A stretch of DNA of 35,796 nt from a virus: positions 1 to 35,796 of IMG/VR virus record IMGVR_UViG_3300010157_000018. One strand, given 5' to 3'. Under the pieces are notes generated by a model, which was not told the DNA's origin, did no database searches, and worked only from the letters and a program-made list of their open reading frames with translations. The position numbers and the translations under genes were made by a program. Shown piece by piece: positions 1 to 35,796 of this stretch. The stretch's first letter is position 1. Every line of letters starts with the position of its first letter.

Positions 1-123
1 ATGCCGATGGCACTATAACTTCAACGGCGGCACTTACCTATCACATCAACTTCCGAGGTTTTATCCGCACCAATGCGACAACTGCTGGTCGCATTAACAT
101 TGGCGCAACTCAGTCTGTTGCTG
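1..123. repeat. Terminal direct repeat, left copy
   Basis: Bases 1-123 are identical to 35674-35796. The repeat lies inside a single continuous reading frame (the fibre gene), so it is best read as the overlap an assembler leaves on a circular or circularly permuted genome, not as a biological terminal repeat. The unique length is 35,673 bp. Confidence 0.95.
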
Positions 124-218
124 GATCATCAGCCGCACCTGATTTCATTCTTGGTTCGTTTATGAATGTCTACAAGGTTGGCACTGGCGCAACTAATACT
201 TTTGGTAACTGGTCATAG
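1..218 (+). CDS. Tail fibre, C-terminal part (continues from 33474-35796)
   Basis: This is the 3' end of the fibre gene that leaves the right edge of the window. Base 1 equals base 35674 in the terminal repeat, and the reading frame carries across (first complete codon at 3), ending at TAG 216-218. Joined, the protein is 805 residues. The last part ends GSFMNVYKVGTGATNTFGNWS-like, i.e. a beta-rich tail finishing in G-x-WS; such endings are common in C-terminal jelly-roll domains of phage virion proteins. The domain assignment is from pattern memory and should be treated as likely rather than certain. The next small gene starts on GTG 218, overlapping the stop by one base. Confidence 0.85.
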   Translation, partial: ADGTITSTAALTYHINFRGFIRTNATTAGRINIGATQSVAGSSAAPDFILGSFMNVYKVGTGATNTFGNWS

Positions 219-325
219 TGTCAGTCTGTCGCACAGGATGCCCAACACAAGATCACGATAGTTACGGGGACTGTTTACAAGATGCACGCATAGCCGTAGA
301 CAAAACCAGTTTGAAAGTTAAATAA
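218..325 (+). CDS. Small Cys-containing phage protein, short form (35 aa)
   Basis: GTG start at 218 shares a base with the fibre stop; it ends at TAA 323-325. The product has the motif CRTGCPTQDHDSYGDCL near its N-terminus. That matches a small conserved actinophage protein I remember with the pattern C-x-GCPTQDH-x-SYG-x-CL, usually about 80-90 residues and found near structural genes. Here only the motif region remains before the stop, so it is either a minimal or a truncated form. Function is unknown. No good Shine-Dalgarno sequence is visible, so translation is probably coupled to the fibre. Bases 326-367 downstream hold no gene; TAATGT at 345-350 could be a weak -10 for the next gene. Confidence 0.6.
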   Translation: MSVCRTGCPTQDHDSYGDCLQDARIAVDKTSLKVK

Positions 326-367
326 CCTAATAGACAAACACCCCTAATGTTTGCGAAAATGTAACCT

Positions 368-2038
368 ATGGCTGAAACCTATAAGCCCACACAAGGGATG
401 GTAGAAGAAGCCAAACGCGCACTAGCGTGGATCGCTGACGGCAAAGCAGGTTCAGGGTTCACAGCAACAGGGCGTAAGCGTGCAAACGACATAGCCGCAG
501 GGCGTGCTTTATCGGCTGACACTGTGAAACGGATGTATTCATTCTTTTCACGGCACGAAGTTGATAAGAAGGCTTTAGGCTTCAACGCTGGTGAAGATGG
601 GTTTCCATCTGCAGGGCGTGTGGCGTGGTCTGCATGGGGTGGTGATGCTGGGTTTTCGTGGTCTAGCAAAATCCGCAACCAACTACAAGATGGGGAAAAG
701 ATGACTTCAACACCTGACACAGCCGTTTATGCCGCAATCCTAAAAATGGATGAACAGCCTGATGGTTCACTACTGGTTCATGGTAAAGCCACAGACGATA
801 CTTTAGATTCTGATGAACAAATTTGTGATCCAACTTGGCTTGCTTCTGCTATGCCAGAGTGGTTTAAGTATGGCAACATTCGTGAACAGCACAGTAGTGT
901 TGCCGCTGGCGTGGCTACAGAATACAAGGCTGAAGGTTCTGAACACTTTATTACAGCACATGTTGTTGATCCTGGTTCTGTGGCGAAAGTTAAGGCTGGT
1001 GTTCTTAAAGGTTTCAGTATTGGTATCCGCCGCCCACGGGTTGCCAAAGATAACAAAGCACTTGGTGGGCGTATTGTTGATGGGCAAATTGTTGAAATTA
1101 GTTTGGTGGATCGCCCAGCGAACCCTGCCTGCACACTAACTATGGCTAAAACTATTGGTAGTGAATTAACACAAGTTGAAGAATTAAATGAATTATTAGA
1201 AACCCAGGTGAATGCACCTGCCGAAATTGAAGGCGAAACTGTGAAAGAAATTACTGCTACAGATCTTATTGCTACTGCTAAAGGTTTAACTGGTGACATT
1301 GCTAAGTTTGACCAGGCTGCGTTTGATACTGCCCGTACTGCCCTTGCTACTTTGATTCAAGTTGAAGCAGGTGAAATGGCTGAAGGTTCTGATGAAATTT
1401 ATAGCATCTCATGTTTACTATCTGCAGTTCATGCGCTTCTTGAATGGCATGAAGGTGAAGCCGCTGAAGGTGAAACTGTTGCGCTACCTGAAGTTGAAGA
1501 AGAAGCAATTGAAATGTCTGCAGAACCTGATGCTATTGAAATGTGCGATAAGTGCGATAAAGAAATGAAAGAATGCAAATGTGCTGAAGGTGGTTACAGC
1601 GATAGTGAAGTTAAGTCTGATGAACCAGATGCTGTTGCTGAAGAAGTCGCTGAAGAAGTCGCAGAACCAGTAGAAGTGCCTACTGAAGAAACCGCAGAAG
1701 AAGTGGTTGAAGAAAAAGCACTAACAGTTTCCGACATTACGCAACTTGTTGCTGATGTTGTGAAGTCGCTACTACCCGAAACGGTGGCAGAAGAAGATAA
1801 GACAAAAGCCGTAGATTCTGAAGAACGCATTGTGGCGTTAGAAGCAGAGTTGGCACAGGTCAAGTCACTTGCTGCACCAACTGGACCACGCAAATTTGGT
1901 TCTGTAGGTAGCACAAACACAGTTGATGTAAATAAGGCTAAGGCGCAATCATTCCGCGCTAAGGCTGCGGCAACAACTGATAGAACACTTGCGCAAGGCT
2001 ACCTGGCTATTGCGCATGACCTAGAAAAATCCAACTAA
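368..2038 (+). CDS. Capsid maturation protease fused to a scaffold-like acidic region
   Basis: 556 aa. Residues 1-110 form a conserved N-terminal region (MYSFFSRHEVDKK, GYPSAGRVAW-type, WGGDAGFSW) often seen preceding actinophage head proteases. Residues 118-262 look like an HK97/S78-type prohead protease: candidate catalytic His175 (IREQH), Ser217 (VLKGFSIGI) and the closing motif EISLVDRPANPAC. Residues 265-500 are strongly acidic and helical (EE-VAEEVAEEVAEPVE), as expected for scaffold removed on maturation, and the basic C-terminus (AKAQSFRAKAAATTDR) could bind the capsid. A cysteine cluster (CDKCDKEMKECKC, 393-405) in the acidic part is unusual. It directly precedes the major capsid gene, fitting a fused protease-scaffold role in procapsid assembly. 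Confidence 0.8.
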   Translation: MAETYKPTQGMVEEAKRALAWIADGKAGSGFTATGRKRANDIAAGRALSADTVKRMYSFFSRHEVDKKALGFNAGEDGFPSAGRVAWSAWGGDAGFSWSSKIRNQLQDGEKMTSTPDTAVYAAILKMDEQPDGSLLVHGKATDDTLDSDEQICDPTWLASAMPEWFKYGNIREQHSSVAAGVATEYKAEGSEHFITAHVVDPGSVAKVKAGVLKGFSIGIRRPRVAKDNKALGGRIVDGQIVEISLVDRPANPACTLTMAKTIGSELTQVEELNELLETQVNAPAEIEGETVKEITATDLIATAKGLTGDIAKFDQAAFDTARTALATLIQVEAGEMAEGSDEIYSISCLLSAVHALLEWHEGEAAEGETVALPEVEEEAIEMSAEPDAIEMCDKCDKEMKECKCAEGGYSDSEVKSDEPDAVAEEVAEEVAEPVEVPTEETAEEVVEEKALTVSDITQLVADVVKSLLPETVAEEDKTKAVDSEERIVALEAELAQVKSLAAPTGPRKFGSVGSTNTVDVNKAKAQSFRAKAAATTDRTLAQGYLAIAHDLEKSN

Positions 2039-2063
2039 CTACCCACTGAAAGGGGTAACCGCT

Positions 2064-3731
2064 ATGGCTACAACGCCAAAAGTGTCAGACATGTACGCAG
2101 GTCTGAACGCTAAAGAAGCGGCAGTTCAGCACGAAGAATTCCTTAGTGCTTTGAATAAGGCTAATTCATCACCTAAGACTGGTGCTGAAATGATGGGTCT
2201 TAAGTCTGCCACACCATCTACACCATCCACCGCTATCGCAGGCATTCTGTCTGACGAGAGCCTAACTAAGTCAATGTCACCTGATGTTATTGATTCGCTT
2301 AACAGCGCACTTGCTTCACAGCAAGCAATCAGTGGTGACATTGTTAAAGACATTACGCTAACCAGCCCTATCTCAACTGGTCTTGTAGCGTTTGATCTTG
2401 AAGCACCTGCAAAACTTATCTTCCCTAAGATGACACCATTGCGTAACAAACTGCCACGCAAAAAGGGTTTCGGTACTTCACACCGCCAAAAGGTTATTAA
2501 CGCTATCACTGGTTCTGAAACTGGTGCGGCTGACATTTTCCCTGGCATCACCGATTCAACCAGCAACACCTTTGGTGCTACTTCTTATGTTCGTGGCGCA
2601 AAAATTGGCTATGCTGGTTATGATCGTTCGTTTGTTTACAAGCAGTTCTCACTATCTGATTCTGTTCCATTCAGCGCACAGTTCCAGGGTCAGGGCTACC
2701 AAGACATTCGCCAACTAGCACAGACAACTACTCTTTACGCAGCAATGCTTGAAGAAGAAAAAATGCTTATGCAGTCACGCGGTCAGACTTCAGACGGTTA
2801 CATTGGTGGCATTTCTGCACCAACAATCGTTTCTGCAACTGCACGCACAAAGACTGGTTCAGAAGTTGGTCTAGCGGCTGGTACTTACTACATTAAGGTT
2901 GCCGCAGATAGCGGTACTTTTGGTCAGTCACCAACATCAGCCGCTACCACTGTTGCTTCTGTTACCGCTGGGCAGGTCATTGATGTTGTTATTGGTGATT
3001 CTGTTGGCGCACTAGGCTACGAAATCTTTGCAGGCAATGTATCTACTTCTGATTCTGCTTTGTATTTCCAGGGTCGTACAGGCTACAACGGTTACGCACT
3101 TGGTGCTTCTGCACTTGTAACAACTGGTACAACATCTAATGGTTCAACTGATACTTCATACTTTGCAACAGGTTATGATGGCATCATTCCACAGATCATT
3201 GGCGCATCTGGTGCACCTAGTGGTGTTGTGAACCGTATCAACAGCGCGTTCAGCACTTCTAACCCTGGTGTAGAGTTCCAAACAATCTTTGGCACTATCT
3301 ACCAGAATGTTAAGGGTGACCCTGATGAGATCCTAATTAATGGCGCAGACCGCAAGCAGTTGTCTGATGCAATCAAGGGATCTTCAAGCAATGTTGGCGC
3401 ATACCGTCTAAACATCTCACAGGATGAATTAAGCGGCGCATACATTGGTGATGTTGTAACTGGCATTCACAATGAAGTAACTGGCAAGGGTGTAGCCCTA
3501 ACTGTTCACCCGTGGATGACTCAAGGCAACGCTGCGGTACTTTCGTACACGCTACCTATCCCAGATTCAAATGTTTCTGAAGTTTGGGCAGTTCACACTG
3601 CGCAAGATTTCATGGCAATTGAATGGCCTGTGACGCAGTTCACATACGACAACAGCGTTTACTTCAACGAAACACTTGTATGTTCAGCACCACAGTTCAA
3701 CGGCTTGCTACAAGGTATCAAGTTAGTTTAA
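2064..3731 (+). CDS. Major capsid protein (HK97-fold)
   Basis: 555 aa, following the protease by 25 nt, with a good ribosome site (AAAGGGG) before ATG 2064. The N-terminal 110 residues are helical and Ser/Ala-rich, possibly a scaffold-like delta region. The core begins near ITLTSPISTGLVAFDLEAPAKLIFPKMTPLRNKLPR, typical of large actinophage capsid proteins. Residues about 252-340 (TYYIKVAADS, GYEIFAG) resemble an Ig/fibronectin-like insertion in the capsid fold. The C-terminal part includes DEILINGADRKQLSDAI and a final strand with FNGLLQGIKLV. Identity rests on gene order, length and these motifs. A strong stem-loop follows the stop. Confidence 0.85.
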   Translation: MATTPKVSDMYAGLNAKEAAVQHEEFLSALNKANSSPKTGAEMMGLKSATPSTPSTAIAGILSDESLTKSMSPDVIDSLNSALASQQAISGDIVKDITLTSPISTGLVAFDLEAPAKLIFPKMTPLRNKLPRKKGFGTSHRQKVINAITGSETGAADIFPGITDSTSNTFGATSYVRGAKIGYAGYDRSFVYKQFSLSDSVPFSAQFQGQGYQDIRQLAQTTTLYAAMLEEEKMLMQSRGQTSDGYIGGISAPTIVSATARTKTGSEVGLAAGTYYIKVAADSGTFGQSPTSAATTVASVTAGQVIDVVIGDSVGALGYEIFAGNVSTSDSALYFQGRTGYNGYALGASALVTTGTTSNGSTDTSYFATGYDGIIPQIIGASGAPSGVVNRINSAFSTSNPGVEFQTIFGTIYQNVKGDPDEILINGADRKQLSDAIKGSSSNVGAYRLNISQDELSGAYIGDVVTGIHNEVTGKGVALTVHPWMTQGNAAVLSYTLPIPDSNVSEVWAVHTAQDFMAIEWPVTQFTYDNSVYFNETLVCSAPQFNGLLQGIKLV

Positions 3732-3745
3732 CTAAACATGTAGGG

Positions 3746-3779
3746 TGCGCCCCTGTCCCACTATCGGGGTGGGGGCGCA
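3746..3779 (+). other. RNA hairpin after the major capsid gene
   Basis: A continuous 14-bp stem (3746-3759 with 3766-3779, three G-U pairs) and a 6-nt loop start 14 nt after the capsid stop. No T-run follows (TTCTCGTTATC), so it is not a standard intrinsic terminator. It may slow RNA decay from the 3' side, mark a processing site, or partly attenuate, which would suit the very high capsid demand. Confidence 0.6.
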
Positions 3780-3807
3780 TTCTCGTTATCGGAAGGATAA
3801 AAAAATT

Positions 3808-4131
3808 ATGCCAAAGTATTTTGCGCCTAGTGGTTTAGCAAATGTAGAGATCACAGGTACACGCACTGGTGTAACCACAACTTTGAAACGGGGTAAAGAT
3901 GGTTTCTTTAGCACTGATTCAAAGATGGATGGTAAAGCACTTAAAGATGCTGGACTGGTTGAAGCATCCCTTATGGGTGTACCAGTTGGTAATGTTGGTT
4001 TCATTTGTTCGGGCTGTGGTTTTAACGGATTCTTTGCGGTCTGTGGGAAATGTGGAACGAATAACAAAGCGCAAGAAGAAGATAAAGAAACTGTTGAATG
4101 TGACAACTGCGAATGTGGGGAAACTAAATAA
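3808..4131 (+). CDS. Zinc-ribbon structural-region protein (107 aa)
   Basis: Start chosen at ATG 3808 because GGAAGG lies 11 nt upstream; the longer open frame from 3745 would cross the hairpin. The N-terminal 60 residues are beta-like (VEITGTRTGVTTTLKRGKDG). Residues 67-82 hold two CxxC pairs (ICSGCGFNGFFAVCGKCG), a classic zinc ribbon, and a second cluster C98-x2-C101-x-C103 lies near the end. It stands between the capsid and head-connector genes and overlaps the next gene by one base (TAATG). Likely a small head or head-completion protein; no exact family is recognised. Confidence 0.7.
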   Translation: MPKYFAPSGLANVEITGTRTGVTTTLKRGKDGFFSTDSKMDGKALKDAGLVEASLMGVPVGNVGFICSGCGFNGFFAVCGKCGTNNKAQEEDKETVECDNCECGETK

Positions 4132-5024
4132 TGACTAACGCCTATGGTGCAACAACTAAACTGTTCAGCACCCCATACTTAACCATTGCTGAATACAAAG
4201 CCGCACCTACGGCTATTGACTACAACAACTTAGTTACTGATTCTTCAGATCCTGCAGCGCAAGATGCAGAATTGGCAAACAACATTGCGCGTGCTTCTAG
4301 TTGGGTAGACACTTACTGTAACCAGGTGTTAGCGGCTACTGTTGAAACAGAAAATCAAAGGGCAAGGTTCAGCCCTGATGGTTACATTAAAGTTCACCCA
4401 CGCTATAACCCCATTGTTGCGCTAACTGCGTTTTCTTACGGGTCACAGCCTAATAATCTTGTGGCGTATCCTGATGTGTCGCAGGGCTGGGTTGAAGATC
4501 AAAGCATAATCATGCCGTGGACTATTGGCACTACTTATTCTTCGGCTGGACCTTTGCAGTTTGGGTTACCTTCTAGCCCACGCGGTCAGGTGTTTTGCCA
4601 ATACACTTATGTGTCTGGGTTTGCGAACACTACCCTTAGTGCTGGTTCTAGTGCTGGTGCTTCATCTATTACTGTGGCTGATGGTACGGGCATTGTTGCT
4701 GGATCGCGTTTAACTATCTTTGATGGTTTGTTTACTGAAACTTTTACTGTCGCTTCTACCTACACCTTTGGTTCTTCTACAGTGCCTGTTGTTGGCACAC
4801 TGGTAAACGCACACACGGCAGGGGTGGCGGTTAGTGCTTTGCCACCAGCCGTTAAAGAAGCCGCCATACTAGCCACTACAGCGTTCTTAAAGGTGCGTGG
4901 TGATTACAGTATGACTATGCAGGTTACTTCTGCAGTGGGTCAGGCAACACCAAACATGGGTTCTTTGAATAGTGATCTTGATTTGGCTAAAGAATTACTT
5001 ATACCGTTCCGCAGGGTTCGCTAA
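4131..5024 (+). CDS. Head-tail connector / adaptor protein
   Basis: 297 aa, translationally coupled to the zinc-ribbon gene (TAATG). The N-terminal portion (YLTIAEYKAAPTAIDYNNL, then NNIARASSWVDTYCNQVLAA) has the helix pattern of gp6-like connector proteins: clustered helices annotated as DNA-packaging head-tail connectors. Residues about 175-240 (SSITVADGTGIVAGSRLTIF) look like an inserted beta domain, and the C-terminus returns to helix (AVKEAAILATTAFLKVRGD, SDLDLAKELLIPFRRV). Its place right after the capsid gene supports a role in closing the head and receiving the tail. Confidence 0.7.
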   Translation: MTNAYGATTKLFSTPYLTIAEYKAAPTAIDYNNLVTDSSDPAAQDAELANNIARASSWVDTYCNQVLAATVETENQRARFSPDGYIKVHPRYNPIVALTAFSYGSQPNNLVAYPDVSQGWVEDQSIIMPWTIGTTYSSAGPLQFGLPSSPRGQVFCQYTYVSGFANTTLSAGSSAGASSITVADGTGIVAGSRLTIFDGLFTETFTVASTYTFGSSTVPVVGTLVNAHTAGVAVSALPPAVKEAAILATTAFLKVRGDYSMTMQVTSAVGQATPNMGSLNSDLDLAKELLIPFRRVR

Positions 5025-5512
5025 TGTCTAGGGCTGGGTTACGCAGTCAGTTATCTAGTTATCTGCAGAGTGCTACAAGTGTGCCTGATTTGAACCAGGT
5101 ATTTACTTCGTTCCCTAAACAAATAAATTTTCAGGTGAATGCGCAGGCTGGGCAAAAGTCTAGGGCTGCGGCAGTCATTTTTATTGAAAGAGAAACTGAA
5201 ACCCGTATCGCTTTGGGTGGTGCAACTTCTGGTAAGAAACGCATTGACTATGATGTGGTGCTACAGGTGTTTCATCACAGCATGCAAAACAATGCTGAAG
5301 ATGCAATGAATGATTTAGATGCCACTATTGATGGTTTGAAAGATTACTTGCGTGCAGATCATAGGTTTGGTGACACTACGGGAAACATTATTTGGCAGGG
5401 TGCTGAACCAGCAATTGATGTTGAATACAGTGAACCGTCTACAAGTGATCGTGGTGCTACTGAAACTTGGGTGGTTCTTAGGTTTCAGGTTACGCAAATT
5501 TACACTGCGTAG
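5024..5512 (+). CDS. Head-tail joining / tail terminator-like protein
   Basis: 162 aa, starting on TAATG overlap with the connector. The protein has a mixed alpha/beta pattern: an N-terminal helix (LRSQLSSYLQS), then RIDYDVVLQVFHH, a helix (EDAMNDLDATIDGLKDYLRADHR) and the terminal strand ATETWVVLRFQVTQIY. This arrangement and position between connector and HK97 gp10-like protein match tail-terminator or neck proteins of siphoviruses. No catalytic motif. Assignment is by synteny and fold pattern, not by a recognised signature. Confidence 0.6.
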   Translation: MSRAGLRSQLSSYLQSATSVPDLNQVFTSFPKQINFQVNAQAGQKSRAAAVIFIERETETRIALGGATSGKKRIDYDVVLQVFHHSMQNNAEDAMNDLDATIDGLKDYLRADHRFGDTTGNIIWQGAEPAIDVEYSEPSTSDRGATETWVVLRFQVTQIYTA

Positions 5513-5519
5513 TCTGATA

Positions 5520-5556
5520 GGCGCAGGGTTGGTACGCCTTCCACCAGCCCTGCGCC
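5520..5556 (+). other. RNA hairpin between head and tail genes
   Basis: A 14-bp stem (5520-5533 with 5543-5556, one G-U pair) closes a 9-nt loop. It fills most of the 63-nt gap between two structural genes. The sequence after it is CCTTATTGAAAGG, with no T-run but with the next gene's ribosome site (GAAAGG). It resembles an mRNA processing or stability element more than a terminator. Confidence 0.6.
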
Positions 5557-5575
5557 CCTTATTGAAAGGTTTGTT

Positions 5576-6025
5576 ATGGATGTAGAAGCGCACATAGATT
5601 TAACTGTCCGCGCCCTTTTATTAAAACATAAAGCCATAGATGGTGCGGTAAAGTCTGCATCACAGGCTGTAGGTTCACTAGCAACCAGGACAATGAAACA
5701 ACAAATAGTGGGTGGTCACCCCGTAGGTAAAGGGCGCGATTCTGGTTCAGGGATCGTGGCAGGTAAACCTTCCAACATGTCAGGTAATTTGCGCAGGTCT
5801 ATCAGATCCAAAACAAAGCAAGAAGGGTTTGGCACTTACACAGTCACTACAGGTGCTTACCAAATTTATGCACGCGCACTAGAATTTGGTCACCCCAAAT
5901 GGGCTAATGGTGTGCGCTACCCTTTTGTTGCGCCTACTGCTAAAATCTTGTTAGAAAACAATAGGGCGCGTGACCTTTATGTGAAGGCTATGCGCAAGGC
6001 ATTAGGCAAAAGGGGTGTTCTATAA
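5576..6025 (+). CDS. HK97 gp10-like tail component
   Basis: 149 aa, ATG 5576 preceded by GAAAGG. The segment KPSNMSGNLRRSIRSK followed by YARALEFGHPKWANGVRYPFVAPTA is the recognisable core of the HK97 gp10-like family: small proteins at the neck-tail interface that help complete or connect the tail. The closing helix (NNRARDLYVKAMRKALGKR) is typical. It lies between the joining protein and the tail-tube gene, the standard slot. The stop TAA (6023-6025) abuts the next ATG. Confidence 0.75.
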   Translation: MDVEAHIDLTVRALLLKHKAIDGAVKSASQAVGSLATRTMKQQIVGGHPVGKGRDSGSGIVAGKPSNMSGNLRRSIRSKTKQEGFGTYTVTTGAYQIYARALEFGHPKWANGVRYPFVAPTAKILLENNRARDLYVKAMRKALGKRGVL

Positions 6026-6229
6026 ATGGCAAAGTTTACTGCCAACATTGACGAACAACGGTATTACCCAACTTTGGGTTTAACAATTAACCCAGGTGAT
6101 GTAATTGAATTACCTGCAGAAACAGTTGCCTACGGTTTAACCATTGTTGATACACCTAAACCGTCTAAGAAGTCAGCCGAAACCCCAGCATCAGAAGATG
6201 CACCTGCCACTGAAGGAGTGACAAACTAA
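6026..6229 (+). CDS. Small structural-region protein (67 aa), unknown
   Basis: ATG immediately follows the gp10-like stop and its own stop overlaps the tail-tube start (TAATG), so it is translated as part of the chain. Residues 1-45 look like a compact beta domain (LTINPGDVIELPAETVAYGLTIVD), and the rest is a Pro/Ala/Glu-rich flexible tail. Short proteins of this shape are often found just before the major tail protein in actinophages. Function is not known. Confidence 0.6.
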   Translation: MAKFTANIDEQRYYPTLGLTINPGDVIELPAETVAYGLTIVDTPKPSKKSAETPASEDAPATEGVTN

Positions 6230-7437
6230 TGGCATTACCACGCTATAAATCCTTTGTGGGTGTAGCCAAAGAAACTACACGCACAATACCTGCACTACCT
6301 AATGCTGTTGCCACACCATCAGACTTCATACCTGTAAACACCATTGCACCTTTTGACAACATTAAATACTTGGATGATCAAAACTGGCGTGGGTCTATGG
6401 TTGATACTTATGACACCCAGCAGGGTAACATCATGGCGCAGTTTGATTTTGGTGGGGACATTTTCCCAGACACCATTGGTTATGTTTACGCTGGTGTTCT
6501 AGGTGAAGTCGCTACTACTGGTTCTGCAGCCCCATACACGCACGCAGTCAATGTTCTAAACAGTGGCACTGGTCAAGCACCGTCATACACTTTCACTGAT
6601 TACAATGCCTACAATTCGCGCCAATTCGCTGGTTGCCAAATTGGTTCTATTGATACCAAGTTTAGTGCTGAAGGTATTTTGGAATACAGTGCAACGGCTG
6701 TAGGTTTTCAGTCCACTAACTCTGCAACTGTAACTTCTGCTACCAGCACTGGTTCTGCAGTTACTTACACCGTTTCAGCACCTGTAAGTTTTTACAAAGG
6801 GCAAAGCGTTTCAATCACTGGTAACAGTGCGGCTTCACTTAACTTGAGTAATCAAACCGTTACCGCTGTTAGCCAAACTTCACCATACACTTTCACTATC
6901 GCTAACGCAGTCGCGGCAACTACTGGTACTGGTGGCACTGCGGCAATTTCTACACCTACACCTTCTTACACTGGTGTTACCATTGTTCCAGCGTGGACTG
7001 GTGTAACAACCATTGGTGGCACTGTCACCGCTAAGTTGGCTGAAGGTAATGTGAACATCACCCGTACCTTAACCCCAATTTTCACCGTTGATGGTGCGCA
7101 AGCCCCTTACCAAATTTTCCAGGGCGCAGTCAATGTTGAAGGATCGTTAAAGTTAATCTTTGAAGATGATACGGACTTAACGCGTTACCTAACAAACAGC
7201 CAGCCATCTTTGGACATTAACTTTAGCCAGGGTTCTGGTGCTTCACTTGTGCAAGTTAAATTGACTATGACTAAAGCAGCGTTCCAGGTTGCTAAAGTGG
7301 ATCGCAGTAAAGACTATGTTGAATTAGATGTAACCTACAAGGCACTTGCAAACACCACAGACATTGGTTCAAGTGGCGGTTACTCACCTATCAAGGTAAC
7401 CTTGAAGAATGCGAAGGCAAGCGGCACTTACGCTTAA
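6229..7437 (+). CDS. Major tail (tube) protein with Ig-like insertion
   Basis: 402 aa, directly before the frameshifted chaperone pair, which is the diagnostic position of the tail-tube subunit. Two conserved-looking halves (residues 1-160 and 245-402; e.g. GSLKLIFEDDTDLTRYLTNSQP, VKLTMTKAAFQVAKVDRSKDYVELDVTYKA) flank a Ser/Thr/Val-rich insertion around 165-245 (AVTYTVSAPVSFYKGQSVSITG). The insertion looks like a surface Ig-like domain, as seen on some tail tubes. The C-terminus ends in short strands typical of tube polymerising proteins. Identity by synteny and pattern. Confidence 0.75.
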   Translation: MALPRYKSFVGVAKETTRTIPALPNAVATPSDFIPVNTIAPFDNIKYLDDQNWRGSMVDTYDTQQGNIMAQFDFGGDIFPDTIGYVYAGVLGEVATTGSAAPYTHAVNVLNSGTGQAPSYTFTDYNAYNSRQFAGCQIGSIDTKFSAEGILEYSATAVGFQSTNSATVTSATSTGSAVTYTVSAPVSFYKGQSVSITGNSAASLNLSNQTVTAVSQTSPYTFTIANAVAATTGTGGTAAISTPTPSYTGVTIVPAWTGVTTIGGTVTAKLAEGNVNITRTLTPIFTVDGAQAPYQIFQGAVNVEGSLKLIFEDDTDLTRYLTNSQPSLDINFSQGSGASLVQVKLTMTKAAFQVAKVDRSKDYVELDVTYKALANTTDIGSSGGYSPIKVTLKNAKASGTYA

Positions 7438-7458
7438 CAAATAACGGAAGGCAAAATT

Positions 7459-7824
7459 ATGCGTCAAGATGTTTACAACGGCTGGATAGATTTACGAAAC
7501 CCTGACCTAGTACCAGAACGGCTACGCCGCCCTGTGTTTCAAAAGTCTGTAGAAGGTGCATCATTAGACACTGATGGTGAAACCCCTGATGGTGAAGCGT
7601 TAAAATTCTTTAGCGAATTTAACGATTTACTGGCAGTGGCTATGATCAGTGAATGGTCTTTTGATTTACCTATTGCTGTTGATAGTTTGTTGGATCTACC
7701 TAGCAAAACTTATGATGACATTCGTACTGCGTGCGCCCCGTATCTTGAAAAACTTATACCTGACTTTGGGGTAGATGTAGACCCAAAAGCAATTACAGAA
7801 CCCTTGAACGGATCAGATGGGTAA
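7459..7824 (+). CDS. Tail assembly chaperone, short form (gpG-like)
   Basis: 121 aa, with a strong site GGAAGG 13 nt upstream of ATG 7459. It is acidic and helical, lies between the tail-tube and tape-measure genes, and ends just past a slippery heptamer, the signature organisation of gpG/gpGT-type tail chaperones. The short form is made by normal reading and ends at TAA 7822-7824. It would coat the tape measure protein before tube polymerisation and is absent from the finished virion in related systems. Confidence 0.8.
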   Translation: MRQDVYNGWIDLRNPDLVPERLRRPVFQKSVEGASLDTDGETPDGEALKFFSEFNDLLAVAMISEWSFDLPIAVDSLLDLPSKTYDDIRTACAPYLEKLIPDFGVDVDPKAITEPLNGSDG

Positions 7825-7997
7825 TAAAGGGCGGTACGCCTGATGATAGATACCCATTACCTACTTTTGTTAGGGACTACATGCTGGTTAAAAACTTTGG
7901 ATACACCAAACAGCAAATAGATGAACAGCCTGCCGTTTGGTTGGACTGGATGCTTAATTTGCATGGGCTGTTTTCTGAAGTAGAAAACGGGGACTAA
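7459..7997 (+). CDS. Tail assembly chaperone, long form by -1 frameshift (gpGT-like)
   Basis: Normal reading from 7459 to 7788, then a -1 shift on C-CCA-AAA (7782-7788), so base 7788 is read twice; the new frame runs open to TAA 7995-7997, giving about 179 aa. The extension contains RIRWVIKGGTPDDRYPLPTF and FGYTKQQIDEQPAVWLDWML, closely matching the T-domain pattern I know from actinophage chaperones (WVIKGG-x-PDDRYP). No start codon and ribosome site is needed for this region, which explains the 200-nt stretch between the short form and the tape measure gene. Confidence 0.85.
7782..7788 (+). promoter_or_regulatory. -1 ribosomal slippery site CCCAAAA
   Basis: The heptamer is positioned as C-CCA-AAA in the gpG frame, fulfilling the X-XXY-YYZ rule. 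The -1 frame is open from here through the T-domain. CCCAAAA is among slippery sequences known in phage tail chaperone genes. I did not identify a convincing downstream stimulatory pseudoknot by eye. Confidence 0.8.
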
Positions 7998-8039
7998 CTA
8001 AAGGTAAAATTAGTTATTCTCTAATGTTAGGTTGCTATT

Positions 8040-9953
8040 GTGGCTAATGATGTTCCACCTGTATACATTGAATTCAAGGGCAACATTGAAGGTATCCAGC
8101 AATCTATTAAAGCCATTGAAGGCGAATTAAATAAATTCAAAACCAAAACTAAAGAAGCAGGTAATTCTGGTAAAGAAATGTCTGCCAAAATGGTTGCCGC
8201 TGGTGCTGTCATGGCTAATGTTTTTCAAAAGGTTGCGTCTGAAGTTGGCAAATTTGCTAAAGATACTGTTAGTAAGTTTGGTGAAGTTGCTGGTGAGATC
8301 CGCAAGTTCCAGCGCGTTATTGGTGGTACGGCTGAAGATGTATCTAGGTTACGGTTTGCTGGTAAAGAATTAGGTATAGATAATGAAAAAATGGTTACAG
8401 GTTTCAAAATGCTATCTGTCCATTTGGCTAAAAATGATGATGCCGCTAAACAGTTAGGCATAACTTACCGCGATCAGAATGGGCAGTTGCTGCCTATGAA
8501 AGACATTGTTGCAAACCTGTCTGAACGCTTTAGTAACATGGAACCTGGTGTTAATCGCACTGCGTTAGCGGTTGCCGCGTTTGGGCGTAGCGGTGTAAAC
8601 ATGTTACCTATCTTGGCTAAAGGCAAAGATGGTTTACATGAATTGTATAAAGAGTCAGACAAACTTGGTTTAACTATGTCTGGTAAAGATTTGGAAGCCG
8701 CCAAAAAGTTCACTATGCAACAAAGGTATTTACATGCCGCTGTTGAAGGTGCGCAGGTTGCTATTGGTAGGGCGTTGATGCCTGTGCTTATTCGTATGGC
8801 TAACTGGATCAAAGAACATGTTGTGCCGTGGATACAACACTTTGTTAATGGGCTTACTGGTAAAGATGGTTTGGGTGGCGCGTTAGGTAAAACGGCTGAT
8901 AGTGCGCACAAGTGGGGCGAAAAAATTAGGGGACTAATTCAGTTCGTTAAAGATTTCCGTTACTGGATTATTGTGCTGGGCGGTACTTTAACTGCAGTAT
9001 TTGCGGTCACTAAAATTATTGCTTATGTTGATGGTGTTGTTGCGGCGTTTGCTACTTTGCGTGCGGCGTTGGCTTTGGTGCGTACTTCTTGGTTAGGTGT
9101 TGCGGCGGCTGAAGCGGCGGCGGCTATTGCTGAATCGTTTGTAACTTGGGGCGCAAACATTGCCGCAGGTGCGGCGGCGTTGGCTGTTGCTGGTGTTGGC
9201 TTGATGGGCGTTTATGCCTATGCGCAGAACAACAAAGAACCTGAAACTGTTAAACCTGGTGAACCTGGTTTTGTTGGTCCAGTGTATGACCCTTCTTTAG
9301 TAAAGAAAAAACCAAAACCAAAACCAAAACCAAAACCAAAAGATCAATACGATCCGTTTGCTGTTAAGCCAGTAGTTGCTGTGCCTTTGACTGCGCTACA
9401 AGTTGAATTAAACAAACTGCAAGCAATGCGCGACAAAATAGATACCATAAAATCTAAGTTTGCTTTAGCGTATTCGTATAAAGATACTTTGACTTTTAAG
9501 CAGCGTATTAAAGTTATTGACCCATTTATTGAACAGGCAAAGATGGCTGTAGTGCAAGCGGCGGTAGAAGAAAAGAAAACGCGCGGCACGCAAGCACATC
9601 ACCAGGCTGTAGTTACTTTGAATAAAGCAATACGCGAACAGGCAAGTTTACAAAAAGAAGCAAACAAAGTTATGGCTGATGCGGCTAAAAATGCGCACGA
9701 TACTGCTAAGGCTACGGCTGATGTGAACCGCCAACAAAGCATGTTGAACACCACTATGACCGCTTCTAATTCTTGGCTGGCAGCGCAAGTAAGAACCGCT
9801 GGTGTTTCTTCAGCGCAACAAAATTCTTTTATTGAAGTGCCAGTGATTATTGATGGGCAGACTGTGTTCAGGGCTGTGCAAAAACATTCACTGTTAAATG
9901 ATCGGCGTAATGTTTCTAATGGGTTAGCAAGGTCTGGTAGCACAATTGGCTAG
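8040..9953 (+). CDS. Tape measure protein
   Basis: 637 aa, GTG start at 8040. It is the long helical protein straight after the chaperones. The N-terminal half is coiled-coil (IEGIQQSIKAIEGELNKFKTK) with alternating Gly/Ala-rich helices; residues about 315-330, 345-365 and 385-410 are hydrophobic, Ala/Val-rich membrane-capable segments used for genome passage in other phages. A Lys-Pro tract (KKKPKPKPKPKPK, near nt 9305-9340, encoded by a CCAAAA tandem repeat) separates a second helical part. At about 1.5 angstrom per residue, a general rule for tape measures, it predicts a short tail near 95 nm. Its end overlaps the next gene by 8 nt. Confidence 0.85.
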   Translation: MANDVPPVYIEFKGNIEGIQQSIKAIEGELNKFKTKTKEAGNSGKEMSAKMVAAGAVMANVFQKVASEVGKFAKDTVSKFGEVAGEIRKFQRVIGGTAEDVSRLRFAGKELGIDNEKMVTGFKMLSVHLAKNDDAAKQLGITYRDQNGQLLPMKDIVANLSERFSNMEPGVNRTALAVAAFGRSGVNMLPILAKGKDGLHELYKESDKLGLTMSGKDLEAAKKFTMQQRYLHAAVEGAQVAIGRALMPVLIRMANWIKEHVVPWIQHFVNGLTGKDGLGGALGKTADSAHKWGEKIRGLIQFVKDFRYWIIVLGGTLTAVFAVTKIIAYVDGVVAAFATLRAALALVRTSWLGVAAAEAAAAIAESFVTWGANIAAGAAALAVAGVGLMGVYAYAQNNKEPETVKPGEPGFVGPVYDPSLVKKKPKPKPKPKPKDQYDPFAVKPVVAVPLTALQVELNKLQAMRDKIDTIKSKFALAYSYKDTLTFKQRIKVIDPFIEQAKMAVVQAAVEEKKTRGTQAHHQAVVTLNKAIREQASLQKEANKVMADAAKNAHDTAKATADVNRQQSMLNTTMTASNSWLAAQVRTAGVSSAQQNSFIEVPVIIDGQTVFRAVQKHSLLNDRRNVSNGLARSGSTIG

Positions 9954-12900
9954 GGACATACCTTATGTTGGTATTACTTTGTCACCACAGGTGCAACCTA
10001 ATAGTGCGTGGTACAAATTAGCCAACTCTAAATCTAATGCCACTACCCCGTCTGCACCCACACCTTCTAGTTTGTTTAGCAACATCACTAACCGTACTTA
10101 TTCGTTTCATACCAGGCGTGGGCGTACTTACGAATTGGGGCGTATTGAATCGGGTGAATGTAGGGTACAGGTAAATAATTCAGATAGTTTATTTGATCCT
10201 AATAATACTTCTGGTTTGTTTTATCCTAACTTGTTGCCGTTCAAACCTTTGCAAGTTAATTGTGCGTATCCGATTACGGGCAACATTTTGAATAACACTA
10301 ATTTGTCACCTGTTGGTTCTGTTAATGCGCGTATCAGTGTTGGTGCTAGTGATGCCGATTTTGAATTAGGTATTGTTAATTGGTATGCGCTTAGTGGTTC
10401 GCTTGGCGTGATTGGGGCAAGTGTTTCAGGTGATCAAAGCATGGTGGTTAATGCTAGTAGTGTTGCCGCACTTGATGTACCTGTTGTTGCTGGTAAACAA
10501 ATCACGGTGAGTATGTATCAGCAATACGAATACATTGGTGGTAATGGTGGTAATTTCCAAGTCTATGACGGCGGTTATTATGCTGGAGCGACTGCAACAA
10601 CAACAACAAACTTTATTGATGGTTCGCAAACTTGGATTAGGTTCACCGCTACACTCACACCTAGTTCACCTAAAATAACTATTTTAATAAATCAAAATAA
10701 TGTGTCTTCTAATTCTTATGTAGATGCGGTGCAGGTTGAGTTTGGATCTAGTGCCAGTGCGTTTAGTACCACGGGTAGTACCATCTACAATTTGTTTAAC
10801 GGGTTTGTTGAACGCTACCCACAAAGTTATCAAGCACCTAACCGTGGTGAAGCAAACATTGTTGCCACTGATGCTATTGCTTCCATGTCGCAAATACAGA
10901 TGGCTAACTTGTATCAGTCTTACTTGTTGCAAGATCCTAGTGAAGCGTTGTATTACTATCCTTTGAATGAACCTGCAGGTTCTACCAGCGCATCTAACGC
11001 TAGTTTGTATAACCAACTGCCATTGAATTTACAAACTTTTGTGCAGCCTACTAATGTTGTTTTTGCTGATGAATTGGCTGTTGCTGGTGTGCCTGGCGCG
11101 GCAACTACTGGCGCAACTTTTTTTAACATTAACGCCCCTAGCGATTTCCCAGCCATAGGCACATACCTATCTAACAAATCTGTGCAAGATGTTTCATTTG
11201 CTTCTAGTCAAACCTACACATTCAACATGTGGCTTAAAGCCAGTGGCACTAATAATCAAATCTATTTTATGTGTAACTACAGTGGTGCGGCTAACACCGC
11301 TAATGAAGATTTTAGTTTTGGTATTGGTACTAATAGTGCTGGTAAGTTGTGTGTGCGTGTGCTTGCCTATGATGTTGTTTATGGTGATCAGTATTTAGCG
11401 GTGCAACCTACTGCGCTGGATACAACTAACTGGCATTTGGTTAGTATGAAAGTTACTTATGCTGGTGGTAACACTTACAACTTTACTTTAACTGTTGATG
11501 GTGTTGTTACTACTGGCACTATCACTAATGCTATTGCGAAGGCTGTAGTAAAGAATTTTATTGTTGGTGGTGCTTATGCAACTGTTGGGGCTAACACTGT
11601 CGGCACAAGTGTGGCGCATGTTTCTATTCATAGGGGCGCAGTAACTTATCAGGATTACCATGCCACTGGTGCTTACGCCCAATACACAGACAGTAGTGTG
11701 GCTGAACAAACAGGTACAAGGTTTGCTAACACAATGGCTAACTACAGTGGTTTCAAATACTTACCAACATTTAATGATCTTGGCGTTTCACAAATGCAAG
11801 CATTCACACCAACTGGCACAACGGTTACTGACTACATACAAACCATTGCTGATACTGAAGGTGGTGAATGGTATGTAGATGGTGACGGTTATGTGACTTT
11901 CAAAGACCGTGATGCGCGGTTAAAGAAACTTGTACCTAAAGTTACCTTTGGTGATGGTGCTGGTGAAACCGCGTATCAGGGTGGGGATGTTGTCATTAAC
12001 TATGATCCCACATACATTTTTAATGACATTGTGGTGAACCGTAATGGTGGGGTAACTGTACCTGCGCAAGACCAAACCAGTGTTGCTAACTATTTCCCAC
12101 GATCTTACACGCGCACTATTTACAATGGTGCGGATGCTGAAGCGGTAGATGCCGCATACTTTTTGTTGTCGCGGTATAAAGATCCTGTGGCACGCGTTGA
12201 AACAATAGTTTTGACACCTGCGCGTAACCCTTCTATTTGGGCTGTGGCGTTAGGTTTAGAAATTGGTGACTTGGTTAGGTTTAAGAAACGCCCGTTAGGT
12301 GGCGTGCCTATTAGCCTGGACTGTTTCATTGAACGGGTTGAACATTCTTTTGATGCGCAAACTGCAGACTGGATTACCACAGTTACCTTGTCACCTGTGT
12401 TTAGGTATTACTGGAATTTGTCGGGGCTTAAAGTGGTTTCTAGTAGCGGCAGTGGTACTAATAGTTTGGAAGTAGTTAAGGGTACTGCGCTTGCTAATTC
12501 GCGTGACATTGTTGCAGGGCAATTGATGCAAGGGCTTGATAACAACATGCCAGAAAACTGTATTGCTGTTGTATCGGGTACACCTACTGAAACTTCAACT
12601 AGGGTAACTATCCCATTAAGTCTTATTGGTTATCTTTACACCAGTGGCACAACAGTAAAATCTTCTACATTGTCTGCCAGCATTTTGATGGACACCACCA
12701 CCACTTGTGCTTTGGCTAACGCTAATCTTGCAGGCACTTCAGGTAACTATGTTATTGATGGTGAAATTGTTACTGGTTCTGTTAGTGGATCTACTTTAAC
12801 TATCACTGCGCGTGCGCAAAATGGAACAAAACAAACCACTGCGGGTACTGATAGCACTGGTGCTGGTTCGTATTCTCATTACACAGGCGCAACCATTTAC

Positions 12901-13584
12901 TACATTGATGGCACAAACATTACACCATCAGGTGCTTGGACTGAAATACTGCCAAATCAAATAACACAAATACCTTACGCATTAGACACAACAAACCGTA
13001 CTGCGTTTTCTACACTTGGATCTTGGTACAACACATTAAACACAGGTAGTTACACAACATCATCTGGCACAGTTAAGTATTCAACCTTCACGGTAAACCC
13101 TTTAACTGATGTAATCAATTACCCACAGTCTGACATTGCTGTTGGTCAAATACTTAGCGTTGTTAATGCTAGCAATGTTGCTGAATCTATCGCTGTCGTT
13201 CAAGTGCCGCCACCATTTAACAATGGTACTTGGAATGTTTTGGGCTACAAAGTAACTAAGGGTTCACAAACTTTGTCTGCAAATGTGGGTATTGATGCCA
13301 CAACTATTACTACCAGTAGCGCAGTCACTGCTTCAGCAATTGTTGTAGGTAATGAGTTTATGACTGTTACTGCAGGATCTGGCACAACTTCTTTAACTGT
13401 CACCAGGGGTACGCCTAATTTAACTACATGGGGTGTGCTGGGTCAGTCACCGCATTACACAGGTGATGCTGTCTATGTAGTTACTAACGCTGGGTGTAGT
13501 GGCACTTATGTGGTGGGGTCTGCGATAATTGAAGGATACAACACAACAACTGTCACTAATGGATCGGCAAGGTTAGGTTACTAA
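9946..13584 (+). CDS. Large tail hub/tip protein with inserted carbohydrate-binding-like domains
   Basis: 1212 aa, TTG start at 9946 inside the tape measure end. Domain reading: residues 50-115 have the pattern RGRTYELGRIESGE...NNSDSLFDPNN, typical of the base of actinophage distal tail proteins. About 125-275 is a jelly-roll-like module (DADFELGIVNWYALSG ... VDAVQVEFGSSASAF), and about 335-580 is a LamG/concanavalin-like domain (YYYPLNEPAGS, TFNMWLKASGT, WHLVSMKVTY, FTLTVDGV). About 600-830 is a baseplate-hub-like part (GEWYVDGDGYVTFKDRDARL, VVNRNGGVTVPAQDQTS). The C-terminal third carries two divergent beta repeats, each ending near SHYTG/PHYTGDAVYYV-like. It probably combines Dit/Tal-type structural roles with glycan recognition at the tail tip. 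Confidence 0.75.
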   Translation: MARDIPYVGITLSPQVQPNSAWYKLANSKSNATTPSAPTPSSLFSNITNRTYSFHTRRGRTYELGRIESGECRVQVNNSDSLFDPNNTSGLFYPNLLPFKPLQVNCAYPITGNILNNTNLSPVGSVNARISVGASDADFELGIVNWYALSGSLGVIGASVSGDQSMVVNASSVAALDVPVVAGKQITVSMYQQYEYIGGNGGNFQVYDGGYYAGATATTTTNFIDGSQTWIRFTATLTPSSPKITILINQNNVSSNSYVDAVQVEFGSSASAFSTTGSTIYNLFNGFVERYPQSYQAPNRGEANIVATDAIASMSQIQMANLYQSYLLQDPSEALYYYPLNEPAGSTSASNASLYNQLPLNLQTFVQPTNVVFADELAVAGVPGAATTGATFFNINAPSDFPAIGTYLSNKSVQDVSFASSQTYTFNMWLKASGTNNQIYFMCNYSGAANTANEDFSFGIGTNSAGKLCVRVLAYDVVYGDQYLAVQPTALDTTNWHLVSMKVTYAGGNTYNFTLTVDGVVTTGTITNAIAKAVVKNFIVGGAYATVGANTVGTSVAHVSIHRGAVTYQDYHATGAYAQYTDSSVAEQTGTRFANTMANYSGFKYLPTFNDLGVSQMQAFTPTGTTVTDYIQTIADTEGGEWYVDGDGYVTFKDRDARLKKLVPKVTFGDGAGETAYQGGDVVINYDPTYIFNDIVVNRNGGVTVPAQDQTSVANYFPRSYTRTIYNGADAEAVDAAYFLLSRYKDPVARVETIVLTPARNPSIWAVALGLEIGDLVRFKKRPLGGVPISLDCFIERVEHSFDAQTADWITTVTLSPVFRYYWNLSGLKVVSSSGSGTNSLEVVKGTALANSRDIVAGQLMQGLDNNMPENCIAVVSGTPTETSTRVTIPLSLIGYLYTSGTTVKSSTLSASILMDTTTTCALANANLAGTSGNYVIDGEIVTGSVSGSTLTITARAQNGTKQTTAGTDSTGAGSYSHYTGATIYYIDGTNITPSGAWTEILPNQITQIPYALDTTNRTAFSTLGSWYNTLNTGSYTTSSGTVKYSTFTVNPLTDVINYPQSDIAVGQILSVVNASNVAESIAVVQVPPPFNNGTWNVLGYKVTKGSQTLSANVGIDATTITTSSAVTASAIVVGNEFMTVTAGSGTTSLTVTRGTPNLTTWGVLGQSPHYTGDAVYVVTNAGCSGTYVVGSAIIEGYNTTTVTNGSARLGY

Positions 13585-14120
13585 TGATCATTCCAAGTAC
13601 CCGTATTTTTACGGCTGGTGAAATTGAAACAGGCGCATACCTGAATAGTGCTGTAACTAATTTGGGTAACTTTATGTTGGGTAAACCTATTACTGTTTTG
13701 CGCCAAAGTTCTGTGCAGTCACCACAATTTACTGCTTCTACTTTCACTGCCCTTAACTGGAATGTGGCAGATGTGAACCGTGATAACAACTGGGCTAGTG
13801 GTACGCCTAGTGTCTGGACTTGTAACACTGCAGGCTGGTATCGGTTCGCTGGTCAAACTTCTTTCAGTTCTGTGGCTACTACTGTGGCTGATAGGCGCAA
13901 TGCGTGGTACAAAAATGGTACATCTTTAACCACAGGTACTACTTTAGATCGTGTTTCATTGACTAGCCAGACTGCCACATTACCTGCGCAGGCTGTGTTG
14001 GTTTACATGAATGCTGGTGACACTATGGATTTACGCGCATACACTAGCGGTACGGGCTACACCACTTCTGTGGGTACAGGGTTTGCTTCTTTCATGTCTG
14101 CGGAATGGGTCAGTTTGTAA
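13584..14120 (+). CDS. C1q/TNF-like virion protein, probable receptor-binding or minor tail
   Basis: 178 aa, TAATG-coupled to the hub gene. After a short N-terminal arm (PSTRIFTAGEIETGAYLNSAVTNLGNFMLGKP), the rest has the strand order and motifs of C1q-like trimeric jelly rolls: WTCNTAGWYRFAGQTSF, DRRNAWYKNGT, LPAQAVLVYMNAGDTMDLRAYTSG, and a terminal FASFMSAEWVSL. Such domains often end minor tail proteins and bind the host surface. The N-terminal arm would dock it to the hub. Confidence 0.7.
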   Translation: MIIPSTRIFTAGEIETGAYLNSAVTNLGNFMLGKPITVLRQSSVQSPQFTASTFTALNWNVADVNRDNNWASGTPSVWTCNTAGWYRFAGQTSFSSVATTVADRRNAWYKNGTSLTTGTTLDRVSLTSQTATLPAQAVLVYMNAGDTMDLRAYTSGTGYTTSVGTGFASFMSAEWVSL

Positions 14121-14428
14121 TGTTTGAATTGGGTGTTGCCGCTAACATTGCACAAATTGCATCTGTTGTTGTGCCTTGTGGTGTTGCCGTTTATGGCATT
14201 TGGCGCAGGGTAGATAAACGCCAAACAAAACTTGAAATAGATTTAGTGCGCGTGGGTGACAAACTAGATTTTATTGTTAAACAGTTTGGCAATAATGGTG
14301 GCGGTTTACGGCAGGCAGTTAATGAATTAACTGAAAAAATTATGCACATTGAAGATCGCCAAATTCAAATAGGGGATAAAGTTGCCCGTTTGGATGGCAA
14401 GTTTGAACAGCACATTGTAGAAAACTAA
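14120..14428 (+). CDS. Membrane-anchored coiled-coil protein in the lysis region (102 aa)
   Basis: Start placed at ATG 14120, which overlaps the previous stop as TAATG, the coupling used throughout this block; an in-frame ATG at 14105 would overlap by 16 nt. Residues 3-26 form a transmembrane helix (VAANIAQIASVVVPCGVAVYG), followed by basic residues and a long amphipathic coiled coil. It resembles the DUF2746-type proteins found beside endolysin genes of actinophages. A spanin-, holin- or lysis-regulator role is possible but not shown. Confidence 0.6.
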   Translation: MFELGVAANIAQIASVVVPCGVAVYGIWRRVDKRQTKLEIDLVRVGDKLDFIVKQFGNNGGGLRQAVNELTEKIMHIEDRQIQIGDKVARLDGKFEQHIVEN

Positions 14429-14432
14429 TGCT

Positions 14433-14510
14433 GTGTGGTTTACACTTGGACTACTAGCATTCAGTTTGTTTGTTTTATTCTGGTATGCGTTCACGGATCG
14501 TAGGGACTAA
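14433..14510 (+). CDS. Tiny transmembrane protein (25 aa), possible lysis accessory
   Basis: GTG at 14433 lies 5 nt after the preceding stop and the TAA (14508-14510) abuts the endolysin ATG, so the frame exactly fills the gap. The product is a single hydrophobic helix (WFTLGLLAFSLFVLFWYAF) followed by TDRRD, so an N-out or N-in anchor with a charged tail. No strong ribosome site; re-initiation after the upstream stop is needed. Could be a small holin-like peptide. Confidence 0.5.
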   Translation: MWFTLGLLAFSLFVLFWYAFTDRRD

Positions 14511-14927
14511 ATGGTTATTAGTAAATTTACGGGGCTTCAGGCTTACGCACATTTGAAACACATGATGCTTACGCATGTTAGTGGCGTGCAGGGGCGTTGC
14601 CACGCTACCTGTCAGAACGCGTGGGGGCTGCCTGTTAAGTATGCTTCAGCGTTGGATGCGTGGAATCATGTACCTGCTAAGGCACGCCACACAGATGCAA
14701 GCAAAGCACCAGTTGGTGCGCCACATTTTTTTGATGGTGGACTTTATGGGCATGTGGTTTTGCAGTCAGGCAAGAAGGGCATTGTTATTGGTACTGATGC
14801 GCCAACAAATAATTATGTTGGTGAAGTTTCTTTAACCTGGTTTGCAAAGCATTGGGGTAAAAAGTATTTAGGCTGGGCAAGTGTTTACAATGATGTTCAA
14901 CTACAACTGAAAGACATGCCAAAGTAA
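14511..14927 (+). CDS. Endolysin, NlpC/P60- or CHAP-like peptidase
   Basis: 138 aa. A papain-like Cys/His pair is visible: Cys30 in RCHATCQNAWGLP (spacing Cys to Trp-Gly as in C-LKFVRDAWG of related actinophage lysins) and His81 in GGLYGHVVLQSG. The linking region ASALDAWNHVPAKARH and the C-terminal KKYLGWASVYNDV match the shape of small actinophage endolysins that cleave peptide bonds in peptidoglycan. No separate cell-wall-binding domain and no signal peptide, so release depends on the holin encoded next (TAATG overlap). Confidence 0.75.
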   Translation: MVISKFTGLQAYAHLKHMMLTHVSGVQGRCHATCQNAWGLPVKYASALDAWNHVPAKARHTDASKAPVGAPHFFDGGLYGHVVLQSGKKGIVIGTDAPTNNYVGEVSLTWFAKHWGKKYLGWASVYNDVQLQLKDMPK

Positions 14928-15166
14928 TGACAAAACAAAAAGCATTAGGTTTACTTCAGCACTACGCATACGCGGCTGTGTCTGGTGTTGTCGCGGCGTA
15001 TGTTGCTGGGTATCACACACCTAAAGATTTAGGTATTGCTGTGGTGGCGGCTATTGTTGCGCCTATCTTGGTTGCCCTTGATCCTACTAACGCTTTGGTG
15101 GGTATTCATTCTGCGCCTGACATTGTAAAAATTGGTGCTGAAGCAGGGTTGAAGAACACTAAATAA
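14927..15166 (+). CDS. Holin
   Basis: 79 aa, coupled to the endolysin by TAATG. Two transmembrane segments are evident, residues about 12-29 (YAYAAVSGVVAAYVAGY) and 35-51 (LGIAVVAAIVAPILVAL), with a short charged turn between and a soluble tail. This matches a common actinophage holin type with a conserved VAPxLxALDP-like second helix. It would permeabilise the membrane and let the endolysin reach the wall. Confidence 0.8.
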   Translation: MTKQKALGLLQHYAYAAVSGVVAAYVAGYHTPKDLGIAVVAAIVAPILVALDPTNALVGIHSAPDIVKIGAEAGLKNTK

Positions 15167-15216
15167 TTAGTCCACAAGTTGCACTATTGTTACAGGTGTG
15201 ACGGAAGGGGACACTC

Positions 15217-15414
15217 ATGCCACCTATTTGCGGTATCGCTAAAGTTTTGCATGTCATGCCTGAAGAAGATGTGCGTGCATTGTTAGCATTATTGGCTGCG
15301 CCTATTGCTGCTTCTGCAGTGTCTAGGGAATTGGAAGCGGCTGGTTACAAAACTTCTTACCAAATTGTGTACCGACACAGAACCCAAACCTGTAGTTGTG
15401 ATGCTAATGACTAA
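15217..15414 (+). CDS. Small helix-turn-helix-like protein (65 aa)
   Basis: ATG 15217 has a good site (CGGAAGGGG) upstream. The first half is helical (EEDVRALLALLAAPIAASAVSRELEAAG); the second half reads YKTSYQIVYRHRTQTCSC. It resembles small actinophage proteins with the pattern A-x-SRxLxxxGxxxSxxTVxRHRxxxCxC, which look like DNA-binding modules with two end cysteines. It overlaps the phosphoesterase start. No known role; a regulatory or recruiting function for the next gene is a guess. Confidence 0.6.
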   Translation: MPPICGIAKVLHVMPEEDVRALLALLAAPIAASAVSRELEAAGYKTSYQIVYRHRTQTCSCDAND

Positions 15415-16600
15415 TTTCAGTAAACGCGTAGACAAACTATTAGCAACTGTTGAACAAGATGGTATGCCTACATCTGTACCAGTGGCTAAAGGTAAAGGTG
15501 AGTCTGGATCTGTTTGGAAACCAGGGGTTACTTTTGATGGGCATGAAGGTGAGATCACAACAAAGCCACGCACCAGCCCTGTAGGTAATTGGGATGAAGA
15601 ATTAAAAGCGTGGGGTTTTGATCCTGCCCTGTTTGAAGTTGTTGAACCTGTACGGTTTAGCACTTGGCAGACTTATGATGAACGCCAACTGTGGGCTTAC
15701 AAAGCCACTATCAAATCAAAGTCTGGTTTGTCTGTCACAGAATTAGATGCTTTGACTGCGCCCGTGAAGCGTGACCGTAGGAAGCCCGTAAAGCCACACA
15801 CAGGCACGCACACGCTAGTTGTGCCGTTAGGTGATTGGCAGATAGGTAAAGCAGATGGTGACGGTCTAGAAGGCACTGTGGCGCGTATTGAAGCATCTAT
15901 TACTTCTGTGCTGGATCGCGTGAAAGTTCTTAGGGCTATGGGCTACGACATAGGCGGTTTGTTGGTTTGTTCCCTGGGTGATCTTGGTGAAGGTTGCAAG
16001 GGACATTACGAACAACAAACATTCAATGTTGAATTAGATAGGCGTGACCAAAACAAAGTTGTGCGCAGGTTAGCCCGTAACTATTTGATGGCACTTGCAC
16101 CAGAGTTTGAACGGGTAACTGTTGCGGCGGTTGCAGGTAATCATGGCGAAAACAGAAACAACGGTAAATCTTTTACTAGCAACAACGACAATGATGATGT
16201 TGCTGTGTGGGAATCGGTAGCAGAAACTTTAAGTGTGCGCCCTGAATTGTATGGACACATTAAGTGGGTGCTACCCACAGAAGAATTAAGTGTAAGTGTG
16301 CAGGTGGGTAAACAAGTTATCGGGTTAGCACACGGGCATCAGGCGCGGTCAGGTGATGTGGGCAAATGGTGGGCTGGGCAAACTCTCGCAGGTTTGAATA
16401 CTGCTAGTGCAACCATGCTTCTTACTGGACACTTTCACCACTTTGTTTGTAAAGAAGTTGCTAAGGGTAAGTGGCACATTCAAGTGCCTGCGCAGGATGG
16501 CGGCAGCAATTGGTTTTCTGAAACCACTAGCAATAGTTCTACTGGTCAGGTTTGTTTCTTGTTGTCTGATAGTGGCTGGTCTGAATTGGCAATTGTGTAA
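15401..16600 (+). CDS. Calcineurin-like metallophosphoesterase
   Basis: 399 aa from ATG 15401 (ATG 15407 is an equally good start). Metal-binding motifs of the family are present in order: GDWQIGK (144-150), LGDLGEG (192-198), AGNHGE (245-250), AHGH (310-313) and TGHFHH (342-347). The N-terminal 130 residues are a separate region rich in Trp and charged residues. Phage members often sit near replication or lysis genes and are annotated as DNA repair exonuclease-like, but substrate cannot be read from sequence. It ends the late operon just before a strong terminator. Confidence 0.8.
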   Translation: MLMTNFSKRVDKLLATVEQDGMPTSVPVAKGKGESGSVWKPGVTFDGHEGEITTKPRTSPVGNWDEELKAWGFDPALFEVVEPVRFSTWQTYDERQLWAYKATIKSKSGLSVTELDALTAPVKRDRRKPVKPHTGTHTLVVPLGDWQIGKADGDGLEGTVARIEASITSVLDRVKVLRAMGYDIGGLLVCSLGDLGEGCKGHYEQQTFNVELDRRDQNKVVRRLARNYLMALAPEFERVTVAAVAGNHGENRNNGKSFTSNNDNDDVAVWESVAETLSVRPELYGHIKWVLPTEELSVSVQVGKQVIGLAHGHQARSGDVGKWWAGQTLAGLNTASATMLLTGHFHHFVCKEVAKGKWHIQVPAQDGGSNWFSETTSNSSTGQVCFLLSDSGWSELAIV

Positions 16601-16603
16601 ATG

Positions 16604-16643
16604 TTAAAACCCCTGGATCGGGGAAGTGATCCAGGGGTTTTAA
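16604..16643. terminator. Bidirectional intrinsic terminator
   Basis: A perfect 16-bp inverted repeat (16604-16619 with 16628-16643) with an 8-nt loop lies between two convergent genes. The stem has A4 at one end and T4 at the other, so each strand gives GC-rich stem plus U-tract (TTTTAAGTTTCTTTGTT downstream on the plus strand). It separates the late rightward operon from the leftward block. Confidence 0.9.
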
Positions 16644-16652
16644 GTTTCTTTG

Positions 16653-16841
16653 TTAATTGTTTGGCAGTGACTTCTTAATTGATTCTAATAAATACTCTAA
16701 AGCCACAACACTTTGTTCTGTGTTTTTTGCTTGCATCACTTTGCGTATTGAACCATGCATTAAAGCATTGCCAGTTAAATCTAAATCTTCAATAAACTTA
16801 TTTACTAAACCGTTGATTGCTACCTGCTGTTTTGCGTTCAT
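16653..16841 (-). CDS. Small helical protein (62 aa), unknown
   Basis: Start set at 16841 because a ribosome site (GAAAGGCAAG) and a full copy of the four-fold promoter/leader element lie immediately upstream; the longer frame to 17006 would translate through that element. The protein is predicted helical (NGLVNKFIEDLDLTGNALMHG, VVALEYLLESIKKSLPNN) with no Cys and no membrane segment. It is the only gene of its transcription unit, ending at the convergent terminator. Function not recognised. Confidence 0.65.
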   Translation of the reverse strand: MNAKQQVAINGLVNKFIEDLDLTGNALMHGSIRKVMQAKNTEQSVVALEYLLESIKKSLPNN

Positions 16842-16960
16842 TGTCTTGCCTTTCTGTTCTGCGCCCTGTGCGCTGTTAGTACCAGCATAAAACCTAAACA
16901 AACAAACATGCAACTTATTTACAAAAGTTTTTTTATTCCCTTTATTTCTAAGGGTTTTCT
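16842..16960 (-). promoter_or_regulatory. Repeated promoter/leader element, copy A
   Basis: Read on the minus strand: CCCTT/AAGGG dyad (plus-strand 16938-16954), A-tract, TTGCAT -35 (16908-16913), 18-nt spacer beginning GTTTGTTTGTTT, TATGCT -10 (16884-16889), 13-nt hairpin GCGCACAGGGCGC (16861-16873) and ribosome site. The dyad overlaps the stop codon of the upstream gene. Matches copies B, C and D. Confidence 0.85.
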
Positions 16961-17277
16961 GGGCGTGTCGCGCATTCACCAGCACCAGCAAAATAGGCTG
17001 CGCCATCTATAAAGTGGTCTAGATCCTGACTAGCCGCAGTGCGTGCCAACTTTACACCAGCCATACACAATGCAACCTGAAACGCCTGGACTTCAACACC
17101 CAATACCACTGACCAAATGCGTGCAATGTTTTCATGGTTCGTTACAAAGTCACCAGCCTTACGGTTACGGTCACCATAGGTTAGGGCTTTCGCCATGTCT
17201 AAGATTTCGCCACGATCCATTGCCGCTTCTTGTAGTGCTGTTTCTAGTTGCTTAAACTGCCCCATCTGTTTCACCAT
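16948..17277 (-). CDS. DUF6378-like phage protein (109 aa)
   Basis: The core ALTYGDRNRKAGDFVTNHENIARIWSVVLG followed by VEVQAFQVALCMAGVKLARTA and DLDHFIDGAAYFAGAGE matches a widespread phage family (I recall DUF6378; pattern YGDR-x5-GD-x2-xNH-x2-IAxxWS ... KLAR ... IDxAxYxAxAxE). The all-helical arrangement recalls MazG-like nucleotide pyrophosphohydrolases, but activity is unproven. Start may be ATG 17277 or ATG 17265; both overlap the previous gene. It precedes promoter copy A. Confidence 0.7.
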   Translation of the reverse strand: MVKQMGQFKQLETALQEAAMDRGEILDMAKALTYGDRNRKAGDFVTNHENIARIWSVVLGVEVQAFQVALCMAGVKLARTAASQDLDHFIDGAAYFAGAGECATRPENP

Positions 17278-17524
17278 CCACTTCTACATAATCTAAATCA
17301 AAATCTAAAGCGTTAATTGTTTTACACAATTCAACCACAACAAATGTTTCACACCCAGTAGCCCCACTTGCAATGCGTGAACACTCTTTACAGGCTGGTC
17401 TGAAATAAGTTTCTATGGGTGTGTGCAGTTCGCGTACACGCGCTAACGCTTCATTCGCTTTGCGCAATAGTTGCCCTGCTTCAGTCACCACAAAAGTATC
17501 TTCATCATTCCACAACTTCGCCAT
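17252..17524 (-). CDS. Small protein with CxxC motif (90 aa), unknown
   Basis: Start at 17524 is supported by GAAAGGCAG upstream and the 20-nt overlap with the previous small gene; the frame extends further upstream but without a better site. The N-terminal half is helical (TEAGQLLRKANEALARVRELHTP). Residues near the middle hold CKECSRIASGATGC, a possible metal site, and the end is acidic (DLDYVEVDGETDG). It lies in the leftward chain of overlapping small genes. No family recognised. Confidence 0.65.
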   Translation of the reverse strand: MAKLWNDEDTFVVTEAGQLLRKANEALARVRELHTPIETYFRPACKECSRIASGATGCETFVVVELCKTINALDFDLDYVEVDGETDGAV

Positions 17525-17675
17525 TAATCTGCCTTTCAATTTCCACCAGTTTGGCACGCTTCTTAACAGATCGCTTATGCCCTGTAATTTTTATTTTCTG
17601 TGGGTTGCCGTCTGCATCTGTTAGCCACAATTCAGCCAACACCACCTTGTTATTCTTTTTGCGTTTCTTACTCAT
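17505..17675 (-). CDS. Small basic protein (56 aa)
   Basis: ATG 17675 overlaps the upstream stop as ATGA and its own TGA lies inside the next gene, so it fits tightly in the operon. The sequence is very basic at the N-terminus (MSKKRKKNNK) with a middle strand pair (VVLAELWLTDADGNPQKIKITG) and a final basic helix (VKKRAKLVEIERQI). A nucleic-acid-binding role would suit the charge, but this is inference. It is shorter than the usual 60-residue cut-off and easily missed. Confidence 0.6.
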   Translation of the reverse strand: MSKKRKKNNKVVLAELWLTDADGNPQKIKITGHKRSVKKRAKLVEIERQINGEVVE

Positions 17676-17860
17676 AGTTGTTTCGCTTTCATAAACATAA
17701 ATGTTTCAGGATGTTCTAACGCCATCTGGTTATAAATTGGTGTATCCATTTCATCTGTTGGTTTGAATTGGTCTGCTTCGTTGTAACCAGCATAGTGACC
17801 TAAGCGGTATGAGATTAAAGTGATGGGTAGTAGGGACACTATTAAAAATACATTAAGCAT
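17672..17860 (-). CDS. Single-pass membrane protein (62 aa)
   Basis: The ATG at 17860 overlaps the end of the WhiB gene by 8 nt; the frame is open upstream only as a shadow of WhiB. Residues 2-20 (LNVFLIVSLLPITLISYRL) form a membrane helix or signal anchor, followed by a 40-residue polar tail containing YNEADQFKPTDEMDTP. No cleavage site is evident. Such small membrane proteins in early blocks can act in superinfection exclusion, but there is no direct evidence here. Confidence 0.6.
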   Translation of the reverse strand: MLNVFLIVSLLPITLISYRLGHYAGYNEADQFKPTDEMDTPIYNQMALEHPETFMFMKAKQL

Positions 17861-18209
17861 TTTGGCGATTCCGTTTCTGTGTTTCTGCAGACTTCGCTGC
17901 ACGCACTTTTCTTTTATGTTTAGCGTCATCTGTTTGTGACATAAACACTTCATGTATTGGGTAGATGGGTGTGGCGGTGATGCCCCGTTTGGCGCGGATC
18001 ACTCTGCGTTCTGCGGCTGTTGTGCCAGCCCAAATGCCATCCACTTTTACATGAAGTGAATAGTCCAGGCATGATGTAAAAATGGGGCAGGCTGAACAAA
18101 CTTTGTAAAGCATTTGTTGTTGTTTTTCTTCTTGTTCGCGTGAGTCTGGAAAAAATAAATCAACAGGCAATTCTCTGCATGATGCTTCTGTGAAGTCTGG
18201 GCATTTCAT
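17853..18209 (-). CDS. WhiB-family Fe-S transcriptional regulator, WhiB-1
   Basis: 118 aa. Four cluster-ligand cysteines are visible: C11 (EASCREL), then C38-x2-C41-x5-C47 (VCSACPIFTSC). The family turn GIWAGTTAAERR follows at residues 58-69, and a basic C-terminus (KHKRKVRAAKSAETQKRNR) would contact DNA. WhiB proteins bind the primary sigma factor region 4 and are restricted to Actinobacteria and their phages, which is strong host evidence. ATGA overlap couples it to the gene before. It may redirect host RNA polymerase to or from the phage promoters found here. Confidence 0.9.
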   Translation of the reverse strand: MKCPDFTEASCRELPVDLFFPDSREQEEKQQQMLYKVCSACPIFTSCLDYSLHVKVDGIWAGTTAAERRVIRAKRGITATPIYPIHEVFMSQTDDAKHKRKVRAAKSAETQKRNRQNA

Positions 18210-18442
18210 TGCGCATCACTTCTGCCGTCTGTGTAACCACGCGCATACGCTTCTAGTTGTATGTTGTCACTGACTAGGTGCATGCCTGCTAGTGTGCCTT
18301 CTATTTTTGCATCTGTTATTGCGCGTGCGATTAGTCGCAGTAGTGGGTCTGTTAAATCTAACCTTGCAAATAGTTCTTCATGTAATGCTTCGCGTGATTG
18401 CGCACTATGTTGCGCCGCTTGATCGTGTATTGATTTTGCCAT
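18206..18442 (-). CDS. First gene of leftward block, unknown (78 aa)
   Basis: Start at 18442 is chosen because AAAGGCAAG lies just upstream; a longer frame to 18496 would run into the operator-like inverted repeat. The sequence is helical (QSREALHEELFARLDLTDPLLRLIARAITDA) with a C-terminal GYTDGRSDAQ. Small proteins ending in this manner are common in actinophages and have no known function. It opens the leftward operon that includes WhiB-1. A small hairpin (GTGCC/GGTAC) lies in its leader. Confidence 0.6.
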   Translation of the reverse strand: MAKSIHDQAAQHSAQSREALHEELFARLDLTDPLLRLIARAITDAKIEGTLAGMHLVSDNIQLEAYARGYTDGRSDAQ

Positions 18443-18491
18443 TTGTCTTGCCTTTCGTTTATCTCGTACCACTCTGGCACTATTCAAACCG

Positions 18492-18520
18492 TACACCTAA
18501 CGGTAGCAAGATTAGGTGTA
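18492..18520. promoter_or_regulatory. Operator-like inverted repeat in the divergent control region
   Basis: TACACCTAA (18492-18500) and TTAGGTGTA (18512-18520) form a perfect 9-bp inverted repeat with an 11-nt spacer. It lies between the leftward block (start 18442) and rightward promoter copy B, where an operator governing the divergent choice would be placed. Half-sites centre 20 bp apart, two helical turns, which suits a dimeric protein. I see no second copy in the window. Confidence 0.55.
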
Positions 18521-18537
18521 TATACAAAAATAGTTTG

Positions 18538-18663
18538 AAAACCCTTGTGAATAAAGGGGGACACGCGGTATTGAAATTTAATCATTAAATAACTTGCATG
18601 TTTGTTTGTTTCGTGTAGTCTTGTCTTAACAGCCCAGGGTGGGCAGATTAGAAGGGCAAGAAA
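18538..18663 (+). promoter_or_regulatory. Repeated promoter/leader element, copy B
   Basis: CCCTT/AAGGG dyad (18542-18558), TTGCAT -35 (18594-18599), spacer beginning GTTTGTTTGTTT, degenerate -10 TAGTCT at 18616-18621 (16-nt spacer), perfect hairpin GCCCA-GGG-TGGGC (18632-18644), ribosome site AGAAGGGCAAG. It drives the LPD29-like gene and the recombination block. Relative to copy C, the third stem pair is C-G instead of G-C, which keeps pairing. Confidence 0.85.
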
Positions 18664-18972
18664 ATGACAACAACACTAGACATTTCAGCAACAGACACCG
18701 CCAAGATGGTGCGCAAAGCAATCAAGAACGCTTACCCAATGGCAAAGATTTCTGTAGTTACAGATAAGTATTCAATGGGTGCGGCAATTAATGTCACCAT
18801 TCTTACTGAAATGACAAACGAACAGGTTGCAGATGTAACCGACATTGCACGCCAGTTTGAAGGCGCAACATTTGATGGCACGATTGATCTTAAAGAATAC
18901 AAAGTGTCTGTGCTTGATGGTCAAGATGTTCGTTTTGGTGCTGATTTTATTTTCACACACAAGGGGTGGTAA
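18664..18972 (+). CDS. LPD29-domain protein
   Basis: 102 aa behind promoter copy B. The pattern MVRKAIKNAYPMAKISVVTDKYSMGAAINV followed by MTNEQVADVTDIARQFEGATFDGTIDLKEY matches the LPD29 domain, known from large polyvalent proteins of mobile elements and as small stand-alone phage proteins. The role is not established; the domain is often linked with DNA-handling proteins. As the first gene after the promoter it should be highly expressed early. A 13-codon frame at 18976-19017 follows but is too short to call. Confidence 0.7.
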   Translation: MTTTLDISATDTAKMVRKAIKNAYPMAKISVVTDKYSMGAAINVTILTEMTNEQVADVTDIARQFEGATFDGTIDLKEYKVSVLDGQDVRFGADFIFTHKGW

Positions 18973-19048
18973 AAAATGTCAGACCCCTACGATACAACTA
19001 AATACATAACTGAATAATCAAACAAACAAACTAATGGAAGGTTAGACA

Positions 19049-19699
19049 ATGAAACCAGAACAGGCGCAAGAACTGCGCAAAGCATTTAACAAAACACAGA
19101 TAGACCAGATACCGAAACGCAATAACAAAACAGGCAACACCATCTACCTAGACTATGTTGGTCACGCACATGTAACAGACCGACTACTGCAAGTAGATCC
19201 TGAATACACTTGGACACCACTAGCCACCGACACCAACGGCATGCCAGTGCTTGATGAAGTTGGTGGGCTGTGGATCAACCTAACTGTGTGCGGTGTTACG
19301 CGCCCTGGTTATGGGTGGGCTGATGGTGACAAGGGCGGCAACGCTGTTAAAGAAGCAATTGGTGATGCAATCCGTAACGCCGCTATGCGCTTTGGTGTGG
19401 CACTAGATTTGTGGATGAAAGAACCAGCCAGCCCAGCGCAGCCAGCAACACCAGCACCAACAAAACCTGCACGCGATTCTAAGCCTGTAAAAAAACTGCC
19501 AGCGAATGTGCCAGTGGCTTTAGATGAAACTGAACGCATAACAGTTGCCCACGCTTCAATTGCTTTGGCAACAACACTTGATGCTCTGCGCATTATTTGG
19601 AATGAACACAGTGATGTGTTGGACATTGAACACAATGGCACAACGATCCGTAACTACATTGGTCAGCGCAAAGATGAAATAGAAACGGCTGGTGCATGA
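19049..19699 (+). CDS. Single-strand annealing recombination protein (Rad52/DdrA-like)
   Basis: 216 aa. The motif series YLDYVGHAHVTDRLLQVDPEYTWTP, LWINLTVCGVTRPGYGWAD and AVKEAIGDAIRNAAMRFGVALDLW is characteristic of actinophage annealing proteins of the Rad52-like group. The fold occupies residues 1-125, followed by a Pro/Ala linker and a C-terminal helical part (residues 165-216) that may bind SSB or the nuclease. It would anneal complementary single strands during phage recombination or replication, partnered by the Cas4/RecB-like nuclease four genes on and the SSB at 25287. Confidence 0.85.
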   Translation: MKPEQAQELRKAFNKTQIDQIPKRNNKTGNTIYLDYVGHAHVTDRLLQVDPEYTWTPLATDTNGMPVLDEVGGLWINLTVCGVTRPGYGWADGDKGGNAVKEAIGDAIRNAAMRFGVALDLWMKEPASPAQPATPAPTKPARDSKPVKKLPANVPVALDETERITVAHASIALATTLDALRIIWNEHSDVLDIEHNGTTIRNYIGQRKDEIETAGA

Positions 19700-19881
19700 T
19701 GGCTAAATGGCAGGCAAGCAAAAGTGACATGTCACCACGCAAACAATACATCCCAGAAGTTGATGAACAGTTGCGAGATAACGGGGTAGCGGTAAATTGC
19801 CCTAAGTGCGGTACAGGTATTGATCTAGGTAACTTGTGTGTCACACACATTAGGATTTGTGGTGATTGCTGTGGATGTTAA
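19696..19881 (+). CDS. Small zinc-ribbon protein (61 aa)
   Basis: Overlaps the annealing-protein stop (ATGATG; start may be 19696 or 19699). Two cysteine pairs are present: CPKCG and, near the C-terminus, C-x7-C-x2-C-C-x-C (LCVTHIRICGDCCGC), the layout of a zinc ribbon. The N-terminal 30 residues are polar. It is embedded between recombination genes and probably binds nucleic acid or protein through the ribbon; no exact family is recognised. Confidence 0.6.
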   Translation: MMAKWQASKSDMSPRKQYIPEVDEQLRDNGVAVNCPKCGTGIDLGNLCVTHIRICGDCCGC

Positions 19882-20257
19882 GGGTGCGCGTGACGGTGCA
19901 ACTTTTGACTTCGCAGAAGATTGCACACGCCTAGATAATCAGGCTGAAAAAATTTATGGCTTGATGTCTGATGGTGTGTACCGTAGCCTAAACGGTATTG
20001 CCATAATCACTGGTTACCCTGAAGCATCTGTATCTGCCCGTCTGCGTGATTTTCGCAAACCAAAATTTGGTGGGCATACAGTGAACCGCAAACGCATAAC
20101 TGGTGGGCTATGGATTTACCAACTACAAGTTAGGCAAGAACTATGCGGTATCCCATTGTCAGAGATCAGATTATTTGCATCCATTGTGGATACCTTAGAC
20201 CCGTTGATGAACCATGTGGAAGGTGTAGAAAATGATAGTTACGCCACAAGCAATTGA
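19862..20257 (+). CDS. Winged-helix DNA-binding protein
   Basis: About 131 aa. The start is uncertain: GTG at 19838, 19859, 19862 and 19871 are all in frame; 19862 is preferred for spacing from AGGA at 19852. The core KIYGLMSDGVYRSLNGIAIITGYPEASVSARLRDF followed by KPKFGGHTVNRKRITGGLWIYQL matches a frequent phage wHTH type with the pattern DG-x-RTLxEIAxxTGxPEASVSARLRDLRK. In such proteins the SARLRD helix reads DNA. Role may be transcription or recombination control. It overlaps the next gene by 26 nt. Confidence 0.7.
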   Translation: MIAVDVKGARDGATFDFAEDCTRLDNQAEKIYGLMSDGVYRSLNGIAIITGYPEASVSARLRDFRKPKFGGHTVNRKRITGGLWIYQLQVRQELCGIPLSEIRLFASIVDTLDPLMNHVEGVENDSYATSN

Positions 20258-20579
20258 GAAACGGTTAGTGGATTTGTCAAAAGAAATTGACGAAGCGCAA
20301 CGGTTTCTGGATGAAGCAGAAACGGAATACTTTAATGCTAAGGGTGCGTGTGAAGTTGCTTTGGCTGAATCTAGATTGCGCATTGTTAAAGATGGTTTGA
20401 AGATGACTGTGCAAGAAAAAGAAGATGTGGCTACGGTTGAATGCGCTGTGCTTATTCGTGCCGTATACGCTTCAGAAGCGAAGGTGCGTGCTGCGCGTGG
20501 TAATGCCAGCCGTGTACGCACACAGATAGACATAGCCCGTAGTGTGGGTACATCAGTGCGTGCTGCACTAGACAACTAG
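20232..20579 (+). CDS. Coiled-coil protein (115 aa), unknown
   Basis: Highly charged, almost all-helical, with heptad-like patterning (AIEKRLVDLSKEIDEAQRFLDEAETEYFNAKGACEVALAESRLRI). Similar coiled-coil proteins often lie between annealing protein and exonuclease in actinophages; the function is unknown. The start ATG 20232 overlaps the wHTH gene and is followed by AGAAAAGG before the nuclease, so the three are translated as a chain. It might be a structural partner of the recombination pair. Confidence 0.6.
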   Translation: MIVTPQAIEKRLVDLSKEIDEAQRFLDEAETEYFNAKGACEVALAESRLRIVKDGLKMTVQEKEDVATVECAVLIRAVYASEAKVRAARGNASRVRTQIDIARSVGTSVRAALDN

Positions 20580-20593
20580 AAAAGGTAAACAAC

Positions 20594-21493
20594 ATGAGTA
20601 TTACAGAAACATTGATTAACAAACTGACAGACCAGGATAAGACTAGACCCCGTAGTGTTCAAACACAGGTGGGTGTTTCAGAAATCGGTGGGTGCGGTAC
20701 ACGGATCTGGCACAAAGTTAATGGCACTGAAGTAACTAACCCTGACACCCTGCGCCTAGCCGCGATCATGGGGACAGCGTTACACAGCATGATTGAAGAA
20801 GTGTTTGAACCTGATGAACGGTTTAAGGTTGAAACAGAAGTTGCTATTGGTGACATTCTTGGACACATTGATTTGATTGATACAGAAACCAACACCATTT
20901 GGGATTGGAAAACTACCACTAAAAATAGTTTGGCTTACTTTGGATCGCGCCAACAAATGCTGCAGGTGCAAATGTATGGCTGGCTGGCTAACCAGAACGG
21001 TATCAAGATTGACCGCGTGGGTTTAGTTGCCATTGCCCGTGATGGTAATGAAACAGACATTGTAGAAAAATCGTGGGCGTATGATGAAGCCCTAGCCCTT
21101 GAAGCGGTGAACCGTTACCACGAAATCAAACAACAGTTTGAACCACCAGCACCTGAAAAGGATGCAAAGTTTTGCGCCAACTACTGCCCGTTCTTTGGGG
21201 CTTGCGCAGGCATTGTTGAACCAACACCAACAGATGTTATTGCTAACTTGGAAATTGCTACTCTGGCTGAAGATTATAAAGACATTCAGGGGCAGATTAA
21301 AACACTAACCGCGCAACAAGATTTCATTAAAGAAAAACTTGATGGCACTACAGGTGTAACTGCTACGGGTACGGTTATTAAATGGTCACAGGTTGCAGGG
21401 CGGCAAACAACTGATGAAGCAGAAGTTGAAAAACTTTTAGGGTTTGTACCTAAGAAGCAGGGCAACGGTTACAGCCGTCTAACAATTAAGTAG
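20594..21493 (+). CDS. Cas4/RecB-type PD-(D/E)XK exonuclease
   Basis: 299 aa. Nuclease motifs in order: His64 (GTALHSMIEE), Asp93 (LGHIDLID), D104-x-K106 (IWDWKTTT) and the QxxxY motif (LQVQMYGW). One N-terminal cysteine (C34, GGCGTR) and a C-terminal trio C194-x3-C198-x5-C204 (FCANYCPFFGAC) give the four ligands of a Cas4/AddB-type Fe-S cluster. The C-terminal region (211-299) is a helical linker and a small beta domain. Together with the annealing protein it forms a typical phage exonuclease-annealase pair, here for replication-linked recombination. Confidence 0.85.
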   Translation: MSITETLINKLTDQDKTRPRSVQTQVGVSEIGGCGTRIWHKVNGTEVTNPDTLRLAAIMGTALHSMIEEVFEPDERFKVETEVAIGDILGHIDLIDTETNTIWDWKTTTKNSLAYFGSRQQMLQVQMYGWLANQNGIKIDRVGLVAIARDGNETDIVEKSWAYDEALALEAVNRYHEIKQQFEPPAPEKDAKFCANYCPFFGACAGIVEPTPTDVIANLEIATLAEDYKDIQGQIKTLTAQQDFIKEKLDGTTGVTATGTVIKWSQVAGRQTTDEAEVEKLLGFVPKKQGNGYSRLTIK

Positions 21494-21519
21494 TCTGCGA
21501 TCTGTGGCACAATGATCCT

Positions 21520-21816
21520 GTGACTGGACACCTGCCAAAGATTGCTTCACCTAAATTGCCTAATGCTTTGTGTGCAGATAAACGCATTAACCCTGAATTG
21601 TTTTTTGCGGATGATTGCCAGCAACCAGATAAAACTGTGGTTGAACAGGCTAGGGCGATTTGTATTCAATGCCCAGACCGTGTGCCATGTTTGTTGTGGG
21701 GTTTGCAGAATGAAAACTTTGGCATGTGGGGTGGACTAACTGCGAATGAACGCAGAGATTTTAAGAAACGAAAACTAAACAAACTAAAACATTTGAAATT
21801 GTTGAATCTAATTTAG
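21520..21816 (+). CDS. WhiB-family Fe-S transcriptional regulator, WhiB-2
   Basis: 98 aa, GTG start. Cysteines C18, C48-x2-C51-x5-C57 (ICIQCPDRVPC) and the turn FGMWGGLTANERR match the WhiB pattern more closely than WhiB-1, and the basic tail (FKKRKLNKLKHLKLL) would bind DNA. CACAAT lies 6 nt before the start (21508-21513) and may serve as a -10 for leaderless expression. Encoded on the opposite strand from WhiB-1, so the two may be expressed at different stages. Confidence 0.9.
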   Translation: MTGHLPKIASPKLPNALCADKRINPELFFADDCQQPDKTVVEQARAICIQCPDRVPCLLWGLQNENFGMWGGLTANERRDFKKRKLNKLKHLKLLNLI

Positions 21817-21825
21817 GGGTGATCT

Positions 21826-22254
21826 ATGAGTGCTACACCAGAACAACGGGATGCGTTCATTGCCACTTTTCTAGATGCACTGCCTGCAGATTTACGCCCT
21901 GCCACTATCACTAGAACTATAAACAAACATTTGGCTACAGCGTTTCATAATGGCTGGAAGCCTGGGGTGTTGGCGCGTGAAGTAGCCACTGGTGTGGGTA
22001 GTGTTTCTAACCCCGTAGGTTTGGCTGTGTACCGTTTAGGTTTGCTGGCGGTAACTAAACCACAGGTGACACCTACACCGTCTGTGTTTGTTCCACAGCC
22101 GCGTGCGCCGCAGTTGCCTGATGATCTACGAAGTGAACGCAGTTTGATTTTGCGTAGGGTGGTTGCTGGTGAATTGGATGCTGATACGGGTGCAGGTTTG
22201 ATTGAAAAGATTTATGCCCGATTTGCTTTAACGCAAGAACCCGATTTAGGATAA
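21826..22254 (+). CDS. Helical protein with replication-type helix motif (142 aa)
   Basis: Good site (TTTAGGGGTGATCT) before ATG 21826. The first half reads HLATAFHNGWKPGVLAREVATGVGSVSNPVGLAVYRLGLL, reminiscent of actinobacterial proteins with GW-xP-xxLAREV...VRNPGAVLAARLRxL, thought to be DNA-binding or replication-linked. A Pro-rich linker leads to a second helical part (RSERSLILRRVVAGELDADTGAGLIEKIYARF). It is the best, though weak, candidate for a phage replication initiator. It ends just before a 221-nt non-coding stretch. Confidence 0.55.
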   Translation: MSATPEQRDAFIATFLDALPADLRPATITRTINKHLATAFHNGWKPGVLAREVATGVGSVSNPVGLAVYRLGLLAVTKPQVTPTPSVFVPQPRAPQLPDDLRSERSLILRRVVAGELDADTGAGLIEKIYARFALTQEPDLG

Positions 22255-22475
22255 CGACACATAACTTAATAACCAGTTTTTTGTTTGGTCTGGTAAAACT
22301 AAACCCGTGAGATGTATAAGCCCTAGTGAGATCGGCACAGCAGGCAACCAGTTAAATGGTTTACCACCTAGCGTAAGTTTGCTAGGTGTGGGGTATGGAA
22401 CGCCCATAGCATCACAAGAGTAGTGGGCAGTCTGATTAGTATGGCTGTTAAATTCTGGCGAACCTTTGGGGGACT
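22255..22475 (+). ncRNA. Hairpin-rich non-coding region, possible structured RNA
   Basis: 221 nt with no convincing gene in an otherwise packed genome. Visible pairings include CACCTAGC/GCTAGGTG (22365-22372 with 22381-22388, 8-nt loop), TATGG/CCATA (22394-22398 with 22404-22408), ACCAG/CTGGT early in the region, and an alternative GCCCA/TGGGC long-range pair. GTGAGAT occurs twice (22307, 22326). I do not recognise a known riboswitch or tRNA. It may be a structured leader or small RNA of the following zinc-finger gene, or an origin region. A 22-codon frame from 22441 overlaps the next start and is not called. Confidence 0.4.
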
Positions 22476-22748
22476 ATGGGCAACCATAAGATTAAGAAGT
22501 TGTTACTAGATGATCTTAAGAAGTCTGGTTATTGTCGTAGTGTGTGGTCTGGTAAGTGTGTGTTGTGTAGTTTTGAAATCAAACACCGTGACTTAATTGT
22601 TAAACCTGTTGGTGATGTTTTGCCGTCTAGGTGGTATCACGCTAAATGTCTTGAAGCCTGGTTGAAGGTTGAAGGTGATCGTAGGGCTGCGGCTGGGCGT
22701 GTCGCTGGTGGTAGGCGTAGAAGCCTTGCAAATAAAGGTAAAAAATAA
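22476..22748 (+). CDS. Zinc-finger protein (90 aa)
   Basis: GGGGGA lies directly before ATG 22476. The middle part GKCVLCSFEIKHRDLIVKP then RWYHAKCLEAWLKVEG gives C-x2-C ... H-x2-C, a zinc site of the LIM/PARP-like treble-clef shape. The C-terminus is strongly basic (RRAAAGRVAGGRRRSLANKGKK). This combination suggests DNA or RNA binding. Its last codons contain the dyad of promoter copy C, so gene and promoter overlap. Confidence 0.65.
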   Translation: MGNHKIKKLLLDDLKKSGYCRSVWSGKCVLCSFEIKHRDLIVKPVGDVLPSRWYHAKCLEAWLKVEGDRRAAAGRVAGGRRRSLANKGKK

Positions 22749-22842
22749 TTAAAAAAACTTTGCCAAAACAGTTGCATGTTTGTTTGTTTTGGGTTTATGA
22801 TTGAACTACAGCGCAGGGTGCGCCAAACAGAAGGGTAAGAAA
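22721..22842 (+). promoter_or_regulatory. Repeated promoter/leader element, copy C
   Basis: CCTT/AAGG dyad (22724-22738, within the end of the upstream gene), A-tract with ACTTTG, TTGCAT -35 (22772-22777), 18-nt spacer GTTTGTTTGTTTTGGGTT, TATGAT -10 (22796-22801, one mismatch to TATAAT), perfect hairpin GCGCA-GGG-TGCGC (22811-22823), ribosome site AGAAGGGTAAG. Best-formed of the four copies. Confidence 0.88.
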
Positions 22843-23025
22843 ATGAATCACTTTAGTCAGATCACATTAACAAACGCAATTAACGCGTGGGCAGATGGCA
22901 AACTAGATGAAACAACATTTGCTGCGTTTTTTAATTTTGTGTGGAACAAATGGAATCTTGCAATCAACAAATCAGAATTAGATTTAACAACAGAGTTTCA
23001 AGCATTTAGCAAGGTTGGTGCATAA
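22843..23025 (+). CDS. Small early protein (60 aa), unknown
   Basis: Start at ATG 22843 is fixed by the AGAAGGGTAAG site of promoter copy C; the frame upstream to 22801 is leader. The protein is helical with Trp/Phe-rich middle (TTFAAFFNFVWNKWNLAINK), acidic overall. It begins a run of six tiny genes translated by stop-start overlaps. No family recognised. Confidence 0.65.
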   Translation: MNHFSQITLTNAINAWADGKLDETTFAAFFNFVWNKWNLAINKSELDLTTEFQAFSKVGA

Positions 23026-23216
23026 TGTTTAGCGCAGAACTAATTGAAAACAAACTATCTAAACTTCTAAAGACCTGGAACAAAGTAGATCAAGCATGGT
23101 GGGTTAATGCTGTGCAACATTCTTTAACACATGTAAACACATTCACCCTAATGGGCAGAATCACCACCAGTGGCAAAGATGAAGTTATTTACGCACATGA
23201 AGTAGTAGGTGCATAA
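23025..23216 (+). CDS. Small early protein (63 aa), unknown
   Basis: Coupled by TAATG. An N-terminal helix (SAELIENKLSKLLKTWNKVDQAWWVNAV) is followed by strands (FTLMGRITTSGKDEVIYAHEVV). The Trp pair and short alpha/beta form are typical of small phage proteins that bind a host target, but this is only an impression. Confidence 0.6.
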   Translation: MFSAELIENKLSKLLKTWNKVDQAWWVNAVQHSLTHVNTFTLMGRITTSGKDEVIYAHEVVGA

Positions 23217-23428
23217 TGCAATCAACATCTTGGCAAAAAACCAGAATTCGTGCTGGCTACTACGATTTCAAAAATTTTTCTTTAATCAAGGATGAAACAA
23301 ATGGGTGGTGGAATGTTTACGAATGGAACGCAGACCACACTGAAAGTACCTTTGTTTGTTCTGGACACAAGTTGTGGTACGCAGAAGTGCAATTAAGGCA
23401 GATTATTAAATTAAGGGAAGGTGTGTAA
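23216..23428 (+). CDS. Small early protein (70 aa), unknown
   Basis: Coupled by TAATG. Aromatic- and charge-rich with likely beta structure (RIRAGYYDFKNFSLIKDE, WWNVYEWNADHTESTFVCSGHKLW) and a final helix (AEVQLRQIIKLREG). It does not resemble a family I know. Together with its two neighbours it probably forms the early or host-takeover set under promoter C. Confidence 0.6.
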   Translation: MQSTSWQKTRIRAGYYDFKNFSLIKDETNGWWNVYEWNADHTESTFVCSGHKLWYAEVQLRQIIKLREGV

Positions 23429-23523
23429 TGAGTTGCCCACATGAATGGATGATTGACGAACTAGAAACCTACTGCGCCCACTGTGGCACAGTTGAATTAA
23501 AGATAGGTGAAGAAGATGAATGA
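23428..23523 (+). CDS. Mini zinc-binding protein (31 aa)
   Basis: ATG 23428 overlaps the previous stop (TAATG). The product has C3-x-H5 and C16-x2-C19 (MSCPHEWMIDELETYCAHCG), a minimal zinc-knuckle arrangement, and an acidic end. It overlaps the next start by 8 nt. Too short for standard gene finders. Confidence 0.5.
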   Translation: MSCPHEWMIDELETYCAHCGTVELKIGEEDE

Positions 23524-23686
23524 CACAACAAAGACTGTGGCATACCTGCTTGATGGCAATAGGTGCGTGTGCGCTAAATGTTTCCCAGGGGTAACTGCTA
23601 AATGGTGGTGGTCTTTACTGGACACACCACGATCAGAAATTTATTTGATTGATCTTACTTGTGATGAATGTGGGGTGACTATCTGA
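23516..23686 (+). CDS. Zinc-ribbon protein (56 aa)
   Basis: ATG 23516 is preceded by GGTGAAGAAG. Two clusters, C17-x-C19-x2-C22 (RCVCAKCFPG) and C49-x2-C52 (LTCDECG), flank a WWW-containing middle, the layout of a zinc ribbon. The stop overlaps the next start as TGATG. Function unknown; small ribbons like this often bind RNA polymerase or DNA. Confidence 0.55.
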   Translation: MNDTTKTVAYLLDGNRCVCAKCFPGVTAKWWWSLLDTPRSEIYLIDLTCDECGVTI

Positions 23687-23802
23687 TGTGGGCTAAATGG
23701 GAACAACTACCGTGGACTTCGCGCGGTGAAAAGTTTAAGACCGTTGTAGAGTTTTTGGTAATACTTGCGTTTGTGCTGGTCGGTTCTATTGAAATAAAAT
23801 AG
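23686..23802 (+). CDS. Small membrane protein (38 aa)
   Basis: Coupled to the ribbon gene by TGATG. The N-terminal half is polar and Trp-rich (MWAKWEQLPWTSRGEKFK) and the rest is one membrane helix (VVEFLVILAFVLVGSI). Last gene of the unit before a terminator. Possible membrane-acting early peptide; no homologue recognised. Confidence 0.5.
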   Translation: MWAKWEQLPWTSRGEKFKTVVEFLVILAFVLVGSIEIK

Positions 23803-23849
23803 AAGTGCCGTAGGGGAAGTGCGGCAAGGGTAAGTAAAACTGAATAGAT

Positions 23850-23889
23850 TAAAGGCTAGGGCTTGGGGTCTTAGCCTTTAGTCATTTTT
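23850..23889 (+). terminator. Intrinsic terminator of the promoter C unit
   Basis: A 9-bp stem (TAAAGGCTA 23850-23858 with TAGCCTTTA 23872-23880), 13-nt GC-rich loop and ATTTTT at 23884-23889. It closes the run of small genes. A weaker stem, TGCCG/CGGCA, precedes it. Confidence 0.75.
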
Positions 23890-23894
23890 GGACA

Positions 23895-23900
23895 TAAAAT
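23895..23900 (+). promoter_or_regulatory. Candidate -10 for a leaderless transcript
   Basis: TAAAAT ends 6 nt before ATG 23907 and no Shine-Dalgarno sequence is present (GACATAAAATAAAACTATG). The TANNNT box at this distance from a start codon is the actinobacterial signature of leaderless mRNA. It lies directly after a terminator, where a new promoter is expected. Confidence 0.5.
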
Positions 23901-23906
23901 AAAACT

Positions 23907-24128
23907 ATGTCTTTCTCTGAAGCGATCCAGCAACTAATTGAAACTAGCCCTAGTGCGCGTACTGATGGTGGGGTTTGCACTTCATGGATTTTGGTAACTG
24001 AATGGGTTGATCCTGATGGGTCTGTTTGGTTGGAAGAGAACCGCACTGTTGATTTACCTGCATGGCGTAGGCAAGGTATCTTGTCTTATGTGTTAAATGA
24101 AACTGAAGATGGGCTGACAGATGACTAG
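23907..24128 (+). CDS. Conserved phage protein (73 aa), DUF7213-like
   Basis: The motif TSWILVTEWVDPDGSVWL is familiar from a family of small actinophage proteins (WILVxEWxxxDGxxWL, recalled as DUF7213). The N-terminal helix SEAIQQLIETSPS precedes it and the C-terminus is acidic. No catalytic residues. It opens the 23907-26907 gene chain and overlaps the nuclease by 8 nt. Confidence 0.65.
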   Translation: MSFSEAIQQLIETSPSARTDGGVCTSWILVTEWVDPDGSVWLEENRTVDLPAWRRQGILSYVLNETEDGLTDD

Positions 24129-24480
24129 CCAACACAGAAAACATAGGGGCTACGCCACGCAGCGCATAATTGCTGACTACCTACGCACCCACGGTTTCCC
24201 CTGGGCTGAACCTGTAGGCGCAGGTAGGCAAGGATCTGATGTAACGGGCACACCATGTATTGACTGGGAAGTTAAAGCCAGAACAAACTTTGACCCTGCA
24301 GGCACAATGAAACAACTACGGCAACGCGCAGTGAACGGCACAGTACCAGTGGCGGTACTACGCCTAAACGGTCAGGGTGAAAAAAGTGTGCAAGATTACT
24401 GCGCCATCATTCCGTTCAGTGTTCTTGTAGATCTACTGTTAGGGGCTGGCTATGGCAATGACACCACGCCTACTGACTAG
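24121..24480 (+). CDS. Resolvase-like PD-(D/E)XK nuclease
   Basis: 119 aa. The core QGSDVTGTPCIDWEVKAR has the D-x(n)-E-x-K metal-binding signature of restriction-fold enzymes; an N-terminal Arg/Lys-rich helix (HRKHRGYATQRIIADYLRTHG) is as in Holliday-junction and VRR-type nucleases. The C-terminal part is mixed alpha/beta (VPVAVLRLNGQGEKSVQDYCAIIPF). In this setting it may resolve recombination intermediates or branched DNA before packaging. Confidence 0.65.
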   Translation: MTSQHRKHRGYATQRIIADYLRTHGFPWAEPVGAGRQGSDVTGTPCIDWEVKARTNFDPAGTMKQLRQRAVNGTVPVAVLRLNGQGEKSVQDYCAIIPFSVLVDLLLGAGYGNDTTPTD

Positions 24481-24952
24481 CGAATGCGCCGCACACTATC
24501 CACGGCTATGGCATTTAGTTGAAGAATCAAGTAGCAACAGGGATGCGCGAAGGTATCCGATACTGCTAAACATGATTAACTTTTGCCAAGAGTTTGAAAA
24601 CTGGATAATGATAACCAGTGAACACATGTCTATAACTTTGAACGAAGAAGCACCAACACACGCACACGAACCCCTTTATGGTGCTAACCCAATTATTGAA
24701 CTGCGCCTGGAATACTTTGCAGACAACATTGGTGCGTTTCTTTTGAAGCAAGAACAGATTGCTACACAAATGTTGTGGGACTTATCAGACTGGCATGATG
24801 CGATCTTGTACCGCACCAGACCTGAAACATTACCTAAACATAATGCTAGAAGAAAATGCCCATTGTGTAGCCAGTATGCGGTCATGCAATACGGGGCAGA
24901 TTTCTTTTGTGTGAACCGTGAATGCCAACACACCTGGATAGGCAAAAAGTGA
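24452..24952 (+). CDS. Helical protein with C-terminal zinc ribbon (166 aa)
   Basis: ATG 24452 or 24458, overlapping the nuclease by about 29 nt. The first 125 residues are helical and resemble a phage family of unknown function (recalled as DUF7341-like), and the end carries CPLCSQYAVMQYGADFFCVNREC, a clear zinc ribbon. The stop overlaps the HNH gene's GTG (GTGA). A DNA- or template-binding protein is likely, but its role is not known. Confidence 0.6.
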   Translation: MAMTPRLLTSECAAHYPRLWHLVEESSSNRDARRYPILLNMINFCQEFENWIMITSEHMSITLNEEAPTHAHEPLYGANPIIELRLEYFADNIGAFLLKQEQIATQMLWDLSDWHDAILYRTRPETLPKHNARRKCPLCSQYAVMQYGADFFCVNRECQHTWIGKK

Positions 24953-25308
24953 ACAAACAACTTAGGGCGCAACTGTGGTGGCGATCTGAAGGGTACTGCG
25001 AAAAGTGTGGATGCCACATAGACCAGAACCAGTTTGCTGCGCACCACCGCAAACTACGATCACAGGGCGGCAAAGATGACATAACAAACCTGGTAGCCTT
25101 ATGCCATAACTGTCACAACTTAGGCACAAAATCGGTACACCTAAACCCTGAAGAATCATACAAACTAGGCTGGATGGTACATAACTGGCATGATCCTGTA
25201 GGTGTTCTAATTTGCACTGATGCTGGTTTGATTGTAAGTTTGAATACAGATGGTACGAAAACAAACTATAAAGAAACGGAAGTAACATGGCAGGCGAACC
25301 AACAGTAA
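24949..25308 (+). CDS. HNH endonuclease
   Basis: 119 aa from GTG 24949, preferred because it overlaps the previous stop as GTGA; an in-frame ATG at 24922 would give nine more residues. Motifs: zinc pair C17-x2-C20, catalytic AAHHRK (His32-His33), N47 in DDITNLVALC, and CHNCHN (C52-x2-C55-H56). In small phages HNH proteins near terminase or replication genes often assist packaging or recombination. A homing role is also possible, but no intron is seen around it. Confidence 0.8.
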   Translation: MNKQLRAQLWWRSEGYCEKCGCHIDQNQFAAHHRKLRSQGGKDDITNLVALCHNCHNLGTKSVHLNPEESYKLGWMVHNWHDPVGVLICTDAGLIVSLNTDGTKTNYKETEVTWQANQQ

Positions 25309-25646
25309 CATTCACAGGGCGTTTAGGTAATGACCCTGAAATACATTTCACACAGTCAGGGCGTGCAGTAGCAAACTGCAGCGTAGCCGTAACACCACGC
25401 ACCAAAGATGGTGACAACTGGATTGATAAAGATACTTTATGGTTCAGAGTATCTTTATGGCGCAACGCAGAACCTGCAGTGAACGAACTACAAAAGGGTG
25501 ACCTAGTAACTGTCACTGGCAAACTGTCACACAACTTGTATGAATCAAAAGATGGTGGCACTAAATCTTCACTAGAAGTAGATGCCGACTACATTGGTTT
25601 GATCCCCACAGAAAAGAAAACAAACGCGGATGGTCCAGGATGGTAG
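25287..25646 (+). CDS. ssb: Single-stranded DNA-binding protein
   Basis: 119 aa, GGAAGTAAC site upstream. The OB-fold strands are recognisable: TVTFTGRLGNDPEIHFTQSGRAVANCSVAVTPR, DTLWFRVSLWRNAEPAVNELQKGDLVTVTGKL and a final LEVDADYIGLIP. The C-terminus ends DGPGW instead of the usual DDIPF-type acidic tip, so host protein recruitment may differ. It overlaps the HNH gene by 22 nt and partners the annealing protein and nuclease. Confidence 0.9.
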   Translation: MAGEPTVTFTGRLGNDPEIHFTQSGRAVANCSVAVTPRTKDGDNWIDKDTLWFRVSLWRNAEPAVNELQKGDLVTVTGKLSHNLYESKDGGTKSSLEVDADYIGLIPTEKKTNADGPGW

Positions 25647-25858
25647 AAACAACAACACGCATTGAAGCGGTAAACAAAATTGTTAATAACCAATTCATTG
25701 CCACAATAGTTACCAACACTTTAACTGAAACACTGGCACAAGAACTAGATGCTTACGCTTCGTTACTCATTGATAACGGTGATGTTTACTCACAAGTCGC
25801 TGGGCTACGCAAAGCATCACAACTTTTAAGAATCAAACCTGAAACAGATTTGGAATAA
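25640..25858 (+). CDS. Small helical protein (72 aa), unknown
   Basis: Overlaps the SSB stop by 7 nt. Predicted all-helical (AVNKIVNNQFIATIVTNTLTETLAQELDAYASLLI, LRKASQLLRIKP). No Cys and no membrane segment. Possibly an SSB-associated helper by position only. Confidence 0.55.
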   Translation: MVETTTRIEAVNKIVNNQFIATIVTNTLTETLAQELDAYASLLIDNGDVYSQVAGLRKASQLLRIKPETDLE

Positions 25859-25862
25859 ACAA

Positions 25863-26093
25863 ATGGAAAACAATGTAGTACCACTAACAGTGGATAACTC
25901 TTTTGGGCGTGCAGACTTTCAACCAGAGTACGAAGAAGCAAAGAAACGCACATACACAGACAACACCAGCCTGAAGGCTAATGGCATTGATGTGCCAACA
26001 TTTCGTGTGTGGGCTGACCTGAACAACATTGTGATCCCTAGTCGTGGGCGCATACCTGTGGCTATCGTTAAGCAATACCTGGAACAACAATAA
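25863..26093 (+). CDS. Lsr2-like DNA-binding domain protein (76 aa)
   Basis: The C-terminal segment FRVWADLNNIVIPSRGRIPVAIVKQYLEQ matches the Lsr2 C-terminal domain pattern (I-R-xWA-x2-NG-x-V-x2-RGRIP-x2-V-x2-Y) including the RGR minor-groove hook. The N-terminal oligomerising beta domain of full Lsr2 is absent and replaced by about 40 charged residues. Lsr2 is the actinobacterial xenogeneic silencer; a truncated phage version could compete with it or with its DNA sites. Supports an actinobacterial host. Confidence 0.7.
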   Translation: MENNVVPLTVDNSFGRADFQPEYEEAKKRTYTDNTSLKANGIDVPTFRVWADLNNIVIPSRGRIPVAIVKQYLEQQ

Positions 26094-26096
26094 TCT

Positions 26097-26141
26097 TGTG
26101 TGGGGTTGGGTGTTTCTGTCCGATCTGACCAGCCCCATACA
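26097..26141 (+). other. Stable leader hairpin
   Basis: TGTGTGGGGTTGG (26097-26109) pairs with CCAGCCCCATACA (26129-26141), 13 bp with two wobble pairs and a 19-nt loop, in the gap between the Lsr2-like gene and ATG 26161. GGTGTT at 26109-26114 could instead pair with AACACC at 26141-26146, giving two exclusive folds. No U-tract follows. Could be an attenuator, processing site or regulatory leader. Confidence 0.55.
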
Positions 26142-26160
26142 ACACCTTAAGGTAGGGCAA

Positions 26161-26379
26161 ATGTTTACAAAAAAACACAACAAAGAAGAAGTGAAACTGT
26201 GGCGCATAATCTTTGACCTGCGCGAAGAACTAAAACATGCCACAGACAGGCTAGACCGCTACGCGATAGGGCGAAACAAAGTAATCAACATGCATCAGCC
26301 ACATGGCGCAAACAACAGTGTGTGCATTAACTGCAGTCAGCGTTACCCTTGTCAAACCATTAAAGCGTTAAAACCTTGA
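26161..26379 (+). CDS. Small protein with CxxC-PC motif (72 aa)
   Basis: Start ATG 26161 is preceded by AAGGTAGGG; a longer frame from 26044 would overlap the Lsr2-like gene. A helical N-terminus (EEVKLWRIIFDLREELKHATDRLDRYAIG) leads to CINCSQRYPCQTIKAL, matching a motif (CxxCxxxxPCxTxxAL) seen at the end of many actinophage small proteins. Function unknown; possible metal binding. Confidence 0.65.
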   Translation: MFTKKHNKEEVKLWRIIFDLREELKHATDRLDRYAIGRNKVINMHQPHGANNSVCINCSQRYPCQTIKALKP

Positions 26380-26450
26380 ACACACCAAACCTATTCTGTG
26401 CAGGGCTACTAACCTTAGTGATCCTATTGCTGTGGGTTAATCGTGACTGA
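26376..26450 (+). CDS. Tiny membrane protein (24 aa)
   Basis: TTG 26376 overlaps the preceding stop (TTGA) and its TGA overlaps the next gene by 8 nt, exactly bridging the gap. The product is mainly one hydrophobic helix (LFCAGLLTLVILLLWV) ending NRD. Shape and charge order resemble the 25-aa protein at 14433. Coding is likely from context but unproven. Confidence 0.45.
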   Translation: MNTPNLFCAGLLTLVILLLWVNRD

Positions 26451-26907
26451 ACCTATACGCCAACACTATGGTGACGGTAAACGCGAACACGCAGTAACAC
26501 TGGAACTAAAGAAACATTACCCCTGGGACTTTTACAAAACACCACCATTTTATTTCATGGACTATCTTGTAAACAAAACAACACCCAAAGGTTACGCCAA
26601 CTACATAGGTGGCTTAGAAATCAAATGGTTAAACATGCCCAGCACAGGGCAAACAAAGTTTCCCTATCAGAAACTACAACGCATGCTTTTAACAGAGCCA
26701 TTGGATGATAACCCTGAAGCGTTTAACCGTATCTGCATCAGGTACACAGATGCGTTTCTAGTCATACCAGCATTCTTACTACGATCAATGACACCAAAGT
26801 TTATGCAAACCAGGGCAGACACTAACGAATGGGATCACAACATTGTGTTCACAGCCAGCACCGATTTCCCACAGTTTCTAACCCCTGTAAGTATTAAAGA
26901 AACTTAA
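26443..26907 (+). CDS. Putative restriction-fold nuclease (154 aa)
   Basis: GTG 26443. Candidate PD-(D/E)XK residues: D40 in FYFMDYLVN and E59-I-K61 in IGGLEIKWLN, followed by Q76-K77 in FPYQKLQRML; a strand AFLVIPAF comes later. The layout fits the core beta-sheet and metal site of a small phage endonuclease or packaging-related nuclease, but the family is not certain. Ends with TAA shortly before the dyad of promoter copy D. Confidence 0.5.
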   Translation: MTEPIRQHYGDGKREHAVTLELKKHYPWDFYKTPPFYFMDYLVNKTTPKGYANYIGGLEIKWLNMPSTGQTKFPYQKLQRMLLTEPLDDNPEAFNRICIRYTDAFLVIPAFLLRSMTPKFMQTRADTNEWDHNIVFTASTDFPQFLTPVSIKET

Positions 26908-26915
26908 AACGCGCC

Positions 26916-27031
26916 AAAACCCTTGAAAATAAAGGGGAAAAAACTTTGCTGAAATAGTTGCGCGTTTGTTTGAATTGTGTTTATACTTGATACATAGCGC
27001 ACAGGGCGCAGACTAGAAGGGCAAGATCAAA
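26916..27031 (+). promoter_or_regulatory. Repeated promoter/leader element, copy D
   Basis: CCCTT/AAGGG dyad (26920-26936), A-tract with ACTTTG, TTGCGC -35 (26958-26963), 18-nt spacer GTTTGTTTGAATTGTGTT, TATACT -10 (26982-26987), hairpin GCGC-ACAGG-GCGC (26997-27009), ribosome site AGAAGGGCAAG. The -35 differs from the other copies at two of six positions (GC for AT). Confidence 0.85.
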
Positions 27032-27385
27032 ATGTACGAAGTAATCAAAACCACAGTGACACTACCAGTAACTATTAACAACGAAACACGCGAAATTGAA
27101 TTCACATTCCGTAACGAAAGCGGAAGTTCAGCAGATGTAGTTGCTGTTCAAATTGGGCGTGGCGTAAAACTACACCGCGCAGAACTATCTGCAGTTTGCG
27201 AAACACCAGAAATGCTAAAGAAGTTTGGTTACCGCGCAAGTGACATTGTAGAAGTAGATGGCAAATTTTATGGCATTCAAAAAACTGCATCAGTGCGCAA
27301 CCGTGTAGCACAGATCAGGGATTGGGCAGACAATGTTGCAGGCACAGGATCAGCAACACAACAGACTTACTACGGTTCACTATAA
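27032..27385 (+). CDS. Single-gene early unit, unknown (117 aa)
   Basis: It alone lies between promoter copy D and a terminator, so it is a dedicated transcription unit. The sequence shows a beta-rich N-terminus (VIKTTVTLPVTINNETREIEFTFRNES), a middle with VQIGRGVKLHRAELSAVCETPEMLKKFGYRASDIVEVDGKFYGI, and a helical end. No family is recognised. Its isolated, strongly driven arrangement marks it as a good candidate for a regulatory or host-modifying product. Confidence 0.6.
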   Translation: MYEVIKTTVTLPVTINNETREIEFTFRNESGSSADVVAVQIGRGVKLHRAELSAVCETPEMLKKFGYRASDIVEVDGKFYGIQKTASVRNRVAQIRDWADNVAGTGSATQQTYYGSL

Positions 27386-27403
27386 ACAAACCAAAACAAA
27401 GTT

Positions 27404-27430
27404 ACCCCACCTAACCAGTGGGGTTTCTTT
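27404..27430 (+). terminator. Intrinsic terminator before the late operon
   Basis: Perfect 7-bp stem ACCCCAC/GTGGGGT (27404-27410 with 27418-27424), 7-nt loop and TTTCTTT tail. It isolates the promoter D unit from terS. Confidence 0.85.
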
Positions 27431-27459
27431 ATGCCCAAAACAAACACGCGCACATAATG

Positions 27460-27465
27460 TAAACT
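27460..27465 (+). promoter_or_regulatory. Candidate late promoter -10, near-leaderless
   Basis: TAAACT ends 7 nt before ATG 27473 of terS, with no Shine-Dalgarno sequence (AAACTAGAAACTATGG). CATAAT at 27453-27458 is an alternative -10. No clear -35 is visible, so activation by a phage factor such as a WhiB protein is possible. Confidence 0.4.
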
Positions 27466-27472
27466 AGAAACT

Positions 27473-27970
27473 ATGGCGAATAGTAAATTACCACAAGGTA
27501 AACCCACACGCGCAGGCAAAGTAGACATGCTACGCAGAGAACAACGCGTAATAGAACTACGCGCACAAGGGTGGACATGGCAACGCATAGCAGATGAAGT
27601 AGGTTACGCTTCACCATCAGCGTGCAAAACCGCATTTGATAACGCAATCAAACGCACCATGCAACCAGTAGCAGACGAAGTACGCACACTAGAACTAGAA
27701 CGCCTAGATAGATTTCTTAGTTACCTATGGGACAAGATAGAACAAGGCGATCCTGTAGCCATAGATAAGGGCTTAAAGATTATGGACAGGCGTGCCAAGT
27801 ATCTAGGATTAGATGCACCAGTTAAGCAGCAGGTAGAAGTTACAACATTTGAAGGTGGCACAGAACTTGATAGAGAAGTTGCCAGACTTGCCCACATTCT
27901 CGCTAACTCAACAGGTGGCAGGGTCACGGGTACTGTGGACACACCAACAGGCGAGAACCACACAACTTGA
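27473..27970 (+). CDS. terS: Terminase small subunit
   Basis: 165 aa. The N-terminal HTH (EQRVIELRAQGWTWQRIADEVGYASPSACKTAF, residues 23-56) would recognise the packaging site, a long helix (VRTLELERLDRFLSYLWDKIEQGDPVAIDKGLKIMDRRAKYLGL) is the oligomerisation core, and the end includes TELDREVARLAHIL. Identity is secured by direct overlap with terL. First gene of the late operon. Confidence 0.8.
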   Translation: MANSKLPQGKPTRAGKVDMLRREQRVIELRAQGWTWQRIADEVGYASPSACKTAFDNAIKRTMQPVADEVRTLELERLDRFLSYLWDKIEQGDPVAIDKGLKIMDRRAKYLGLDAPVKQQVEVTTFEGGTELDREVARLAHILANSTGGRVTGTVDTPTGENHTT

Positions 27971-29228
27971 ACCTGAAGGTGACTGGTCTACCTGGCTAGT
28001 GTTGGCTGGGCGTGGGTTTGGTAAAACCAGACTTGCCGCTGAATGGTTAGCGTGGCAGGCGATACGAAACCCCAAAGTGCGGTGCGCAGTGATCGCCCCT
28101 ACTTTCGCTGATGGGCGTGACACTTGTGTTGAAGGTGACAGTGGGCTGTTAAGTATCCTGCGCAGGTACGGGGTATTGCGTGAACCTAACGGCTGGAACA
28201 GATCCATAGGCGAAATCAAACTAACTAACGGTAGCCGTATCAAAATCTTTAGCGCAGACGAACCAGACCGTCTGCGTGGTGCGCAACACCACTACGCCTG
28301 GTGTGACGAACTAGCAGCATTCAAATACCCAGATGTGTGGGATCAACTACAGTTTGGTTTACGGCTAGGGCAACACCCACAAACAGTAGTAACAACAACA
28401 CCCAGACCCAAAGCACTTGTGCGTAACCTGGTAGCCCGTACAGATGGCACAGTAACCGTTACCAGGGGTTCAACCTTTGACAATGCTAAGAACCTTGCAC
28501 CAGCCGCCTTAGCAGAACTACAGGCACGCTACGCCAACACTAGGTTAGGTAAGCAAGAACTGTATGGCGAAATCTTAGACGATAACCCCAACGCCCTATT
28601 CCACCAAACAAACATAGACCAATACAGGATAGACACAGCACCAATAGGATTACAGCGCATAGTGGTAGCGATAGACCCTGCAGTAACCGCCAACGAAACA
28701 TCAGACGAAACGGGCATAATCGTTGCAGGTAAATCAAATGATGGGCAGGCATACATCTTGGCAGACCACACAACAAAATCTTCACCAATGCAGTGGGCGC
28801 AACGCGCAGTAGATGCATACCGCACCTACAACGCTGATGCCATAGTTGTGGAAGTAAACAACGGTGGTGACATGATCCCCACACTAATAGGGCAAATAGA
28901 TTCAAGCGTGTATGTGAAACAAGTACGCGCAACCAGGGGCAAACAACTTAGGGCAGAACCAGTAGCCGCATGGTACGAACAAGGCAGAGTCCATCACACC
29001 AATGTGTTTGACGATCTAGAAACCCAAATGACCACATGGACACCAGACGATCCCAAAAGCCCAGACAGGTTAGATGCCCTAGTGTGGGCTTTAACAGATT
29101 TACTAGAAGGTTCAAACCTTGTAGGGTACTTGAATAACCTTGCCGTATTCTGCCACAATTGTAACTTACCTATGCCCCGTAGTTACAGCATGTGTTCAGG
29201 ATGCAACGCCCCGTTACATCAAGAGTGA
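27855..29228 (+). CDS. terL: Terminase large subunit with C-terminal zinc ribbon
   Basis: About 457 aa; start uncertain (GTG 27855, TTG 27849/27867/27879 or GTG 27915), all overlapping terS. Numbering from 27855: Walker A GRGFGKT (52-58), Walker B YAWCDE (147-152), coupling motif TTT (180-182), nuclease acidic residues D274 (VAIDPA), E333 (VVEVNN) and D407 (DRLDALVWAL). It translocates and cuts DNA during packaging. The end carries CHNC...CSGC (C433, C436, C447, C450), a zinc ribbon not usual for this protein. Confidence 0.95.
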   Translation: MAQNLIEKLPDLPTFSLTQQVAGSRVLWTHQQARTTQLEPEGDWSTWLVLAGRGFGKTRLAAEWLAWQAIRNPKVRCAVIAPTFADGRDTCVEGDSGLLSILRRYGVLREPNGWNRSIGEIKLTNGSRIKIFSADEPDRLRGAQHHYAWCDELAAFKYPDVWDQLQFGLRLGQHPQTVVTTTPRPKALVRNLVARTDGTVTVTRGSTFDNAKNLAPAALAELQARYANTRLGKQELYGEILDDNPNALFHQTNIDQYRIDTAPIGLQRIVVAIDPAVTANETSDETGIIVAGKSNDGQAYILADHTTKSSPMQWAQRAVDAYRTYNADAIVVEVNNGGDMIPTLIGQIDSSVYVKQVRATRGKQLRAEPVAAWYEQGRVHHTNVFDDLETQMTTWTPDDPKSPDRLDALVWALTDLLEGSNLVGYLNNLAVFCHNCNLPMPRSYSMCSGCNAPLHQE

Positions 29229-29252
29229 CCACAAGAAAAGAGTGTAAATTAA

Positions 29253-31082
29253 ATGGCGATAAGTGACCGCATCCGTACCGCACTAGGTATAGAAAAAGCA
29301 GCACCATCACTACCTGCAGGTGCGGTGACCCAAACCTTTACACAAGAAGAACTACGCGAGATCGCTAACCAGGCATACCAAACTGGTGTGTTCCAAGAAA
29401 TAAACCGTAACCCCTTTTATGCTGCTACACCATTTGGACCAGGTAACCCTTTAACACCTGCGGCTATTAACCAAGTTGGTGAAGATGGCAGACCAGACCC
29501 ACGCAGGTTTGAATACCCTGTTGCATGGAATGTGTTTGTTACTGAACAACGCCTAGTACCGTGGAAGGCTTTACGCCTAGCCGCAGATCAGATAGACATT
29601 TTGCGCAGGTGTGTTGAAGTGTTGAAATCTAAAATGGCTGGCATGGACTGGGACATTACCTTTTCAGATAGTGCTAGTGAACTGTTTGCTAAAGGTTCAG
29701 ACAAAAACCATGTACGCGCTATGCAAGATGCCCGTGACGAATACGGTGACGAAATCACACGCGCCAAAAACTTTTGGCAAACACCAGACCGCATCAGTGG
29801 GCTAGGGTTCAAAGACTGGCTAAACATGGCACTAGAAGATCTACTGGTACTAGATGCTTTAGCGATCTATCCACACCCAGACCTTAAAGGTGAACTACAT
29901 AGTTTAGAAATCATAGATGCATCAACCATCAAACCCGTACTAAACGAATACGGTACACGCCCTGTAACTGGACCAGCGTACCAACAAATCTTGTACGGAT
30001 TCCCACGCGGCGAATTTTTACCAACATCAGATGACCCAGACTTAGATGGCGCATTCAGTGCAGATGAACTAATTTATTTGAAACGCAACCACCGCACCTG
30101 GACACCATACGGTTACAGCCCTGTTGAACGCGCACTACCAGTAGCAGACATTTATGTTAAACGCCAACAATGGTTACGCGCAGAATACACCAATGGTGTA
30201 ATGCCAGACATGATGCTGAAACCAGATAAAACTTTCAATGTCACACCAGACCAACTGCGTGCCTATGAAAACATTTTGAATGATGATCTTAGTGGGCAGA
30301 TTGAACAACGCAGACGGGCTAGGATTCTGCCACCAGGTTTAGACCCTGTAGATAACACGGGGCATAGTGAAAAGTTTAACGACACTTTAGATACTTATTT
30401 GATTACTTCTATCACTGGACACTTTGGGGTTTTGCCTACAGAGATTGGTTACAGTGGTGCAGGTGGTTTAGGTAGCAGTGGACACCAACAAGGTGAAGCA
30501 GAATCGGCTAACCGTTTAGGTTCTGAACCGTTACAGAAATGGATTGAACAGCAACTATCTGACATTAGTTACCGCTTCTTAGGTATGCCACGCGAACTTG
30601 TATTCAGGTTTGTTTCAGGTAATGAGTCGGACACGCAAGAAGGCGCAACGCGTAGACAAGTGGAAATCAACAGTGGGCAACGCACCCTAAACGAAGCAAA
30701 AGCAGAACTAGGTTTACCACTAATTGATTCACCCTATGCTGACATGCCTATGATCCATGCTGGTGCTAATGCGTTCTTTATCAGCCCTGAAGGTATCATT
30801 GCTGTGGGTACTGACACCGCTACCCCTGCAGATACACCAACTAACCCTATTGAACCTTTAGATAACCCTGTAGATGAAGATGCTGTGGTGGTGGCTGACA
30901 ATGCGCAGGCACAACAGGCTGAAGTTAAAGCGTTTCTAAAGTGGGCTAAAAAGTCACAGGATCGCGAATTTGAATTTGTCACAGTGGACACCATGCAAGG
31001 TATGGCATTAAACGCGGCATACAAAACTGGTGACAGTGAACTTATTAAAGCCCTTGTGGATGGTGTTCTAAAAAAAGTGTAA
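29253..31082 (+). CDS. Portal protein
   Basis: 609 aa, next after terL. The central part shows portal features: WNVFVTEQRLVPWKALRLAADQIDILRRCVEVLKSKMAGMDWDI, DWLNMALEDLLVLDALAIYPH, EYTNGVMPDMMLKPDKTFNVTPDQLRAYEN and RFLGMPRELVFRF. The ring would form the DNA channel at the head vertex. Its last four codons include A7 (31070-31076), placed as A-AAA-AAA, after which the -1 frame stays open into the MuF gene. Confidence 0.9.
   Translation: MAISDRIRTALGIEKAAPSLPAGAVTQTFTQEELREIANQAYQTGVFQEINRNPFYAATPFGPGNPLTPAAINQVGEDGRPDPRRFEYPVAWNVFVTEQRLVPWKALRLAADQIDILRRCVEVLKSKMAGMDWDITFSDSASELFAKGSDKNHVRAMQDARDEYGDEITRAKNFWQTPDRISGLGFKDWLNMALEDLLVLDALAIYPHPDLKGELHSLEIIDASTIKPVLNEYGTRPVTGPAYQQILYGFPRGEFLPTSDDPDLDGAFSADELIYLKRNHRTWTPYGYSPVERALPVADIYVKRQQWLRAEYTNGVMPDMMLKPDKTFNVTPDQLRAYENILNDDLSGQIEQRRRARILPPGLDPVDNTGHSEKFNDTLDTYLITSITGHFGVLPTEIGYSGAGGLGSSGHQQGEAESANRLGSEPLQKWIEQQLSDISYRFLGMPRELVFRFVSGNESDTQEGATRRQVEINSGQRTLNEAKAELGLPLIDSPYADMPMIHAGANAFFISPEGIIAVGTDTATPADTPTNPIEPLDNPVDEDAVVVADNAQAQQAEVKAFLKWAKKSQDREFEFVTVDTMQGMALNAAYKTGDSELIKALVDGVLKKV
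31070..31076 (+). promoter_or_regulatory. Possible -1 slippery site AAAAAAA at the portal end
   Basis: The seven A residues are positioned as A-AAA-AAA in the portal frame, followed by GTG TAA. A -1 shift reads AGT GTA AGC CCT AGA and stays open through 31153 into the MuF-zincin frame, giving a portal-MuF fusion. The MuF frame has no ATG, GTG or TTG upstream of 31154 back to its stop at 31046. Confidence 0.55.
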
Positions 31083-31153
31083 GCCCTAGAAATGGGGCTA
31101 AACAGGAAACCATTAACCGTAATGCGCTTCTGATACTTTCAGCACTACGCGCT

Positions 31154-32686
31154 ATGGGTGATGGTGACAGTATTGCCAAAAAGTTTATTGACTCTCATGG
31201 TGCGGCTTACGCGAAATCACCACAAGTTGATTCTGCTAGGGCGTGGGCTAACCTAAACATTAAACTTAATGACAAACAACTTGAACAAGTTATGGCGCAA
31301 GTTTATGGTTCAGGCTGGGCGTTTGGGCAGGCTGATGCGCAACAAGAGTTAGGTTTACTGTCTGGTGATCCGTGGGCTAACTGGCAACCAGGTAACGAAG
31401 GTGCGGCGGCGTTAATTGATCCACCTAACGGGCTGCAGTCTTTACTGGATTCGCGTGGCATAACTGTGCAAGGTATTTCTGCTTCAATGCTTGACCGTAT
31501 CGGTACACAACTTGGTGCTAGTTTGTCGCAGGGTTTAGGTATTCAACAAACGGCAAGCATGGTTAATGGTGTGTTGAATGATCCTGCTAGGGCTATGGTT
31601 ATTGCGCGTACTGAAACCGCTAACGCACTTATTCAATCAAACTTGGAACAATACAGGGCTGAAGGTGTGGGCGCACTTGAATGGCTAGTAGGTGACCCGT
31701 GTGATGTGTGTGCAGAGAATGATGGGGTTATTGTTTCCCTGGGTGACGATTTCCCTAGTGGCGATACTGAACCACCAGCGCACCCTAATTGTGTGTGTGA
31801 TGTTGCACCTGTTGTAGATGAAGATGGTGGCACTGTTGAAGCACCTGTGGAAGAACCACCTGTTGAAGCACCTGCTATTGAAGAAGTATCTGTTGAAGGT
31901 GCAGACAATGTGATACATGATGGTGTGGTAGATGAAGCACCAACTACATCATTAGAAGATGAATTAGCGCGTACTGAATTTATCCCTGGGCAATGGGTAG
32001 AAATGTCTGCAGAACGGGCTGTGCAAAAAGAAGTAGACGAATTACTGTCAAGCATTTATTACACCCGTATGGCGCAAACACAAGGCATAGAAGCGGCGCA
32101 AAGAAGTGCTGAACGCATGGTTAAATTTGATAAACAAACACAAGCATTTTTGAAGAACGGCAAAATCTTAAAAAATGGCAGTATTCAAATTAAGGTTTAC
32201 AACAAAAAGTTAAACCCTAAATTTATTAAACGCTTAACTGATCGTTTAGAAAAATTACAAGCCGCTAATCCTAGAGATGGCATGACACTACATTTAGGTG
32301 GCGTTAAAGCAAGAAATGTATACGGGCATGCAATTGCTGGTGATCATGACATTAGATTAAGCCCTACTCATTTGTTAAATGAAGAAGGCACTAAGCCTAA
32401 TCTAAAAACGGCTGGTGATTACAAAATGCCTTCATTGGCTGATGTATCACAAATGGAATACACCCTTACGCATGAGTGGGGTCACGCCATTCAGGGCAAT
32501 AACGAAAACTTAGTTATTAAAAAACTTTATGATCAAAACAAAGAATTAGGGTTTGTTAGTGGCTACGGGTTAAGTAAAACTTGGGAAATGTATGCAGAAT
32601 GTTTTGCTGAATGGTTTAACACTGCAGGTAAAACAGATAACGCGTTTGTTCAATTGGCGGCTAAAGAATTTGGGTGGAAAGCATGA
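31154..32686 (+). CDS. MuF-type minor head protein with C-terminal zincin-like domain
   Basis: 510 aa from ATG 31154; the frame is open upstream and may be entered by frameshift from the portal, or start at ATT 31112 behind CAGGAAACC. Residues 130-218 carry the MuF signature: ARAMVIARTETANALIQSN, then DPCDVCAENDG and AHPNCVCDVAPV. A Glu/Pro/Val-rich linker (220-270) leads to a second domain with HEWGH at 440-444 in LTHEWGHAIQ and a downstream EMYAECFAEWF that could supply a third metal ligand, i.e. a zinc metallopeptidase shape. MuF proteins with C-terminal effector domains are known; here it may be injected with DNA. Confidence 0.8.
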   Translation: MGDGDSIAKKFIDSHGAAYAKSPQVDSARAWANLNIKLNDKQLEQVMAQVYGSGWAFGQADAQQELGLLSGDPWANWQPGNEGAAALIDPPNGLQSLLDSRGITVQGISASMLDRIGTQLGASLSQGLGIQQTASMVNGVLNDPARAMVIARTETANALIQSNLEQYRAEGVGALEWLVGDPCDVCAENDGVIVSLGDDFPSGDTEPPAHPNCVCDVAPVVDEDGGTVEAPVEEPPVEAPAIEEVSVEGADNVIHDGVVDEAPTTSLEDELARTEFIPGQWVEMSAERAVQKEVDELLSSIYYTRMAQTQGIEAAQRSAERMVKFDKQTQAFLKNGKILKNGSIQIKVYNKKLNPKFIKRLTDRLEKLQAANPRDGMTLHLGGVKARNVYGHAIAGDHDIRLSPTHLLNEEGTKPNLKTAGDYKMPSLADVSQMEYTLTHEWGHAIQGNNENLVIKKLYDQNKELGFVSGYGLSKTWEMYAECFAEWFNTAGKTDNAFVQLAAKEFGWKA

Positions 32687-32817
32687 CAGAAGAAACTTGT
32701 TTGAACAACATTGATTTAGCAGAAGAAACATTAAGTAACCTGGTACATCTGGCAGACGAAGGTTATGAAGGTGCGCAACAAGAATTAGATAAGCGCATTA
32801 AATCTTTACCTGAATAG
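32683..32817 (+). CDS. Small acidic protein (44 aa)
   Basis: ATG 32683 overlaps the MuF stop (ATGA). Helical and acidic (NNIDLAEETLSNLVHLADEGYEGAQQELDKRIKSLPE). Its size and tight coupling right behind the toxin-like domain raise the possibility of an immunity or chaperone partner, but no family is recognised. Bases 32818-32871 hold CCACA-AG-TGTGG (32829-32840) and the next gene's site AAAGGGG. Confidence 0.55.
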   Translation: MTEETCLNNIDLAEETLSNLVHLADEGYEGAQQELDKRIKSLPE

Positions 32818-32871
32818 ATAAACACACCACAAGTGTGGCAAAATAGACCATAACCAATAAAGGGGTAAAAC

Positions 32872-33150
32872 ATGGCGTTAGTGCATACAAACACAACTGT
32901 AAATACATCAGCAAAGGTTCTTGTTCAAATACCTGGCGGTGTACCTTACACTGCAGTGCAGGTTTTCAATAACACAGGCGCAACCATTTATGTAGGTGAT
33001 CCAACTATTACCGCAACTGGTGCAACAGTTGGCAATGGCATCACAAACGGTTCAAGTCTACAAATTTGGCTTAACGCTAATGATGCACTTTATGTTATTT
33101 GTGCTTCTTCACCAGCAGGGTCTGTTTCTGTTTTGTATTCTGGGGTCTAA
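32872..33150 (+). CDS. Small beta-rich virion protein (92 aa)
   Basis: Good site AAAGGGGTAAAAC before ATG. Entirely beta in character (SAKVLVQIPGGVPYTAVQVFNNTGATIYVGDP, LQIWLNANDALYVICASS), a form often found among capsid decoration or fibre-associated proteins of actinophages. It immediately precedes two genes leading to the fibre. Role by context only. Confidence 0.6.
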   Translation: MALVHTNTTVNTSAKVLVQIPGGVPYTAVQVFNNTGATIYVGDPTITATGATVGNGITNGSSLQIWLNANDALYVICASSPAGSVSVLYSGV

Positions 33151-33477
33151 ATGCAACCAGGCGTATTAAACATTACGATCCCACAAGGCACAGACCAGTC
33201 ATTTAGTTTCACTATTGCTGGCACAGACCTAACAAGTTACACAGCGAAACTACAGGCACGCACACAATACGGTGCGCCCACAGCGTTTGTAACTTTAACA
33301 AACAGTAGCGGTATCACCCTGGGTAATGGTTCTTTTTCTTGGACTTTCACGAACGCGCAAACTAACACTTTCCCTTTGGGGCGGTGGGTTTACGATTTTG
33401 AAATAACATCAGGTGGCGGTCAAGTAACGCGACTAATTCAGGGATCTATGACAGTTACACCACAGGTGACACAATGA
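33151..33477 (+). CDS. Ig-like/baseplate-type virion protein (108 aa)
   Basis: ATG follows the previous stop without gap. The pattern ITIPQGTDQSFSFTIAGTDLTSYTAKLQAR, then GSFSWTFTNAQTNTFPLGRWVYDFEITSGGGQVTRLIQGSMTVTPQVT resembles the N-terminal Ig-like domain of BppU-type receptor-binding baseplate proteins. Adjacent to the fibre, ATGA-overlapping it. Probably a fibre adaptor or tail accessory. Confidence 0.65.
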   Translation: MQPGVLNITIPQGTDQSFSFTIAGTDLTSYTAKLQARTQYGAPTAFVTLTNSSGITLGNGSFSWTFTNAQTNTFPLGRWVYDFEITSGGGQVTRLIQGSMTVTPQVTQ

Positions 33478-35796
33478 GTGACATAACTGTTGTTAGCACA
33501 CCTGTTATTGTTGAAGTTTCGCCACAGGTTTACACAGTCACAGTTTCTAGTGTTGGTGCGCAAGGTGCTACTGGTGCTGCAGGTGTTGTCGCGGCAACAT
33601 CACCAATAACTTACAATTCTGGTACACAAACTGTTGGCATTGATCAAACTGCTATAGCCATTAGTGGTACACAGATTACTTCAGGCACTATTGATTCTGC
33701 CCGTATTCCAACACTTAATCAAAACACCACAGGCACAGCATCTAATGTGACTGGCACTGTTGCTGTGGCTAATGGTGGCACAGGCAAAACAACACTTACT
33801 TCAGGTCAGGTAGTTGTAGGCAACGGCACAGGTGCAGTTACTGCAATACCTGTAACAACTAACGGTTCAACTGCTTCAGCCCTTGTGCAATTAGATGTAA
33901 CGGGTAGTTTAAGTGTTGCTTCAGGTACTTTAGGTAGAGTTTCTGCAGGCACTGGCGGCATCACAACAACTGGCAACATTACAACAGGTGCAGGTAAAGC
34001 AGTAAATGTTGTTGCAACAGGTGGTGGCACTTCTGTAATCACCGCACAGGGCGCAGTTAATCTTTCACTACCTGCAGGGTCAGGCACACTTGCACTAACT
34101 TCAGGCAACATCACAGGCACTGCCGCAAATGTTACTGGCACTGTTGCAATTACTAATGGTGGAACAGGCGCAATCACAGCATCTACCGCTTTAACAAACT
34201 TAGGTGCAGTAGCAACAACTTTAGTAGGCGCAGTTAATGGTGTCGCTTCACTAGACGGATCAGGTTTAATACCTACTAGCCAACTACCACCACTAGCAAT
34301 TAGTGATACTTTTGTTGTTGCTTCGCAGGCGGCTATGTTGGCTTTGACTGCGCAGGTGGGTGATGTTGCTGTACGCACTGACACTAACCAAACTTTTATT
34401 TTACAAACTTCACCGCCAACAGTTTTGGGTAACTGGGTTCAGATCCTGACACCACCAGCAATTACTTCCATTACCGCTTCTTCACCTTTGACTGGTGGCA
34501 CGATCACTAGCACTGGCACTATTGGTATTAGTGATGCAAGCACTACGGTTAAGGGTGCGGTGCAATTAACTGATTCAACTGCAAGCACCAGCACCACAAC
34601 AGCGGCTACCCCTAATAGCGTTAAAACTGCATACGATTTAGCAAACGGTAAAGTCAGTTCAGTATCTGGAACATTACCAATTTCTGTAACAACGGGCGTA
34701 ACACCTACGGTCAGTATCGCTTCAGCCACTACTACAGTTGCAGGTGCAGTTCAATTAACCGATTCAACTTCATCTACATCTACCACAACAGCCGCAACAC
34801 CAAACAGTGTTAAAACTGTTGCCGATTCTGATGCACTAAAAGCACCACTAGCATCACCAGCATTAACTGGTACACCAACTACAACAACTGCGGCAGTGGA
34901 TACGAACACTACACAGATCGCTTCTACTGCGTTTGTTCTTGGTCAGGCTTCAGCCACAACTCCAGTGATGGATGGCACTGCTGCGGTTGGAACTTCAACC
35001 AGATACGCTCGCGCAGATCATGTGCATGGTAGTGACACCAGCAAAGCATCACTTACAACTTCTAACACTTTCACAACTGGCACACAGATTATTGCTACTG
35101 GTGCAGATGCCACTGTTGGTTTAAGAGTCAAACGCAACAGCGCAACACAGTCAGCAAACATTCTTGAAGTCACACAATCTGATGGTTCAACGATTCTTGC
35201 CAAGATTGATTCTGCTGGTGCTATTACTACGCCAAACATTACAGATACCGCTTTAAGTACGGCTGGCATTGTCACTAACACAAGTGCAGGTTTGTTGGGT
35301 ACGACTTCGCTAGTACCTATTGGCAATGCTGGTACTGGTCACACCTACGGTGCGGCACTTGTCGGTAAAGCGGTTCTTATTACTTCGCCAACTAAAGCAA
35401 CAAACGACACAACCCCAGAAGCAGTATTCAGAAACTCTGCTGGCACTATTCAATATTTCAATGTTGAAGCAGACACAACTTACGCTTTTGACGGGATGTT
35501 ACAGTTAAATACAAAATTGTCGGGTACTGTTGCTTCTGCCCGTTTGTCACTTATCTATTACAACACTAGCGCTTTAACCACATTAACTGAACAGTCTGCC
35601 CGTCTAATCTTTAATGCTAATCAAACTTCTTCAACTTATGTCAGCGTAGGTGGTGTCAATGCGGCGAATACAAATGCCGATGGCACTATAACTTCAACGG
35701 CGGCACTTACCTATCACATCAACTTCCGAGGTTTTATCCGCACCAATGCGACAACTGCTGGTCGCATTAACATTGGCGCAACTCAGTCTGTTGCTG
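33474..35796 (+). CDS. Tail fibre protein (5' part; 805 aa across the join)
   Basis: ATG 33474 overlaps the previous stop as ATGA; the frame is open to the window end and continues at 1-218. Order of parts: short beta N-terminus, a few collagen-like GXY triplets (GAQGATGAAG), Gly/Thr-rich repeats around TGTVAVANGGTGKTT and TGTVAITNGGTGA, a GDVAVRTDTNQTFIL segment, two TT-x-(K/A)GAVQLTDST repeats 63 residues apart, the tail-fibre motif STRYARADHVHGSD and a jelly-roll-like C-terminus. Probably the host-recognition fibre. The large minus-strand frames across it are codon shadows. Confidence 0.85.
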   Translation, partial: MSDITVVSTPVIVEVSPQVYTVTVSSVGAQGATGAAGVVAATSPITYNSGTQTVGIDQTAIAISGTQITSGTIDSARIPTLNQNTTGTASNVTGTVAVANGGTGKTTLTSGQVVVGNGTGAVTAIPVTTNGSTASALVQLDVTGSLSVASGTLGRVSAGTGGITTTGNITTGAGKAVNVVATGGGTSVITAQGAVNLSLPAGSGTLALTSGNITGTAANVTGTVAITNGGTGAITASTALTNLGAVATTLVGAVNGVASLDGSGLIPTSQLPPLAISDTFVVASQAAMLALTAQVGDVAVRTDTNQTFILQTSPPTVLGNWVQILTPPAITSITASSPLTGGTITSTGTIGISDASTTVKGAVQLTDSTASTSTTTAATPNSVKTAYDLANGKVSSVSGTLPISVTTGVTPTVSIASATTTVAGAVQLTDSTSSTSTTTAATPNSVKTVADSDALKAPLASPALTGTPTTTTAAVDTNTTQIASTAFVLGQASATTPVMDGTAAVGTSTRYARADHVHGSDTSKASLTTSNTFTTGTQIIATGADATVGLRVKRNSATQSANILEVTQSDGSTILAKIDSAGAITTPNITDTALSTAGIVTNTSAGLLGTTSLVPIGNAGTGHTYGAALVGKAVLITSPTKATNDTTPEAVFRNSAGTIQYFNVEADTTYAFDGMLQLNTKLSGTVASARLSLIYYNTSALTTLTEQSARLIFNANQTSSTYVSVGGVNAANTNADGTITSTAALTYHINFRGFIRTNATTAGRINIGATQSVA
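34539..34819 (+). repeat. Tandem repeat within the fibre gene
   Basis: Two copies of about 92 nt (34539-34630 and 34728-34819), offset by 189 nt (63 codons), encode TTVKGAVQLTDSTASTSTTT- and TTVAGAVQLTDSTSSTSTTT-type segments. Both end in AATPNSVKT. The nucleotides have drifted more than the amino acids, indicating selection on the protein. Confidence 0.75.
35674..35796. repeat. Terminal direct repeat, right copy
   Basis: Identical to 1-123; together they show the contig is circular with one fibre gene crossing the junction. Confidence 0.95.

Follow-up and report, generated by a model that had tools for sequence, protein, structure and literature searches.

Six very small genes in a 35,796-base virus sequence, which was analysed whole and is referred to below as the window, probably form an operon of early type whose accessory genes are exchangeable and translationally coupled by a standard joint, in the manner of a plug-in array. 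The joint, which we call the seam, reads approximately (A)AAGGYNGGTGCRTAATG and consists of the last codons of the upstream gene (often encoding K-V/A-G-A and then the stop), a Shine–Dalgarno-like site and the next start codon. Our working hypothesis is that a repeated leader, made up of a promoter and a 5' hairpin, would drive a single mRNA ending at a strong terminator, that at the c1/c2 and c2/c3 junctions, and at the degenerate c3/c4 one, the last codons of the upstream gene would serve as ribosome-binding site with its stop overlapping the next ATG, and that ribosomes ending one gene would thereby be positioned to start the next. Because each such unit ends with the start signal of the next unit, whole genes could be gained, lost or exchanged without broken expression. 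Phage genomes are rich in uncharacterized tiny genes, and how these are swapped without loss of expression is an old question; a searchable seam would predict the sites of accessory cassettes in uncultured phages, real ORFs of 30–70 aa and points of exchange, and could serve to list candidate anti-defence genes, as regulatory sequences do in archaeal viruses.

The six genes and their expression signals

A sequence-only reading had described six overlapping genes of 31–70 residues, and all six ORFs were recovered, head to tail, at the coordinates that it gave (Table 1). Adjacent genes overlap by 1 nt at c1/c2, c2/c3, c3/c4 and c5/c6 and by 8 nt at c4/c5. All six ORFs are real genes, since the codon score is positive in frame for each of c1–c6 and negative in all other frames, and since dN/dS against the sister contig L002 lies at about 0.09–0.23 for c2, c4, c5 and c6, a sign of purifying selection (for c2, dS 0.33, dN 0.028 and dN/dS about 0.09). 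In addition, a homologue of c3 in another phage is 61% identical. In line with the features previously remarked upon, c4 and c5 have cysteine pairs, c6 has one hydrophobic segment and c1–c3 abound in aromatic residues. Predicted structures were of low confidence (pLDDT 66 for c2 and 59 for c5), and these two models were unfit for a fold search because pLDDT was too weak.

Table 1. Coordinates of the small-gene cassette, its seams and its expression signals in the window
Feature	Position	Strand	Description
Related leader copy	16836–16935	-	
Related leader copy	18594–18667	+	
Promoter copy C	22772–22801	+	TTGCAT (22772–22777), 18-nt spacer, TATGAT (22796–22801)
Leader hairpin	22811–22823	+	GCGCA-GGG-TGCGC; computed fold, putatively near mRNA 5' end
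c1 ribosome-binding site	22829–22834	+	AGAAGG region, from sequence; AGAARGGYAAGA conserved in leader copies
c1	22843–23025	+	60 aa, looks helical; sister phages carry a replacement; homologue not found
Seam c1/c2	23010–23027	+	CAAGGTTGGTGCATAATG
c2	23025–23216	+	63 aa, containing the motif VDQAWWVNA; L002, L005 and the divergent L146 conserve it
Seam c2/c3	23201–23218	+	AGTAGTAGGTGCATAATG
c3	23216–23428	+	70 aa, Trp/Tyr-rich; 212-bp seam-to-seam insertion/deletion versus L002; homologue in L155 contig
Degenerate seam c3/c4	23411–23430	+	TTAAGGGAAGGTGTGTAATG
c4	23428–23523	+	31 aa, HEWxxDE...CxxC, perhaps a zinc knuckle; L002, L003, L005 and L066 have homologues
c5	23516–23686	+	56 aa, CxCxxC...CDxCG, perhaps a zinc protein; L002 and L005 have homologues, L014 a weak one
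c6	23686–23802	+	38 aa, WTxRG ahead of a single hydrophobic segment; 8 other contigs have similar proteins
Intrinsic terminator	23847–23883	+	17-bp stem then ATTTTT; z about -6
Related leader copy	26938–27026	+	

Promoter copy C, which the sequence-only reading took for the strongest copy, is one of four related leader copies in the window; it precedes c1 and is conserved ahead of the first gene of the slot in L002 and L005. A generic promoter scan did not flag copy C, and the case for it is its repetition together with its conservation in sister phages. The position of the -10 box places the leader hairpin, by prediction, a few bases at most from where the mRNA begins, and there it would protect the message. 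Among 11 close-family copies of this hairpin, all four tested pairs had changes on both sides that kept the pairing, 88.6% of cells were paired, and the covariation exceeded that of shuffled and slid controls. Elsewhere, too, many contigs with seam cassettes have a hairpin in the leader, though its sequence is unrelated; across this wider set, in which 3 of the 20 assumed starts lay off a start codon, the excess in hairpin strength over other gene starts was only modest (p 0.012). The terminator that had been proposed is a real and strong hairpin, lying just past the end given for the cassette. The cassette is probably expressed early.

In agreement with the sequence-only reading, c1–c6 gave no convincing family match in Pfam, PHROGs or PADLOC. 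The same holds for likeness to known inhibitor families, for which no convincing Pfam or PHROGs match was found, nor one in PADLOC, a defence library. Searches of named phages turned up neither DNA relatives of the region nor protein relatives for c2, c3, c5 or a c6 homologue from L146. Scans of prokaryote genomes with c2 and c3 gave no match, and neither did a viral scan with c3 alone, its homologue having surfaced through the seam search; the alignment of c6 was too variable for use as a scan query.

Sequence and frequency of the seam

Seams join c1 to c2 and c2 to c3, and in degenerate form c3 to c4; the c4/c5 and c5/c6 junctions do not use one. The core word GGTGCRTAATG, with an expectation of 0.07 per 35.8 kb, bounds c2 on either side and recurs at many sister-phage junctions. 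Claims of frequency are confined to loci fetched for reasons other than the seam, and several of the counts take in related contigs; cut-offs, the definition of the seam and the module pairs discussed below were chosen after inspection of the data. The seam word preceded TAATG at 15/63 junctions in the family set, one GATGCR form being counted, as against 5/347 elsewhere, and at loci not picked by the seam it was the commonest word before TAATG (18 of 337 deduplicated gene junctions). In six close-family sequences amounting to 100 kb it occurred 14 times, the next commonest word occurring four times. The bases upstream of the search word are conserved as well, being mostly AAAGGT or AAAGGC, often followed by A.

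The seam is conserved as DNA, since alternative codons for Gly and Ala hardly ever occur: at close-family junctions where the upstream protein ends in Gly-Ala, Gly is encoded by GGT in 18/19 cases and Ala by GCA or GCG in 19/19, and GGC, GCT and GCC are common elsewhere in the phage. Predicted pairing of the seam with the 16S tail is stronger than at other overlapping junctions (mean -8.9 versus -6.2 kcal/mol), a moderate rather than extreme value. The seam was also considered as a promoter -10 box, and this was rejected, as the R position alternates between A and G and a -10 box needs A. The seam also occurs outside the slot described here: in L003, small genes grouped on the minus strand (4129–4350) contain two seams, one of the GATGCR form.

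Turnover of the slot and exchange of modules

The cassette is flanked on its 5' side by genes for a single-strand annealing protein (phrog_3290), an exonuclease with Cas4-like relatives and a WhiB-like protein, and on its 3' side by genes for a RusA-like resolvase and SSB. The presence of WhiB is taken to indicate an actinophage (PMC10202952), so that this virus, an uncultured phage, probably infects actinobacteria. Two WhiB-like proteins with weak mutual similarity are encoded on opposite strands of the window, at 21520–21816 (+, with a Pfam match) and 17853–18209 (-). With regard to an integron-type array, the record, which may be a fragment, gave no match to tyrosine integrase (PF00589) in a search whose controls were positive.

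Sister contigs were gathered by searches with the exonuclease and the resolvase, and gene content was compared between their conserved recombination and replication genes. The slot proved hypervariable, and its proteins match neither replication nor virion proteins. In L002, L003, L005 and L007, c1 is replaced and c3 is absent; c2 and c5 were found in L002 and L005, c4 in L002, L003 and L005, and c6-like proteins in L002, L003, L005, L007, L014, L066 and L103. A divergent contig, L146, obtained from the scan with c2, has a c2 homologue followed directly by a c6 homologue. The most persistent member is c6, which, with c2 beside it once in a divergent phage, represents the more durable core. In the alignment of the window with L002, c3 is a one-gene insertion or deletion extending from GGTGCATAATG to GGTGTGTAATG and the replacement of c1 spans ATG to the next seam; judged from these alignments, exchange of c1 and of c3 takes in the entire gene.

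The seam extends beyond the close family. When viral contigs were searched for pairs of seams separated by one gene, the raw count was 15 stretches. On inspection, 11 contigs, which include three already-known sisters and L155 (the same contig as L066), had true tiny-gene junctions ending in -GA; left out were L151 (repeat DNA), L158 (no upstream ORF) and L160 (uncertain). The core of the seam is conserved in these contigs by construction, because they were found by it. The same seam links unrelated tiny genes in at least 10 other viral contigs, divergent phages included. The company that individual modules keep also differs: c3 follows c2 in the window and a homologue of the first gene of L003 in L155, and another module has three different upstream neighbours in L156, L159 and L162. 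In module pairs with both neighbours changed, the inner DNA is 64–92% identical and the 70-bp flanks are no more alike, or hardly more, than shuffled sequence; in the pair L156/L162, 99% alike, the change is confined to the upstream side. Between L003 and L155, similarity runs from ATG to TAATG and ends there. Gain, loss and exchange of whole genes at seams are shown as a pattern by the sequences compared, and the mechanism we infer.

What the seam and the small genes may do

The most far-reaching form of our proposal would make the seam a dedicated joint, at once gene end, ribosome-binding site, start and exchange point, which a wide group of mostly uncultured phages would share and by means of which tiny host-directed genes would move between divergent phages as interchangeable units, with help from phage annealing proteins; we advance this tentatively and regard it as possible but on the doubtful side. 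The phage itself codes for an annealing protein, exonuclease, SSB and resolvase, and the seam may be a driver of recombination. Rad52-like phage recombinases recombine short, diverged stretches, and the efficient length for Red-beta is 23–27 nt (PMC3945230); the seam, at about 18 nt, is shorter and therefore perhaps a poor recombination substrate alone, so that it may help but not suffice. Its falling below known efficient pairing lengths also suits an alternative to which we give not quite an even chance, namely that the seam is a translation signal only and not an exchange joint, with illegitimate recombination occurring anywhere and selection retaining those arrivals that have a working coupled start. 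The seam does hold AGG and GGTG, which are complementary to the 16S tail, and similar start-associated motifs in actinophages have been read as translation signals (PMC3203893, PMC7302621). However, GCR before TAATG is strongly kept though unpaired with 16S rRNA in the predicted duplexes, many different starts function at other junctions in the same phages, and the likeness of modules ends at the seam, all of which speaks against this alternative. A further reading makes the common C-terminal K-V/A-G-A a tag on the protein, serving degradation or targeting for instance, with DNA conservation secondary. This would account for an ending common to unrelated tiny proteins, but is very improbable given that synonymous codons for Gly and Ala see hardly any use, that the ending is tied to the TAATG start after it, and that c6, the last gene of the window's cassette, and its homologues are without it.

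As to the gene products, the role in host takeover or anti-defence that had been suggested earlier is plausible from position, promoter and turnover. Action on the host cell or its defences is the most likely function, if about an even call, because gene content turns over fast beside conserved recombination and replication genes. The products could instead be housekeeping regulators of the phage, such as transcription or replication helpers, as their location among recombination and replication genes, the zinc-binding look of c4 and c5 and the two WhiB-like proteins encoded nearby might suggest; high turnover and whole-gene swaps among close sisters speak against such a role, which we consider unlikely.

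Comparison with described systems

The T4-type mobile regulatory cassettes of Arbiol et al. (2010), units of promoter and stem-loop, are said to aid the shuffling of small early genes. In those cassettes, a promoter with stem-loop is repeated between genes, whereas here it is the seam that repeats and promoter and hairpin are found only at the head. The Start-Associated Sequences of Cluster K mycobacteriophages and Cluster EF Microbacterium phages (PMC3203893, PMC7302621) are, like the seam, short conserved motifs at the ribosome-binding position directly upstream of the start codons of unrelated gene families; both occur in actinophages and are conserved beyond 16S complementarity, and some Start-Associated Sequences have an upstream inverted repeat. 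With respect to the 17-bp imperfect inverted repeat of the extended form, a short covarying hairpin was found at the leader copies, which were the places examined. The Start-Associated Sequences differ from the seam in sequence (GGGATAGGAGCCC and GGGAAAGGACCCC), and the Cluster K 13-bp consensus GGGATAGGAGCCC had no match in the window with up to two mismatches allowed. The extended elements of Cluster EF lie in non-coding gaps, whereas the seam lies inside the end of the upstream gene and includes both its stop and the next start.

Boundary mosaicism at genes 67–68 of Island3 and Brujita (PMC3029335) likewise involves the gain or loss of a single small gene between repeats covering the end of the upstream gene, and in our module pairs, too, short repeats flank the exchanged gene and likeness stops at the repeats. 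That case is one event with a repeat of about 50 bp (18 shared C-terminal residues), whereas here a short seam recurs among many unrelated genes and contigs. Anti-defence genes of archaeal viruses (PMC11065993) resemble the cassette in being unassigned genes headed by a conserved regulatory sequence that is repeated and has a strong promoter, but belong to a different domain of life, and for the window's cassette such an activity is putative. In a limited search of open-licence literature, a seam inside the upstream gene common to unrelated tiny genes was not described for these four systems.

Other features of the region

The gene under leader copy B (18664–18972) matches Pfam LPD29, a large polyvalent protein associated domain (E 6.7e-12). 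Rfam searches of the whole window gave nothing at gathering level, and this includes a stretch of ~220 nt without obvious gene at 22255–22476, which is 96% identical in L002 and 86% in L005, better conserved than some adjoining genes, and has one hairpin with compensatory changes; its single-sequence fold is no better than shuffled. An HNH-like ORF lies directly 3' of its counterpart in L005. In L003, a 274-aa ORF (10186–11007) between the post-cassette gene and the resolvase is by eye of PP-loop/PAPS-reductase type, with no Pfam match, and in L103 a 194-aa ORF after the cassette (4182–4766) resembles, also by eye, a proteasome-type hydrolase.
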